Source: Actinomycetota bacterium (GTDB lineage: Bacteria; Actinomycetota; Acidimicrobiia; IMCC26256; VFJJ01). From it: a stretch of 56,154 nt of DNA. The notes beneath the pieces were generated by a model. The model did not search any database, had not been told where the DNA came from, and worked only from the letters and a program-made list of their open reading frames with translations. Below, piece by piece: positions 1-56,154 of the stretch. Numbering within the stretch: position 1 is the first letter of the stretch; each line of letters begins with the position of its first letter. The stretch lies in the NCBI GenBank assembly GCA_009886115.1, contig VFJJ01000100.1:1-56154 (forward strand). Direction: 5' to 3'. A program made the position numbers and the translations under genes.

Positions 1-2
1 GC

Positions 3-806
3 ACGGCCGCGTGGCTCGCCGAGTACGTCGAGAGCCATCCGGGCGTGCGCGTGATCGCCAACGCCGCCAACGTCGGGTTCTCGGCGGCATGCAACCTGGG
101 CGTCGAGGCCTCGACCGCCGAGTACGTCGTGTTCCTCAACCCCGACACCGTGGTCACCGAGCACTGGCTCCGGCGGATGCAGGCGCACGTCCACCGGGCC
201 GACGCGCTGGCTCCCGTCGGCGCCGTCGGCCCCGTCAGCGACACCGTGGCCGGCGGGCAGAAGTGGGGTTGGTACCTGCCCGATGCCGAGGCCAAGGTCG
301 CCGATCCCGACGAGGCTGCTCGACGCCTCGTCGCCGAGCGCAGCGGGCAGTCGGTCACGACGCGGCTGCTCATCGGGTTCTGCCTCATGGTGCCGAGGGC
401 CGTCCTCGACGAGGTCGGCTGGCTCGATCCCGAGCTGTTCCTGGGCAACGACGACCTCGACCTGTCGTGGCGCCTCCGCCGAGCCGGCTACCAACTGCGG
501 ATCGCGCTCGACACGTTCGTCGCGCACGAGGGTCAGGTGTCGTTCCGGTCCGAGCCCAAGCCCTTGACCAAGCGTCTGGTGCAAGAGAGCACCGACGCCC
601 TGGCCCGCAAGCTCCTTGCCCACTACGGACCGGGTCTCGTCCCCACCTCCGAGGAACTCTGGGGCATGGCCTGGTTCACCCCGTCCTTCGATCTCTGGGG
701 GGCCGACCGGACCGAGCACCCGACGGTTTCGACCCTCGACGGCTCACCTGGCACCTCCCCGCACGCCAGTCGGGAGCGCCGAGGCCTGCGCGTCACACCT
801 GATTGA
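3..806 (+). CDS. Family 2 glycosyltransferase, 5' end outside window
   Basis: The reading frame is open from the first bases of the window, so the N-terminus is missing. The visible 267 residues are the C-terminal part of a WcaA/GT-A type glycosyltransferase. The segment NVGFSAACNLGVEAS and then FLNPDTVV is the typical region around the DXD-like metal site of rhamnosyl/galactofuranosyl-type GT2 enzymes, and GNDDLDLSWRLRRAG is the conserved acceptor-side block. The enzyme would transfer a sugar from a nucleotide donor to a growing surface glycan on the cytoplasmic face. It ends 40 bp before a TylF-like methyltransferase on the same strand and converges on the large minus-strand glycan operon, so a role in the same polysaccharide or glycoprotein modification is likely. 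Donor and acceptor cannot be told. Confidence 0.85.
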   Translation, partial: TAAWLAEYVESHPGVRVIANAANVGFSAACNLGVEASTAEYVVFLNPDTVVTEHWLRRMQAHVHRADALAPVGAVGPVSDTVAGGQKWGWYLPDAEAKVADPDEAARRLVAERSGQSVTTRLLIGFCLMVPRAVLDEVGWLDPELFLGNDDLDLSWRLRRAGYQLRIALDTFVAHEGQVSFRSEPKPLTKRLVQESTDALARKLLAHYGPGLVPTSEELWGMAWFTPSFDLWGADRTEHPTVSTLDGSPGTSPHASRERRGLRVTPD

Positions 807-846
807 TGATGACAACACCATCGGCACGGGACGAACACGGAGAACG

Positions 847-1635
847 ATGATGAGCGAGATTCACAGCGCGGACATCCTCAGGGACAAGAGCCACGGGGTC
901 CGGGCATCGAGCGGCGTCGTGAGCGCCGAGGAGAAGCTCACCGATCTCATGCGAGCGTTCCCGGCGCCGGCACGCGACCTCGCTCACGCCCTGCCGTTGT
1001 TCGTGATGCCCCATGTGGTGCGCCGGATGATGTTCTTCGCCGACCTGTACCGTCTCGTGCTCGACGTCCCTGGTGTGATCATGGAGTTCGGCGTGCGATA
1101 CGGCCGGGACCTGGCGACCCTCATCGGTCTGCGAACCCTGTACGAGCCACTGAACTACTCGCGCAAGATCATCGGGTTCGACACCTTCACCGGGTTCCCG
1201 TCGGTCGACCAGAAGGACGGTGCAGTCAACGACCGGGCCGAAGGGGCCTTCTTCATCGGCGAGGATTACGACCGTTACCTCGCCCACGTGCTCGGGACGC
1301 TCGAGGCGATGGCGCCGTACGACCACCTGAAGAAGTTCGAGGTCGCCAAAGGCGATGCCTCCAAGACGGTGCCGCGGTATCTGAGCGATCACCCCGAAAC
1401 CATCGTCGCCCTGGCGTACTTCGACATGGATCTGTACGCGCCGACTCGGGACTGCCTCGAAGCGCTCCAGCCCCATCTCACCCGAGGGAGCGTGCTCGCG
1501 TTCGACGAGCTGAACTGTCAGGAGTTCCCGGGTGAGACCGAAGCTGTTCGCGAGGTGTTGGGGCTCGACCGAGTTCGTCTCCGTCGCTTTCCCGGGACGA
1601 ACCCGGGGCTCCCCACCTATCTCGTCGTGGAGTGA
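847..1635 (+). CDS. TylF/MycF-type SAM-dependent O-methyltransferase
   Basis: A 262-residue protein starting at a double ATG preceded by ACGGAGAACG. The SAM-binding block VIMEFGVRYGRDLA (about residues 77-90) is followed by GFDTFTGFP (110-118) and later AYFDMDLYAPT, the acidic metal-binding strand of the macrocin O-methyltransferase (TylF) family. Members methylate sugar hydroxyls in a Mg-dependent reaction, so methylation of a surface-glycan sugar is likely. It follows the partial glycosyltransferase by 40 bp and is probably co-transcribed with it. It converges on the methyltransferase ending at 1701, with about 65 bp between them and no obvious hairpin. The family call is firm; the substrate is not known. 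Confidence 0.8.
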   Translation: MMSEIHSADILRDKSHGVRASSGVVSAEEKLTDLMRAFPAPARDLAHALPLFVMPHVVRRMMFFADLYRLVLDVPGVIMEFGVRYGRDLATLIGLRTLYEPLNYSRKIIGFDTFTGFPSVDQKDGAVNDRAEGAFFIGEDYDRYLAHVLGTLEAMAPYDHLKKFEVAKGDASKTVPRYLSDHPETIVALAYFDMDLYAPTRDCLEALQPHLTRGSVLAFDELNCQEFPGETEAVREVLGLDRVRLRRFPGTNPGLPTYLVVE

Positions 1636-1700
1636 CGCCGCCGATCGACGACGCGGTCGCGCGGAGGCACCGTCCACGTTGACCCGGATTCATCGAGGGT

Positions 1701-2432
1701 TCAGGAGGGCACCCGGGCTCGCACACCGATGTTCGCGAGCGATTCCGGAGCCAGCTCGTCGGAGATGGCACACAGTGCGTCGATGAGAGCATCGGGCCAA
1801 TCCAACATCATCGAATTCGGCACGGTCTTCAGGAAGTGTCCGAACCGTGATTCCACCTCGTATCCGGCCTGCTCGAGATCATGAATGAGCGTGTCGAAGC
1901 CGTAGACGCGCTTGTGCCCGACCATCAGATCGCGCGGCGACAGGTCGTCAAGCCTGCACTGAAGTCCCATCCGGACCGCGAGCTGACGATGCAGCGATTC
2001 CCGGTTGGGAACCACCACGACCAGAGCCCCGCCGGGGACGAGCCAGTCACGGAGACGCTCGAGCAGCCGTGTCGGCTCGTCGACGTGCTCGAGGACATGC
2101 AATGCGAGCGCGGCGTCGTAGGGCTCGGTGGGTGTGAACGCTTCGAACAACCCCTCGTGAACGGTCAGCGCCGGATGACGCGACCGGGCCTGGGCGCACA
2201 GCACGGATGATCCTTCGATGAGCTCGATGCCGACCCCCCGAGCCTGGAGCTGGGCCGTCATGAAGCCTGTGCCGTAGCCCATCTCCAGGACTCGCTCGGC
2301 GCCGTCGAGAGCCACGACGATCTGCTCGAGCCCAGCATGCTGGACCCGCTCCTCGAGCCCGAGGTCTGCGGGCGCGTCAGACAGGTAGTAGCGATCGGCG
2401 TACTCGTTCAGAGCGTCGGTGCTCAGTGCCAT
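1701..2432 (-). CDS. Class I SAM-dependent methyltransferase (glycan operon, last gene)
   Basis: A 243-residue protein with the motif I sequence VLEMGYGTG (residues 48-56), an acidic motif near IELIEG and ALALHVLEHVDEP as motif II/III, i.e. a Methyltransf_11/23 fold. The ATG at 2432 was chosen because the upstream FAD gene stops at 2423, giving a 10-bp overlap, and because the fold begins just after it. The C-terminal block FLKTVPNSMM matches FKPLPNSLM in the methyltransferase at 5160-5891, so the two are paralogues within one operon. It is the last gene of the minus-strand glycan operon. Substrate is probably a sugar or a peptide-linked group, but this is inference. Confidence 0.8.
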   Translation of the reverse strand: MALSTDALNEYADRYYLSDAPADLGLEERVQHAGLEQIVVALDGAERVLEMGYGTGFMTAQLQARGVGIELIEGSSVLCAQARSRHPALTVHEGLFEAFTPTEPYDAALALHVLEHVDEPTRLLERLRDWLVPGGALVVVVPNRESLHRQLAVRMGLQCRLDDLSPRDLMVGHKRVYGFDTLIHDLEQAGYEVESRFGHFLKTVPNSMMLDWPDALIDALCAISDELAPESLANIGVRARVPS

Positions 2433-3832
2433 ACGGGGCTCCGATCGATGATGGCCGAGGCCGCCCACAGTCCCTGGACGATCTGCTCGTTGAGTGAATC
2501 AGCTCCGAACGCAGCTGCCCCCCCGATGACGATGGCTGGGACCCCGAGCTCGTTCCAGCGATCGCGCGCGGCCTGGAACTTGACAAGGTTCGTGAACGTG
2601 GGATCGGTGAAAGAGTTCGCGGCGATCTGATGGATGCTCTGGACGCACGATCCGTCTTCGACCACGCCCAGCCGTTCCAGGTGCTGGCCTGCCATCGGGG
2701 CCAGTTCCTCGATTGCGCAGTCGTGGCGCCACTCGATGGCGAAGGTTCGCTCCCCGGGCGCCGCCGGGCCTGCGTCGCTGAGCCGGTACACCGGACAGTC
2801 GTCGTCGACGACGGTCATGACGCCGGGCGCCCCGACGAGCTTGTCCTCGGGCACGTCGACCCAGCTCAGCGCGGTGCGCGCCCGCGTGAGCTGCAGGTCG
2901 ATCCCAGCAGCACCGAAAACCTGCTCCGGGGTTGACCCCAGCACCAAGGGCCCTCGGACCTCGACAGGGCCTTGGGCCTCGAGCTGAAGGGTCACTCCGC
3001 CTGGTGTGACCGCGAGACTGCTGAGCGGACCTGAGCGGACGATGGCGACGGCGCTGCTCGATCCGAGTCGTTCGAGGAGCGCGTCGACGACCTGCCAGCT
3101 GGCTGAGCCGCTCACCGTGTGGAACCGGCGGTCGGGCCGATACGAGGGTCCGGGGCCGGCGCTGGCCTCGAAGAGGGTCTGCGGATGGAAGATGGCTGCC
3201 CAGACCTTTCGTCGAAGGGCGAGCGGCACGTCGAGCAGACCACCGGGCCGTACCTTGCGAGCGAGTGGAGCGCCGAAGAGCCGGTGGAACGAGGGGCCAT
3301 GGTTCATGAGCATCGCGTGCGACGACTGGTGGCGCCAAGGGTCCCACGGTGTTGCGCCACCCAGGACACCGTCACGGCCGATCAGCCCCACGGCATGGGC
3401 TGACTCACGGCCGATCGCTGCCAGCTCCTCGTGGGTCACGAGCTCGCGTAGCGAGGTCAGGTCGACGGTGAAGCCGAAGTCCTCGGCCACGACTCCCCTG
3501 AGGCTCAGCTGGGGTGCCGGGGCCCTGACCAGACCCTCGCCGAGAAGATCCTCGAGGTACCGTCGAACGATCGCTTGGTGTGGCCGATGCCCGCTGGGGC
3601 CCGGGACGTACTCGCCGAGCGGTACGGGCTGTTGCCCGATGCCGGAGTCGTCGTAGTCGAGCTCGAGGAGCCGTGCGCCAAGCGGGAGCCGGCGTCCTTG
3701 ATGGGCGATGCCGCGGAAACCGCTGCCGAGGTGATCCGAGACCAGGATCGCGACGCTGGTACCGGCTCTTGCGAGACGGTCCGCGCACACGAGGCTGGCG
3801 ACCGAGCCGCCGATGACGGTCACGTCATGCAT
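2423..3832 (-). CDS. FAD-dependent oxidoreductase, GMC/amine-oxidase-like fold
   Basis: A 469-residue protein whose N-terminus, DVTVIGGSVASLVCADRLA, is a Rossmann FAD-binding motif with GGSVAS in place of the usual GxGxxG. The C-terminus has a second FAD-contact region (VIGGAAAFGADSLNEQIVQ) as seen in protoporphyrinogen-oxidase or UDP-galactopyranose-mutase-like flavoproteins. The start at 3832 has a strong Shine-Dalgarno, AGGAGGACCACATG, and overlaps the end of the upstream glycosyltransferase by 13 bp. Longer in-frame starts lack this. Context in a nucleotide-sugar operon suggests oxidation, isomerisation or saturation of a sugar or lipid carrier. The exact reaction cannot be read from the sequence. 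The modified glycine motif is worth noting. Confidence 0.65.
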   Translation of the reverse strand: MHDVTVIGGSVASLVCADRLARAGTSVAILVSDHLGSGFRGIAHQGRRLPLGARLLELDYDDSGIGQQPVPLGEYVPGPSGHRPHQAIVRRYLEDLLGEGLVRAPAPQLSLRGVVAEDFGFTVDLTSLRELVTHEELAAIGRESAHAVGLIGRDGVLGGATPWDPWRHQSSHAMLMNHGPSFHRLFGAPLARKVRPGGLLDVPLALRRKVWAAIFHPQTLFEASAGPGPSYRPDRRFHTVSGSASWQVVDALLERLGSSSAVAIVRSGPLSSLAVTPGGVTLQLEAQGPVEVRGPLVLGSTPEQVFGAAGIDLQLTRARTALSWVDVPEDKLVGAPGVMTVVDDDCPVYRLSDAGPAAPGERTFAIEWRHDCAIEELAPMAGQHLERLGVVEDGSCVQSIHQIAANSFTDPTFTNLVKFQAARDRWNELGVPAIVIGGAAAFGADSLNEQIVQGLWAASAIIDRSPVWH

Positions 3833-5163
3833 GTGGTCCTCCTCACTGATGCCAACGTGCGGTAGCCGTCTGGTGTGCTGGGGGCCGGGCTCCACTCGCT
3901 GGTGGTGTCGTCCCCTGGCTGTCCGATCCAGATCCGTCGTCGACCGTCGGCGCTCTTGGCGAGTCGATGCCCGTCGGTGACCACGATCTCAGAGACCATC
4001 TCGGGATCGTGGCCGTTGTCTGCCAGGGTTCGGGCGACGAAACGCCCGGTCTCGTCTGCTGACCACGATGTCGTCAGATCGCGGACGATCACCAATGAGC
4101 TGGTGGCTGTGGCGTCGAGGGCCCGGACATAGCTGATGATCGTTTCCCGCAGCGAGGAGGGATCCGACCAGTCGGGGCGCAAGACGAACTCGCAGCCCTC
4201 GGGCTGGATCGCAGCGAGCGGAACATGGTCGGACGAGCTCCGATCCAGGGGGGAGTTCTCGCGACTGCCAACGAGCCGGAACAGGTCTTGACATGCCTTC
4301 CCCAGTGTGTCGACGAGCTCAGGTTCGTCGACGAGCGAGAGCTGATACGCGGCCGCAGAGAGAACGCGCGCCGCGGCTGTCCTGGTCGTTCGGATGTCGG
4401 CGAGAAAGCCGAGACCCGGCGCGGCCTCGAGGAGCCGTACCCAGTCCCTGACGCCGATCACACCTGTGCGACGGTCCCGTGAGCTCTGCCCTGGGTGAAT
4501 CCGAAACGAGCTCAACGTCTCGGTCTCGTACCACAGGTCGCCCCGGCCCAGGAGCTGGAGCCAGAGCCAGATGTCGGCGTTGGTCGTGAAGCAGTAGCTG
4601 CCCCACCACCACAGTGACGTCGAGGCGACGAGCGCGCTGCGCATCAGCACCGTCGAGACCTCGCCGATCTGGTTGCAGGTCGTCCCAAGCATGAGCTCGG
4701 CAACGCTGTGCGCGTTCAGCGTGCCCGTGACCGTTGACAGCTGTGCTGTCGCAGATACATCGTCGAGCGGCCAGCCGTACTGGTCGATGAGCCGGCGACG
4801 CGACGTGGAGAACGCGAGTGACCGATCGGCGATGAGCGGCTGCACCAGACGGGTGACGGCATCGGGCTCGAGGGTGTCGTCCTGCAGGAGCGGCTTGAGG
4901 AACTCGCCGTGAACGGCGGCGTAGAGCTCCCGTTGGTTGAGCGCCGGTCCCAGATTGTGCGGACGTTCGAGCAGACGGATACGCGAGTCGGCCCGAGCAG
5001 CCGCGCGGGCGATCTCGAGCGTTCCGTCGGTCGAGCAGTCGTCGGCGATGACGATCTCGAGGTTCTCCCAGTCCTGGCTCTGAGCTGACCGTAGCGTGGC
5101 CGCCAGAAATGCCGCCCCGTTGTAGGTTGGCATGGCGATGCTCACGAGCGGCGACGACGTCAT
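3820..5163 (-). CDS. Family 2 glycosyltransferase
   Basis: A 447-residue protein with an N-terminal GT-A domain: VSIAMPTYNG (7-16) binds the nucleotide and DDCSTDGT (41-48) is the conserved loop before the DXD region. The last ~150 residues are outside the GT-A domain and not recognised; they end in ANDLG-free, Ser/Thr-rich sequence. Its ATG overlaps the stop of the upstream methyltransferase as ATGA (5160-5163), so translation is coupled. It probably adds a sugar to a surface glycan or to flagellin, using the deoxyamino sugar made by the FdtA and DegT homologues in this operon. Acceptor and linkage are unknown. Confidence 0.85.
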   Translation of the reverse strand: MTSSPLVSIAMPTYNGAAFLAATLRSAQSQDWENLEIVIADDCSTDGTLEIARAAARADSRIRLLERPHNLGPALNQRELYAAVHGEFLKPLLQDDTLEPDAVTRLVQPLIADRSLAFSTSRRRLIDQYGWPLDDVSATAQLSTVTGTLNAHSVAELMLGTTCNQIGEVSTVLMRSALVASTSLWWWGSYCFTTNADIWLWLQLLGRGDLWYETETLSSFRIHPGQSSRDRRTGVIGVRDWVRLLEAAPGLGFLADIRTTRTAAARVLSAAAYQLSLVDEPELVDTLGKACQDLFRLVGSRENSPLDRSSSDHVPLAAIQPEGCEFVLRPDWSDPSSLRETIISYVRALDATATSSLVIVRDLTTSWSADETGRFVARTLADNGHDPEMVSEIVVTDGHRLAKSADGRRRIWIGQPGDDTTSEWSPAPSTPDGYRTLASVRRTTCMT

Positions 5164-5891
5164 GGCGATTCCTCCGCCGGTCTCGCTGCCAAGACGAGGT
5201 AGTTGATCGCGCAGTTCCCTGGAAGATGATGGGCGACACGCACGAAGCCCTCGATGACCTCCTCGGGCAAGGTCTCCATCAGGGAATTCGGAAGGGGCTT
5301 GAACAGCACGCCTTCACGGTGCAGCACCTCGAGCCCCGCCATCGCTCCCATGCATGCGAGCTCGTCGGCCAGGTAGAGGCGTTTGGTCGAATAGTTGCGC
5401 CCTCGCTCCGACACCGTGCTGAGGTCGGAGATGAGCCCCATCTCCAGTGCCACCAGGCGGTGCAACGACAAGGGGTTCTGGTGGGTGAGATGCAGGTGCC
5501 CGTCAGGCGCGAGCGCGTTCCGGCACCGTTCCAGGAACCGGTGGGGATCGTCGAGCTCGTGGATCACGTTCGCCGCCACGACGTGGTCGAACTGCCCATC
5601 GGGGAGACCCTGCTCGATGTCGGCTTCGATGAGATCGACACCGGTGAGACCCCGCGCCTCGACCCGATCGAGATAGGTCCTCGCCCGGTCGAGTGCCGTC
5701 ACCCGGGCTCCCGCATCGACGAGCACAGCGGTCATGGCTCCCGTTGCGCAGCCGAGCTCGAGCACCCGGTCGCCCGGCGTGATCCACGCGGCGATCCGAT
5801 CGACGCTGGCCTTGGTGTACCAACGATCGAAGTCGTGGTCGGGGTCGTAGCACGCCGAGTAGTCGGAGGTTTCGGTCTCGGTTTCGGTCAC
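5160..5891 (-). CDS. Class I SAM-dependent methyltransferase
   Basis: A 243-residue protein with motif I VLELGCATGAM (43-53), acidic ALDRARTYLD and motif III DHVVAANVIHELDDP, a standard SAM-methyltransferase fold. It is paralogous to the gene at 1701-2432, sharing length and the C-terminal FKPLPNSLM region. The ATG at 5891 overlaps the stop of the acetyltransferase gene (5888) in the ATGA pattern seen throughout this operon. The N-terminus carries a short Thr-Glu repeat (TETETET). A role in O- or N-methylating a sugar of the glycan is likely from context only. Confidence 0.8.
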   Translation of the reverse strand: MTETETETSDYSACYDPDHDFDRWYTKASVDRIAAWITPGDRVLELGCATGAMTAVLVDAGARVTALDRARTYLDRVEARGLTGVDLIEADIEQGLPDGQFDHVVAANVIHELDDPHRFLERCRNALAPDGHLHLTHQNPLSLHRLVALEMGLISDLSTVSERGRNYSTKRLYLADELACMGAMAGLEVLHREGVLFKPLPNSLMETLPEEVIEGFVRVAHHLPGNCAINYLVLAARPAEESP

Positions 5892-6871
5892 GATGGGCCT
5901 CGACGGGTGCTCGCCGAGAGGTCGAGCCGGAGCGACGGCCGCGCCCCGATGCTCTGCTTGAACTGGATCAGCCCGTGGTTGGGTCGGCCCTGCTCACTGG
6001 AGATACCGAGATCGAGCAGCGTCACGCCGTCGGCCAGCGAGCGATCGACGACGTGGTACGCCAGGGCGTTCATCGGCGAGTGCTCCAACCGGTGGTCGTC
6101 GCCCCAGGCCACGACGTAGTCGCGCCCCGGTGCAACCCGATACACGAGTGACGCGGCCACCGGTCGGGTGCCGTGATACAGGGTCTGCATGCGTACACGC
6201 CCCGGGAAGGCATCGCGGATTCGCAGCACGTACGAGAACGACAGCCGCATGGGCCGTTCGCGTGACTGGCGATTGCGCTCGATGACACCGTATCCGGCCG
6301 CCCATTCGGCGTCGGTCGATGCGTCGACGGCCGTGCAACCCAGGGCCATGCTGTGGCGCAACGCCTTGCGGGCGGGCTTCTTCAGAGTTGCTGTGTATTC
6401 GTCGGTGCTGGTGTGGTCAGCGAGGTCGATCTGGAAGTTGAGCTCGCACGCCGTGATCGTGAAGCCCAGGTTCAGGGCGAGGAACGCGATGGTGGGCTCC
6501 GACGCCGAATAGGCGTCGGCGCGGGCGCGGACGTTGACGGTGGTCACGCCGAGCCCGTCGAGGCTCAGCAGCGAACCGCGGATGAGCTGCTCCAGATGGG
6601 CCGCGGTCTCGGTGTCGCGGACGAGGTCGATACCGCCGAACGGCGCGCGGTGTCCGGAGGTGAACGTTGGACCGTCGACCACACCGGCGAGGCTCCCGAC
6701 CGTGCGGCCGTCAGCGGTCAGAGTGTCGAGGCGGACGTAGCGCTCCGATCCGTCGAGGTTCAGCTCGTGGTATCGACGGGTGTTGAAGAGCGAGAGGTGC
6801 GCTGGCTCACCGGGGTCGTGCGAGGTGTCGACTGTCGAGGTCGTGCTCGATGAGAGCGTATCAACGAGCAT
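5888..6871 (-). CDS. GNAT/FemAB-like acyltransferase
   Basis: A 327-residue protein resembling the BioF2-like/FemAB-type GNAT fold. The central segment EYTATLKKPARKALRHS followed by a C-terminal half with VAASLVYRVAPGRDYVVAWGDD and NHGLIQFKQSIGARP is typical of this family, where the final K(Q/R)..GA motif is well conserved. The ATG at 6871 lies 4 bp after the DegT stop; upstream in-frame codons would run into DegT. In deoxyamino-sugar pathways an acyltransferase normally N-acylates the amino group placed by the DegT enzyme. Here it would replace the usual hexapeptide-repeat FdtC/QdtC protein. That substitution is inference. Confidence 0.7.
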   Translation of the reverse strand: MLVDTLSSSTTSTVDTSHDPGEPAHLSLFNTRRYHELNLDGSERYVRLDTLTADGRTVGSLAGVVDGPTFTSGHRAPFGGIDLVRDTETAAHLEQLIRGSLLSLDGLGVTTVNVRARADAYSASEPTIAFLALNLGFTITACELNFQIDLADHTSTDEYTATLKKPARKALRHSMALGCTAVDASTDAEWAAGYGVIERNRQSRERPMRLSFSYVLRIRDAFPGRVRMQTLYHGTRPVAASLVYRVAPGRDYVVAWGDDHRLEHSPMNALAYHVVDRSLADGVTLLDLGISSEQGRPNHGLIQFKQSIGARPSLRLDLSASTRRGPS

Positions 6872-6875
6872 CGGA

Positions 6876-8012
6876 TCACACCGCCCGTGTCGCGACGAGC
6901 GCGTCGCGGTCGAAGGCCGTGATGGCGTTGGCGACACGCTCCACGTGGTGGGTTCGGAGGTGGGGTCCCATCGGCAGGCTCAGCACCCGTTCGGCGAGCA
7001 TGTCGGTGACCGGGAGGGGCGCGCGGACCAGATCGGCGTAGGCGGCCTGACGGTGCGGAGGCGTCGGATAGTGCACCTGTGTCTCGATCCCCTGGCGCTG
7101 CAGGTGCGCCTGCAAGCGGGTGCGATCGTCGGTCTGCACCACGTAGAGGTGCCAGACGTGGCTCTCGCTCGCGTCGTGACCCGGCGGCGGCGCGGGCCGG
7201 TCGACGCTCGTCCATTCGAGCGCCGTGGCGTACAGGTCGGCCGTTTCCCGGCGGCGCGTGTTCCACTCGTCGAGGTGGGGGAGCTTGACCCGCAGCAGTG
7301 CGGCCTGGAGCTCGTCGAGCCGGCTGTTGCAGCCCAGCGACTCGTGCACGTAGCGCTCGACCGAGCCGTAGTTGCGGAGCTTGCGCACACGCTCGGCCAC
7401 CGCCGGGTCGTTCGTGGTGACCGCTCCACCGTCGCCGAGCGCCCCGAGGTTCTTGCCCGGGTAGAAGCTGAACGCCGCGGCGTGGCCGAACGATCCGGCG
7501 GCCCCGCGCGCGCCCAGCCGGGCGCCGTGGGCTTGGGCTGCGTCCTCGACGAGGGCGAGGCCGTGACGGGTGGCCAGCGCGCTCAGGCCGTCGACGTCGG
7601 CCAGACGCCCGTAGAGGTGCACGGGCATGATCGCTGCGGTACGGCTCGTGATGGCCGCCGCGCACGCCTCGACGGTCATGTTCAGCGTGACGGGGTCGGG
7701 GTCGACGGGCACCGGTGTGGCCCCCGACATCGTGACCGCGAGCCACGTGGCGACGAAGGTGTTGCCGGGAACCACGACCTCGTCGCCGGGCCCGACACCC
7801 AGTGCCCGCAAGGAGAGGTGGAGCGCGTCGAGGCCGTTGCCGACGCCGATCGCGTGGGCGACGCCGCAGTGTCCGGCGAACTCCTCCTCGAACGACGCGG
7901 TCTCGGGGCCCAGCACGAAACGCCCGCCGAGCATCACCCGTCGGGCGGCCTTCTCCAGCTCGGACGTGATCGGGCCGTGGATCGCCTGCAGGTCGAGGAA
8001 CGGGACCCTCAT
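6876..8012 (-). CDS. DegT/DnrJ/EryC1 PLP-dependent sugar aminotransferase (FdtB-like)
   Basis: A 378-residue fold-type I aminotransferase starting MRVPFLDLQA at the ATG at 8012, which overlaps the FdtA stop as ATGA. The PLP contacts are visible: EDAAQAHGA (about 156-164) and FSFYPGKNLGALGDGG, where K187 is the Schiff-base lysine. These are the hallmarks of FdtB/QdtB/DesV-type enzymes that transfer an amino group from glutamate to C3 of a dTDP-3-keto-6-deoxyhexose. The upstream gene supplies exactly such a 3-ketosugar. Length equals the family norm. Product is likely dTDP-3-amino-3,6-dideoxyhexose, either fuco or quinovo form. Confidence 0.9.
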   Translation of the reverse strand: MRVPFLDLQAIHGPITSELEKAARRVMLGGRFVLGPETASFEEEFAGHCGVAHAIGVGNGLDALHLSLRALGVGPGDEVVVPGNTFVATWLAVTMSGATPVPVDPDPVTLNMTVEACAAAITSRTAAIMPVHLYGRLADVDGLSALATRHGLALVEDAAQAHGARLGARGAAGSFGHAAAFSFYPGKNLGALGDGGAVTTNDPAVAERVRKLRNYGSVERYVHESLGCNSRLDELQAALLRVKLPHLDEWNTRRRETADLYATALEWTSVDRPAPPPGHDASESHVWHLYVVQTDDRTRLQAHLQRQGIETQVHYPTPPHRQAAYADLVRAPLPVTDMLAERVLSLPMGPHLRTHHVERVANAITAFDRDALVATRAV

Positions 8013-8623
8013 GGCTCCGGGTCCGATCCGGCGCGCGTGGGGAGGCGATCGATGGCGCGGGACCCCAGGTGCGGCACCGGCTGCGTGGACGTGGACCCGG
8101 ACGTGAACGTGGACGTCGACGCGTTGTGGGCGAACGTGGCGGCGAGGAACTCGTCGTAGTCGCGGTAGTAGTCGCTCGCGTCGTAGTGCTCGGACGCCAG
8201 CACGAGACACACCGAGCCCGACGAGAAGTTCTCGAGGTCACGCCAGCACATCGCCGGGATGTACAGGCCGTAGTACGACCGGTTGAGGAAGATCCGCTCG
8301 CGTGTCGTGCCGTCGTCGACGACCACGTCGAAGCTCCCCGACGCCGCGATGAGGAGCTGCTGGAGCTGCTTGTGGGCGTGCCCGCCCCGGTTCGTCCCGC
8401 CGGGGACGTCGTAGAGGTAGTAGACGCGCCGGCATTCGAAGGGGATGTGCTGGCCCGCCTCGATGGCCGTGAGGTTCCCCCGGGGGTCGGTGATGCGGGG
8501 GAGCTCCACGAGGCGCGCCCGCGACGGCTGCTCGTGGCGCGCCAGCGTCGCCGGTGTCTTCGGGGTGGCGCCCGACGGCGGTGCCTCCGTATCGAGCCGC
8601 TCGGGGCCGAAATGCAGCTTCAC
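8009..8623 (-). CDS. WxcM/FdtA-type dTDP-4-oxo-6-deoxyhexose 3,4-ketoisomerase (cupin)
   Basis: The core from LPRITDPRGNLTAIE through RRVYYLYDVPGG, RGGHAHKQLQQ and YGLYIPAMCWRDLENFSSGS is the cupin domain of the FdtA/QdtA/TylX family, which moves the keto group of dTDP-4-keto-6-deoxyglucose from C4 to C3. The histidine pair in GGHAHK is the catalytic region. The family usually starts only a few residues before LPRITD. Here no ATG is available: GTG at 8623 gives 204 residues with a 40-residue extension, and GTG at 8509 gives 166. The start is therefore uncertain. The C-terminus carries a low-complexity Ser/Thr-rich tail (STSTFTSGSTST) not expected in the family. First gene of the operon. Confidence 0.85.
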   Translation of the reverse strand: MKLHFGPERLDTEAPPSGATPKTPATLARHEQPSRARLVELPRITDPRGNLTAIEAGQHIPFECRRVYYLYDVPGGTNRGGHAHKQLQQLLIAASGSFDVVVDDGTTRERIFLNRSYYGLYIPAMCWRDLENFSSGSVCLVLASEHYDASDYYRDYDEFLAATFAHNASTSTFTSGSTSTQPVPHLGSRAIDRLPTRAGSDPEP

Positions 8624-8936
8624 CCGGACAACTTCGGCATCGCGAGCGGTCGGGTTGAGGACGGCTCGGTCGCAAGCGGGTGCAAAGGGACGACGCGCCG
8701 AAGCCGTCGGCCGACCGCGCTCAAGACCCTGCGTCGGCGTGTCGATGCCGGTCCGGTCGAACCATGGATGGAATCGCCACGACGGATCGTGGCATGCCCT
8801 CGCACTCTCTCTCGGGGTGGTGGATGTTCCATCAGTCGTTGTCGATACGCGCCGTGAGCTCGGACACCGAGCCCGGCAACCACGTGCGGATCGCCGCTGG
8901 CCTCGCCGCGTCCCGTCGCACGCACGGGGATGACCG
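8624..8936. other. Intergenic region between the glycan operon and fliF
   Basis: About 313 bp without a convincing gene, lying between two divergent units, so it should hold promoters for both. An in-frame stretch of 58 codons starting ATGGATGGAATCGCC ends at 8940, overlapping the fliF GTG, but its codon third positions are not GC-biased and it matches nothing I know. I see no fliE, flgB or flgC and no clear sigma-28 promoter. Confidence 0.5.
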
Positions 8937-10616
8937 GTGAAGGCGCGCGAGAAGGCCGTCACCGTCCTCAAGGCTCTGCCGATCGCGCATCGCGTGGTGA
9001 TCGTGGTGGCCGGTGTCATCCTGGTCTTCGCCACCCGCATGTTCCTCGGGTGGCTGAGCACGCCGTCGTACACCGTGCTGACCGCGGGGCTCGACGACAA
9101 GGAGCTCGCCGAGGTCATCAACGAGCTCGAGACCATCGGCGTCGACTACAAGATCGAGGCGGGCGGCAGCCGGGTCGTCGTGCCCCGGCAGGACCTGGCC
9201 ACCACCAAGGCCAAGCTGGCCGAGGCCGGCGTGGGTGGTGGCATCGACGCTCCAGGCTACGAGCTGCTCGACAAGCAGGGCCTGTCGGTCTCAGACGCCA
9301 TGCAGCAGGCGAACTTCCGGCGGGCGCTCGAAGGCGAGCTGCAAAAGGCCCTGGGCCAGATCGACGGCATCAACTCGGCCACGGTGCACCTCGTCGTGCC
9401 CGAGACCACCCTCTTCGTCGAGGACCAGAACCTCACCACCGCCGCCGTCCTGCTCGACACCAGCTCCACCCTGTCCGAGAGCAAGGTCGAGGCGGTCATG
9501 TACCTGGTGTCGCAGTCGGTGGAAGGCCTCTCGACCGACAACATCACCATCAACGACACGGCCGGCCGGGTGCTCATGGCCCCCGGCGGCGGCGCCGGCG
9601 GGCTGGGCTCGAGCAGCGACAACATCGAGATGACCCGCCAGTTCGAGAGCCTGCTGGCCGCCGACGTCCAGCGCCTGCTTGGCCCGTTCGTCGAGGCTGA
9701 GGTGGTCGTCAAGGCCGACATGAACTTCGACACCACCCACGTGGAGAGCGAGATCTACGACCCGCTCACCACCGTGTCGACCTTCGTGCTGAGGACGGAG
9801 GGCCGCGTCGAGGTGTCGGGCACGGGCGTGACCGTTCCCAACGGCATCGTCGGCGTCGACGGCGGCCAGGTCACGACCACGACGATCGCCGGGGAGACCA
9901 CCACGTCGGGGGCCTTGGAGTACGCGCTCGACGAGAACACCACCGAGTTCGGCGTCTCCCGCGAGGTGTCGACCATCGACCAGGCGCCGGGCAAGGTCGA
10001 GGCGCTGCACGTGGCGATCGTGCTCGACAGCGGCGTCAACACCGGCGTGGCTCCGGCCGATGTCGCCGACGTGGAGGCCATCGTGGCCGCGGCGCTCGGA
10101 ATCGACATCAGCGAAGACGCCCAGGCCGACCCGACCAGAGAGGCCCGGCCCGACACCATCGAGGTCAGGCTGTTCGACTTCCCCGCCGTCGACGAGGCCG
10201 CCGAGGCCGCCGAGGCCGAGGCCGCCGCCGGACCGGCCGCCGCCGGATCGAGCCCGATCAAGCTCGTGCCCCAGGTGCTCGGGGGCCTGGTGCTGCTGCT
10301 CGTCGGCTTCTCGATGTGGCGCATGACCAAGAAGCCCAAGGTGAAGAAGGCCAAGAAGAAGGACGACGACGACGAGGAGGAGGTGCTCGCCCTCGGGCCG
10401 GGCGCCCGTCCTCTCGTGCTGGGCGTAGGCGGGATCATGGTGCCCCGGGCCCTCGAGTCGGGCGAGGTCGATCTGGAGATGGCCGAGCTCGACATGGCCA
10501 ACCAGAAGATGGAGAGCCTCCGCGACGACGTGATCGACCTCGTGCAGCGTGAACCCGAGGCCATCGCCGTGTTGCTGCGGAGCTGGCTCGCCGACCGGCG
10601 CGTCGAAGCCCGCTGA
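8937..10616 (+). CDS. fliF: Flagellar MS-ring protein FliF
   Basis: A 559-residue protein that forms the membrane MS ring at the base of the flagellum. It has an N-terminal transmembrane helix (about 19-40), ring-building domains (GGSRVVVPRQDLATTKAKLAEAG and DAMQQANFRRALEGELQKAL, which are diagnostic), a second transmembrane helix (about 441-462) and a C-terminal cytoplasmic tail ending PEAIAVLLRSWLADRR, the FliG-binding element. A lysine-rich then acidic stretch (DDDDEEE) follows the second helix. GTG at 8937 is used, with GGGGA 8 bp upstream. Directly followed by fliG and fliH, but no fliE, fliI or fliJ is present. Confidence 0.95.
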   Translation: MKAREKAVTVLKALPIAHRVVIVVAGVILVFATRMFLGWLSTPSYTVLTAGLDDKELAEVINELETIGVDYKIEAGGSRVVVPRQDLATTKAKLAEAGVGGGIDAPGYELLDKQGLSVSDAMQQANFRRALEGELQKALGQIDGINSATVHLVVPETTLFVEDQNLTTAAVLLDTSSTLSESKVEAVMYLVSQSVEGLSTDNITINDTAGRVLMAPGGGAGGLGSSSDNIEMTRQFESLLAADVQRLLGPFVEAEVVVKADMNFDTTHVESEIYDPLTTVSTFVLRTEGRVEVSGTGVTVPNGIVGVDGGQVTTTTIAGETTTSGALEYALDENTTEFGVSREVSTIDQAPGKVEALHVAIVLDSGVNTGVAPADVADVEAIVAAALGIDISEDAQADPTREARPDTIEVRLFDFPAVDEAAEAAEAEAAAGPAAAGSSPIKLVPQVLGGLVLLLVGFSMWRMTKKPKVKKAKKKDDDDEEEVLALGPGARPLVLGVGGIMVPRALESGEVDLEMAELDMANQKMESLRDDVIDLVQREPEAIAVLLRSWLADRRVEAR

Positions 10617-10635
10617 TTCCGTGACCCCCGTGCAC

Positions 10636-10666
10636 GAGCACCTCCCCGAGCACCTCCCCGAGCACG
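10636..10666. repeat. 12-bp tandem repeat in the fliF-fliG spacer
   Basis: The 76-bp gap between fliF and fliG contains GAGCACCTCCCC twice in tandem and the start of a third copy. It is a simple repeat without known function. Confidence 0.6.
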
Positions 10667-10692
10667 TCCACCACCACCAGGCTGGGTGACCC

Positions 10693-11724
10693 ATGGCAAC
10701 CGCTGTCGAGACCCCCAACTACAACTCGCTGGTACCGAAGCAGAAGGCCGCGACCCTGATGATCGCCATCGGGCCCAAGAACGCGGGCTCGGTCCTCAAG
10801 TTCCTCACCGAGGAAGAGGTGGAGCTCCTCGCGACCGAGGTCGCCCGCATGGGCTCGGTCCCCCGAGAGGTCCAGAACTCCGTGCTCGAGGAGTTCTACG
10901 AGGAGGCGCTCGTTCACCGCTACGTGCTCGAGGGTGGTGTGGAGTACGCCAGGGAGATCCTCGAGCAGTGGCAGGGCACGAGGGGCGAGGAGATCCTCGA
11001 GCGTCTGATGCAGTCGATCCAGATCACGCCGTTCAGCTTCTTGTCGCAGTTCGAGCCCGACCAGCTCCTCCAGTTCCTGCAGGACGAACACCCGCAGACG
11101 GTCAGCCTGGTGCTGTCGCACCTGCCCCACGCCTATTCGGCCAAGGTCCTCGCTGGCCTCGGCGAGTCGAAGCAGGGTGAGGTCGCCATGCGCCTCGCCA
11201 CCATGGACCGCATCTCGCCCGACGTGATCCGCCGGGTCGAGGACACCCTCAAGCTCCGCCTGGGATCGGTGACTCACGCCGAGCTCACCGCCCAGCGCGA
11301 CGGGGTGAAGGATCTGGCCGAGATGCTGAACCAGGTCGATCGCACGACCGAGCGGGCGATCCTCACGGCGCTCAGCGACACCGACCCCGAGCTGGCCGAG
11401 AAGGTCAGGTCGCTCATGTTCGTGTTCGAGGACGTGGCGACGCTGGCCGACCGCGACATCCAGGAGATGCTGCGTGGGGTCGAGACCAAGACGCTGGCCC
11501 TGGCCATGAAGGGGGTCAGGGAGGACGTGCGCCAGTCGATCTTCCGCAACCTCTCCGAGCGAGCGTCCATGTCGTTGCAGGAGGAGATCGAGATCCTGGG
11601 CGCTGTCAAGATGAGAGACGTCGAAGACGCCCAGACGAAGATCGTGACCGTGATCAGGAAGCTCGACGAGGCCGGCAAGATCGTGCTCCGGCGTAACAGC
11701 CTTGAAGGCGGGATGATCGAGTGA
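10693..11724 (+). CDS. fliG: Flagellar motor switch protein FliG
   Basis: A 343-residue FliG, full length. FliG sits on the FliF tail at the cytoplasmic face of the MS ring and transmits torque from the stators. The N-terminal third (KAATLMIAIGPKNAGSVLKFL) binds FliF. EHPQT at residues 132-136 is the classical FliM-binding motif of the middle domain. The C-terminal torque domain contains VFEDVATLADRDIQEMLRGV and KTLALAMKG, with charged residues in the usual helix. ATG at 10693 has GGGTGACCC upstream. Its stop overlaps the fliH start as GTGA. Confidence 0.97.
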   Translation: MATAVETPNYNSLVPKQKAATLMIAIGPKNAGSVLKFLTEEEVELLATEVARMGSVPREVQNSVLEEFYEEALVHRYVLEGGVEYAREILEQWQGTRGEEILERLMQSIQITPFSFLSQFEPDQLLQFLQDEHPQTVSLVLSHLPHAYSAKVLAGLGESKQGEVAMRLATMDRISPDVIRRVEDTLKLRLGSVTHAELTAQRDGVKDLAEMLNQVDRTTERAILTALSDTDPELAEKVRSLMFVFEDVATLADRDIQEMLRGVETKTLALAMKGVREDVRQSIFRNLSERASMSLQEEIEILGAVKMRDVEDAQTKIVTVIRKLDEAGKIVLRRNSLEGGMIE

Positions 11725-12287
11725 GTCGCCTGGTCAGGTACGCCTCGATCGGCGACGCGCCCGTCGACATGTGCGAAGCGCCGAGCGACCCGCTCGCCGC
11801 GTTCGGCTGGGATCTCGAGGCCTACACGGCCGAGCGGGTCGAGCAGGGTCGCCAGGACGGCATGCGCATCGGCTACGACCTCGCCATGGCCGACCACCAG
11901 CACCTGACGACGCTGGTGCAAGGAGCGCTGCTGGCGGCGGTGGCCGAGATGGCGCAGGTGCGTTCGATCGACGCCGATGCGGTGGCTCGGCTGGCGATGG
12001 ACATCGCCCGGACGGTGCTGGGCCACGAGCCCTACGACGGCGGAGCGGCGCTGATCGCCAAGGTGCGCGACGCCCTCGGCTCCATCGACGATCGACCGTT
12101 GAGGTTGTACGTGCACCCGTCCGACGCCGAGCTTCTCGGTGAGGCGCTCAGCGACGTCGACGGCCTGGGCCTCGTCGCCGATCCGATGCTGGCGCCGGGC
12201 GACGCCCGGGTTCAGGGCCGCTGGTCGGACGCCGACCTCACTCGCTCGGCGGCGATGCTGGCCGTGCAACGGGCACTGGGCCTGTAG
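11721..12287 (+). CDS. fliH: Flagellar export regulator FliH
   Basis: A 188-residue FliH/YscL-family protein starting at a GTG that overlaps the fliG stop. FliH is the stator-like regulator of the export ATPase FliI. The helical segment with GRQDGMRIGYDL and the C-terminal domain ALLIAKVRDALGS...LRLYVHPSDAELL and GLVADPMLAPGDARVQGRW are characteristic (the last being the FliH_C signature). The usual long N-terminal helix is short. The last 50 bp overlap the 3' end of lgt on the opposite strand. fliI, its partner, is not adjacent, which is unusual because fliH and fliI are almost always neighbours. Confidence 0.85.
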   Translation: MSRLVRYASIGDAPVDMCEAPSDPLAAFGWDLEAYTAERVEQGRQDGMRIGYDLAMADHQHLTTLVQGALLAAVAEMAQVRSIDADAVARLAMDIARTVLGHEPYDGGAALIAKVRDALGSIDDRPLRLYVHPSDAELLGEALSDVDGLGLVADPMLAPGDARVQGRWSDADLTRSAAMLAVQRALGL

Positions 12288-13239
12288 CGGCGGCGGGGTC
12301 TTCGCCCTCGTCGGCCTCGTCGGCCGTCTCGGCGCCCGTTGGGTCGTCGGAGTCCGCGCGGTCCTGAGACCGGGTGTCCTCGGTGTTCTGGGACGGGGAA
12401 TCGTCACCGGCCTCGGCCGAGGCGTCGCGGGCTCGCTCCCTGCGGCCCACGAGCACCACGGCCGTGACCGAGACCACGAACAACACGATGCTCGTCCACA
12501 CGTTGATGCGCAGCCCGGCGACCTTGGTGGCGAAGTCGATGCGGATCAGCTCGATCCAGAAGCGGCCCAGGCAGTACAGCGCGCCGTAGAGCGCGAACAC
12601 CTGGCCGCCCTTGAGCTTGAAGCGCCGTTGCGCCTTGATGAGCACGGCCACCACGAGCAGGTTCCACAGCAACTCGTACAAGAACGTGGGGTGGAAGGTG
12701 TCGTTCGCTTCGTAGCCGCGGGGGCGGTGTTCGAGGTCGATCTCGAGGCCCCAGGGCAGGTCGGTGGGCCTGCCGAACAGCTCCTGGTTGAACCAGTTCC
12801 CGAAGCGCCCCACAGCTTGCCCCGCAGCGAGCCCGGGCGCCAGGGTGTCGAGGAGGTCGCGCAGCCGCAGCCGGTTGTGGCGTGCGTAGAGCCAGATCCC
12901 GATCACCCCGCCGCCAACCGCGCCCCAGATCGACAGGCCCCCCTTCCAGATCTTCAGGGCCCGCACGAGGTCGTTGTCGTACTTCTCGATATCGGTGGCC
13001 ACGTGGTAGATGCGGGCCCCGATCACGCCTGCGGGCACGGCCCACATGGCGAGGTTGGAGAACGTGGCTGGGTCGCCGCCCCGGGCCGTCCAACGCCGTC
13101 CCGCGATCGAGACGGCGGCGATCACCCCGAGCGCGATGCACAACCCGTACATCCGCAGCGTGAGCGGCCCCAGCTCGATCGAGTTCCTCGAAGGGCTGGG
13201 GATGGAAGCGATGAGCGTCAACGGATCGAAGCGGTGCAC
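12238..13239 (-). CDS. lgt: Prolipoprotein diacylglyceryl transferase
   Basis: A 333-residue integral membrane enzyme that moves diacylglycerol from phosphatidylglycerol to the lipobox cysteine of prelipoproteins. The Lgt signature VGRFGNWFNQELFGRPTD is at residues 143-160, preceded by KGGLSIWGAVGGGVIG, the actinobacterial form of the HGG region, and followed by FHPTFLYELLWNLL. About seven membrane helices are visible. After the last helix (about 267) comes a ~65-residue hydrophilic, acidic tail, common in actinobacteria. Start is GTG at 13239. The 3' end overlaps fliH by 50 bp convergently. At least two likely lipoproteins (46452-47483 and 55083-56027) in this window would be its substrates. 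Confidence 0.95.
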   Translation of the reverse strand: MHRFDPLTLIASIPSPSRNSIELGPLTLRMYGLCIALGVIAAVSIAGRRWTARGGDPATFSNLAMWAVPAGVIGARIYHVATDIEKYDNDLVRALKIWKGGLSIWGAVGGGVIGIWLYARHNRLRLRDLLDTLAPGLAAGQAVGRFGNWFNQELFGRPTDLPWGLEIDLEHRPRGYEANDTFHPTFLYELLWNLLVVAVLIKAQRRFKLKGGQVFALYGALYCLGRFWIELIRIDFATKVAGLRINVWTSIVLFVVSVTAVVLVGRRERARDASAEAGDDSPSQNTEDTRSQDRADSDDPTGAETADEADEGEDPAAATGPVPVARPASPPSE

Positions 13240-13329
13240 GTGCTGGAAGTTACTGCCTGCGGGGCGTCGTCCCCTGCCGCCCCCCTGCCACGCATGCGCT
13301 CAGAAGCTCAGGAGCGTCCTGACGATGTC

Positions 13330-13369
13330 GGCGACCCGGCGACCCGGCGACCCGGCGACCCGGCGACCA
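13330..13369. repeat. 8-bp tandem repeat (GGCGACCC x5)
   Basis: Five consecutive copies of GGCGACCC, the last with one change, lie in the 218-bp spacer between lgt and fpg. Copy number in such arrays often varies between strains. No function is apparent. Confidence 0.85.
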
Positions 13370-13457
13370 GCACCGGGTTCGACGGAGCCGAGGCGATGCA
13401 CGAGTCGCGAGCGCTTGACCGAGCGTGCAAGAGCGATGGGGCGCGGTGCTCGGACGC

Positions 13458-14291
13458 TCACTTCACCAGGCGCGACAGGCGGCGGTCGGCGAGGAGTTTG
13501 CCGCCCGTCTGGCATGGAGGGCAGTAGACCACCTCGTGCGAGGAGTACGAGATGCGCTGGAGCTCGGCACCGCACGTGGGACAGGGCGAGCCGTGCCGGC
13601 CGTGCACCGTGAAGTGGTCGCCGAGCTTGGCGGGGAGGCCGCCGGTCCTCGTGCGTTCGCGTTCGAGGCCCTCGGCCAGCACTTCGTGCACCGTGGCGAT
13701 GAGATGCTCACGCTCGTCGGCCGAGAGCTGGCCGAGCGTGACGAAGGGCGACAGCCGGGCCCGGTGCAAGATGTCGTCGGAGTAGCCGCGGCCGATGCCG
13801 GCGACGGTGTGCTGATCGCGCACCAGGGTGTGGATACGCCGGTTGTCGTCGCCCCGTCGCACGAACGCGGCGAACTCGTCCGAGAGCGCCTCGGGGCCGA
13901 GCGACGCCAGTGGCCCGTCGTCGCCCGGCGCCAGCAGCCACCAGCCGGCCTTGCGCTCGGTGCCGAACTCCTTGACGAGCAGCGACGGACGGCCGTCGAA
14001 CCGGAATCGCACCACCGCCCCCTTGGGCTTGGTGGTCTTGGGCGGAGCCTCGACGTCGACGCGGCCCCCCTGCGAAAGGTGCACGAGGATGCGTGGCCCG
14101 TCGAGATCGAAGACCAGGAACTTGCCCCGACGGCCGACGCCGCTCACGGTGCGTCCGACGAGCGACTCGGGCGTGGGCGAGAACGTCTTGAGCGCCGCGA
14201 ACTGCAAGCCGGTGGCCCCTTCGAGCACCGCGCCCCCGACCACGGCGTCGAGCCGGTCCGCCAGGGCCTGCATCTGTGGCATCTCGGGCAA
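13458..14291 (-). CDS. Fpg/Nei-family DNA glycosylase/AP lyase
   Basis: A 277-residue base-excision repair enzyme. The start is TTG at 14291: this gives [10 protein letters not shown], placing the catalytic proline at position 2 and the essential glutamate at 3, and GGGAGG lies 6 bp upstream. An ATG reading would destroy the active site. Further features are [12 protein letters not shown] with the conserved lysine, the helix-two-turn-helix region [19 protein letters not shown] and a C-terminal zinc finger with cysteines at about 237, 240, 257 and 260 (CPTC...CPPCQTGGK). It removes oxidised bases such as 8-oxoguanine or pyrimidine lesions; the substrate class cannot be decided. Divergent from the polymerase gene at 14353. 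Confidence 0.92.
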
Positions 14292-14352
14292 GGCGACCTC
14301 CCGGCTCGGGCACCCCGATGTTGCGCTCGGGCTCAGGGTACCGTGGCGGTCC

Positions 14353-15435
14353 ATGGCCAAGGCGGCGCCGGCAGCGGAGCTCGAGATCGACGGGCGCACC
14401 GTCCGCATCTCCAATCCCGACAAGGTCTTCTTCCCCGAAGGCGCGATCACCAAGCTCGACCTGGCGCGCTACTACGTGAGCGTTGGCGCCGGCGTCGTCC
14501 GGGGCGTGTACGAGCGGCCGATGACGATGAAGCGCTACCCCAACGGGGTCACGGGCGAGTTCTTCTACCAAAAGCGCGTGGCGAGCGGCCCGGCCCGGCC
14601 CGAGTGGCTGCAGACAGCGGTGGTGCACTTCCCGAGCGGGCGCTCGGCCGAGGAGCTCGTGGGGGCCGATCTGGCGCATGTGATCTGGGCCGTGAACCTG
14701 GGCTGCCTCGATCTCAACCCGTGGCCCGTGCGGCGACGCGACCTCGACCGCCCCGACGAGCTGAGGGTCGACCTCGATCCGCAACCCGGTGTGGCGTGGG
14801 GTGATGTGATCGCCGTGACCCTGTGCGTGCGCGAGGTGCTCGCCGACTTCGGGCTCGTCGGCTACCCCAAGACATCGGGATCGCGCGGGATGCACGTGAA
14901 CGTGCGCATCGAGCCTCGCTGGGGGTTCACCGAGGTTCGACGGTGCGCGCTGGCCCTGGCCCGGGAGGTCGAGCGGCGCCTGCCCGACATCGCGACATCC
15001 AAGTGGTGGAAGGAGGAACGGGGCGACAAGGTGTTCATCGACTACAACCAGAACGCCCGCGATCGCACCGTGGCGTCTGCCTACAGTGTGCGTGCAGTCG
15101 CCGGCGCCCGGGTCTCGGCGCCCGTGCACTGGTCGGAGGTTCCCGACGTGCGCCCCGAGGATCTCACGGTGGTCACGATGCCGGCCCGCTTCGCGGCCAT
15201 CGGCGATCCGGCGGCGTCGATCGACGACCGCTACCAGTCGCTCGAGTCCTTGCTGGAGCAGGTGCGCCGCGACGAGGCGGGAGGCGAGGGCGATGCGCCG
15301 TGGCCCCCGTCGTTCCCGAAGGCCGCCACCGAGCCGGCCCGGGTCCAGCCCAGTCGCGCGGCTCGGTCGCGTCCCCCGGAGGAGCCCGCCGATGGCGTCG
15401 ACCGCGCCGGCGGCGCCGCCGAAGGCTCCGCCTGA
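14353..15435 (+). CDS. Stand-alone LigD-type primase-polymerase domain protein
   Basis: A 360-residue protein consisting of the archaeo-eukaryotic primase-like polymerase domain found in bacterial NHEJ ligase [15 protein letters not shown], the metal-binding DLDPQP (140-145) and [10 protein letters not shown] (175-184) are the family signatures, and [23 protein letters not shown] follows. There is no ligase or nuclease domain; the C-terminal ~50 residues are Pro/Arg-rich and low complexity. Mycobacterial relatives of this size fill gaps with ribonucleotides in excision repair or end-joining. Divergent from fpg with 61 bp between the starts, which hints at shared repair function. TACCGT 8 bp before the ATG may be a -10 box. 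Confidence 0.88.
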
Positions 15436-15481
15436 CCGACGATCCCGGTCGAGCGCTGGCCGCGGGGAACGACGAGCTGCG

Positions 15482-15556
15482 GTCAGCCGTGCTCGCGTCA
15501 GCCGTGCTCGCGTCAGCCGTGCTCGCGTCCGCCGTGCTCGCGTCAGCCGTGCTCGC
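15482..15556. repeat. 15-bp tandem repeat, five copies, overlapping a gene 3' end
   Basis: Five perfect-length copies of GTCAGCCGTGCTCGC (the fourth has one change) run from 15482 to 15556. The last copy contains the stop codon and final codons of the epoxide hydrolase on the minus strand. The array is thus a serial duplication of that gene's 3' end into the convergent intergenic space. Confidence 0.95.
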
Positions 15557-16697
15557 GAAAGAACGCCCGAACGTCGTCGACGAACAGCCCGGGTTCCTCC
15601 ATGGCTGCGAAGTGGCCGCCGCGGGGCATCACCGTCCACCGGCGAACGTCGTAGAGCCGCTCGACCCAGGCGCGGGGCGGAACGAATCCGTCGGCCGGAA
15701 ACCGGGCGTAGCCCATGGGGACGGGCACCGGGCGATCGGGCAGTGACGCCCCCGCACCCGCCCGCCGGGTCTCGCGGTACAGGCGCATCGACGAGTTGAT
15801 CGTGCCCGTCACCCAGTACAGCGTGATGTTGGCGAGGAGTTGGTCGTCGGTGAAGCTGGCCCGGAGATCGCCCCCGCAGCCCGACCAGGCCCGGAACTTC
15901 TCGACGATCCAGGCCGCCAGACCGGCCGGCGAGTCGGTGAGCCCGTAGGCCAGCGTCTGGGGACGGGTGCCCTGGATGGCCTGGTAGCCCATCTCCTCGG
16001 TGCCGGCGGCTCGCATCCGGGCCAGGTCGGCCTGCTCGGCTTCCGACACGCCGGCCATCGGATCGCCGTCGCGGGGCTTGGGCGCGATCACCATGTTGAG
16101 GTGGATGGCGCTGAGCCGCTCGGGCACCTGGAGGCCCAGTTGCGACACGACCATCGAGCCCCAGTCGCCGCCTTGGGCGCCGAAGCGCTCGTAGCCCAGG
16201 CGCTCCATGAGCACCGCGAACGCCCCGGCGATGCGCGCCGGGGTCCAGCCAGCTTCGGTGGTGGGCCCAGAGAAGCCGTAGCCGGGCAGCGACGGGACGA
16301 CGAGGTGGAAGGCGTCGTCGGCGTGGCCGCCGTGGGCCTCGGGCTCGGCGAGCGGCCCGATCACGTCGAGGAACTCGATCACCGAGCCCGGCCAGCCGTG
16401 GCACAGCAGCAGCGGGCGGGCGGTCGGACTCGACGAGCGCACGTGCAGGAAGTGGATGCGTTGCCCGTCGATCTCGGTCAGGTACTGGGGATGGGCGTTC
16501 AATCGGTTCTCGACCGCTCGCCAGTCGAACCCGGAACGCCAGTGCTCGCACAGGCTTTGGAGATGGTCGATGTCTGTCCCGTCGATCCAGGCCGGTGACG
16601 GTGACCGGTCGGGCCAGCGGGTACGGGCCAGACGCTTACGGAGGTCGACGAGGACGGTCTCGGCAATGTCGACGACGAAGGGCTCGATCGAGGTCAT
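15543..16697 (-). CDS. Epoxide hydrolase, alpha/beta fold with EHN domain
   Basis: A 384-residue microsomal-type epoxide hydrolase. The N-terminal EHN domain (about 1-110, with RWPD and HWRSGFDWR) precedes the catalytic alpha/beta fold. HGWPGS (100-105) forms the oxyanion hole, D178 in GAQGGDWGS is the nucleophile and H362 in MPRGGHFAAMEEP is the general base. It hydrolyses epoxides to vicinal diols. ATG at 16697 was chosen because it places the EHN domain at the N-terminus. Neighbouring P450, enoyl-CoA hydratase and CoA-transferase suggest catabolism of a lipid or terpenoid-like compound, but it is divergently placed and not in their operon. Confidence 0.9.
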   Translation of the reverse strand: MTSIEPFVVDIAETVLVDLRKRLARTRWPDRSPSPAWIDGTDIDHLQSLCEHWRSGFDWRAVENRLNAHPQYLTEIDGQRIHFLHVRSSSPTARPLLLCHGWPGSVIEFLDVIGPLAEPEAHGGHADDAFHLVVPSLPGYGFSGPTTEAGWTPARIAGAFAVLMERLGYERFGAQGGDWGSMVVSQLGLQVPERLSAIHLNMVIAPKPRDGDPMAGVSEAEQADLARMRAAGTEEMGYQAIQGTRPQTLAYGLTDSPAGLAAWIVEKFRAWSGCGGDLRASFTDDQLLANITLYWVTGTINSSMRLYRETRRAGAGASLPDRPVPVPMGYARFPADGFVPPRAWVERLYDVRRWTVMPRGGHFAAMEEPGLFVDDVRAFFREHG

Positions 16698-16912
16698 GTG
16701 CGGATCGTAGGGGCCCCGGTTCCCGTGGTGCAGGGGCGCAGCGGCGAGACAGGTCGCCGCCCGCCGCTCACCGCTCACGATCGATCTCACGCTCCGATGC
16801 TGGAATTGCGCTGAGCGTGTTCAATGCTGTTCGCTGTCGGACGCTGGGACTCCGTCAGGCAGGTGGTGATTCCCGGCGCTCGGGGGTCAGTGGCGACATC
16901 GGGGAGGGATCG

Positions 16913-17785
16913 GTGCAGATCGTCGGCGGTCGCGCATGCGACGGGCGCGCGGAGGTGTACTCCGTGGCGGGAGGGGGCCCGTGGGTGCCCCTGGTCGCTC
17001 GCATCGAGGACGCGCTGTTGGTTGCCGAGGTGAACGGCCACCACCAGTCGGCCCTGGAAGCCTTGGCGGCGTTGACGTTGGTCACGATGCTCCGCGGCGA
17101 TCTGAGCACGGCAGCGATCGCAGCGCGGCAGCTCACCGTGCGAGGCCACGATCCCTCGGTGTCGCCCGTCCGGCTGTGGGGCCAGGGGCTCGGCGCCGAG
17201 GTGCTCCTGCGTCAGGGTCGACCCGACGAGGCGCTCGAGGCGCTCGACGTGGCCGAGGCAGCCGCGGGTCGCACGGGGCCGAGCGAGATCCTCTGGATCC
17301 ACGGCCTCCAGGCCTCGGCGTTGACTCAGGTCGGTCGCCACGCGGAGAGCGAGGCCGTGGCCGCGGGCTGTCATCGCCTGTTTCGGCGGGCGTCGCCCGA
17401 GAGCTGGTTCACCATCGCCGGGACGGTCGCCGTCGCCGAGACCGACCTCGCGCTCGGTTGGTCGCGGAGCTCCGAGTCGCTGCGGGCCCTGCGGCGGCTG
17501 GCGCGGAAGGCTCCGGTCGCCGAACCGGTGCTGTTGGTGCTCTCGGGTGCTCGGGCCCGGGCACGGGGCGATCACCGGTCGGCGCGGCGCCTGCTCGAAC
17601 GAGCCGTCGACCAGGCGGCGGCTCGTGAGCTCCCGCACGAGCGGGCCCGGGCCCACCGAGGCCTGGGCGCGCTCCTCGAGACGCGTGATCCTGCGGCGTC
17701 GGCGCGCCATCTCCTCACAGCGCGCGACCTCGCCGAGCGGCTTCGCGGCTCGGCCTCGACCCCCGACACCTCGGGCGCGGCCTGA
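16913..17785 (+). CDS. Orphan TPR-like helical repeat protein, possibly a truncated regulator
   Basis: A 290-residue protein starting at GTG 16913 behind a very good Shine-Dalgarno (GGGGAGGGATCG). It is almost all alpha-helical with TPR-like repeats (VLLRQGRPDEALEALDVAEAA, ALTQVGRHAESEAVAAG, ARARGDHRSARRLLERAVDQA, HERARAHRGLGALLE). Such arrays form the C-terminal half of LuxR/MalT-like or adenylate-cyclase/AAA-ATPase regulators. No ATPase, cyclase or DNA-binding domain is visible, and the upstream sequence is antisense to the epoxide hydrolase start. It may be a free scaffold protein or the remnant of a larger regulator. It ends 1 bp before the convergent enoyl-CoA hydratase stop. Confidence 0.65.
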   Translation: MQIVGGRACDGRAEVYSVAGGGPWVPLVARIEDALLVAEVNGHHQSALEALAALTLVTMLRGDLSTAAIAARQLTVRGHDPSVSPVRLWGQGLGAEVLLRQGRPDEALEALDVAEAAAGRTGPSEILWIHGLQASALTQVGRHAESEAVAAGCHRLFRRASPESWFTIAGTVAVAETDLALGWSRSSESLRALRRLARKAPVAEPVLLVLSGARARARGDHRSARRLLERAVDQAAARELPHERARAHRGLGALLETRDPAASARHLLTARDLAERLRGSASTPDTSGAA

Positions 17786-17786
17786 C

Positions 17787-18617
17787 TCAGCCGGTCCCGG
17801 CCCGGCGTGAGGCCTGGCGACGGTCGAAGGCGTCGAGATCGACACGGAACGTCGTGGCCGCGGCGACCTCCAGCGCGAGACGCTCGTCGACCGTCCGGCC
17901 CCGGCCATCGTCGTAGAGGTGCTGCATCCCGAGCACCGACGCCGAATCGGCGGCCGCGATGGCCCCAGCGAGCGCGAGGGTGAACGGCATGAGCTCGTCG
18001 TGCGGCACGAGATGGTCGGCCAAGCCGATGCGCAGTGCCTCGGCTGCGTCGATCGGTCGGCCGGTGAGCGACAGCTCGCGAGCCTTGGCCACACCCACCC
18101 GCTCTGGTAGGAGCGCCGTCATGCCCCAGAACGGCATCAGCCCGAACTTTGCGTGGGTGTCGGCGAACGTCGCTCGCTCCGACGCGACGACGATGTCACA
18201 GCTCACGACCATCTCCAGGGCGCCCGTGTAGCAGAAGCCGTTGACGGCGGCGACCACCGGCTTGGCGATGGCCCGGATGGCCGACGCCGGGTTGCGCAGC
18301 GCCGCCGCAGGTGGCCCGCCGGCCTCTGCGGCCTCTGCGGTCGTGGGGGTCGTGGGGGGCTTGGCGCGATCGGCGGCGGGGACGGCGTCTCCCGCCTCGC
18401 CGGCGCTGATCTCCTTCAGGTCGACACCGCCCGAGAACGCGGGATCGGTGCCGGTGAGCACGAGCACGTCGACATCGTCGGCGCCGTCGACCTCACCGCA
18501 GCACCGGATGAGCTCCTCGCGCATGCTGCGGTTGACGGCGTTGCGTGCCTCGGGGCGGTGCAGCGTGATGGTGCGGATCCCGTCGACCGTGCTCACCAGC
18601 AGGTTGGGATGGCTCAT
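17787..18617 (-). CDS. Enoyl-CoA hydratase/isomerase family protein
   Basis: A 276-residue crotonase-fold protein. ITLHRPEARNAVNRSMREEL is the usual N-terminal CoA-binding region, FSGGVDLKEI the first oxyanion strand and KPVVAAVNGFCYTGALEMVVSCDIVVASE the conserved core. The second catalytic Glu position (usually E in PE..LG) appears within FGLMPFWGMTALLPERVG. A Pro/Ala/Thr-rich insertion of ~30 residues sits between the two halves (around residues 75-105), longer than usual. ATG at 18617 has GGAGGAACGAGCG upstream. It follows the P450 by 28 bp and is likely co-transcribed. The reaction is hydration or isomerisation of an acyl-CoA; substrate unknown. Confidence 0.88.
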   Translation of the reverse strand: MSHPNLLVSTVDGIRTITLHRPEARNAVNRSMREELIRCCGEVDGADDVDVLVLTGTDPAFSGGVDLKEISAGEAGDAVPAADRAKPPTTPTTAEAAEAGGPPAAALRNPASAIRAIAKPVVAAVNGFCYTGALEMVVSCDIVVASERATFADTHAKFGLMPFWGMTALLPERVGVAKARELSLTGRPIDAAEALRIGLADHLVPHDELMPFTLALAGAIAAADSASVLGMQHLYDDGRGRTVDERLALEVAAATTFRVDLDAFDRRQASRRAGTG

Positions 18618-18645
18618 CGCTCGTTCCTCCGGGAGTCATCGTGGC

Positions 18646-19926
18646 TCACCACGTGACGTCGACCCGTTGCGGGCCGCGGAGCTGGAGCGTGTTGCGCCAT
18701 TCGAACGATCCGGTCCCCGGACGCAGGTGCGGGAAGCGGGCGAGGAGCGTCTCGATGCCCACCGAGATCTCGGTGCGGGCCAGGGCGGCGCCGATGCAGT
18801 AGTAGGCGCCGAACGAGAACGCGAGGTGATGGGTGACGTCGCGTGTCACGTCGAGGCGGTCGGGATCGGCGAAGCGTGCGGGGTCACGATTCACCGCGCC
18901 GAGAAAGATGTAGACCATTCCTCCCGGGGGGATCTCCGCCGGGCCGGAGGTCATCCCGTCGAGAACCACTCGGTGGTTGATCTGGACCGAGGCGTCGTAG
19001 CGCAGGAACTCCTCGACGGCATTCTTCATCAGCTCGGGGCGCTCGGTCAGGAGCGCGAGCTGGTCGGGATGACGGAACAACGCGACCTGCGCGTTGCCCA
19101 GGAGGTCCTGGGTGGTCTCGTGGCCCGCCTGCAACAAGAGGATGCAGTTGGCGATGAGCTCGGTGTGCGAGAGCCGGGTCCCCTCGGCCTCGGCCTCGAG
19201 CAATGACGAGAGCAGGTCGTCGGCCGGGGCCCGTCGGCGCTCCTCGGCCAGCTCTGCGAAGTACTCCATGAACGCCCTGGCCGCGGCGTCACCTCGGGCC
19301 GAGACCTCGGGGGTCACCGACTTCTCGCCGGCCCGGGCGAAGTCCCACGCGAGCTGGCGGATGATCGGGAAGTCGTCGTCGGGGATGCCGAGGATCTTGG
19401 CGATCACGTTGAACGGGAGCTCGTAGTTGTACTGGTCGACGAGCTCGGCGTGGTCGTCGACCTCCATCCGATCGCAGAGCTCGTTGGCGACCTGCTCGGC
19501 GATCGGGCGCCACCGGGCCATGGCCCGGGGGGTGAACGCCGACTTCACCAACGTGCGCACGCGTTGGTGGGGCTCGGGATGCTGCCAGAGCATCACGTTG
19601 CGCATGACGCTGGTGAACGTGCCGTCGCCGTGGGTGAACGCCTCGTCGACCACTTGCGGATCGTTGACGACCCTGGGGTTCTTGAAGATGATGTCGGTCT
19701 CGGCGAATCCGGTGAAGGCGTAGGCGCCGTGGAACAGCTCGGGACGGTTGCGGTACACGGGTGCCACCCGCCGGAGCTGGTGGTAGAGCGGGTACAACTC
19801 GCCTCGCTGGGCCGGATCGACCAGGCGGGCCATGATCTCGTCGCCGTCGGTCGGCAGCCCCGGCGGGTTCCAATCGACCGGCTCGAACGTGGCCGGGATC
19901 CCTGGCGCCTTGATGGCACTGACCAT
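18646..19926 (-). CDS. Cytochrome P450
   Basis: A complete 426-residue soluble bacterial P450. The I-helix oxygen-activation motif AGHETT is at 267-272, the K-helix ExxR at E306-R309, and the haem loop FSFGAYYCIG at 370-379 with C377 as the thiolate ligand. ATG at 19926 has GGAGGCGAC directly upstream. It would need a ferredoxin and reductase; none is adjacent, although a Rieske ferredoxin/reductase pair lies at 31.4-33.0 kb in another unit. Upstream lies a 16-bp tandem repeat and a hairpin. Substrate likely a lipid, sterol or terpenoid by context, which is inference. Confidence 0.95.
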   Translation of the reverse strand: MVSAIKAPGIPATFEPVDWNPPGLPTDGDEIMARLVDPAQRGELYPLYHQLRRVAPVYRNRPELFHGAYAFTGFAETDIIFKNPRVVNDPQVVDEAFTHGDGTFTSVMRNVMLWQHPEPHQRVRTLVKSAFTPRAMARWRPIAEQVANELCDRMEVDDHAELVDQYNYELPFNVIAKILGIPDDDFPIIRQLAWDFARAGEKSVTPEVSARGDAAARAFMEYFAELAEERRRAPADDLLSSLLEAEAEGTRLSHTELIANCILLLQAGHETTQDLLGNAQVALFRHPDQLALLTERPELMKNAVEEFLRYDASVQINHRVVLDGMTSGPAEIPPGGMVYIFLGAVNRDPARFADPDRLDVTRDVTHHLAFSFGAYYCIGAALARTEISVGIETLLARFPHLRPGTGSFEWRNTLQLRGPQRVDVTW

Positions 19927-19939
19927 GTCGCCTCCGTTT

Positions 19940-20003
19940 CGTGGCCCCCGGCCTTCGTGGCCCCCGGCCTTCGTGGACCCCAGCCGCCGTGGACCCCAGC
20001 CAA
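19940..20003. repeat. 16-bp tandem repeat, four copies, in the P450 leader
   Basis: Four 16-bp units (two of CGTGGCCCCCGGCCTT and two diverged as CGTGGACCCCAGCCGC/AA) sit between the P450 start and the hairpin at 20007-20043. In the mRNA sense the units are GC-rich and self-complementary, so they may structure the leader. Confidence 0.8.
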
Positions 20004-20006
20004 ACT

Positions 20007-20043
20007 TGTGCGGAAATGCTCACGGGGTGAGCATTTCCGCACA
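20007..20043. terminator. Perfect 17-bp inverted repeat, possible terminator or palindromic repeat element
   Basis: Arms TGTGCGGAAATGCTCAC and its exact complement are separated by GGG. It lies about 100 bp after the MDR oxidoreductase stop and 80 bp before the P450 start, both on minus. It is more AT-rich than its surroundings and lacks a T tract, so it may be a dispersed palindromic element rather than a simple terminator. Confidence 0.7.
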
Positions 20044-20143
20044 CATTTCGGGATGTGGGGTTGGGGGTGATGGGTGAGATGATTCCCCGCCCGGGTGGTC
20101 GGCGTCGAGCCCGTCCCCGGAGCGGCCCGCAGCAGCCTGGCGC

Positions 20144-21187
20144 TCAGCTCTTCCAGGTGATGATCGTCCGCCCGATGGTGGTCCGGGTCTCCATCTCGTC
20201 GAGCGCCGCCGGGAGCTCGCGAGATGGCGCCACCCGGCCCACGACCGGGCCGATCCGCCCCTGGCCCAGCAGGCCGAGGAGCGTGCCGTGGACGGCGTCG
20301 CCGACCGAGCGGGGCCAGACGTTGATGCCCGCTGCGGCGAGGCCGCCGACCGGATCCGACCGGTAGGCGAGCAGCACCCCGCCCGTCGAGAAGTTCCCGA
20401 AGCACAAGGAGCGGGGCAGCACGCCCGGGAGGTCCTCGGCCTCGATCCCGCCGGCGAAGCCGACGATGACGTGGCGGCCGCCGCGGCCCAGGCACCGCAA
20501 GGAATCGACGGTGACCGCCCCGCCGACGCCGTCGAACACGACATCGACACCGCGACCCCCGGTGGCCTCCAGGACGACGTCGACGAAGCTCCGCTCGCGA
20601 TGGTCGACGACCACGTCGGCGCCGAGCTGGCGGCACCGCTCGACCTTGGCGGACCCGCCGGCCACCGCGATCACCCGGGCGCCGGTCGCCGCGCCGAGCT
20701 GGATTGCCGCCGATCCGACGCCTCCGGCCGCCGCGTGCACGAGCACCGTCTCGCCGGGCTGGGTGGCTGCCCGCTCGAACAGGCCGAGATGGGCGAGATG
20801 GAACGGGAACAAGAACGCGCCACCCTCGACGTCGTCGAGCATCTCGGGTGCGGCGAACGTCATGTCGGCCGAAGCCAGCGCGTACTGTGCGTGCGCTCCG
20901 GTGGCGCCCACCGCCGTGGCCACGACCCGGCGGCCGATCCACGCCGCATCGCTCGGACCGGGCCCGGCGGCGGTGACCGTGCCCAGCATCTCCATCCCGA
21001 GCGTGTACGGCAACGGCGGGTCGATCGTGCGGTAGCGCCCGTGGCAGCCGTCGACCTCGTTGTAGTTGAGCGCCGTGGTGGCGACCTCGACGAGCAGCTC
21101 GCCCGGCCCGGGCACGGGCATCGGGCACTCGTCGAGACGCAACGCCTCCGACGGCCGTCCGTGTCGCACGACCCGCCACGCCATCAT
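20144..21187 (-). CDS. Zinc-free MDR family NAD(P)H:quinone oxidoreductase-like enzyme
   Basis: A 347-residue medium-chain reductase. The N-terminal GroES-like domain (PGPGELLVEVATTALNYNEVDG) is followed by the cofactor domain with VLVHAAAGGVGSAAIQLG, typical of quinone oxidoreductases (QOR/zeta-crystallin), and no structural zinc cysteines are visible. The ATG at 21187 overlaps the EamA stop as ATGA, which I take as the start; an in-frame ATG at 21223 would add a short GDTTGDTTGE repeat. It reduces quinones, enones or enoyl thioesters with NADPH. Placed downstream of the EamA exporter and probably the last gene of the CoA-transferase operon. Confidence 0.85.
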   Translation of the reverse strand: MMAWRVVRHGRPSEALRLDECPMPVPGPGELLVEVATTALNYNEVDGCHGRYRTIDPPLPYTLGMEMLGTVTAAGPGPSDAAWIGRRVVATAVGATGAHAQYALASADMTFAAPEMLDDVEGGAFLFPFHLAHLGLFERAATQPGETVLVHAAAGGVGSAAIQLGAATGARVIAVAGGSAKVERCRQLGADVVVDHRERSFVDVVLEATGGRGVDVVFDGVGGAVTVDSLRCLGRGGRHVIVGFAGGIEAEDLPGVLPRSLCFGNFSTGGVLLAYRSDPVGGLAAAGINVWPRSVGDAVHGTLLGLLGQGRIGPVVGRVAPSRELPAALDEMETRTTIGRTIITWKS

Positions 21188-22434
21188 CGTCTCGCCCGTC
21201 GTGTCGCCCGTCGTGTCGCCCATCCCGGGAGTCTCTCGCGATCTCGGCTCGTTCGAGGGGTGCGATGCCCGGGACGGGCCGCGCCGTGTGGCTCCAGGGT
21301 TTCCTCGGCGTAAGGCTCGCGTTCGCCGTCCGGGCTGGCCGGGTCTCGGCCAACGTGCGCATGGGCGTGGCGGTGGTGGACGTCGCTGACGTGCTCGTGG
21401 ATGTGGGTGAGGGGCTCGTGGCGGTGCTGGTGGCTGTGGATGCCGTCGGCGGGGTCGGGACTCCCGGGCGGGTGCGAATGCCGATGATGCTCGTCATGGC
21501 GATGGCGGTGCTCGTGCTCGAGCGGGTCGTGGTGGTGCTGGTGGCCGTGCCGATCGGTGATCATCGCCACGAGCCCGGTTGCCATGAGCGCGCCGGCCAC
21601 CACGTCGAAGGCCGAGAGCCGATCGCCGAGAACGACGAACGCGACGAGGGCACCCGCGAAGGGAGCCACGGCGAACACGGCCGACTCCCGGGCCGCGCCC
21701 AGCAGTCGCAAGGCGTAGGCGTCGGCGACGACGGAGATGCCGTAGCCGACGGCGCCGATCGCGACGAGCGCAGCCAGCCGCGATCCGCTGGGCCACGAGG
21801 CGCCGCGCATCGCCGCGATGACCACGTTGACCGTCGCCGCGATGCCGGTCTTGACGGCCACGATGGCGAACGGGTCTCGGACGGTGAGCGTCTGGGTGAG
21901 GTTGTTGTCGATGGCCCAGGCGGCGCACGCCGCGACGATCAGGAGCGCACCGACGGTGTCGGCGTCGCCGAAGGGGCCACCAGCCGCGGTGAGCACGAAA
22001 GCCCCGCCGAGGACGAGGGCGGCGGCCACTGCGCTCCGGCGTCCGAGGTGCTCGCCGAACGCGACCACGCCCACGACGAGCGTGAACGGTCCTTCGAGGT
22101 TCAACAGGAGCGAGCCGCTCACTCCCGACACCCGCTGTAGCCCGGCCATGAGGAGCACGGGTGCGATGATCCCGCCGAGCACCACGAGCCCGACGAGCGG
22201 GCCGCGATCGCTTCGCTGGAGGCTGGCCTCCCGGGTGCTCCGGCGGCGTGCAGCTGCCACGGGCGCGATGGCGAGAAACGCTCCGGCGTAGAGCAGACCG
22301 GCGACGAGTTGGGCGTCGAGGTTCTCACCCGAGTGCTTGGCCAAGGGGGCGCTGGCCCCGAAGGTGACGGCGGCCGCGGCCCCAGCCAGGTACCCGACCC
22401 GAACCGGGCGTCGAGCCACCGGGTCGCGCTTCAT
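21184..22434 (-). CDS. EamA/DMT-family transporter with histidine-rich tail
   Basis: A 416-residue membrane protein with about ten transmembrane helices arranged as two EamA repeats (residues ~10-145 and ~160-293; GGIIAPVLLMAGLQRVSG and GAARESAVFAVAPFAGALVAFVVLGDRL are typical). After the last helix, residues 296-360 contain 25 histidines, mostly as HxH or HH, followed by a charged tail. EamA proteins export metabolites; the His-rich extension should bind divalent metal ions such as Zn, Ni or Co. I recall similar tails in other actinobacterial DMT proteins. Start ATG 22434 lacks a clear Shine-Dalgarno. It is 76 bp after the thiolase stop. Confidence 0.88.
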   Translation of the reverse strand: MKRDPVARRPVRVGYLAGAAAAVTFGASAPLAKHSGENLDAQLVAGLLYAGAFLAIAPVAAARRRSTREASLQRSDRGPLVGLVVLGGIIAPVLLMAGLQRVSGVSGSLLLNLEGPFTLVVGVVAFGEHLGRRSAVAAALVLGGAFVLTAAGGPFGDADTVGALLIVAACAAWAIDNNLTQTLTVRDPFAIVAVKTGIAATVNVVIAAMRGASWPSGSRLAALVAIGAVGYGISVVADAYALRLLGAARESAVFAVAPFAGALVAFVVLGDRLSAFDVVAGALMATGLVAMITDRHGHQHHHDPLEHEHRHRHDEHHRHSHPPGSPDPADGIHSHQHRHEPLTHIHEHVSDVHHRHAHAHVGRDPASPDGEREPYAEETLEPHGAARPGHRTPRTSRDRERLPGWATRRATRRARR

Positions 22435-22510
22435 GTGGTCAGACGGGCGAGCCGTCGGACGGCGGTGGGGTCTGGCCCTTCGCGAGTGGCGACCTGGGTC
22501 TCATCCCGGC

Positions 22511-23665
22511 TCATCCTGCGGGTTGCAGGATGAGGCCGCTGTGGCCGCCCGCCACCATGATCGTCTCCGGACTCGACAGCTGGTTCGCCGCCGTGCCCCT
22601 GATCTGGCGGACGCCCTCGAGGATGTTGTTGAGGCCGTGGATGTAGGCCTCGCCGAGCAGACCCCCGTGGGTGTTGACCGGGAGCGTGCCGGTGAGGTCG
22701 ATGTTGCCCTCGGCGATGAACGCGGCCGCTTCGCCGGGGCCGCAGAACCCCAGCGCCTCGAGCTGCAGGAACACGACCGGGCTGAAGTTCTCGTACAGCA
22801 TCGCGGCATCGATGTCGGAGGGGCCCAGCCCGGTCTGTTCGTAGAGCTGCCGCCCGAGTGCGCGGGCCTCGGGGAACTCGGCCAGGTCGCCGTGGTAGTA
22901 GTTGAACATGATGTTGCCGTCGTTGATGTGGGCGTCGGCGACGGCAGCCACCTTCACGGCGCGGTTGGGGAGGTCGTTGGCCCGGTCGGCCGTGGTGACG
23001 ATCATCGCCACGCCTCCGTCGCTCTCTTGGCAGCAGTCGAGCAGCCGCAGGATCGGCTCGACGATCCACCGTGAGCACTGGTGGTCTTCGAGGGTGATCG
23101 GCCGCTGGTGGAACCAGGCGTTGGGGTTCGTGGCCGCGTGACGCCGGGCGACGACGGTGTAGCGCCCGAAGTCCTCGTTGGTGAGGCCGTAGCGGAACAT
23201 GTAGCGCTGGAACCCGAGCGAGTAGGTCTTGGCCGGGGTGTCGAGGCCGAACGGCAGGTACCAGTTCCAGCCCGGAGGCGTGACGCGAGCGTTGGGCTGT
23301 CCGAACCGCCGACCCGAGCGCTCGTTGAACGCCCGGTACACCAGGACCGCCTTGGCCGCGCCGCCGTGGACGGCCAGGGCGGCGTGCTGGATCGTCGTGT
23401 GCGCGCCCGCCCCGCCGTTGGGGGTGCGCGACCAGTAGCGCAGCTCGGGGATGCCGAGTGAGCGCATGAGCAGCAGCTCGTCGTTCGAGTCCTGGGTGAA
23501 GGTCACCATGCCGTCGATGTCGGCCGGGGTCATGCCCGCGTCGGCGATCGCGCTGCGAGCCGCCTCGGCCGCGAGCTGGAGCTCGCTACGCCCGCTGTGC
23601 TTGGAGAACTCGGTCTGACCGATGCCGGCGATGATCGTGCTGCCCGCGACCGTGACCCGGCTCAC
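22511..23665 (-). CDS. Thiolase-like acetyl-CoA acetyltransferase (lipid-transfer/SCP-x type)
   Basis: A 384-residue thiolase-superfamily protein: TIIAGIGQTEFSKHSGRS at the N-terminus, GGAGAHTTIQHAALAVHGGAAKAVLVYRA in the active-site helix region, and a C-terminal half with VNTHGGLLGEAYIHGLNNILEGVRQIRG containing the catalytic histidine (NTHGG). The nucleophilic cysteine of classical thiolases is not evident at the usual position, as in many SCP-x/DUF35-partnered thiolases of sterol catabolism. GTG at 23665 overlaps the DUF35 gene stop as GTGA, consistent with a DUF35-thiolase complex. It would cleave or form a C-C bond in an acyl-CoA thioester. Confidence 0.85.
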   Translation of the reverse strand: MSRVTVAGSTIIAGIGQTEFSKHSGRSELQLAAEAARSAIADAGMTPADIDGMVTFTQDSNDELLLMRSLGIPELRYWSRTPNGGAGAHTTIQHAALAVHGGAAKAVLVYRAFNERSGRRFGQPNARVTPPGWNWYLPFGLDTPAKTYSLGFQRYMFRYGLTNEDFGRYTVVARRHAATNPNAWFHQRPITLEDHQCSRWIVEPILRLLDCCQESDGGVAMIVTTADRANDLPNRAVKVAAVADAHINDGNIMFNYYHGDLAEFPEARALGRQLYEQTGLGPSDIDAAMLYENFSPVVFLQLEALGFCGPGEAAAFIAEGNIDLTGTLPVNTHGGLLGEAYIHGLNNILEGVRQIRGTAANQLSSPETIMVAGGHSGLILQPAG

Positions 23666-24087
23666 GTCGGGCTCCCCATCGGCACGGGCCCCTCGACGCT
23701 TCGCGGGCGGAACTGGGGCAGGAGCACGCCGTCGATCTCGCGGAAGCACACCTCGACCGGCATCTCGTTGCGCACCTGATCGAACGGGGTGTCGACGAGG
23801 TTGCCCACCAAGCGCAGGCCTTCGGTGAGCTCCACCAGGACCACGACGCGCGCCTGGTCATCGGGTTCGCTGGGATGGCGCGAGATGATCCAGCTGTGCA
23901 CATGGCCCGTTCCCTGAGCTTCCTGCACGCCCCGGTCGGTCGCGTGGCAGCGGCCGCACATCGGCACGGGCGGATGACGCAGCGTCCCGCACGAGCCGCA
24001 CGTCTGCAGGAGGAGGCGATGCTCCTTCACCCCGTCCCAGAAGTACTCGTCATCGGCATCGACGGTGGGCGGTATCACGCGGGCCAT
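23662..24087 (-). CDS. DUF35 Zn-ribbon/OB-fold protein
   Basis: A 141-residue protein with an N-terminal rubredoxin-like zinc ribbon (CGSCGTLRHPPVPMCGRC, four cysteines) and an OB-fold carrying VVVLVELTEGLRLVGNLVD. Such proteins bind acyl-CoA and form a complex with thiolase or hydratase partners. It starts inside the end of the TetR gene (13-bp overlap) and its stop overlaps the thiolase start, so the three are translationally coupled. The gene pair strongly suggests a channelled lyase/thiolase step. Confidence 0.9.
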   Translation of the reverse strand: MARVIPPTVDADDEYFWDGVKEHRLLLQTCGSCGTLRHPPVPMCGRCHATDRGVQEAQGTGHVHSWIISRHPSEPDDQARVVVLVELTEGLRLVGNLVDTPFDQVRNEMPVEVCFREIDGVLLPQFRPRSVEGPVPMGSPT

Positions 24088-24815
24088 GGGCCAGCTCCCG
24101 TGTCGTTCGTGGTCTCGGACACGACGCTTCCCCGCCCCGACGCCGAGGCGCGAACCGCAGCCGAGATGCCGTCGATCAACAGCGTGCGCTGGATGGTGTC
24201 GCTCGCCTTCGTCTTCGAGCTCGTGCTGAAGCTCGACGCGATCAGGTTGCCGACGAGATACCCGCGGAGCGCCGTGAACGCGTAGTTGACGAGCCCGGGC
24301 TCGGCAGCCGACTCGCCCAGCGCCTTGGCGCAGACGGGTCGCCAGGCCCGACTCAAGCGTTGCGCGTGGCGTCGTACCGCTTGGCGCGTCTCGGTCGAGG
24401 TGGCCGGGTTGTTCGCCAGATCGAGGCCGATCTGCATCGTGACGAGGTGCTCGGGTTGGCCGTAGTGCTGCTCGAGGATGGCGAGGAGCTCGTGCAGCCG
24501 GTCCTCGAGCGTCGCTCCGCAGATCTCGGCGCTCACCACGAGGTGTTGCAGTCGGTCCCAGCGGTCGTTCAGCACCTCGAGCAGGAGGGCCTCCCGGGAG
24601 CCGAACTGGTGCTGGAGGACGCCCCAGGTCACGCCGGCGCGCCGGGCGATCTCGTTCGAGCTCGATTGGTAGTACCCGACGTCGAGGATGCTGGCGATCG
24701 CCGCTTCCAACACGCGTTGGCGGGTGAGCTCGCCATCGCGCCGACGCACGCGCCCGTCGCCGGGCGTGGCCCGTCGTGCGCTCGAATCCTTGGTGGTGGC
24801 GACGGCTTCGGTCAT
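24075..24815 (-). CDS. TetR-family transcriptional regulator
   Basis: A 246-residue regulator with an N-terminal helix-turn-helix: RQRVLEAAIASILDVGYYQSSSNEIARRAGVTWGVLQHQFGSREALLLEVL (residues ~31-80) is the standard TetR_N pattern, and the rest is the ligand-binding domain. The ATG overlaps the CoA-transferase stop as ATGA, so it lies within the operon it probably controls. Two palindromes with CATAG-N6-CTATG/CTACG at 27427-27444 and 28636-28653 are the best operator candidates. The inducer is probably a CoA thioester of the catabolised substrate, by analogy with KstR/FadR-like TetRs; this is inference. Confidence 0.9.
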   Translation of the reverse strand: MTEAVATTKDSSARRATPGDGRVRRRDGELTRQRVLEAAIASILDVGYYQSSSNEIARRAGVTWGVLQHQFGSREALLLEVLNDRWDRLQHLVVSAEICGATLEDRLHELLAILEQHYGQPEHLVTMQIGLDLANNPATSTETRQAVRRHAQRLSRAWRPVCAKALGESAAEPGLVNYAFTALRGYLVGNLIASSFSTSSKTKASDTIQRTLLIDGISAAVRASASGRGSVVSETTNDTGAGPWPA

Positions 24816-27343
24816 GGTCGCTCGATCGGGGCGTCGAGGACGGCGTGCTCCGCTGCCATGTCGTCGATCTCGGTATCGGTGTAGCCGTGCTCGCGCAGCA
24901 GCTGCCGTGTGTGCTCGCCACACATGCACGGACCGCCCTGGATCACACTGGGGGTGTCGGAGAAGCCGACGAGCAGCCCCGGATCTTCGAAGCGGCCGAC
25001 ACCGCTCGCCCAGGTCTCGGAGACCAGGCGCTCGGCTCGGGCGTGGGGATCGTCGAAGATCGTTCGGCAGAACGACTCGTCGACCACCTCCGCCGGGACC
25101 CCGAGGGCGTCGAGCGCGCTCTGCCAGGCCGCCGCCGGTCGTGACCGGAAGCCGGCCTCGAGGTCGGCCTCGAGGTTGGCCTCGAGCGCGGCCTCGAGCG
25201 CGGCGCCGGCATCGCCCCGGGTGTTGGGGGGCTCGACAGCGCTCACCGCGTGGCCCGTCACCGCATGGAGGAGGCGAAGTCGGTGCTCGGGTGTGAGTGC
25301 GGCGACGAACAGCCAGGCATCGTCTTCGCACTGGTAGAGCCGGTAGTACGGCGACAGCCCGTGCTGGTCGCCGTCGACGTGGCCCCAATCGGCGGACGTG
25401 CCATCGGAGGCGATCCAGGCGTACGAGGTGTGGAGCAGCCCGGCGTTGACGATCGAGGTGCTGACCGCCTGCCCCTCGCCGGTGCGCTCCCGGTGATACA
25501 GCGCCGCGGTGATGGCAGTGGCGGCGAGGAGCGCGTTCCCCGTGTCGCCCATGTTCGAACGACTCCACAGGGGAGGGTTTCCGGCGTCGCACGCGCCGTC
25601 CTCCCACTCGGTTCCGGTGAGCGCGGCCGCCGTCTGGTCGGTACCCGGCAGGTCGGAGCGGGGGCCCTTCTCGTACCCGCGGGTGTTGCAGTAGACCAGG
25701 CGCGGGAAGCGCGCGTGCAACGTGTCGAAGTCGAGCCTGAGCCGAGCTGCGGCGCCGGGACGCCAGTTCACCGTGAACACGTCGGCCTGCTCGATGAGCC
25801 GATCGAGCGCGGCACGACCCAAGGGGTGCTTGAGGTTCACGGCGATGCTCCGCTTGCCCCGATTGGTGCCGAGACCCATGTGGGTCCCCGACCAGTACCC
25901 GTCGTGCATGGCCATGACCTTGATGACGTCGGCGCCGAGATCGGCGAGAACCCGACCCGCGAACGGTCCTGCGACGCCGAGCCCGAGGTCGAGCACCCGG
26001 ACCCCGGCGAGCGGATGGGCGAGGGAGACACCTGGGCGCGGGCCCGTGCCGCCCTCGCTGCCCTCGCCGGCCTCGCCCGTCGTCGTCGTCGGCCGTGTCG
26101 GTGCTGCCGGCGAGGCGATGATCGCCGCAGCCTCGGCGAGGACCTCGGCGGTGTGGGCCCCTGACCGGGGCGACGGAGCGGTGACGCCTCCCGGCGTGGA
26201 CGAGAACTCCAGCACCGACCCGACGTGGCGGATGCGACCGACCTCCGGATCGTCGACCTCGACCACGCAGCCGTCAGCCAGGAACGACTCGTCGGCCAGA
26301 GCCTCGGCCGGTGAGCGCACCAACGCGACGCCGATCCCGGCCAGGGCACCGGCTTCCACCCAATCGCTCGACGGGAACTTCTTGAACGCCTCGGCCAGCA
26401 GCGGGTGCAAGAAGATTCCGGTGAGGAACCCGTCGGCCTCCATCGAGATCCGATCGGGATCGTCGCGGTACGCGGTGTCGAGCACCACGTCCTGAGGACG
26501 CTCGGCCTCGGCCGCTCCGAGCACCCACTTCGGGCGGACCGTCCAGTGATGGACCCAACGGCCGTCGGCGCACTCGTAGATCCCCTCGATCGAGCGTGAG
26601 TCGATCGGCCACATCCAGTAGAGCGTGGCGTCGGGGTTCTCGACCCTCTGCCAGTTGAGCGAGATGGCCGCGAGGGCACCCTGAAGCAGCGAGGTCTCGA
26701 CGTGCTGGCCTCGACCGGTGACCTCGCGGGCGCAAAGTGCGGCCGCGATGCCGAGCGACGCCACGTAGTTGGCCCCGATGCTCGGCCAGGGCGTTCGTGG
26801 GAACACGGGGCCGGGGCGATCGGCGCCGCGGACGAGCCCGTCGGGTGCGTCGTACTCTGGGTGGGGGCCATCTCGACCGACGATGTACTCGAACGCCGTG
26901 CCCCGCCGGCCCTTCTGGTCGTACAGCAGCCCGGTTCGGGCGGCAACGAGTGCGTCGTACCCGGGTCGGTCGGCGTGGTCGGGGTGGCGCCCGTACCCGG
27001 AGATCGAGCAGGTGATGAGCCGTGGGTTGATGGCGCACAGCGTGGCGTGATCGATGCCGAGCTCGTCGGTGGTGCCGGGAGAGAACGTCTCGACCACGAT
27101 GTCGGCGCGAGACGCCAGGGCGAGGAACGCCGTGTGGCCCTGGGGTGAGCGGAGATCGATGGTGGCGCTGCGCTTGCCCCGGTGCCAGACGCGGTAGCCG
27201 GTCTGGTCGGCGAACGGGTCACCCTCGGGACGTTCGATCCTCGTCACCCGGGCGCCGTTGTCGACGAGCATCATCGTGGTCATGGGTCCGGCAATCCCCC
27301 ACGAGAGGTCGAGCACCTGCAACCCGTCGAAGACTCCGGCCAT
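24812..27343 (-). CDS. Two-domain class III (CaiB/BaiF/Frc) CoA-transferase
   Basis: An 843-residue tandem CoA-transferase. Domain 1 (about 1-400) and domain 2 (about 440-843) both begin with the family signature (VLDLSWGIAGP and VLDLGLGVAGPFAGRVLADLGADVIKV) and are joined by a Thr/Gly/Glu-rich linker. The catalytic aspartate expected in the GD motif is present in domain 2 (NMGD, D600) but the matching position of domain 1 is SIGA (A191), so only the second half looks competent. It would activate a carboxylic acid by CoA transfer. There is a short Leu-Glu-Ala tandem repeat (EAALEANLEADLEAG) late in domain 2. ATG at 27343 is first in the operon. Confidence 0.9.
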   Translation of the reverse strand: MAGVFDGLQVLDLSWGIAGPMTTMMLVDNGARVTRIERPEGDPFADQTGYRVWHRGKRSATIDLRSPQGHTAFLALASRADIVVETFSPGTTDELGIDHATLCAINPRLITCSISGYGRHPDHADRPGYDALVAARTGLLYDQKGRRGTAFEYIVGRDGPHPEYDAPDGLVRGADRPGPVFPRTPWPSIGANYVASLGIAAALCAREVTGRGQHVETSLLQGALAAISLNWQRVENPDATLYWMWPIDSRSIEGIYECADGRWVHHWTVRPKWVLGAAEAERPQDVVLDTAYRDDPDRISMEADGFLTGIFLHPLLAEAFKKFPSSDWVEAGALAGIGVALVRSPAEALADESFLADGCVVEVDDPEVGRIRHVGSVLEFSSTPGGVTAPSPRSGAHTAEVLAEAAAIIASPAAPTRPTTTTGEAGEGSEGGTGPRPGVSLAHPLAGVRVLDLGLGVAGPFAGRVLADLGADVIKVMAMHDGYWSGTHMGLGTNRGKRSIAVNLKHPLGRAALDRLIEQADVFTVNWRPGAAARLRLDFDTLHARFPRLVYCNTRGYEKGPRSDLPGTDQTAAALTGTEWEDGACDAGNPPLWSRSNMGDTGNALLAATAITAALYHRERTGEGQAVSTSIVNAGLLHTSYAWIASDGTSADWGHVDGDQHGLSPYYRLYQCEDDAWLFVAALTPEHRLRLLHAVTGHAVSAVEPPNTRGDAGAALEAALEANLEADLEAGFRSRPAAAWQSALDALGVPAEVVDESFCRTIFDDPHARAERLVSETWASGVGRFEDPGLLVGFSDTPSVIQGGPCMCGEHTRQLLREHGYTDTEIDDMAAEHAVLDAPIERP

Positions 27344-27426
27344 CGTCCACCCCTTGTGGCCACGCTCGAGGAATACGCGGATCGTCGTTGGTGCGGGCCT
27401 GCCGCCAACAGCGCCGGATCAATGAA

Positions 27427-27444
27427 TCATAGCAGGTACTATGA
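27427..27444. promoter_or_regulatory. Palindromic operator candidate overlapping a -10 box
   Basis: TCATAG-CAGGTA-CTATGA is a perfect 6-bp inverted repeat with a 6-bp spacer, 84 bp upstream of the CoA-transferase start. Read on minus it contains TATGAT, a consensus -10 hexamer, so a repressor bound here would block transcription. The core CATAG-N6-CTATG recurs upstream of the amidohydrolase. Confidence 0.6.
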
Positions 27445-27472
27445 AAGTCGTAGCTGGCCGCATGGGCCGTGG

Positions 27473-28597
27473 TCACAGCCTCCACACGCGTGCGGCGTTG
27501 CCACTCACCACGAGCGCCCGTTCCACGGGATCGGCGCCGACGAACATCTCGTCGACGACCTTCTGCGAGTTGGGCCAGCTCGACACCGGGTGGGGGTAGT
27601 CGGACGACCACATGATGTTCTCGACGCCCAGGCGGGAGTGCGCGTGGTACAGGGCGTCGGGCTCGTCGACGAAGGTGAGGAAGACGTTCTTGCGGAAGTA
27701 GTGGCTCGGTAGCTTGGTGATGGCCGGGAAGTCATAGCCCTGTCGCAGCACGAAGTCGTCGGCGATGTAGAGCCACCACGAGACCCAGCCGAGCCCCGGC
27801 TCCACGAAGACCACGCGCAGATCGGGGAAGCGCTCGAAGACGCCGCCCATGATCCACATTCCGAGCGGTTCGGCGGCCGACATCGCCACGAGGGGCACGA
27901 AGATGCCCTTCTGGGGTGTGGGATCGCGGCGGGCGAGATCGTCCAACGCCGTGTTCATGCCGATGTGGCAGCACACCGGCAGGTCGACGTCCTGGATGGC
28001 CGCCCAGAGCGGGTCGTATCGGGTGTCCCAGTAGTCGGGGAGGCCGAGCTCGGCCGGGAAGACCGGGAGCTGCAACGACTTGCAGCCTGTGGAAGCCGCC
28101 CATCGCACCTCGGCCACGGCGGCGTCGATGTCGTGGATGGGGATCTGGTACGAGACCACGAGGCGACTCGGAGCGGCCGACGCGAAATCGGCCAGGGAGC
28201 TGTTGAACGCCCGCGTTGCCTCCTTCCAGCCGTTCTTCACCAGATAGAGATACCGGAAGGCGGAGACCTCGCAGTACGTGGCCGAGGCTTCGACGCCGTC
28301 GGCGTCCATGTCGGCCAAGCGTTCCTTGGCGTCGGTATGGCCCGCGCGGCCATTGGCTGCGTGGCGGCGACCGGTACCCATCCCCACCGGCCTTTCGGAC
28401 GGCCCCAGGTTCTGCTGCGCTCGCCAGAGCTGGTTGGCCTCGATCGACAGCACGTTGCCCGCGGAGCTGACGAAGGCGGCGATGGCGTCGTCGTAGTCGC
28501 CGTGGAACTTCGTGGCGAGATGCGCCTTCACCGCCGCGTGGCTCAGGTCGACGTGGTCGTCGGCCGAGATCAGCCGTTCCTTGGTCGAAGCACCCAT
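27473..28597 (-). CDS. Amidohydrolase-2 family (ACMSD-like) metal-dependent hydrolase
   Basis: A 374-residue TIM-barrel amidohydrolase. SADDHVD at the start carries the first metal ligands; CCHIGMN holds the conserved histidine, and MWSSDYPHPVSSWPNS near the C-terminus is the signature aspartate/histidine of amidohydrolase-2 proteins (decarboxylases or C-C hydrolases such as ACMSD and gamma-resorcylate decarboxylase). ATG at 28597 was chosen as it precedes the metal motif by a short lead and follows GAGGGGCGGCG. It lies 130 bp upstream of the CoA-transferase and has its own operator-like palindrome. Probably a ring-cleavage or decarboxylation step in the same pathway; substrate unknown. Confidence 0.85.
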   Translation of the reverse strand: MGASTKERLISADDHVDLSHAAVKAHLATKFHGDYDDAIAAFVSSAGNVLSIEANQLWRAQQNLGPSERPVGMGTGRRHAANGRAGHTDAKERLADMDADGVEASATYCEVSAFRYLYLVKNGWKEATRAFNSSLADFASAAPSRLVVSYQIPIHDIDAAVAEVRWAASTGCKSLQLPVFPAELGLPDYWDTRYDPLWAAIQDVDLPVCCHIGMNTALDDLARRDPTPQKGIFVPLVAMSAAEPLGMWIMGGVFERFPDLRVVFVEPGLGWVSWWLYIADDFVLRQGYDFPAITKLPSHYFRKNVFLTFVDEPDALYHAHSRLGVENIMWSSDYPHPVSSWPNSQKVVDEMFVGADPVERALVVSGNAARVWRL

Positions 28598-28635
28598 GGC
28601 TCGCCGCCCCTCTGCTGTGGATCTGGATCGCGTGT

Positions 28636-28653
28636 GCGTAGTGATCACTATGC
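28636..28653. promoter_or_regulatory. Second palindromic operator candidate
   Basis: On minus: GCATAGTGATCACTACGC, an 18-bp palindrome with one mismatched pair and a perfect TAGTGATCACTA core, 39 bp upstream of the amidohydrolase start. Its half-sites CATAG-N6-CTACG match the site upstream of the CoA-transferase. It partly overlaps the 5' end of the integrase remnant. Confidence 0.55.
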
Positions 28654-28991
28654 TTTCAGACCACGACCGTTCCCGCAAGCACGCCCACCACCCAGCCCAG
28701 ACTGGCGCGACGACCAAGGAGATCATGGCCCGGCTCGGTCACGCCAGCCCCAGGGCGTCCATGATCTGCCAGCACGCCACGAGCGACCGGGACCGGCTCA
28801 TCGCCGAGCGGCTCGCCGATATGACCGTCGCCGCGGGGCTCGCACAGGTCCTGCCGTTCACGCAGCGAGACCAGATGGACCAGATGGACCAGATGGCACG
28901 CGCAGAGCGTGAAGAGATCTGGCACGAATCGGGCAGGATCCGATGCGCTGAGGCGGCCTCGGCGGGCCCGACCCACGCTGACCAGCGATGA
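28650..28991 (+). pseudogene. Tyrosine recombinase (phage integrase) C-terminal remnant
   Basis: About 110 codons encode the C-terminal catalytic end of an actinophage-type tyrosine integrase. HHPAQTGATTKEIMARLGH corresponds to the RHTGAT..LM.RLGH block with the second catalytic histidine, and QHATSDRDRLIAERLADM follows as in intact enzymes. The catalytic tyrosine, which should sit in the segment IYQHAT, is a cysteine here (ICQHAT), and the upstream domains with the catalytic arginine are missing. The fragment is therefore dead. It reads toward and stops 5 bp before the 3' end of tRNA-Phe, the arrangement left by an element once integrated at this tRNA. A DQMDQMDQM repeat is near its end. Confidence 0.75.
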
Positions 28992-28996
28992 TGAGG

Positions 28997-29069
28997 TGGC
29001 CAGGACCGGCGTCGATCCGGTGACCTCGCGCTTTTCAGGCGCGCGCTCTACCAACTGAGCTACCCGGCC
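28997..29069 (-). tRNA. tRNA-Phe (GAA)
   Basis: A 73-nt cloverleaf: acceptor GGCCGGG pairing with CCTGGCC (one G-T), D-arm GCTC/GAGC, anticodon arm CGCGC-CTGAAAA-GCGCG with anticodon GAA, T-stem ACCGG/CCGGT. The T-loop reads ATCGACG, so the normally invariant T54 is A. CCA is not encoded. Order Glu-Asp-Phe on one strand matches the common actinobacterial cluster. Confidence 0.92.
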
Positions 29070-29073
29070 GGGC

Positions 29074-29107
29074 GACCGTCGCCTCCCCCGAGGGGGAGGC
29101 GACGGTC
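29074..29107. other. Perfect 16-bp inverted repeat between tRNA-Asp and tRNA-Phe
   Basis: Arms GACCGTCGCCTCCCCC and its exact complement are separated by only 2 bp and fill nearly the whole spacer. In a joint tRNA precursor this would be a very stable hairpin between the two tRNAs. There is no T tract, so processing or tRNA separation is more likely than termination. Confidence 0.8.
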
Positions 29108-29109
29108 AG

Positions 29110-29184
29110 CGGTCCTGACGGGATTTGAACCCGCGGCCTCCGCCTTGACAGGGCGGCGTGCACTCCAAACTGCACCACAGGACC
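29110..29184 (-). tRNA. tRNA-Asp (GTC)
   Basis: A 75-nt cloverleaf with acceptor GGTCCTG/CAGGACC, D-stem GTGC/GCAC, anticodon arm CCGCC-CTGTCAA-GGCGG (anticodon GTC), T-arm GCGGG-TTCAAAT-CCCGT and discriminator G. CCA is not encoded. Confidence 0.95.
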
Positions 29185-29262
29185 TTGTGGGGGTGATGCC
29201 GGTGCTGCGGATGCTCTCGCTGCGGTATGCGGTGCTCGATGTTGCGGACTGCTGGGACCTCG

Positions 29263-29335
29263 CACCCCCAAGGGGATTCGAACCCCCGTCGCCGCCTTGA
29301 AAGGGCGGTGTCCTAGGCCGCTGGACGATGGGGGC
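29263..29335 (-). tRNA. tRNA-Glu (TTC)
   Basis: A 73-nt cloverleaf with acceptor GCCCCCA/TGGGGGT (first pair G-T), D-stem GTCC/GGAC, anticodon arm CCGCC-CTTTCAA-GGCGG (anticodon TTC), T-arm GGGGG-TTCGAAT-CCCCT. First of the three minus-strand tRNAs. Confidence 0.95.
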
Positions 29336-29479
29336 CTGGTGTGCCTGCAGGGCAGGTGGGATCGTAGCAGGCGCGGGTGCTCGGATCTCCAGCCGATTCC
29401 TGGGTCGGGCCCGGCCACGAATCGGCCGTGGCGATCGGCCCGACGCCCACCGGCACGGTGGCTGTACCCTCGGGCCTCC

Positions 29480-29552
29480 GGGCCGCTAGCTCACTTGGTA
29501 GAGCAACGGACTTTTAATCCGCAGGTACTGGGTTCGATCCCCAGGCGGCCCA
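29480..29552 (+). tRNA. tRNA-Lys (TTT)
   Basis: A 73-nt cloverleaf with acceptor GGGCCGC/GCGGCCC, D-stem GCTC/GAGC, anticodon arm ACGGA-CTTTTAA-TCCGC (anticodon TTT, with an A-C pair at the stem base), T-arm CTGGG-TTCGATC-CCCAG. Divergent from the Glu-Asp-Phe group with 144 bp between. Confidence 0.95.
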
Positions 29553-29572
29553 CACAAAATAGCTGGTCAAGT

Positions 29573-29593
29573 GGGGTGAACGAGCCAGCGAAG
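29573..29593. repeat. 21-bp direct repeat, copy A
   Basis: Contains GTGAACGAGCCAGCGAAG preceded by GGG, identical over 21 bp to 55011-55031 in the same orientation, with weaker similarity (AACGG) just after. Copy A lies 20 bp after the tRNA-Lys gene. Confidence 0.9.
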
Positions 29594-29647
29594 AACGGTC
29601 GTAGGGTCCGTGCCGCGAATCTGCCGCGAATCTCGAGGAGGGGTTCG

Positions 29648-29728
29648 ATGGGTACCGGCGGTCTCTGCCCCCACTGCGACGAACCCGTCGCCCACAACGA
29701 CCTCACCCAAGGAGCCGCCATCGACTAG
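29648..29728 (+). CDS. Possible 26-residue protein with a CPHC motif
   Basis: ATG at 29648 follows GAGGAGGGGTTCG, one of the best Shine-Dalgarno sequences in the window, and encodes MGTGGLCPHCDEPVAHNDLT plus six more residues before TAG. CPHC with the later His resembles half of a zinc knuckle. It sits in a region of gene debris after the tRNA-Lys, so it may be a fragment of a larger lost gene. I do not recognise it. Confidence 0.35.
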   Translation: MGTGGLCPHCDEPVAHNDLTQGAAID

Positions 29729-29748
29729 ACACACACGGAGCCCAGCAG

Positions 29749-29787
29749 GGGAATTCCGTGAACAACCCGCCAGGGAATTACGTGAAC
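29749..29787. repeat. Short direct repeat, possible transposon-end remnant
   Basis: GGGAATTCCGTGAAC (29749-29763) and GGGAATTACGTGAAC (29773-29787) are spaced by 24 bp with one mismatch. Paired motifs of this look occur at ends of some insertion sequences. No transposase is nearby, so this is only a suggestion. The surrounding 29.55-30.33 kb holds no intact gene other than the debris listed. Confidence 0.4.
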
Positions 29788-29899
29788 GCCGACACCCGCC
29801 ACCCCGAAGACGACCGAAACCTCGGAATCGGCTTCTGACCGGCTCCGATTCCGGGCCCGTTCGAGCCTCGCCCCCTCATCCCCGCCGCCACCCGATCTG

Positions 29900-30142
29900 C
29901 TGACCGAGCGCCGGGCGCGACCGCTTGCGCTCCGATGCCCGCGGCGACCGGACTGTCTGGCTCGAGCATCACCAGGTCGTTCACTGGGCCAATGACGGCC
30001 TGACCGAACCCGAGAATCTTCTGAGTCTCGGCATCATCACCATCTCGTCCACGAGGGGCGATGGCAGATCACGTTCAATGCCCAGACCGAAGTTGTCACG
30101 CTCATCCGACCCGACCGACGCGAAACGCAGCGTCCGCGGTGA
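29900..30142 (+). pseudogene. HNH endonuclease (DUF222/13E12 family) C-terminal remnant, frameshifted
   Basis: Two pieces in different frames together give the end of an HNH nuclease of the actinobacterial DUF222/13E12 repeat family. The frame starting at 29925 reads DRTVWLEHHQVVHWANDGL and then ENLLSL, which is the HNH core. The frame from 30032 reads HHHHLVHEGRWQITFN and runs to a natural TGA at 30142 via LIRPDRRETQRPR. A one-base shift near 30030 breaks the gene and the N-terminal DUF222 domain is absent. Parts of 13E12 proteins are frequent debris in actinobacterial genomes. Confidence 0.75.
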
Positions 30143-30333
30143 TGAGCCGGACGCGACCGTCGACCCGAGGCCGCCGCGCTCCGAACACCATCCCTGGACG
30201 ATCCGGTAGCTTGAGCGTCAAGATGTGGCTCGAAGAGTGCGCGCCCTCCGGCGGGGTACGGCAGGTTCGATGCGCAACCTCATGGACGCCTCAGGCCGGC
30301 CTCGGAACACGGTGAGAGCGGAAAGAGCTGCGG

Positions 30334-31431
30334 ATGGCCGTCGTGCGTGACTACTCATTGCTGGGACCAGATGGCAAGCGTGCGATCGAGAGCGGGCTCG
30401 CGGCTGCCCAGTGGTACCGCACGTCTGTTCCTCGCAAGCGAATGAAGGAATTGATGCAGCGGCGAGACGGCCCGGCGATCAGGGACACGGCCATCTGGCT
30501 GGCTCTGCTCGCGGCGTTCGGCGGTACGGGCGCCTACGTCTGGCCGTCCTGGTGGGCGTTGCCGCTGTTCGGCGCGTATGGCGTCCTGTACGGATCGGCG
30601 TCTGACTCTCGGTGGCACGAGTGTGGCCACGGCACCGCCTTCCGCACTCGATGGATGAACACCGCCGTGTACAACTTGGCCTGCTTCATGATCATGCGCG
30701 ACCCCACGGTCTGGCGCTGGAGCCACACCCGCCACCACACCGACACGATCATCGTGGGCCGTGACCCCGAGATCATCTCGATGCGGCCGCCCAAGCTGTT
30801 CCACATCGCCGCGAACTTCCTCGGCCTCTTCGACGTCCCGACGGCCTTTCGCCACATGGCCGTGCACGCCGTCGGCCGGCTCACGGCCGAGGAGGCGTCG
30901 TTCGTCCCCGAGACCGAGTGGTTCAGGGTGTATCGCACGGCCCGGGCCTGGCTGGTCATCTACACAGCCACCATCGCCATCTGCGTGGCGACCGCGAGCG
31001 TGCTGCCGGCGATGCTGATCGGTCTGCCCCGCATGTACGGCGCCTGGCATCACCTGGTGACCGGGCTCACTCAGCACAGCGGCCTGGCCGATGATGTCGT
31101 CGACCATCGGCTCAACACCCGCACGGTCTCCATGAACCCGATCAGCCGGTTCGTCTACTGGAACATGAACTACCACGTCGAGCACCACATGTTCCCGATG
31201 GTTCCATTCCACGCCCTGCCCCGCTTGCACGACGAGATCAAGGGCGACCTCCCGGCCCCGTCACCGAGCATCCTGGCCGCGTTCGGTGAGTTCGTCCCGG
31301 TGATGCTGCGTCAGCGCACCCACCCCGAAGCGTTCATCGAACGCGATCTTTCGAGCTGGGCGGCGGCTGGCGACACTGGTGGGGCGAACCCGAGCGCCGT
31401 GAGCGCCGCAACGACGATGGACGTATCTTGA
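30334..31431 (+). CDS. mocD: Fatty-acid-desaturase-like di-iron oxygenase, MocD-like
   Basis: A 365-residue membrane protein with the three histidine boxes of the desaturase/hydroxylase superfamily: HECGH (95-99), HTRHH (131-135) and HVEHH (281-285), plus hydrophobic segments at about 53-90, 155-180 and 205-230. The next two genes, a Rieske ferredoxin and its reductase, overlap or abut it, so the three form an electron-transfer oxygenase system. The same trio, mocD-mocE-mocF, is known from rhizobial rhizopine catabolism, where it is thought to remove the O-methyl group from 3-O-methyl-scyllo-inosamine. Its position beside iol genes supports this over lipid desaturation. Lipid or alkane substrates remain the alternative. 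GGAAAGAG precedes the ATG. Confidence 0.8.
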   Translation: MAVVRDYSLLGPDGKRAIESGLAAAQWYRTSVPRKRMKELMQRRDGPAIRDTAIWLALLAAFGGTGAYVWPSWWALPLFGAYGVLYGSASDSRWHECGHGTAFRTRWMNTAVYNLACFMIMRDPTVWRWSHTRHHTDTIIVGRDPEIISMRPPKLFHIAANFLGLFDVPTAFRHMAVHAVGRLTAEEASFVPETEWFRVYRTARAWLVIYTATIAICVATASVLPAMLIGLPRMYGAWHHLVTGLTQHSGLADDVVDHRLNTRTVSMNPISRFVYWNMNYHVEHHMFPMVPFHALPRLHDEIKGDLPAPSPSILAAFGEFVPVMLRQRTHPEAFIERDLSSWAAAGDTGGANPSAVSAATTMDVS

Positions 31432-31745
31432 TGGCCACGTGGATCGAGGCGTGTGGGGCTGACGACGTCGACGCCGAGGACGTGATCCCCTTCGAGCACG
31501 ACGGTCACCCCTACGCGATCTACCGATCGCCGGCCGACGATTACCACGCGACCGACGGCTGGTGCACCCATGAGCAGACGTTGCTCAAGGACGGGCTGGT
31601 GATGGGCCACATCATCGAATGCCCCAAGCACAACGGCCGCTTCGACTACCGGACCGGTGAGGGAAAGGGAGCGCCGATCTGTGTGAACCTGCGCACCTAC
31701 CCGGTCAAGCTCGAAGGCGGCACCCTGTACATCGACGTCGACTGA
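31431..31745 (+). CDS. mocE: Rieske [2Fe-2S] ferredoxin, MocE-like
   Basis: A 104-residue Rieske protein. The two cluster motifs are C45-T-H47 (WCTHEQ) and C64-P-K-H67 (CPKHNGRF), the standard CxH...CxxH spacing, and the whole protein is the bare Rieske fold, i.e. a soluble ferredoxin rather than an oxygenase subunit. The ATG overlaps the desaturase stop (TGATG) and the stop directly abuts the reductase ATG. It should carry electrons from the FAD reductase to the membrane di-iron oxygenase. The mocE name rests on gene order and family, not on a search. Confidence 0.9.
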   Translation: MATWIEACGADDVDAEDVIPFEHDGHPYAIYRSPADDYHATDGWCTHEQTLLKDGLVMGHIIECPKHNGRFDYRTGEGKGAPICVNLRTYPVKLEGGTLYIDVD

Positions 31746-32990
31746 ATGGCATCAGTGACCGAAGACATCGTCATCGTGGGCGCCGGCGAGTGCGGAGCCC
31801 GGGCCGCCATGGCCCTGCGAGAGCAAGGTGCGAGAGGGACGATCACGCTCGTCGGCGACGAGTCGCTCGAGCCGTACGAGCGCCCCCCGTTGTCGAAGGC
31901 GGCCCTCACCGATGACCGGGAGCCGTCGCCCGTCACCGTGTGCGACCGCGCCCGGTTCGCCCATCTCGACATTGCATTCGAACGCGGCGTGGCCGCGACG
32001 ATGCTCGATCGTACGGCTCATGACCTTGTGCTGGCCGACGGGCGACGGCTGCACTACGACAAGGCACTCATCGCCACGGGGGCCCGGGCCCGGGTGCTGC
32101 CAGTGGCAGGAGGACACTCGATACTCACGCTGCGCACCTTCACCGAGTCGGTGGCTCTCCGATCGAGAATGACACCAGGGGCCCGTGTCGGGGTGATCGG
32201 AGCCGGCTTCATCGGACTCGAGCTCGCCGCGAGCGCCGTGACGAGAGGGTGCCAGGTGACCGTGGTCGAGATAGCGGCGAGCGTGATGGCCCGGGTCGTC
32301 CCCGCCGAGATCGCGGCGATAGTAGAAGCACGCCACCGGGATGCCGGCGTCGACCTCCGTCTGGGCACGGGTGTCGAGCACGTCGAGCACGTCGATCGAC
32401 CCCGACCTGCCCAACGACTGGTGCTCGATGACGGGACGACCGTCGATTGCGACGTGATCGTCGCTGGAGTCGGAGCGGTGGCCGACTCGGCCGTCGCCGC
32501 CGCTTCCGGCCTGACGATCGACAATGGGGTGCGTGTCGACCGGTACCTCCGCACAGACGACCCCGATATCCACGCGGCGGGCGACTGCTGCTCGTTTCCC
32601 CACCCGCTCTATGACGATCGACGGATCCGGCTCGAGGCCTGGCGCAATGCCCTCGATCAGGCTGCGGTGGTGGCCCGCAATCTGCTCGGGGCCGACGAGG
32701 CATTTGCTGCGGTCCCCTGGTTCTGGACCGACCAGTACGAACTGGGCCTGCACATCGCCGGGCTACCCGATGCTGCGGTCACGAACGTGGTTCGTGTTCG
32801 GGCCGATGGTGCGACGCTGTTGTTCGGGCTGGGCGCTGACGGGCGGCTCGTCGCCGCGAGCGGAGTCGCGCAGGGAACGGCGATCGCCAAGGACATTCGG
32901 ATCGCAGAGATGCTCATCGCTCAGCGCACCCTCCCCGACCCGAGCGCGCTCACGAATCCGGCAGTAACCCTCAAGTCCTTGCTGGTGTGA
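31746..32990 (+). CDS. mocF: NAD(P)H ferredoxin reductase, MocF-like
   Basis: A 414-residue FAD/NAD(P) reductase of the putidaredoxin-reductase/BphA4 type. IVIVGAGECGARAAMALREQG binds FAD, SLEPYERPPLSKAAL is the usual substrate-side helix, RVGVIGAGFIGLELAASA is the NAD(P) Rossmann motif and DIHAAGDCCSFPHPL the second FAD motif; the C-terminal domain with VPWFWTDQYELGLHIAG is diagnostic of oxygenase-coupled ferredoxin reductases. Its start follows the ferredoxin stop with no gap. It would pass electrons from NAD(P)H to the Rieske ferredoxin. A 113-bp gap then separates this unit from iolB. Confidence 0.93.
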   Translation: MASVTEDIVIVGAGECGARAAMALREQGARGTITLVGDESLEPYERPPLSKAALTDDREPSPVTVCDRARFAHLDIAFERGVAATMLDRTAHDLVLADGRRLHYDKALIATGARARVLPVAGGHSILTLRTFTESVALRSRMTPGARVGVIGAGFIGLELAASAVTRGCQVTVVEIAASVMARVVPAEIAAIVEARHRDAGVDLRLGTGVEHVEHVDRPRPAQRLVLDDGTTVDCDVIVAGVGAVADSAVAAASGLTIDNGVRVDRYLRTDDPDIHAAGDCCSFPHPLYDDRRIRLEAWRNALDQAAVVARNLLGADEAFAAVPWFWTDQYELGLHIAGLPDAAVTNVVRVRADGATLLFGLGADGRLVAASGVAQGTAIAKDIRIAEMLIAQRTLPDPSALTNPAVTLKSLLV

Positions 32991-33067
32991 GCAATGACGG
33001 GTCCAGGTCCGAAGGGGTGGCGTTGCGAACCCGGGGCCAGAGGTCGGAGCATCGAGCGGCGCACCAC

Positions 33068-33097
33068 TCGACAGGCGTTGCACGCGTTGACGATACT
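33068..33097 (+). promoter_or_regulatory. Candidate promoter of the iolB unit, leaderless start
   Basis: TCGACA (33068-33073), an 18-bp gap and GATACT (33092-33097) form a plausible promoter. The GTG chosen for iolB starts 6 bp after the -10 box, as expected for a leaderless transcript, and no Shine-Dalgarno is present. Confidence 0.4.
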
Positions 33098-33103
33098 GTG
33101 GCC

Positions 33104-34003
33104 GTGACCTCTCGTTCACACCACCCGGCGGGGGCTCTCGCCGAGCACGCCGATCCGGTCCTGCTCACCCCTGAACAGGCAGGCTGGGGGTACTCGGGGC
33201 TGCGCGTCGTTCGTCTCGATGCCGATATCGCCCGCACGTTCCCGACGGGCTCCGACGAGATGATCGTGCTGCCCCTGTCTGCGACGGGCGTCACGATCGT
33301 GACCGCGAGCGACGAGTTCCACCTCGAGGGCCGCTCGAGCGTCTTCGGCCGTGTCACCGACTTCGCCTATGTCGGACGTGACACCGAGCTGTGGTTGTCC
33401 TCGGCGTCCGGGGGTGAGGTCGCGCTGTGCACGGCCCGAAGCGATCGCCGCCTGCCGCCGAAATACGGTCCAGCTGACGCCGTCGCTGTCGAGATACGAG
33501 GTGCTGGCCCGGCAACTCGCCAGGTGACGAACTTCGCCAGCCCCGAAGTGTGGGACCACGCCGAGCGCATCATGTGTGTCGAGCTCCTCACACCCGACGG
33601 CAACTGGTCGAGCTACCCACCTCATCGCCACGACGACTCGCCGGAATGCCCGGTGAACAACGAGGAGATCTACTACTTCCGGATCGGCCGGGCCGGTAGC
33701 ACCGACGTCGAGCCGAACGGCTTCGGACTGCACCGCACCTATACCCCCGACGGCGCGGTCGACGACAATGTGGTCGTGCGCGATGGTGACGTGTACCTGG
33801 TACCTCGGGGTTACCACGGGCCCTGTGTTGCGGCCCCGGGTTACACCATGTATTACCTGAACATCCTCGCGGGTCCGGGCGGGACCCGGTCGATGGCGTT
33901 CTGCGACGATCCCGCCCACCACTGGGTACGTGACTCCTGGACCGGCATGCCCGTCGACCCGCGCTGTCCGATGACGTCAGCGTCTGGGCTCGTCGTACGC
34001 TGA
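33104..34003 (+). CDS. iolB: 5-deoxy-glucuronate isomerase IolB
   Basis: A 299-residue bicupin. The metal-binding histidines and glutamate lie in PPHRHDDSPECPVNNEEIYYF and the second cupin has PRGYHGPCVAAPGYTMYYLN, both diagnostic for IolB. It converts 5-deoxy-glucuronate to 5-dehydro-2-deoxygluconate in the inositol pathway. GTG at 33104 is preferred because a -10-like GATACT is 6 bp upstream; GTG at 33098 is possible. It opens a seven-gene + strand series with iolE-like, iolC, aldolase, Gfo/Idh, iolD and SDR genes. Confidence 0.93.
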   Translation: MTSRSHHPAGALAEHADPVLLTPEQAGWGYSGLRVVRLDADIARTFPTGSDEMIVLPLSATGVTIVTASDEFHLEGRSSVFGRVTDFAYVGRDTELWLSSASGGEVALCTARSDRRLPPKYGPADAVAVEIRGAGPATRQVTNFASPEVWDHAERIMCVELLTPDGNWSSYPPHRHDDSPECPVNNEEIYYFRIGRAGSTDVEPNGFGLHRTYTPDGAVDDNVVVRDGDVYLVPRGYHGPCVAAPGYTMYYLNILAGPGGTRSMAFCDDPAHHWVRDSWTGMPVDPRCPMTSASGLVVR

Positions 34004-34103
34004 GCGGCGAGAACAGGGCCGCACAGGCTCACCACACAGCCCCACCATGCAGCCCGCCATGCAGTGCCACCATGGAGCCCACCACCTCACGACCTGAAAG
34101 CCG

Positions 34104-35036
34104 ATGCCCCCGATGTCATTCGATCTCCTCTCCCGTGTCGCCGGAGCCCCCATCTCGTGGGGTGTGTGCGAAGTGCCCGGCTGGGGGCTCCAGCTCCCGG
34201 TCGATCGCGTGTTCAGCGAAGCGGCCGCGCTCGGTCTCACGGCTATGGAGCAGGGCGCGCTGGGATGGCTCCCGAGTGATCCTGCCGAGCAGCGCGCGAT
34301 CTTCGATCGTCACGGGATGGAGCTGATCGGAGGGTTCGTCCCGCTGGTGCTCCACGATCCGTCGCGGCTCGACGAGATGCGGGCCGAGGCCGCGCGCATC
34401 GCCGACGCCATGGTGGCGGCCGGGGGTCGGTACTTCGTGACTGCCGTGATCGCCGACACCGACGACTGGTCGCGCCCGGCCCTCGACACCGGCGCCTGGT
34501 TGGCATTGTTCCGCGGCCTCGACGAGATCGGTCGGGTGGTTGCCGATCACGGTGCCCTCCAGGTCGTTCACCCGCACGTGAACACGCTCATCGAGACGGC
34601 TGCGGAGTTCGATCGGTTCATCGACGGTTGTTCGGCCCCGGTGTGCTTCGACACCGGTCACCTGGCGATCGGGGGCGCCGACATCGTCGCTCTCGCGCGG
34701 CGGTATCACGAGCGCATCGGCCTCGTTCACCTGAAGGATGTCGACGCGTCCGTGGCCCAGCGCCAGCGCTCCGGTGAGCTGACCTTGATGGAAGGGGTCC
34801 AGCTCGGGCTGTTTCCCCCCTTGGGTGACGGCATGGTCCCGATCGCCGAGGTCATCGAGATACTGGTCGGGGCGGCATACTCCGGGTGGTACGTCATCGA
34901 GCAGGACCAAGCCATTGCCGATCATCCGGCCGCGGGCGCCGGGCCGGTCCTCGGCGTCGCCCGAAGCATCGAATACCTCCGTGGTGTCGAGCGCCAGCTC
35001 AGCGCTGGCCCCGGCCCGACGCCGGCGGGTTCGTGA
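34104..35036 (+). CDS. Inosose dehydratase IolE/MocC-like TIM-barrel protein
   Basis: A 310-residue sugar-phosphate-isomerase-like TIM barrel (AP endonuclease family 2). APISWGVCEVPGWG at the N-terminus, VVHPHVNTLIETAAEFDRF, CFDTGHLAIGGAD and RIGLVHLKDV carry the metal ligands (E, D, H, E) typical of IolE and rhizobial MocC. It should dehydrate scyllo-inosose, or an amino/keto cyclitol, to the trione. Because MocC belongs to the same family, the gene fits both an inositol and a rhizopine route. ATG at 34104 was used; ATG at 34113 is a close alternative. The 100-bp gap before it contains only short CATGCAG-type repeats. Confidence 0.8.
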   Translation: MPPMSFDLLSRVAGAPISWGVCEVPGWGLQLPVDRVFSEAAALGLTAMEQGALGWLPSDPAEQRAIFDRHGMELIGGFVPLVLHDPSRLDEMRAEAARIADAMVAAGGRYFVTAVIADTDDWSRPALDTGAWLALFRGLDEIGRVVADHGALQVVHPHVNTLIETAAEFDRFIDGCSAPVCFDTGHLAIGGADIVALARRYHERIGLVHLKDVDASVAQRQRSGELTLMEGVQLGLFPPLGDGMVPIAEVIEILVGAAYSGWYVIEQDQAIADHPAAGAGPVLGVARSIEYLRGVERQLSAGPGPTPAGS

Positions 35037-35992
35037 GTCGAACGACGATGCCGGCCCTCGAGCTCCTGACCGTCGGACGCATTTGCGTCGACCTCTACCC
35101 TGAGCAACTCCACGTCCCGTTGCGTGATATCCAGTCGTTCCGCAAGTCGATCGGAGGCACCGCGACGAACGTCGCCGTCGCGTGCGCCCGTCTCGGTCAT
35201 CGCACTGCCGTGTTCACCCGGGTCGGCACCGACGCGTTCGGGGAGTACATCGAGTGGTCGCTGTCGGAGCGATTCGGAGTCGACACCTCCTTCGTCGGTC
35301 GTGATCCTGAGATGCTGACGCCCCTTGCCTTCGCCGAGCTGAGCGACCCCGGTGAGCCCGGGATCATCTTCTATCGCCAGCCCCAGGCACCAGACATGCG
35401 CATCGAGCCCAGCGAAGTCGACCGCGAGGTCGTTGAGTCGGTCCCGATCCTGTGGTTTCCGACCTCGTGCCTCTCGGCCGAGCCCAGCCGATCGACAATC
35501 CACGAGCTGCTGTCATGGCGTGACCGTCGCGTTCACACGATCCTCGATCTCGACTGGCGTCACCAGTTCTGGAGCGACCCGTCCGACGCGACCCGTGAGC
35601 TCGATCGGGTGCTCGACCACGTGACGATGGCGATCGGTAACCGGGCCGAATGCGACGTGGCGGTGGGCGAGACCGATCCGCAGCGGGCGGCCGAGGCCCT
35701 CCTGGCCCGAGGGCTCACCGCGGCGATCGTGAAGATGGGCGCCGATGGTGTGCTGGTGGCGACCCGTGACGGCGCGATGGAGCGGATCGCCCCGCATCCA
35801 GTCGATGTGGTGTGCGGGCTCGGCGCCGGCGACGCCTTCGGAGGAGCCCTGTGTCACGGGTTGCTCGCCGGTTGGGATCTCCCGGCGTGTGCCCGTGCCG
35901 GAAACGTGGCGGGTGCCATCGTGGCCTCTCGCTTGATGTGTGCCGATGACATGCCCTACCTCGAGGAGATCGATGCCCTTCTTGACCGATGA
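35033..35992 (+). CDS. iolC: 5-dehydro-2-deoxygluconokinase IolC
   Basis: A 319-residue PfkB-family kinase. ELLTVGRICVDLYPEQ, GGTATNVAVACARLG and the C-terminal GLGAGDAFGGALCHGLLAGW (catalytic Asp in GAGD) are typical, and the DLYPEQ segment is specific to IolC-like kinases. It phosphorylates 2-deoxy-5-keto-gluconate. GTG at 35033 overlaps the upstream stop as GTGA and is taken as start; ATG at 35048 would remove five residues. Overlaps the next gene by 20 bp. Confidence 0.9.
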   Translation: MSRTTMPALELLTVGRICVDLYPEQLHVPLRDIQSFRKSIGGTATNVAVACARLGHRTAVFTRVGTDAFGEYIEWSLSERFGVDTSFVGRDPEMLTPLAFAELSDPGEPGIIFYRQPQAPDMRIEPSEVDREVVESVPILWFPTSCLSAEPSRSTIHELLSWRDRRVHTILDLDWRHQFWSDPSDATRELDRVLDHVTMAIGNRAECDVAVGETDPQRAAEALLARGLTAAIVKMGADGVLVATRDGAMERIAPHPVDVVCGLGAGDAFGGALCHGLLAGWDLPACARAGNVAGAIVASRLMCADDMPYLEEIDALLDR

Positions 35993-36869
35993 GCGTTGGG
36001 CCGAACTCATCGCCCGTCGCGGCGAGCGGCCCTGGAGCGCACGCGAGGCGCTGCGTGGTCGCCGCCGCCGCCCCTTGCTCACCGATGGCCGGATGTTCAT
36101 CGTGGCCGCCGATCACAGTGCACGCGGGATCCTCGGCATCCCGAGCGATCCGTACGCCATCGCCGACCGTCGGCGGACCCTGGAGGCGCTGCTGAACGCG
36201 CTCGACAATCCCGGTGTCGACGGGGTTCTCGGCAGCGCCGACATCCTCGAAGAGCTGGCCCTGCTCGGGGCGCTCGACGACAAGCTGGCATTCGGCACCA
36301 TGAACCGTGGTGGCCTGGCCGGCGCGAGCTGGGAGCTCGACGACAGGATGACGGCCTACGACGTGGCATCGATCGCCGAGAACGGCCTCGACGGCGCCAA
36401 GGTGCTGTTGCGCATCGCCGATGACGATCCGGCCACGGCCTCGGTGCTCGAGGCCTGTGCCCAGGCGGTGTCGGAGTGCGCCCGGCGAGGGCTGCCGATC
36501 CTGGTCGAGCCTCTGCCGTTCCACCGCGATGCGTCGGGTGCGGCCAAGCTGCTCGACGACGACGATGCCTTGCTCAGAGCCGTGGGCGTGGGCGCGGCCC
36601 TCGGAGGCTCATCGAGCGCGACCTGGTTGAAGGTGCCGGCATCGAAGGACCCGGCCCGGATGCTCTCGACCACAACCTTGCCGGCGTTGATTCTCGGGGG
36701 CACCCCAGGCTCCGACCCCGAGGCCACGTACGCCTCCTGGGCCCGCGCGATGGATGTTCCGAACGTCCGTGGCCTCGTGGTCGGCCGCTCCTTGCTCTAC
36801 CCAGCCGACGGGGATGTCGCCGGGGCCATCAAGCGGGCATGCGAGATCGTCCGTCCATCGGGCGGATGA
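35973..36869 (+). CDS. Aldolase-like (beta/alpha)8 protein of inositol clusters (Cgl0159-like)
   Basis: A 298-residue TIM-barrel protein like the aldolase-family proteins found in actinobacterial iol clusters (Corynebacterium Cgl0159 type). MFIVAADHSARGILGI, DGVLGSADILEELALLG, ENGLDGAKVLLRIADDD and WLKVPASKDPARM show the strand pattern of class I aldolases, with candidate Schiff-base lysines in GAKVLL and WLKVP. By position it should cleave 2-deoxy-5-keto-gluconate 6-phosphate into dihydroxyacetone phosphate and malonate semialdehyde, replacing IolJ. ATG at 35973 lies inside the iolC end. The enzyme activity is inferred from context. Confidence 0.7.
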   Translation: MPFLTDERWAELIARRGERPWSAREALRGRRRRPLLTDGRMFIVAADHSARGILGIPSDPYAIADRRRTLEALLNALDNPGVDGVLGSADILEELALLGALDDKLAFGTMNRGGLAGASWELDDRMTAYDVASIAENGLDGAKVLLRIADDDPATASVLEACAQAVSECARRGLPILVEPLPFHRDASGAAKLLDDDDALLRAVGVGAALGGSSSATWLKVPASKDPARMLSTTTLPALILGGTPGSDPEATYASWARAMDVPNVRGLVVGRSLLYPADGDVAGAIKRACEIVRPSGG

Positions 36870-36872
36870 TCG

Positions 36873-36878
36873 TATGGT
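36873..36878 (+). promoter_or_regulatory. Possible leaderless -10 box
   Basis: TATGGT lies 7 bp before the ATG at 36886, with only 4 bp after the upstream stop. No clear -35 element is seen. It may give an internal promoter for the second half of the cluster. Confidence 0.3.
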
Positions 36879-36885
36879 TGACGGC

Positions 36886-38067
36886 ATGAAACGGCTCGGG
36901 ATCGGCGTCATCGGGTTCGGGTGGATGGGTCAAGCCCACAGCCGGGGTTGCCGGCGGGCCCCGAGCTACTTTCCTGACCGTGGGTATCAGCCCGATCTTG
37001 TCGTGGTCAGTGACACGTTGGAGGACCGACGCGACGACGCCGTCTGCTCGTTTGGATTCCGGGAGGCCGTCTCCGACTGGCGGGTCGTCGTCGAGCACCC
37101 TGACGTCGACGTCGTGTTCGTCGCCGCGCCCAACATGCTGCACGTCGAGATGGTGGAGGCCGCTGTTACCCACGGTAAGCACGTATTTTGTGAGAAGCCG
37201 GTAGGAGGCACGCCAGCCCAGACCGTCGTTGCGGCCCGGGCCGCTCGAAACGCAGGCGTGATCACGGGGGTCGGATACAACTACCGGTGGACGCCGCTCC
37301 TCCAGTACGCCAAGCAACTCATCGACCAGGGTGTGATCGGGGAGATCACGAACTACTACGGCCGATTCTTCTCGATGTACGGGTCTGATCCACTCGGCCT
37401 CCTGTCGTGGCGCTTTCTCATCGACCAGGCGGGGCACGGTGCATCGACCGACATCCTCAGTCACACCGTCGACCTTGCGCACTATCTCGTCGGCGACGCC
37501 GCCGGACCGATCACCCGGCTGGTCGGCACGGGCGAGACGTTCATCAAGCAGCGGCCACTGCCGACCGGGGCGGGAACGCACTACGACCGCGGCCAGCCCG
37601 GTGACCCCACGGGTGCGGTCACCAACGAGGACTACATCGCCTGCCTGTGCGCCTTCGGGAACGGTGCCCGCGGCACGTTCGAGGCATCGCGTTCGATGGT
37701 CGGTCCGGAGAGCCAGAACCTGCTCGAGGTCTTCGGGACCCAAGGTTCGGTCCGGTGGAACTTCGAGCAGATGAACCAACTCCAGGTGTACGTCGCCGGC
37801 GAGGAGCTCCACACCGGCTTCACCAACGTCTACGGAGGAGACCGATTCCCCCACCACGGTAACTTCGTACCGGGCAGCGCCAACGGGATCGGGTTCGAGG
37901 ACCTGGTCTGCATCGAAGACCATGAGTTCCTCGCCTCGGTCGCGGCCGGGCGTCAGCACTCGCCGGGCTTCACCGAGGCGCTGGCCTACGTGGGCGTGCA
38001 GGATGCGATCATGCGATCCTGGGCGTCAGGTCGTTGGGAAGATGTTGTCTCGCTGTTGGAGGATTGA
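36886..38067 (+). CDS. Gfo/Idh/MocA-family cyclitol dehydrogenase
   Basis: A 393-residue NAD(P)-dependent oxidoreductase. IGVIGFGWMGQAHSRG is the Rossmann motif, CEKPVGG (102-108) holds the catalytic EKP lysine and ILSHTVDLAHYLVG the catalytic histidine region. It is longer than IolG and belongs to the group that accompanies iolD/iolE in actinobacteria; substrates may be scyllo-inositol, an O-methyl inositol or an inosamine. ATG at 36886 was chosen over 36874 since the latter overlaps the -10-like sequence. It is followed 3 bp later by iolD. Confidence 0.85.
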   Translation: MKRLGIGVIGFGWMGQAHSRGCRRAPSYFPDRGYQPDLVVVSDTLEDRRDDAVCSFGFREAVSDWRVVVEHPDVDVVFVAAPNMLHVEMVEAAVTHGKHVFCEKPVGGTPAQTVVAARAARNAGVITGVGYNYRWTPLLQYAKQLIDQGVIGEITNYYGRFFSMYGSDPLGLLSWRFLIDQAGHGASTDILSHTVDLAHYLVGDAAGPITRLVGTGETFIKQRPLPTGAGTHYDRGQPGDPTGAVTNEDYIACLCAFGNGARGTFEASRSMVGPESQNLLEVFGTQGSVRWNFEQMNQLQVYVAGEELHTGFTNVYGGDRFPHHGNFVPGSANGIGFEDLVCIEDHEFLASVAAGRQHSPGFTEALAYVGVQDAIMRSWASGRWEDVVSLLED

Positions 38068-38070
38068 TAT

Positions 38071-39945
38071 ATGAGGTGTACGAGGCTGACCACTGCGCAG
38101 GCCATCGTCCGATACCTGATCGCCCAACGGACGATCATCGGCGAGCGCGACGTTCCCCTGTTCCCGGGTGTATTCGCCATCTTCGGTCACGGCAACGTCA
38201 CCTGCCTCGGAACCGCCCTCCAGGAGGCCGGCGACGAGCTACCGACCTGGCGCGGTCAGAACGAGCAGGGCATGGCCTTGGCCGCCATCGGTTACGCCAA
38301 GGCCATGCGTCGCCGGCAGATCATGGTGGCGACGAGCTCGATCGGACCTGGTGCGCTCAACATGGTCACTGCGGCCGGAGTGGCGCACAGCAACCGGTTA
38401 CCGGTGCTACTCCTGTCGGGCGACACCTTCGCCAGCCGCGTCCCCGACCCGGTGCTCCAGCAGGTCGAGCACTTCGGTGATCCGTCGATCACGGTCAACG
38501 ACGCGTTCAAGCCAGTAACACGGTACTGGGACCGCATCGTGCGGCCCGAGCAGATCATCTCATCCCTCCCGCAGGCTGTACGCACGATGATCGACCCGGC
38601 GACGTGTGGACCGGCGTTCATCGCGCTCCCGCAGGACGTGCAGGCCGAAGCATTCGAGTTCCCCGACAGGTTCTTCGCTCAGACCGTTCACGAGATTTCG
38701 CGCCCTCGGGCCGATCGTCGCCAGCTCGAGCGGGCCGCCCGGTTGATGTCCACCGCCGAGCGGCCGTTGTTGATTGCCGGTGGTGGTGTGCACTACTCGT
38801 TGGCCGAGGCCGAGCTCACCCGCTTCGCCGAGACGCACCACATCCCGGTGGTTGAGACCATGGCCGGTAAGGCCTGCCTGGTTTCAGCGCACCCGTTGAA
38901 CAGCGGACCGGTCGGGGTGACCGGATGTGCCTCCGCCAACGCCCTCGCCGCTGAGGCCGATGTCGTCATCGCCGTCGGCACGCGCCTGGGGGACTTCACG
39001 ACCGGCTCGTGGACGGGCTTCGCGCCCGACGCCCGCTTTGTCGGCATCAATGCGGCCGGCTTCGACGCCATCAAGCATCAGGGCGTCGCCGTGGTGGGAG
39101 ATGCCAGGGAGGCCCTCGTCGAGATCAGCGATCTTCTGAGCGATCGGGGAGGGTCTGGCGCCTGGCGAGGGCCTGAGGAATGGACCGTGCGGGCGGGCCA
39201 CGAGACTGCAGGCTATCACGCATACATCGACAAGATCGCCGCGCCCACCGACGCCCTTCCTCTGACCTATGCCCAGGTCGTCGGTGTGGTCGACCGCATC
39301 GCCCGTCCCGGCGACTATGCCCTCTCGGCCGCGGGAGGCCTTCCCGGTGAGCTCAACAACGGATGGCGGGCCAGGTCCATCGACAGCTTCGACTGCGAGT
39401 ATGGCTTCTCGTGCATGGGCTACGAGATATCGGGGGCCTGGGGCGCCAAGATGGCGCGGAACGTGTTGCAGCCGGACGGCGATGGTGAGGTGATCGCCTT
39501 TGTCGGTGACGGTTCGTACCTCATGATGAACAGCGACCTGTATTCGACGGTGCTGTCTGGCCACAAGCTGATTGTGATCGTCTGTGACAACGGCGGCTTC
39601 GCGGTCATCAATCGGCTCCAGGTGAACCAGGGCGGCGAGCCGTTCAACAACCTCCTCGTCGACGTACGGCACGACCGCCTGGCCTATGTCGATTTCGCCG
39701 GGCACGCCTCGGCCATGGGGTGCTTGGCCGAGACAATCGAGACCGCCGATGAGCTCGAGGCTGCGCTGGCTCGGGCCCGGGCCGCCGCCGGCACCTATGT
39801 GATCGTTCTGAGGACTCATCCCTACGAATGGACCGAGGGCGGCATCTTCTGGGAAGTCGGGGTCCCGGAGGTCTCGAACCGCCAGGCCGTGCTCGATGCT
39901 CGGGCGGCCGTGGACCGTGGAAAGTCAGGGCAACGGCTGATATGA
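38071..39945 (+). CDS. iolD: 3D-(3,5/4)-trihydroxycyclohexane-1,2-dione acylhydrolase IolD
   Basis: A 624-residue thiamine-diphosphate enzyme that opens the cyclitol ring of the trione to 5-deoxy-glucuronate, the committing step. PTWRGQNEQGMALAAIGYAK includes the conserved glutamate that activates ThDP, and GDGSYLMMNSDLYSTVLSGH (about 479-498), running into a conserved Asn, is the ThDP-binding motif. Length and the C-terminal block GGEPFNNLL match IolD. GGAGGATTGATAT precedes the ATG. The stop overlaps the SDR start as ATGA. Confidence 0.96.
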   Translation: MRCTRLTTAQAIVRYLIAQRTIIGERDVPLFPGVFAIFGHGNVTCLGTALQEAGDELPTWRGQNEQGMALAAIGYAKAMRRRQIMVATSSIGPGALNMVTAAGVAHSNRLPVLLLSGDTFASRVPDPVLQQVEHFGDPSITVNDAFKPVTRYWDRIVRPEQIISSLPQAVRTMIDPATCGPAFIALPQDVQAEAFEFPDRFFAQTVHEISRPRADRRQLERAARLMSTAERPLLIAGGGVHYSLAEAELTRFAETHHIPVVETMAGKACLVSAHPLNSGPVGVTGCASANALAAEADVVIAVGTRLGDFTTGSWTGFAPDARFVGINAAGFDAIKHQGVAVVGDAREALVEISDLLSDRGGSGAWRGPEEWTVRAGHETAGYHAYIDKIAAPTDALPLTYAQVVGVVDRIARPGDYALSAAGGLPGELNNGWRARSIDSFDCEYGFSCMGYEISGAWGAKMARNVLQPDGDGEVIAFVGDGSYLMMNSDLYSTVLSGHKLIVIVCDNGGFAVINRLQVNQGGEPFNNLLVDVRHDRLAYVDFAGHASAMGCLAETIETADELEAALARARAAAGTYVIVLRTHPYEWTEGGIFWEVGVPEVSNRQAVLDARAAVDRGKSGQRLI

Positions 39946-40751
39946 GCACGAACGACGGCGTCTATGTCATCAACGGCGGCACCCAGGGGCTGGGCGAGGC
40001 GACGGCCCGGGTGCTGGCAGCCCGGGGTGCGACCGGGCTGGTACTCGCCGGAAGGAGCCGCGACCGGGGTCAGGCGCTGGCCGACGAGCTGACCGGTGCC
40101 GGTTCCCCCACGATCTTCGTCCCGTCCGACCTCGCCGATCCCTCCTCGCCGGAGGCGGTGGTAGCGGCGGCCGACAAGCAGTTCGGGGTCGTCCATGGGC
40201 TCGTCAACGTCGCTGCTGTCACCGATCGGGCCACCGTGTGGGAGCTCACGGGCGACCACATCGATCAGATACTCAGCGTCAACGTGCGGGCGCCGATGCT
40301 GGCCTGCCGGTACGCCGCCGAGGTCATGCGCCGGGAGGGGGTCGCCGGCTCGCTCGTCAACATCGGCTCGACCAGTGGATACGGCGGGCAGCCCTTCCTC
40401 GTGGCGTACAGCGCATCGAAGGCGGCCTTGGCCGTCGCCACCAAGTCGCTCGCCTACTCACTGATGAGGCATCACATCAGGGTGAACCAGATCAACCCGG
40501 GATGGATGAACACCGAGTCGGAGGACGCCACCCAACGCCGTTGGCACGGCGCCACCGACGGATGGCTGGAAGCGGCGGGAGCAACCCAGCCCCTGGGTCG
40601 ACTACTCGAGCCGGCCGAGGTGGCTCGCGTCATCGCGTTCTATCTGTCCGATGAGAGCGGCATCATGACCGGCAACGTCGTCGACTACGACCAGTCGGTC
40701 ATCGGCGCTGGTGACGCCCCGAAGCCGACCGAGGCCGAGACGCCCCGGTAG
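39942..40751 (+). CDS. Short-chain dehydrogenase/reductase of the iol cluster
   Basis: A 269-residue classical SDR. VINGGTQGLGEATARVLAARG is the cofactor motif (TGxxxGxG form), LVNVAAVTDRATV the NNAG-equivalent, and S-YSASK the catalytic triad (STSGYGGQPFLVAYSASKAA). HHIRVNQINPGWMNTES follows. Its ATG overlaps iolD's stop. It may reduce or oxidise a cyclitol, inosose or methyl-inositol intermediate. Last gene of the + strand series; it faces a pseudogene and the converging transporter operon. Confidence 0.88.
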   Translation: MSTNDGVYVINGGTQGLGEATARVLAARGATGLVLAGRSRDRGQALADELTGAGSPTIFVPSDLADPSSPEAVVAAADKQFGVVHGLVNVAAVTDRATVWELTGDHIDQILSVNVRAPMLACRYAAEVMRREGVAGSLVNIGSTSGYGGQPFLVAYSASKAALAVATKSLAYSLMRHHIRVNQINPGWMNTESEDATQRRWHGATDGWLEAAGATQPLGRLLEPAEVARVIAFYLSDESGIMTGNVVDYDQSVIGAGDAPKPTEAETPR

Positions 40752-41079
40752 CCCCGCATTTGCCGGTAGACACGTTCGTCAGTGAGCCCATCGGCGGTAG
40801 AGCGAGCGGCCGGTCGGACGCGTCGTTGAGGTTGGTCACCAGCCGGCCGCCGATGTCGACGAGCAGGACGGCGTCCTGGTTGTAATCGGCCATGCAGAGC
40901 ACACGGACCCGGTCGGAGATCGGAGTCCACTGCCGGTCTGCGAGCACGGTGATGTCGAACCCGTCACCCTCGAGCCAGCAGTAAGGACTGCCTTCGATCC
41001 ACGGATCGGTGACGAGCACGGGGCCGCGGTCGTGCACGATCAGCGTGGCATTACCGATCGTCTCGAATCCGAGGTCCAC
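40750..41079 (-). pseudogene. Metallo-beta-lactamase-fold protein remnant with internal deletion
   Basis: Reading from 41079, MDLGFETIGNATLIVHDRG and VLVTDPW match the N-terminus of MBL-fold proteins related to CMP-NeuAc hydroxylase. The frame then jumps directly to the second-half segment DITVLADRQWTPISDRVRV and ADYNQDAVLLVDIGGRLVTN. The stretch with the HxHxDH zinc motif is deleted, and the 3' end is lost near the SDR stop, so no active enzyme can be made. It fills most of the 376-bp gap between the SDR and PhyH genes. Confidence 0.7.
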
Positions 41080-41093
41080 AGGGCCAGCTCCCG

Positions 41094-41116
41094 CTGCCGG
41101 CCGAGCGCTCCGGCAG
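41094..41116. terminator. Possible terminator hairpin
   Basis: CTGCCGG and CCGGCAG are separated by 9 bp, just beyond the PhyH stop at 41128. No T tract follows. Confidence 0.3.
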
Positions 41117-41127
41117 GCGTTCGCGGG

Positions 41128-42354
41128 CTAGCGCCATGCGTCAAGAGTGTCACGCTGCGTCACTGTGGTGCGCCGGCGGTCGGCGTGGTCGGACAGCTCG
41201 GTGCGGAGCCGATCGGGGGACCAGTGCTCCACTACCGCCCGGCCCAGGAGCTCGGCTTGCGACTCGGGCATGAGGCCGTCGATGGGCTGGTCGTGGTCGA
41301 GGTTGGTGGGGAAGGGATACCCGTCGACACAGGCCGTGACGGCGTTACGGAGCGACTGCTCGTCGAGCCCACCGGCGCGCCGATCGAGCAATGCCGGAAA
41401 GATGGCGTTGGCCATCTTCTGCCGGTCGACGCTCTCGAGCGCCCGACCGAAGGCCGACGAGACCTGGAGCAGGTTGCCCATCCGCTTCACGTCGGTGGTG
41501 CGGTTCTCGCCGGCGGCGTGGAACATCGCCGGGTTGAAGAACACGGCGTCGCCCCGGGCCAGCGGCAACTGCACGTGGTGACGCTGGAAGTACTCCTTGA
41601 ACTCAGGTCGGCGCCAGGCCAGGTATCCCGGCGCGTATTTCTGCGCGTACGGCAGGTACATCGTGGGGCCGGTCTCGACCGGCATGTCGCAGTGGGCGAT
41701 CGCACCCTGGAGCGTCAACACCGGTGAGAGCGCATGCACGTGCGCGGGGAACTGCTCGGCATCGGCGTCGGACAAGAAACCCAGGTGGTAGTCGCGATGG
41801 GGGCTCTGGGCCTCGCCGCCCGGGTTCACGACGTTGATCTGGGACGTGACCTGATACCAGCGTCCCAGCCACGACTCGGAGACCAGGGCGATGATGTCGC
41901 TGGCGTAGTAGTCGACGAACGTCTCCGGGGCGGCCAGCGCCAGCTTCTCGAGCGCGTTCCAGACCCGGTCGTTGGCCCCGGGCTTGGCGTAGTGGTCACC
42001 GGACCGAGCGCCCCGGGCGTGCTGGTCGTCGATCATGGCCCGGAAGGCCTCGGTGGCCCGATCGACGACGTTCGCGTCGAGCGCGTGCGTGAACACGGCG
42101 ATCCCCGGGCCGTCGAGGAACACCCGGGCGAGCTCCGCCTGCACGACCCGGCGGGTGGACGGCCGACCGGCGAGGGCGGCCCGGAGCTCGGGGGCGTGGT
42201 AGATGGGCACGCGGTGATCGATCGCCGATGCGTGCGGTGTGTCGGCCAGATCGGTGGGCTGCTCGACCAGCGCCGCGAATTCGGAGATGTCGCACTGCTC
42301 GGTCGTGAAGTAACCCGAGTCGGCCCGCTCGGACGCGGGGCTCGGCCGGTCCAT
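41128..42354 (-). CDS. Phytanoyl-CoA dioxygenase (PhyH) family Fe(II)/2-oxoglutarate oxygenase
   Basis: A 408-residue non-haem iron dioxygenase. The 2-His-1-carboxylate triad is H186-R-D188 (SPHRDYH) and H279 (FNPAMFHAAGENRT), with R285 as the likely 2-oxoglutarate ligand. It couples 2-oxoglutarate decarboxylation to hydroxylation, which on an O-methyl group would cause demethylation. The ATG overlaps the iolG stop as ATGA, so it is the last gene of the transporter-iolG operon. In that setting a methyl- or phospho-cyclitol substrate is more likely than a lipid, though this is inference. Confidence 0.85.
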   Translation of the reverse strand: MDRPSPASERADSGYFTTEQCDISEFAALVEQPTDLADTPHASAIDHRVPIYHAPELRAALAGRPSTRRVVQAELARVFLDGPGIAVFTHALDANVVDRATEAFRAMIDDQHARGARSGDHYAKPGANDRVWNALEKLALAAPETFVDYYASDIIALVSESWLGRWYQVTSQINVVNPGGEAQSPHRDYHLGFLSDADAEQFPAHVHALSPVLTLQGAIAHCDMPVETGPTMYLPYAQKYAPGYLAWRRPEFKEYFQRHHVQLPLARGDAVFFNPAMFHAAGENRTTDVKRMGNLLQVSSAFGRALESVDRQKMANAIFPALLDRRAGGLDEQSLRNAVTACVDGYPFPTNLDHDQPIDGLMPESQAELLGRAVVEHWSPDRLRTELSDHADRRRTTVTQRDTLDAWR

Positions 42355-43379
42355 CAGGTGATCTCCTCCACCGACACCGGTCGTCGCTCGGCCACTGATC
42401 GGCCGGCTGCCAGACCGAGGACCAGGGGGGCCCGGCCGTCAGCGGGGCCGACCGGAGATGGTGTGCCGTCGCGCAGCATCCCCACGAACGCCTCCCATTC
42501 AGACAGATAGCTCTGCGTGTACCGCTCCAGGAAGAAATAGGGGAGAGCGGCAACTCGACCTCCGCGCCCGTCGCGCACCGTCGTGGTGGTGACCAGAGGA
42601 TTGTCGGACGACACGATGCCCTGAGAGCCGAACACCTCGACGCGCTGGTCGTAGCCGTACACGGCCTGCCGGCTGTTGTCGATGACGGTCATGGCCCCGT
42701 TGGCGTGGGTCAGCACGATCACCGTGGTGTCGAAGTCGCCGGCCTCGCCGATGGCCGGATCGACGAGCACGGCACCCTTGGCGTATACCTCCAAGACCTC
42801 GCTCCCGGTCACGTAACGAGCCATGTCGAAATCGTGGATGGTCATGTCGCAGAAGATGCCGCCCGAAACCGCGATATAGGTCAGGGGCGGCGGGGCCGGG
42901 TCGCGGCTGGTGATGCGCACCACATGCACGTCACCGACGTCGCCGGCTGCGACCCGGTCGCGAACCTCGCGGTGGCTCGGATCGAAGCGCCGGTTGAAGC
43001 CCACCATGAACGGAACGCCGGCCGCGGCGACGGCCTCCAGGCCCCGGTCGACCTCGGCGAGGTTCAGGGAGAGCGGCTTCTCGCAGAAGATGGGCTTGCC
43101 GGCCCGGGCTGCAGCCACGATCAGATCGACGTGCGTGTCGGTCGAGGTGCAGATCGCAACGGCGTCGACGTCGTCGCGTTCGATGAGCTCCTGGGCCGAC
43201 GCCGCGGCGTCGAGCCCGAGCTCGGCGGCGACCGCCGAGGCCGCCTCACCGAGAACGTCGTACACCACCGGGCACGTCGCGCCCGGTGCCCGGAGGGTGA
43301 GCAGCTCGGCGTGCATGCGTCCGATCCGGCCGCAGCCGAGCACCGCGATCCTGATCGGCGGTGGTGCGGTCGTTGTCAT
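42354..43379 (-). CDS. iolG: Inositol 2-dehydrogenase IolG
   Basis: A 341-residue Gfo/Idh/MocA enzyme. [17 protein letters not shown] binds NAD, E100-K101-P102 is the catalytic EKP motif, [15 protein letters not shown] and [18 protein letters not shown] carry the active-site Asp/His, and [19 protein letters not shown] is the IolG-specific block. It oxidises myo-inositol to 2-keto-myo-inositol, the entry step of the pathway whose later enzymes lie on the other strand. It overlaps the ABC ATPase stop by 4 bp, so transport and first oxidation are co-expressed. Confidence 0.93.
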
Positions 43380-44209
43380 CGTCCGGACAGCTCGCGCTGC
43401 AACGCCTCGAGCTCGGCACCTCCGGCCATCAGCCGGGTGAGCTCGGTGATGGTGATCTCGTCCTTGGCGAAGTTACCCATCGAGTGGCCCCGGTTGAGGA
43501 TGAGAAACCGGTCGCCGACGGGCCAGGCGTGCGCCGGGTTGTGGGTTATGAAGATCACGGCCAGGCCGCGGTTGCGGGCCTCGAGGATGTAGCGGAGCAC
43601 GACGCCCGACTGCTTGACCCCGAGCGCCGATGTCGGCTCGTCGAGGATCAGCACCCGCGCGCCGAAGTACGCGGCGCGGGCGATGGCCACCGATTGCCGC
43701 TCGCCACCCGAGAGCGTTCCCACCGTCTGATCGGGATCGCGGATGTCGATCCCCATCTTGGCCAGCTCCTCGACGGCGACCCGCTTGGCCTCGGGGGTGT
43801 CGATCCAGCGGAAGATCCCGAAGCCGCGGAGCGGCTCTGCGCCCAGCCAGAAGTTCCGCCATACCGACATCAACGGGACGACGGCGAGGTCCTGGTAGAC
43901 GGTGGCGATACCCCGGTCGAGGGCGTCACGGGGTGAGGCGAAACGCATGGGCACACCGTCGAGGAGCACCTCCCCCTCGTCGTGCTGGTGCACGCCCGAC
44001 AGGATCTTGATGAAGCTCGACTTGCCGGCCCCGTTGTCGCCCAGGACGCACGTGACCTCCCCGGCGTTGACGCTCGTGGTGACGTCCTGGAGAGCGATGA
44101 TGGTGCCGTAGAACTTCGAGATGTTGCGGAGATCGAGGATCGAGGCATCCCTTGCGGCTTCTGGTTCACTCGTCTGCGGCTCGATCATGGGTCTGCCTTC
44201 CGTAGCCAT
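43376..44209 (-). CDS. Sugar ABC transporter ATP-binding protein
   Basis: A 277-residue ABC ATPase: Walker [10 protein letters not shown] (57-65), signature LSGGE (166-170), Walker [10 protein letters not shown] (186-194), and the switch histidine in [10 protein letters not shown]. It has one nucleotide-binding domain, not two as in RbsA/XylG, and matches the FrcA/single-domain group of sugar transporters, which work as homodimers. The ATG at 44209 has GAGGTGA upstream; ATG at 44188 with GGAAGG is an equally good start. Placed between permease and iolG; drives cyclitol or sugar uptake. Confidence 0.93.
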
Positions 44210-44215
44210 CGTCCG

Positions 44216-46288
44216 TCACCTCGACCGCTCGGCCTTGTTGCGGACGTAGCGATTGGCTATCACCGCTCCCAGGAGGATGATGCCGAGCAGCAGGAAGCGC
44301 CAGTTGGTGTTCCAGCCGGCGAACGGGATGCCCTGGGTCGACATCGACATGATGAGCGAACCGATGGCCCCGCCGGCCGCCGACCCGTAGCCGCCGGTGA
44401 GCTCGTTGCCGCCGACAACGGCGGCGATTATGTACTCGAACTCCTCGCCGTCACCGACGTTGGCCTGCACGGAGTTGAGGCGAAAGGCGATGAGCATCCC
44501 GGTCAGCCACGCTGCTCCGGAGACCATCATGAACAGCGTGGTCTTGGTGCGCGCCGCCGGGACACCGACGGCCCGGGCGGCTTCCTTGTTGCCGCCCACC
44601 GCGTAGATCCAGTTGCCGAACCGGGTGCGGGTGAGGAGCCAGGTGCCGAACAACGCGAACAGCATGAACCACAAGATCGAGATGCGGTAGCGGATCACGC
44701 CCGGGAGCGTGTCGACCTCCTCCTGGGTGGAGAACAGCATCTTCACGAACGTGGCCACCACCAGGGCGGCGAGGCCGGCGACCGCAACCCGCTTGCCTAG
44801 GCGATCGGCGGTCGGGTCGGCCGCGCTGCGGGCCTCGAAGCGATAGCTCAGGATGGCCGAGGCCAGCACCAGTAGGGCCATCAGAAGCATGACGGTGAAC
44901 AATCGGCTCCGGAACTTCTCGGACGTCGACTGCGACCGGATGAAGAAGGCCACGCCTACGATGGCGACGGTGGTGATCGTCGACACGACCAAAGCGCCCA
45001 GCTTGCCCCGCTTGGCCGCCTGCCCTTCGGACACGAGCAGGGCGATGGCCCCGCTGACAACGAGCACGACGAAGACGATCGTCCGAGCCGCCTGGCGGGT
45101 CATGAGGAATCCGACAGCAGGTAGGGCCGAGATGCCGATCCCGGCCAACGGAGCGAGCATGGGGACCTTGCCCGCGGCCACCAGCACCGCCAGCACTCCG
45201 GCCACACCGATGCCGAGCACGAACACCGCTCGCGAGAAGCCCGAGCCGAAGAAGAAGTCGACCGACTTGTCAGACTTCGAGTCGAAGACCGCCGTCAGCA
45301 CCGAGCCGGCAACGATCGCCGCGATGCCGATGCCGAGCAGCCGGGCGGCCTGGCCCTCGATGGCCACGATCCGGTCGCGCGCGCTGGGCTCGTAGCGCCA
45401 CTGGCCCAACCCGGCCATGGCGACGATCAGACCGAGGCCGGTGACAGCCCCGAGAACGGCGTTGACGCCGACCCCGTCGGTGCCGAGCAGGCCGATGAAG
45501 CCGCCCAGAGCGAGGGCCGCGCCGACCAGCAACGTAAGCAGACCCTTGGGATTCCTGGCGCGGCGACGGGTGTAGCTCATCTCCATCACGCCGGCGATCA
45601 CCAGGACGAACGCGGTGACGAGGAGGACGACCCACAACTTGTCCCGCCCTCCCCAGACGTGGGAGTTCCGGATCCAGTCCTCGGCGAAGATCTTGCGCCA
45701 GAAGCCGTATCCCTTCGCTTCGTCGAGGCCTTCCACGGTGACCTGGCCGGCGAAGAGCTTGGTGAAGCCCAGCTTGGCGCCGATGAGGATGAAGAACGTG
45801 CCCAGGGTGACGATGAAGCTGGGCAACCCCGTGCGCTCCCGGAGCGTGCCGTTGAACCAGCCGATCATCATCGCGAACGCGAAGGTGAGCGGCACCACGA
45901 TGTGGAGGCTGAAACCGGCGCCCGACGAAGCGCCGGCGATCTCACCGGCCTCCTTCGACAGCAGGATGACCAAGAGAGCGGTCGCCCCGGTGAGTGACCC
46001 TGACGAGAGGTCGAACTCACCGCCGATCATCAGCAATGACACGGCGACGGCCATGATGCCGAGCGACGCGGCGACGTCGAGGTAGTTCGCCGTACCCGCC
46101 GCGGTGCCGAACACGTCGGAGACCGCCCAGAAGAAGGCCCACACCGCCGTCGTGCCCACGAGAGCGCCGATCTCGGGCCTCACGAGCAGACGTTGGATTG
46201 GTCCCCGGTGCGAGACCCGCTCGTCGCGCCCGGGCATCTCGCCCGGGACGCTCTCAGCCGCCGTGAGGTCTGTCGATACGCTGGCCAC
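44216..46288 (-). CDS. Oversized sugar ABC transporter permease (RbsC-like) with membrane insertion
   Basis: A 690-residue permease of the BPD_transp_2 (RbsC/XylH) family, whose members are usually 320-400 residues. The first conserved half includes SLLMIGGEFDLSSGS (about 84-98) and FIVTLGTFFILIGA (158-171). The second conserved half starts near TRTRFGNWIYAVGGNKEAAR (554-573) and continues through NVGDGEEFEYIIAAVVGGN. Between about 215 and 535 lies an extra stretch of some 300 residues with roughly eight or nine more hydrophobic segments. GTG at 46288 is preferred as start; an ATG at 46333 lies in the loop of a hairpin. Role: membrane channel for cyclitol or sugar import. Confidence 0.85.
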   Translation of the reverse strand: MASVSTDLTAAESVPGEMPGRDERVSHRGPIQRLLVRPEIGALVGTTAVWAFFWAVSDVFGTAAGTANYLDVAASLGIMAVAVSLLMIGGEFDLSSGSLTGATALLVILLSKEAGEIAGASSGAGFSLHIVVPLTFAFAMMIGWFNGTLRERTGLPSFIVTLGTFFILIGAKLGFTKLFAGQVTVEGLDEAKGYGFWRKIFAEDWIRNSHVWGGRDKLWVVLLVTAFVLVIAGVMEMSYTRRRARNPKGLLTLLVGAALALGGFIGLLGTDGVGVNAVLGAVTGLGLIVAMAGLGQWRYEPSARDRIVAIEGQAARLLGIGIAAIVAGSVLTAVFDSKSDKSVDFFFGSGFSRAVFVLGIGVAGVLAVLVAAGKVPMLAPLAGIGISALPAVGFLMTRQAARTIVFVVLVVSGAIALLVSEGQAAKRGKLGALVVSTITTVAIVGVAFFIRSQSTSEKFRSRLFTVMLLMALLVLASAILSYRFEARSAADPTADRLGKRVAVAGLAALVVATFVKMLFSTQEEVDTLPGVIRYRISILWFMLFALFGTWLLTRTRFGNWIYAVGGNKEAARAVGVPAARTKTTLFMMVSGAAWLTGMLIAFRLNSVQANVGDGEEFEYIIAAVVGGNELTGGYGSAAGGAIGSLIMSMSTQGIPFAGWNTNWRFLLLGIILLGAVIANRYVRNKAERSR

Positions 46289-46312
46289 TGTCTCCCCGGA
46301 CGACGAGATCCG

Positions 46313-46349
46313 ACATCGGGAGCCGGGGTCCATGACCCCGACCCCCGAT
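46313..46349. promoter_or_regulatory. Stem-loop between binding-protein gene and permease gene
   Basis: Two 17-bp arms (left CATCGGGAGCCGGGGTC, right its complement with two mismatches) flank a 3-bp loop, CAT. It lies 100 bp after the binding-protein stop. Such stem-loops in sugar-transport operons commonly protect the upstream mRNA or terminate part of the transcripts so that the binding protein is made in excess. Confidence 0.6.
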
Positions 46350-46451
46350 GAAGGGATCGTGCTTCGCTAGTTGCTCTGTGCTAGCACCGAATGCCTTGGC
46401 ACTGCCTCGACTCTCGGATACCGGGATTCCCGGGCTGATCCGAGGACCCGA

Positions 46452-47483
46452 TCAGCGGGTGCCGGCCTCGGCCAGGGCCTTGACCGCAGCCACGTTCTCG
46501 GTGGTCACGAAGCCCGGGCCGGTGAGGATGGGCAACCCGCCACCGGCGATGTTCAGGTTCGTCTTCTGGAGGTACATGAGCACGACGGGCAGGTACCCCT
46601 GGAGGTACTGCTGCTGGTCGATGGTGAAGGCGACGGTCCCGGCCTCCAATGCGGAAATCAGGTCGGGGGAGACGTCGAAACCGGCGATGACGAGCTCGCG
46701 ACCGGCAGTCTCACCGGCGGCGATCGCCCGCAGCGGCAGGTTCGGCCCGGTGCCCATCACGGCATCGATGTCGGGGTCGGCCTGGAGCAACGCGGCGATC
46801 TGGGCCTCCTGCTCGGTGGGGTCGGCGTCGAGGCCGACGAACTCCGAGACCACATCGCCGCCGAAGGTGGTGGCGAGACCCTCACAGCGCTCCTCGAGCG
46901 CGATGTTGGTCTGCTCCTGGCGAGCGCACAGGATCTTGGTCGCGCCCAAGGTGTTGAAGCGCTCTCCGGCACCCTCGCCGGCCACGGTCTCGGTCTGGCC
47001 GACGTGGGTGATCGCGCCCAGTTCCTTGTAGTTGTTCAGGCCCGAGTTGAGCGTGTACAGCGGGATGCCGGCGGCGACGACGGCCTTGGCCGCCGCTTCG
47101 AGACCGGCCGGGTCGGCCAGCGAGATGGCGATCCCGTCGGAGCCCGCGGCGATGGCCGCCTCGATGGCCTGCGACTGGGCCTCGGCGTCGTTGTTCGCTC
47201 CGAAGTACCTCACGGTGACGCCGAGGTCGGTCCCCGCCTGCTCGGCCCCCTTCTGAGCAACCGACCAGAACACCCCGTCGTCGCCGTGGGTGATCACGTC
47301 GAACGTGAAGTCGGTCGCCTGGTCGACCTGGACCGTGTCGCCCGACGTGTCGCCGGACGTTGCCCCCGCGGTGTCGGCCGAGGTGTCGCCGGTCGCGCCG
47401 CTGTCGTCATCATCGTCACCGCACGCGGCGGCGAAGAGGCTCAGCGCCAGACCGAGCGCCAGTACGTACTTGAGCTTTCTCAT
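46452..47483 (-). CDS. Sugar/cyclitol-binding lipoprotein of ABC transporter (MocB/RbsB-like)
   Basis: A 343-residue periplasmic-binding-protein-like lipoprotein. MRKLKYVLALGLALSLFAAA precedes the lipobox cysteine (AAAC at about 18-21), then an acidic and Thr/Gly/Asp-rich linker (about 22-55). The mature domain is type 1 (Peripla_BP_4): VITHGDDGVFWSVAQKGAEQ, VRYFGANNDAEAQSQAIEAA, DGIAISLADPAGLEAAAKA and TIDQQQYLQGYLPVVLMYL. The family includes RbsB, XylF, inositol-binding IbpA and rhizopine-binding MocB. GGGGGAAGTTCGATC precedes the ATG. First gene of the operon with permease, ATPase, iolG and phyH. Confidence 0.95.
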   Translation of the reverse strand: MRKLKYVLALGLALSLFAAACGDDDDDSGATGDTSADTAGATSGDTSGDTVQVDQATDFTFDVITHGDDGVFWSVAQKGAEQAGTDLGVTVRYFGANNDAEAQSQAIEAAIAAGSDGIAISLADPAGLEAAAKAVVAAGIPLYTLNSGLNNYKELGAITHVGQTETVAGEGAGERFNTLGATKILCARQEQTNIALEERCEGLATTFGGDVVSEFVGLDADPTEQEAQIAALLQADPDIDAVMGTGPNLPLRAIAAGETAGRELVIAGFDVSPDLISALEAGTVAFTIDQQQYLQGYLPVVLMYLQKTNLNIAGGGLPILTGPGFVTTENVAAVKALAEAGTR

Positions 47484-47515
47484 GATCGAACTTCCCCCTG
47501 TTGGTGTGAACTGCC

Positions 47516-47543
47516 GGTGTGAACCGGAGCCCGGTTTCACACC
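47516..47543. promoter_or_regulatory. Inverted repeat operator candidate in the transporter leader
   Basis: GGTGTGAACCGG and CCGGTTTCACACC face each other across AGC, with one base extra in one arm; another GGTGTGAA is at 47503-47510. It lies at and just after the predicted transcription start on minus, a usual position for a repressor site. Confidence 0.5.
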
Positions 47544-47547
47544 AGCG

Positions 47548-47576
47548 ACCGTACACCTAGGGTGTCCGAGCGTGAA
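47548..47576 (-). promoter_or_regulatory. Promoter candidate for the ABC transporter-iolG operon
   Basis: On minus, TTCACG (-35) and TACGGT (-10) are spaced by 17 bp, about 65 bp upstream of the binding-protein start. The predicted transcript start falls inside the inverted repeat at 47516-47543. Confidence 0.45.
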
Positions 47577-47769
47577 GTGATCCGAGGCTCCGTAGGTAGG
47601 CGAACACCTACTGCTATGGTTCGCAAATCGGGCCGCTCCGCCTCGGCAGATCTTCTCGTCGAGGAAGGCAGCGTCCTGGTGTGTGCTCGCCACGCTATGG
47701 GAATCCTCCGTGCTCGCGCCATAACGTTGACGTGCTCTAAGACCACGTGGATAGCCCGGATTCGGAGAG

Positions 47770-48525
47770 ATGTCAAGCGAGCGCCCCGGAGTCACAGGGT
47801 TCTCCAATGCTCGTGTGGGCACCGGGTACGCGCTCGGTGCCCAGCGTCGCCGTTGGGGCGCGCCGATCGTCGGGTTGGTGACCCTCCTCGCCATCGAGTT
47901 GGGGTGCGGTGGCCCCGATGGAGGTTCGCAACCGCGTCCCGATCCGGGCGCGGCTGTCGTGTCCATCAGAGCGGTCGGATGTCGGCCGTTCGCCTCGCTC
48001 GGGACGGGGACGGTCGTCGGCGACGACCTCGTGCTCACCGCGGCCCACCCGGTTGCCGGCGAGACCACGATCACCGTCACCACGAGCGACGGTCGTACCC
48101 TCGGCGCTGAGATCGCCGCCATCGACACCGTCAACGATGGCGCTGTGCTGCGGGTGGCAGATCTGGCGGGGCTGGCGATCGAACCCCTCGATCTCACCAT
48201 CGAGAGTGAGCCTGGTGCGGCGACGGTGCTCATCGTCGAGGGTGAGCGCCCGGTCGAGTTGGTGCGGCGCGTCGATATCGCCACATCGGACATCTATCTC
48301 GAGGGCGAGCACCACCGCCAGGGCCTCGAGTTACGGGGATTGATCGAGCCGGGCGACTCGGGCGCAGCGGTGCTCGACTCCGATGGGCGCATCGTCGGTG
48401 TGGCCTTCGCTTCGAGCCGGCAGACTGCCGATCGCGGTTGGGCTGTGCGCAGCGAGGAGTTCCTCCCACTCATCGAGAGCGCCCGTCTCGGGCGGCCCGT
48501 CGCCGGCGCCGAGTGCTCCCGATGA
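47770..48525 (+). CDS. Trypsin-like serine protease, membrane-anchored or lipoprotein
   Basis: A 251-residue protein with a hydrophobic segment at about 30-47 (APIVGLVTLLAIELGCGG, with a cysteine that could be a lipobox) followed by an S1-type protease domain. Catalytic residues visible: His in LVLTAAHPV, Asp in VNDGAVLRV and Ser in EPGDSGAAVLD. The domain is short and lacks disulphide pattern, as in bacterial trypsin-like 2 proteases. It acts outside the membrane. ATG at 47770 has GGAG only 4 bp upstream, so the start may be later. Its stop overlaps the MFS start as ATGA. Confidence 0.8.
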   Translation: MSSERPGVTGFSNARVGTGYALGAQRRRWGAPIVGLVTLLAIELGCGGPDGGSQPRPDPGAAVVSIRAVGCRPFASLGTGTVVGDDLVLTAAHPVAGETTITVTTSDGRTLGAEIAAIDTVNDGAVLRVADLAGLAIEPLDLTIESEPGAATVLIVEGERPVELVRRVDIATSDIYLEGEHHRQGLELRGLIEPGDSGAAVLDSDGRIVGVAFASSRQTADRGWAVRSEEFLPLIESARLGRPVAGAECSR

Positions 48526-49769
48526 CCGGCGATGCATCGGGGCGCACGCACCGGCGCGACCCGGCCCTCATGTACCTGGGTTCGTTCGTCGGTGTGGGCT
48601 TGGCGCTGAGCCTGCTGGGACCGTCGATCGGGTTACTCAAGGGCCAGGTCGAGGTCGACACCGGCGAGATCAGCGCCGTCTTCACCGCGCAGGGAGCCGG
48701 CTACCTGCTCGGCGCGACCGTCATCGGCCGGCGGTTCGACCGCGGTGCGTCGAATGGCCTCTTCACCCGAGGACTGCTCACGCTCGCCGTGGGAATGGCC
48801 GCGGTGCCTGCCGCCCGCTCCCTGGTCGTGCTGTTGTGCCTGTTCGGCGTGATCGGCGCAGCCGCGGGGACGATCGACGTGGGGGGTAACACGTTACTTA
48901 CTCGCCGCCGTTCGGGCGCGCCGGCAGCCTGGTTGGCCGCGCTCCACCTCAGCTTCGGTATCGGTGCGTTGCTCAGCCCGGCCCTTGTCGCCGCGTCGGA
49001 GTCGCTCCGCGACGACGTGCTGTTCGCCACGACGGTCACCGCGGTGGTGTGCTGCGGTGTAGCCGCCTGGGCCGCCTGGGCCGACCCGCCACCGCCGGGG
49101 CATCAGACATCCGCAGGTCCGATCCCGAGCCGGGGGCCGTTTCGGCTTCGATCGGTCCCGCGACGGCCGGCGATGCCCAAGGGGGCGTGGCTGATCGTCG
49201 GCGCCCTCCTGCTGAATGTGGCCGCTGAGCTCTCGTTCGCCGGATGGGTCCACACGTACAGCGTGGAGAGCGGGCTCGGTGCCGCGACGGCCACCGGCGC
49301 CACGGCCGGATTCTGGGCCGCGTTCGTCTCGGGACGGCTTCTGAGCGTGTTCCTCGCGAGACGGGTGACGAGCTCTGCCATGCTGTTTCACGCTGCGGTG
49401 CTTGCGCTGCTCGGAGGGGCGGTGATGACGATAGGCCAGGGACATGCGGTATCGGTGTGGGTCGGAGTGGTGCTGATCGGGCTGGGGCTCGCTCCACAGT
49501 TCCCGATGACCATCGCGTTCGCAGGCGAATGCTTCGTCGTGACCGCAGCGATGATGTCGCGCTTCGTCGCTGCCGCTGGTGCGGCGTCACTGCTCTTCCC
49601 GTTCCTGACGGGGCGCCTGATCGACGCCGTCGGCCCGGGCGCCTTCCCCGTCACCGTGTCCGTGATCTTGGTGGCCAACCTCGCGTGGGTGGTGGGGTTC
49701 CGTCGCCTGAGGGCTCGAGCCCAGGTGGTCACTCCGATGTCGACCCCCGAAGCACCGCACACCCTGTGA
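48522..49769 (+). CDS. MFS transporter
   Basis: A 415-residue major-facilitator protein with about 12 membrane helices. The cytoplasmic loop between helices 2 and 3 reads GATVIGRRFDRGASN, the degenerate DRxGRR-type motif; the proline-rich central loop (ADPPPPGHQ) separates the two halves. FGVIGAAAGTIDVGGNTLL and GLGLAPQFPMTIAFAGECF resemble sugar/FucP-like members. Substrate unknown. ATG at 48522 overlaps the protease stop. Translational coupling of a protease with a transporter is uncommon. Confidence 0.88.
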   Translation: MTGDASGRTHRRDPALMYLGSFVGVGLALSLLGPSIGLLKGQVEVDTGEISAVFTAQGAGYLLGATVIGRRFDRGASNGLFTRGLLTLAVGMAAVPAARSLVVLLCLFGVIGAAAGTIDVGGNTLLTRRRSGAPAAWLAALHLSFGIGALLSPALVAASESLRDDVLFATTVTAVVCCGVAAWAAWADPPPPGHQTSAGPIPSRGPFRLRSVPRRPAMPKGAWLIVGALLLNVAAELSFAGWVHTYSVESGLGAATATGATAGFWAAFVSGRLLSVFLARRVTSSAMLFHAAVLALLGGAVMTIGQGHAVSVWVGVVLIGLGLAPQFPMTIAFAGECFVVTAAMMSRFVAAAGAASLLFPFLTGRLIDAVGPGAFPVTVSVILVANLAWVVGFRRLRARAQVVTPMSTPEAPHTL

Positions 49770-49791
49770 TGCTCCGCGATCCCTCCTGCAG

Positions 49792-49835
49792 CACCTGTCG
49801 TTCGGGCGGGTCCTGTGCCGCTCGTGTGACAGGTG
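49792..49835. terminator. Possible bidirectional terminator
   Basis: CACCTGTC and GACAGGTG with a 28-bp loop lie between the convergent MFS and xylB genes. The loop is long and no T tract follows, so support is weak. Confidence 0.25.
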
Positions 49836-49898
49836 TTCGATGGTGTGGGGTGCGGGCGGCCATGGGCCGCGCCTGGGCGGCGACGCGGCGTTCCCGGT

Positions 49899-51371
49899 TC
49901 AGTCCGAATGAGCAGGGCGGGCCTCGATCGCCGCCTCCCGGTACCGCTCGCGTACACCGACGGCGTCGACCGACGGGCGGGGGTCGACCGTGATCCCGAC
50001 GCCGAGTCCCCACGCCACGGCGACGTCCTGGAGTGGCACTTCCAGCATGATCGCCGCGGCCTGGACGCAGGCTCCGGTGGCTACCGTCTCGTCGGCCGAC
50101 GGGACCAGCACGGCAGCACCGAGGAGGTCGGCGAGGCGTTGTCGGTAGGCCGGCGAGCGCGACCCTCCGCCCACCAGGTACACGGCCCCGTCGGCACCCA
50201 CGCCGTTTCGCCTCAGCTCGTCGAGGCCCTCGAGCAGGCCGCAGACCACGCCGTCGAACGCGGCCAGGGCCACCTGCTCGCGGGTGGTCGAGGTACGCAG
50301 GCCGATCAGGCGGCCGGTGGCGTTGGGCCGGTTGGGGGTCCGCTCACCGTCGAAGTACGGGACGAGCACCGGCCCCCCGATATAGCGGGAGCTGGCCTGG
50401 GTCATCGCCATCTCCGACAGCTCCGCAATATCGACCCCGAGCAGGTGGGCCACGGTGTCGGTGACCTTGGTGGCGTTGAGCGTGCAGACCAAGGGGAGAA
50501 AGCGACCGGTCGCGTCGGCGAATCCGGCCACGGCCCCGGCGGGATCGGCGGTGGGGGTCTCCGACACCGAGTAGACCGTGCCCGATGTGCCGATCGAGAA
50601 GGCGACGTCGCCGGCTCGGAGCCCGAGCCCGAGAGCTGCAGCCATGTTGTCGCCGGTCCCCGGGCCGACGAGCACCGGGGCCGGGAGTTCCAGCGCGGCG
50701 GCCCCGTCGGCGGTGATGGTGCCGGCCATCTCGGTCGGCCCGAGCACGCTGGGGAGGGCCTCGGCCGGGAGACCGAGTTCGCCCAGTATCTCGGCGACGT
50801 ACCCGGTGCTCGACCACCAGCCGGTTCCCGATGCGTCGCCGCGGTCGGTTACGGCGCGGCCGCACAAGCGGTATGTGAGCCAATCGTGGGGGAGCATCAC
50901 CGACGCGACGCGGGCCCGCACGTCGGGCTCGTGCTCGGCCAGCCAGGCCAGCTTGGTCACCGTGAACGACGCCGTGGGCACCGAGCCGGTGGTCGCGGCC
51001 CACCACCCGGCTCCGTGGCGTTCGACCAGGGCGGCCGCCTGAGGGGCCGACGTCGTGTCGTTCCAGAGCTTGGCCGGGCGTAGCACGCCTCCTTCGGCGT
51101 CGAGCACGACCATTCCGTGCTGCTGGGCGCCGACCGAGACGGCGCACACGCGCCGGCGATGCTCGCCCAGCTGCGCCATGGCCTCCACCAGAGCCCCCCA
51201 CCATTCGGCCGGGTCCTGTTCCGAGACCGGCGGATGGGTCGGCGGATGGGCCGCTCGGCCGACGGCCACGACCTCACCGGTTTCGAGCAGGCGAGCCTCG
51301 ACCTTGGTCGACTGCGTCGAGGAATCAACGCCGATGACGATGTCGCCGGCTCGAGATCGAACGCGGTTCAT
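49899..51371 (-). CDS. xylB: Xylulokinase
   Basis: A 490-residue FGGY-family kinase. VIGVDSSTQSTKVEA is the N-terminal phosphate-binding loop, VSVGAQQHGMVVLD and DASGTGWWSS the sugar site with the catalytic aspartate, FSIGTSGTVY the adenosine loop and YFDGERTPNRPNATG the xylulokinase signature; VYLVGGGSRSPAYRQ is the second ATP motif. It phosphorylates D-xylulose. It lies 37 bp after xylA on the same strand. No xylR is adjacent. Confidence 0.93.
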   Translation of the reverse strand: MNRVRSRAGDIVIGVDSSTQSTKVEARLLETGEVVAVGRAAHPPTHPPVSEQDPAEWWGALVEAMAQLGEHRRRVCAVSVGAQQHGMVVLDAEGGVLRPAKLWNDTTSAPQAAALVERHGAGWWAATTGSVPTASFTVTKLAWLAEHEPDVRARVASVMLPHDWLTYRLCGRAVTDRGDASGTGWWSSTGYVAEILGELGLPAEALPSVLGPTEMAGTITADGAAALELPAPVLVGPGTGDNMAAALGLGLRAGDVAFSIGTSGTVYSVSETPTADPAGAVAGFADATGRFLPLVCTLNATKVTDTVAHLLGVDIAELSEMAMTQASSRYIGGPVLVPYFDGERTPNRPNATGRLIGLRTSTTREQVALAAFDGVVCGLLEGLDELRRNGVGADGAVYLVGGGSRSPAYRQRLADLLGAAVLVPSADETVATGACVQAAAIMLEVPLQDVAVAWGLGVGITVDPRPSVDAVGVRERYREAAIEARPAHSD

Positions 51372-51408
51372 GGCCGCGTGACGCGCTGCCCAGGCTCAGC
51401 GGGCACGT

Positions 51409-52743
51409 TCAGCGGGCTCGTTCGACATGGCGAGCCACGAGGTTCTCGAGCGCCTCCTGGCGACCCGACAGGCGTTCGGGCTCACCGTGGCCGAGCCCGA
51501 GGGCCCGCCCATGGAGCGACTCCAGGGTCTCGTCACCGCCGAGGATGCGTCGACCCAGCTCGCCGTCCCAACCGGAGTAACGCTCGCTGCGAACCCGGGC
51601 CAGAGCCCCGTCCTCGACGAGCGCGGCGGCGACGAGGAGAGCTCGGGCCACGGTGTCGACGCCTCCGATGTGGGCGTGGAAGAGGTCACTGCGGTCGATC
51701 GACTGGCGGCGAAGCTTGGCGTCGAAGTTGAAACCACCGGTCGTCAGCCCCCCGCCCGCGAGGATCTCGTAAAGCCCTAGGGCCATCTGCTCCACCGACA
51801 ACGGGAAGCGGTCGACATCCCAGCCCAGACGGTCGTCGCCGGCGTTGGCGTCGACGGAGCCGAAGATGCCCGCCGCCATCGCCGTGGCGATCTCGTGGGC
51901 GAAGTCGTGGCCGGCCAGCGTGGCGTGGTTGACCTCGATGTTGACCCGCACCTCGTCGGCGAGGCCGTACCGCTGGAGAAACGCATGCACCGAGGCCACG
52001 TCGAAGTCGTACTGGTGCTTCGTCGGCTCGAACGGCTTGGGCTCGACCAGGATCGTGCCGGTGAAGCCGATGCGGTGCTTGTGCTCGACGACTAGATGCA
52101 AGAGCCGCGCCATCTGGTCGAGCTCTCGCTTCATGTCGGTATTCAGCAGGGTCTCGTAGCCCTCCCGCCCACCCCAGAGCACGTAATTGTGCCCACCGAG
52201 CCGATGGGTTGCTTCGAGGCAGTGCCGCACCTGGGCCGCGGCCCAGGCGAACACCTCAGGGTCGGGGTTCGTTGCCGCTCCGGCTTGATAACGCGGGTTC
52301 GAGAACAGGTTGGCGGTACCCCACAGGAGCTGGGTACCGGTACGGCGCATGTGCATGAGCGCCTCGTCGACCATCTCGTCGAGATGGGCACACGACTCCT
52401 TGAAGCTCGTCCCCTCGGGCGCGATGTCACGGTCGTGGAAGCAGAAGAACGGCGTCCCGAGCTTCTCGAAGAACTCGAAGGCGGCGGCCATCTTGGCCCG
52501 GGCCGCGCTCATCGGATCGCTGGACGGGGCCAGCCACGGTCGATCGAGGGTTCCTGAACCGAAGACGTCGGAGCCGTCCCCGTTGAACGAATGCCAGTAA
52601 CACACGGCGAGACGAAGATGGTCTTCCATGCGGCGCCCGGCGACGACCCGGTCGCGGTCGTACCAACGGTACGCCAAGGGATTGTCGGAGTCGGGGCCCT
52701 CGTAACGGATGGGCGCCGTCACCTCGCCGAAGAACTCTGTCAT
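51409..52743 (-). CDS. xylA: Xylose isomerase, long (group II) form
   Basis: A 444-residue enzyme converting D-xylose to D-xylulose. The group II length, like E. coli XylA and unlike the ~390-residue Streptomyces enzyme, is clear. [12 protein letters not shown] contains the active-site His/Asp, [15 protein letters not shown] and [14 protein letters not shown] carry metal-ligand Glu and Lys, and [17 protein letters not shown] the second metal site. ATG at 52743 is used rather than GTG at 52746. The presence of a proteobacterial-like group II form in an actinobacterium may point to horizontal acquisition, which I cannot test here. Confidence 0.95.
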
Positions 52744-52775
52744 CACTGCCCCCAGTCTCGCTCAGCAGGCGCAGA

Positions 52776-52940
52776 CTACGCCGTGGGGTAGTAGCGCAGC
52801 GAGCAGCCCGCGCCTGCTCCGGGCCAGCCCGTCTCCACCTCGACATCAACCCACGCGAACTCCCCGCCCGCTGCTTGCATGCTCAGGTGCTGCGTGAACT
52901 GGCATCCTCCGCTGAGCTCGAAGACACGCGAGCTCCGACA
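52776..52940 (-). other. Possible C-terminal gene remnant
   Basis: A strongly GC3-biased frame on minus ends with AWVDVEVETGWPGAGAGCSL plus RYYPTA before TAG. It lacks a start that clears the divergent gene at 52958. It looks like the tail of a lost secreted protein in the divergent promoter region. I do not recognise it. Confidence 0.3.
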
Positions 52941-52945
52941 ACGCG

Positions 52946-52951
52946 TAGACT
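52946..52951 (+). promoter_or_regulatory. Possible leaderless -10 box
   Basis: TAGACT lies 6 bp upstream of the ATG at 52958, with no Shine-Dalgarno. No clear -35 is seen. Confidence 0.35.
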
Positions 52952-52957
52952 GCGGGG

Positions 52958-53983
52958 ATGCCGTCGCCTGTCCGCATCGCTCTGGTCGGCCTCGGTCGCA
53001 TGGGAATGGTCCACGCAACCGCGCTCGTCGTCGAGCCCTCGATCGCGGTGGTGGCCCTGGCCGATCCGGTGGAGCGTTGCCGTCGGGCCGGAGCGGCGTT
53101 GTACCCCGGTGCCGCGCTGTTCTCCGATCCCCTCGAGGCGTTCGAGCATCCCGACGTCGAGGCTTGCCTGATAGCTGCCCCAACCCCGCTCCATCCCGAT
53201 CTCGTGCGAGCGGCCTTGGGCGCGGGCGTCCATGTGCTGTGCGAGAAGCCACTGGCCTTCGACCCCGACGAGGCCGTCCGGTTGGGCGAGATGGCCGTCG
53301 CGTCCGACTGCGTCTTGCATGTCGGCCACTGGCGCCGATTCGCCCCCCCGTGGGCCTCGGCGAAGCACGCACTCCGGAGCGGCTCGATCGGCGTTCCGAC
53401 CTTCCTGCGCTTGTGCCAATGGGACGCCACCGCACCACCACCGTCGTTCTGTGACCCTGCGGTCAGCGGCGGTCTGGCCGTCGATTGCGGGGTTCACGAG
53501 TTCGACCTGGCCGAGTGGCTCACCGGGCAGCGCATCACCAGGGTCCACGCCTGGACAGGCCCGACGGCCCACCCCGAGGTGATCGCCGTGGGCGACGTCG
53601 ACAACCTCATGGTCGTCGCTGAGCTCGACGGCGGGGCCAAGGCGGTCATCGACCTCGCGCGGCACTGCCGCTACGGCGACGACGTCCGCAGCGACATTCT
53701 GGGTACCGAGGGGGCGATCTTGGTCGAGCAGCTGCCGGCCGGGCGGACGCGTCTCGGCACCGCAACCGGAATGGTCGTGATACCGGGTTCGGTGGTCGAC
53801 GACGTCACGAGCGCCGGTGTGGTTGCCCAGGCCCAGGTCTTCGCCGCTGCTGTACGCAACCCGTTGGCCGTGCACGCCGACGCTGCTGGTGCCGTGGCCA
53901 GTGCCCGAGCCACTGCGGTGGGCCTGGCGGCCGCCGTTGCCCAGCGCGTCGGGCACCCAGTCGAAGTCACCTTCGGACACTGA
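52958..53983 (+). CDS. Gfo/Idh/MocA-family oxidoreductase
   Basis: A 341-residue NAD(P)-dependent sugar or cyclitol dehydrogenase: RIALVGLGRMGMVHA (6-20) binds the cofactor, E96-K97-P98 is the catalytic motif and GGLAVDCGVHEFDLAEWL carries the active-site Asp/His. It is the third member of this family in the window and is not closely similar to the other two. Divergent from xylA and 15 bp upstream of the deacetylase-like gene, so a pairing with that gene is likely. Substrate unknown. Confidence 0.85.
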   Translation: MPSPVRIALVGLGRMGMVHATALVVEPSIAVVALADPVERCRRAGAALYPGAALFSDPLEAFEHPDVEACLIAAPTPLHPDLVRAALGAGVHVLCEKPLAFDPDEAVRLGEMAVASDCVLHVGHWRRFAPPWASAKHALRSGSIGVPTFLRLCQWDATAPPPSFCDPAVSGGLAVDCGVHEFDLAEWLTGQRITRVHAWTGPTAHPEVIAVGDVDNLMVVAELDGGAKAVIDLARHCRYGDDVRSDILGTEGAILVEQLPAGRTRLGTATGMVVIPGSVVDDVTSAGVVAQAQVFAAAVRNPLAVHADAAGAVASARATAVGLAAAVAQRVGHPVEVTFGH

Positions 53984-53998
53984 TCCCGGGAGGACGCA

Positions 53999-54877
53999 AT
54001 GATCGATGGGCCAACCGACGCCCGAGTGGTCTTCCACCAGGACGATGTCGGGATGTGTCACGGTGCCAACGTTGCGTTCCGTGAGCTGCGCGAGCTCGGT
54101 ATCGTCACGAGCGGCTCGGTCATGGTGCCCTGCCCGTGGTTCGCCGAGCTGGCCGAGATGGCGGCGGGCGAACCTGCTCTCGACACCGGCGTGCACCTCA
54201 CGCTCACCGCCGAGAAGCCGCACTACCGATGGGGCCCATTGGTGTCGGTTTCCCCGTCGGCCGGCCTCACCGATCCCGATGGTTACCTGTGGCGCGACGT
54301 CGCCAGTGTCCGCCGGAACGCGCATCCCGACGCGGTCGAGATCGAGTTCAGAGCCCAGATCGAGCGAGCCCTCGCGGCGGGGATCGACGTGACCCACCTC
54401 GATGCGCACATGGGTTGCGCGCTGGCGACCGAGTTCGCCGACATCTACCTGCGTCTCGGCACCGAGTACCGCCTGCCCATCCTGCTCACCGAGACCGTGG
54501 CCGCCTACACCCCGAACAAGCATCTCGTCGGCGTGAGCGAAGCAGCGTACGGCGAGGTCGTCGAACGGGCCCGAGAGCTCGACCAGCCGATCTTCGACCG
54601 GGCGCTCGAAACCGACTTCCAACGTACGACACCCGCGGAGGCGTTTTATCGGTCACTGATCGAGAGCATCGGACCGGGCTTGAGCTTCCTGGCCCTGCAC
54701 CCCAATGCGCCGGGCGAGATCGAGGTGATCGAGCCGGGAACGTCGTACATACGAACCGACGAGCACGCGCTGTTCGCCGATCCGGAGTTCCGTTCGTGGG
54801 TGGCCGCTCGTCCGGTCGAGTGGATCGGCTTCCGGGTTCTGCGCGACGAGTACCGCGCCCGCCGGGGAGCCCGGTAG
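53999..54877 (+). CDS. ChbG/YdjC-family carbohydrate deacetylase-like protein
   Basis: A 292-residue TIM-barrel polysaccharide-deacetylase-like enzyme. VFHQDDVGMC (11-20) with D15/D16, GVHLTLT with H66, and THLDAHMG (132-139) supply the metal and catalytic residues of the YdjC/ChbG family, which deacetylates oligo-N-acetylglucosamines and related sugars. GGGAGGACGCA lies just upstream of the ATG. It probably forms an operon with the preceding dehydrogenase. It is followed by a very strong hairpin. Confidence 0.88.
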   Translation: MIDGPTDARVVFHQDDVGMCHGANVAFRELRELGIVTSGSVMVPCPWFAELAEMAAGEPALDTGVHLTLTAEKPHYRWGPLVSVSPSAGLTDPDGYLWRDVASVRRNAHPDAVEIEFRAQIERALAAGIDVTHLDAHMGCALATEFADIYLRLGTEYRLPILLTETVAAYTPNKHLVGVSEAAYGEVVERARELDQPIFDRALETDFQRTTPAEAFYRSLIESIGPGLSFLALHPNAPGEIEVIEPGTSYIRTDEHALFADPEFRSWVAARPVEWIGFRVLRDEYRARRGAR

Positions 54878-54895
54878 CGCAGCGTCCCGTTCCGC

Positions 54896-54941
54896 AACTG
54901 TCAGCGTGGGGGGCCGTATCCGGCCCCCCACGCTGACAGTT
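54896..54941. terminator. Strong hairpin after the deacetylase gene
   Basis: A perfect 21-bp inverted repeat (left arm begins AACTGTCAGCGTGGGGGG) with a 4-bp loop TATC, lying between two convergent genes. It is the strongest terminator-like structure in the window and could serve both strands, but no long T tract follows on either side. Confidence 0.75.
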
Positions 54942-54945
54942 GGAG

Positions 54946-55006
54946 TTCTTGCTGGGTGCGACGACTTCCCCGGCGGCGCCGACCGTCTGGTCGCACCCAG
55001 TAAGAA
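54946..55006. repeat. Second, long-loop inverted repeat
   Basis: Arms TTCTTGCTGGGTGCGAC and GTCGCACCCAGTAAGAA pair over 17 bp with one mismatch around a 27-bp GC-rich loop. It lies 5 bp after the first hairpin and directly before repeat copy B. The layout resembles a small palindromic element. Confidence 0.65.
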
Positions 55007-55010
55007 AAGC

Positions 55011-55031
55011 GGGGTGAACGAGCCAGCGAAG
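55011..55031. repeat. 21-bp direct repeat, copy B
   Basis: Identical to 29573-29593, same orientation; continues with GAACGGCTC, which can pair with the upstream CGAGCC. Confidence 0.9.
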
Positions 55032-55082
55032 GAACGGCTCGAGGGGCCATGCGGCAACGACCAATCGACTCGAAGATCTCGG

Positions 55083-56027
55083 TCAGAGCAGGTCCTGGAT
55101 CGCCGTGAACCAGAGGTCGGCGAGGATGGCGTAGCCGTCGCCGTTGGGGTGGATCAGGTCCGAGGCCATCGTCGACTCGTCGGCCCAGAACGGCGCGTTG
55201 GTGTCGACGGTTCGCACGCCATGCTGTGCGGCGACCTCCTCGACGACCCGGTCGAGGCGTACGGACATGGCCGACATCAGCTGCACCTCCTCGACGGTGA
55301 CGTTGGGCAGGTAGTTGTTGAGGTAGCTGATGTCGAGCGAGCAGGGACGCAGCGACTGGTCGTCGGGCAACCCGAGGACCACCAACGCTCCTGCCTGGGA
55401 AAGCTCACTCACCGTGCGGTCCAGGTTGGCCCGGAACGTCTCTTGTGCCGCATCCTCCTCTGCCGGTGTCGTTCCCTCAGGCGAGCCGTAGTCGTAGAGG
55501 TACCAGAGGTCGTTGGAACCGATCAGCACGGTGGCCAACACCGCCCGCCCGGCGGCGACGGCTGCCCCCACCTCTTTGAGCGCAGCCCCGAGCTGACCCG
55601 GCGCGCCGTCCTGGCCATCCACCATCCCGGTGCTGTGCCAGCCCGATACGCCGAAGTTCGCCAGCGACGAGCCCGACCTGCCCGGGGCCGCGTCGATCGA
55701 CTCCGTCAGCCGGCCCACGAAGCCCAGCCCGGAATCGTCGCCCTCACCGGCGGTCAGGCTGTCGCCGAGCGCGATCACGCTGACGGGCCCCTCTCGGAGC
55801 TCGGTCACTGGCGCTGCGCCGGGGTCGGTCGCGGGGCCAGCAGTGTCGGCCGTCGGCGCAGCGGTGTCGGTCGTCGGCTCGGTCGCCCGGGCCGTCGAGT
55901 CCGTCGAGTCGGCGGGGGAGGCGGGGGAGGCGGGGGAGGCGGGCTCATCGGGAGACGAGCTGCCGCACCCGGCCGTGAGCACCAAGACGCCGACGAGCGC
56001 GAGCGTGCGACGGAACGTCCTCTTCAT
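55083..56027 (-). CDS. SGNH/GDSL-hydrolase lipoprotein
   Basis: A 314-residue secreted lipoprotein. MKRTFRRTLALVGVLVLTAG with the lipobox LTAGC is followed by a ~60-residue Ser/Pro/Thr/Ala-rich linker and then the hydrolase: block I ALGDSLTAGEG (catalytic Ser), block II-like NFGVSGWHS, block III GSNDLWY and block V DLIHPNGDGY (catalytic Asp and His). It hydrolyses an ester on the cell surface, such as an acetylated polysaccharide or a lipid. Start at 56027 puts the signal peptide at the N-terminus; a 17-residue longer form from 56078 would hide it. A Ser-Pro-Ala and Thr-Asp repeat run makes up the linker. Confidence 0.9.
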   Translation of the reverse strand: MKRTFRRTLALVGVLVLTAGCGSSSPDEPASPASPASPADSTDSTARATEPTTDTAAPTADTAGPATDPGAAPVTELREGPVSVIALGDSLTAGEGDDSGLGFVGRLTESIDAAPGRSGSSLANFGVSGWHSTGMVDGQDGAPGQLGAALKEVGAAVAAGRAVLATVLIGSNDLWYLYDYGSPEGTTPAEEDAAQETFRANLDRTVSELSQAGALVVLGLPDDQSLRPCSLDISYLNNYLPNVTVEEVQLMSAMSVRLDRVVEEVAAQHGVRTVDTNAPFWADESTMASDLIHPNGDGYAILADLWFTAIQDLL

Positions 56028-56106
56028 CCCGGAACGCTCGGTGTTGGTGCGACGGGCGGAGGCGAGGGGGGAGGCCATGGACGATTGTGCCCTTCATCGG
56101 TTGGTC

Positions 56107-56154
56107 GGCGGAGGCTGAGGCGGAGGCGGAGGCGGAGGCGGAGGCGGAGGCGGA
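56107..56154. repeat. Hexanucleotide repeat GGCGGA at the window end
   Basis: About eight copies of GGCGGA with one variant (GGCTGA) run off the window edge. It lies upstream of the GDSL lipoprotein gene. It could be part of a repetitive coding region beginning outside. Confidence 0.85.

Follow-up and report, generated by a model that had tools for sequence, protein, structure and literature searches.

Two similar palindromes lie upstream of two units in the window, the whole stretch of 56,154 nucleotides that was analyzed here. The locus thus raises the question of whether they are operators of the TetR-family regulator encoded in the first unit, and whether the two units form one regulon, as the earlier note had proposed. 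Both palindromes are present, with common half-sites and a 6-bp spacing as described there. The core of site 1 (CATAGCAGGTACTATG, 27428-27443) is upstream of the operon of a CoA-transferase, the TetR, a DUF35 protein, and an Ltp2-type aldolase, and the predicted operator 1 is TCATAGCAGGTACTATGA (TCATAG-CAGGTA-CTATGA, 27427-27444). It is inside the 129 bp that separate the amidohydrolase gene from the CoA-transferase gene, and 92.5 bp lie between its center and the downstream ATG of the CoA-transferase (27343). The core of site 2 (CATAGTGATCACTACG, minus strand, 28637-28652) is upstream of the amidohydrolase gene, with its center 47.5 bp from the ATG at 28597. The predicted operator 2 (28636-28653) reads GCATAGTGATCACTACGC on the minus strand and GCGTAGTGATCACTATGC on the plus strand (GCGTAG-TGATCA-CTATGC). 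Site 2, in which one base departs from the consensus, is weaker than site 1.

Genes were called with a simple script, and those of both units are on the minus strand. The first gene of the operon (24812-27343) encodes a fused, double-length family III CoA-transferase in which PF02515 matches two stretches. The TetR gene (24815-24075; PF00440, E = 9.1e-10) starts 4 bp within the end of the CoA-transferase gene and is the second gene of the first unit. Its helix-turn-helix domain is N-terminal (TetR_N, PF00440, residues 36-81, 38.6 bits vs a cut-off of 24), and the recognition helix region is VTWGVLQHQF (residues 62-71, codons at 24603-24632). A single-sequence structure model of low confidence (pLDDT 55.6) has nine helices and no strands. 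The TetR gene is followed by genes for a DUF35/ChsH2-type OB-fold partner (23662-24087, PF01796 and PF12172) and an Ltp2-type aldolase of the thiolase fold (22511-23668, alternative start at 23665). The best solved structure for the aldolase is the lipid-transfer protein 6ok1 (E = 1.3e-130), whose YDHF aligns with YENF, and the tyrosine is kept. After a 76-bp gap there is an EamA-type transporter gene (21184-22434, PF00892) without an operator of its own, and then a zinc-type dehydrogenase gene (20144-21223, PF00107/PF08240); both are possibly in the transcript of the operon. The second predicted unit is the amidohydrolase gene (27473-28597, Amidohydro_2, PF04909), and the nearest solved structures of its product are DitZ (8uyr, E = 1e-35) and PtmU3 (6omp, E = 3e-29). 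Just past this unit, at 28995-29553, is a group of four tRNA genes, three on the minus strand (Phe, Asp, and Glu) and one on the plus strand (Lys).

The half-sites CATAGTA and TACTATG resemble -10 hexamers, and the two palindromes might be a chance likeness of two AT-rich promoter elements. The earlier note had itself read TATGAT, overlapping site 1, as a consensus -10. The hexamer is there (27431-27426, minus strand), but its -10 role is unproven since a sigma-70 scan yielded no -35/-10 pair in the region; the scan found no promoter near either site. The pattern C[AG]TAGYRNNYRCTA[CT]G, which fits both sites, had no third occurrence in the 56-kb window. When both intergenic regions were dinucleotide-shuffled 20,000 times, the pattern appeared once in the first region, never in the second, and never in both together, which argues against chance.

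In the 5.4-Mb home genome, exact CATAGN6CTAYG occurs in three places, namely the two sites and one place inside ilvD. With up to one mismatch, CATAGYRNNYRCTATG matches six places including both sites, and a reversed control pattern matches four. The two sites are the sole intergenic matches to CATAGYRNNYRCTATG found. The remaining four are all coding, in ilvD, argS, a nitrilase gene, and an unrelated amidohydrolase gene (named from reading the translations). Because these extra sites are no more numerous than the matches of the reversed control, a wider regulon in this genome was rejected. The earlier note had suggested a genome-wide motif scan for further members and held that occurrence at chance frequency would speak against the regulon. 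The scan brought no further members: beyond the two promoters, the motif occurs about as often as chance would give. Such a count is expected for a local regulon of two sites, and it would mislead if taken as a refutation. The motif is thus not enriched genome-wide, and what stands out is its two intergenic copies 1.2 kb apart.

Orthologues of this TetR were found in similar clusters of nine further genomes, eight of the home order and one of the home class. All ten TetR-bearing genomes, the home genome included, have the palindrome with 0-2 mismatches before a CoA-transferase, an amidohydrolase, a P450, or a divergent gene pair, and gene order varies among the clusters. The amidohydrolase of G365, G043, and G056 retains the palindrome on a separate contig; from their upstream sequences, these three unlinked amidohydrolases are predicted trans targets. 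G013 has an extra site before a branched-chain amino-acid type ABC transporter operon. The sole site of G035 has two mismatches, and in G049 the promoter falls past the contig end. At E ≤ 10, a weight matrix run against 14 whole genomes gave regulon sites only, plus the coding site in the nitrilase gene of the home genome. Three sites went unreported at this threshold, namely site 2 and those of G035 and G045 (see below). With a matrix made from other genomes only, the nitrilase site scored 24.1 vs 24.6 for site 1, and it is presumably a chance match. Moreover, the apparent start codon ATG of both target genes of G365 lies within the second half-site, and so this half-site is unlikely to be a -10 element. 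Together with the trans targets and the conservation of the palindrome across families and in another phylum (see below), these results make a chance likeness of promoter elements extremely unlikely, even though the pattern is otherwise at chance level in the home genome.

We compared these loci with ones lacking this TetR. Related enzyme operons that lack it occur in G003 and G001, where the aldolase is 71-74% and the DUF35 protein 56-58% identical to those of the window. The palindrome is absent from both operons, and the matrix search of the whole genomes at E ≤ 10 found no match in either. It is also absent before relatives of the amidohydrolase or CoA-transferase in G030, G055, G076, G167, and G220, and from other loci of G001, G035, and G045. 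Operons and genes without this TetR scored at most 6.4, with one exception. This is a perfect site on G045:C48, before an amidohydrolase gene truncated by the contig end; G045, an assembly of ~390 contigs, yielded no orthologue of this TetR. Thus, the site is present in ten of ten genomes with the TetR and in one of eight without (one-sided Fisher p = 2.5e-4, which ignores relatedness and overstates independence because the genomes are related). In G003, a different TetR with a TetR_C_33 domain (L168:8132-8752) is encoded between the amidohydrolase and the CoA-transferase, without CATAG sites, an apparent regulator swap.

Such co-occurrence of site and regulator is what one would expect to see if the TetR bound these sites and they made up one regulon. 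The palindromes might instead be operators of one regulon bound by a regulator encoded elsewhere, with the embedded TetR controlling another target. The contig of the G045 site does carry another TetR, and in G013 the ABC transporter operon with its one site is followed by a second TetR (~26% identical). However, the sites follow this TetR in ten genomes and are missing from related operons without it, and the site immediately precedes the genes of distant homologues whose recognition helix is near-identical (see below). A regulator encoded elsewhere is therefore unlikely. Because the site recurs before the same genes when the TetR is present and is absent without it, with one exception, the palindromes are very probably switches of the embedded TetR.

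A logo from 21 sites gave the half-site aCATAGTA, a 2-bp spacer, and the operator aCATAGTAnnTACTATGt. With the inner positions left unconstrained, position 6 was a pyrimidine in 34 of 34 half-sites and position 7 a purine in 32 of 34. Since these positions are conserved, the operator is better described as (a)CATAGTA-NN-TACTATG(t) than as CATAG-N6-CTATG. For the home genome, the weight matrix was built from other genomes only; it ranked site 1 first both in the window and in a 150-kb set containing stretches picked for near-misses, and site 2 second in the former and fifth in the latter. With held-out matrices, the sites of every other genome outranked all non-site positions of its loci. Three half-sites occur in tandem (CATAGTTCCTACTATGCACTATG) before the amidohydrolase of G046 (L046:11485-11507) and G043 (L123:7016-7038), and these are possibly two overlapping operators. 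A text search for the half-sites TACTATG and CATAGTA found no matching regulator in the literature covered, most subscription papers lying outside this coverage. Literature searches on CaiB/amidohydrolase TetR operators and on DitZ returned nothing relevant.

Inverted repeats of 5-7 bp that are 10-190 bp before start codons could also form RNA hairpins in transcript leaders and act as an attenuator or a processing site. No terminator-like hairpin was found, and an attenuator or terminator was rejected. Furthermore, the letters are kept and not the pairing alone: positions 3 and 4 are invariant in all 42 half-sites. In G048 (L050) and G039 (L048), divergent genes share one site, which suits a DNA site and not an RNA structure. 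We consider RNA hairpins very unlikely.

As an out-of-sample set, a protein-only search of a second collection gave two distant homologues of the TetR (~32% identity), one of them in a Deltaproteobacterium. Their recognition helix IAKRAGVTWGVLQHQF is nearly identical to VTWGVLQHQFG of the window, and in aligned relatives with the operator the helix is kept as (T/S)WGx(L/I)Q(Y/H)(H/Q)F. Both homologues have the palindrome ~25-40 bp upstream of their own genes, and in each genome it is the best match. In the 7.8 Mb of the Deltaproteobacterium, CATAGCGACTACTATG alone is an exact match, and one other place has one mismatch. In the 6.3-Mb genome of the second homologue, CATAGCGACTACGATG is the only place with up to one mismatch. 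The palindrome thus tracks the TetR across species, across families, and into another phylum, and also at trans targets, supporting the proposal that both palindromes are operators of the embedded TetR within one regulon.

Less similar TetR relatives have different palindromes at a comparable distance, for example ACATATTGC-NN-GCAATGT. Related but different palindromes such as ACATATTGCATGCAATGT occur in genomes related to the Deltaproteobacterium (L218:1428, L219:1400, L210:1428, L207:572), and in three of these four the site is ~70-100 bp upstream of the TetR match. Palindromes with partial similarity (AAATAGATATGACTATGT, ACATAGTCGGCTCAATGT) also lie close to the TetR gene start in four more distant homologues from another family within the same phylum (L072:1456, L073:1420, L075:1436, L076:2045). 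The TetRs of a phylum-wide search that are 24-26% identical, with partial upstream resemblances only, were left out of the support. Helix and operator may vary together. Tentatively, these TetRs could be an undescribed subfamily with the helix (T/S)WGx(L/I)Q(H/Y) that has kept CATAGTA-NN-TACTATG from the phylum of the window to the Deltaproteobacteria, with graded variants such as ACATATTGC-NN-GCAATGT in sister subfamilies amounting to a helix/operator code. The branch of the window would then govern an Ltp2-type aldolase pathway that is itself undescribed and acts on a terpenoid- or steroid-like acid. We regard this wider scheme as possible, though somewhat doubtful.

For the locus itself, comparison of these sequences makes it highly likely that both palindromes are operators of the TetR at 24075-24815, in a local, self-repressing regulon that covers both units and is released by a ligand. 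A TetR dimer would bind (a)CATAGTA-NN-TACTATG(t), with one recognition helix for each half-site. The predicted operators are at or adjoining the promoters of the CoA-transferase/TetR/DUF35/aldolase operon and the amidohydrolase gene, so that the bound TetR would keep both units, and with them its own gene, from being transcribed. An intermediate of the pathway would release it, an acyl-CoA thioester being the likeliest candidate. The predicted regulon is small, with two sites here and one to three in the predicted regulons of relatives.

The nearest described arrangement is the KstR2 regulon of mycobacteria and rhodococci, in which a self-controlling TetR repressor acts on a few local palindromes (PMC3068626). 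By analogy with KstR2, the TetR of the window probably represses its targets and is probably released by an acyl-CoA. In both systems, a TetR-type regulator is encoded among its own targets (predicted ones here) in a catabolic gene set, the palindrome is short with a 2-bp center, the few sites are in the neighborhood only, and the operator was found by footprinting the promoter of the regulator itself. The operators differ, AnCAAGnnCTTGnT for KstR2 vs aCATAGTAnnTACTATGt in our 21-site logo (PMC3068626). The genes also differ, being here a fused CoA-transferase, a DUF35 protein, an Ltp2-type aldolase, and an amidohydrolase, with P450s in relatives, and some targets are unlinked in relatives. 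This comparison covers the regulon and the operator.

DitZ and PtmU3 owe their names to diterpenoid pathways, and PtmU3 functions as a thioesterase. Both are the nearest solved relatives of the amidohydrolase of the window, although the sequence similarity is only distant. Ltp2-ChsH2 (DUF35) and Sal-Shy are steroid side-chain aldolase complexes (PMC12329534). As in these complexes, the gene of the Ltp2-close aldolase adjoins that of its DUF35 partner. By contrast with them, the DUF35 protein of the window showed no MaoC hydratase domain, and the predicted aldolase is accompanied by a fused CoA-transferase and an amidohydrolase. Since an Ltp2-like aldolase gene is beside a DUF35 gene and a DitZ/PtmU3-like amidohydrolase gene, the gene content suggests the breakdown of a steroid- or terpenoid-like acid via CoA thioesters.

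An impression from a lone sequence has thus become, in little-studied bacteria, a regulon that can be tested and whose operator, regulator, and targets are defined. The regulon joins an Ltp2-type aldolase, a DUF35 protein, a fused CoA-transferase, a DitZ/PtmU3-like amidohydrolase, and P450s in a presumed single pathway, to which one relative adds an ABC importer; the search for the substrate is therefore narrowed. Once the ligand is known, a sensor could be built from the TetR and its 16-bp operator.
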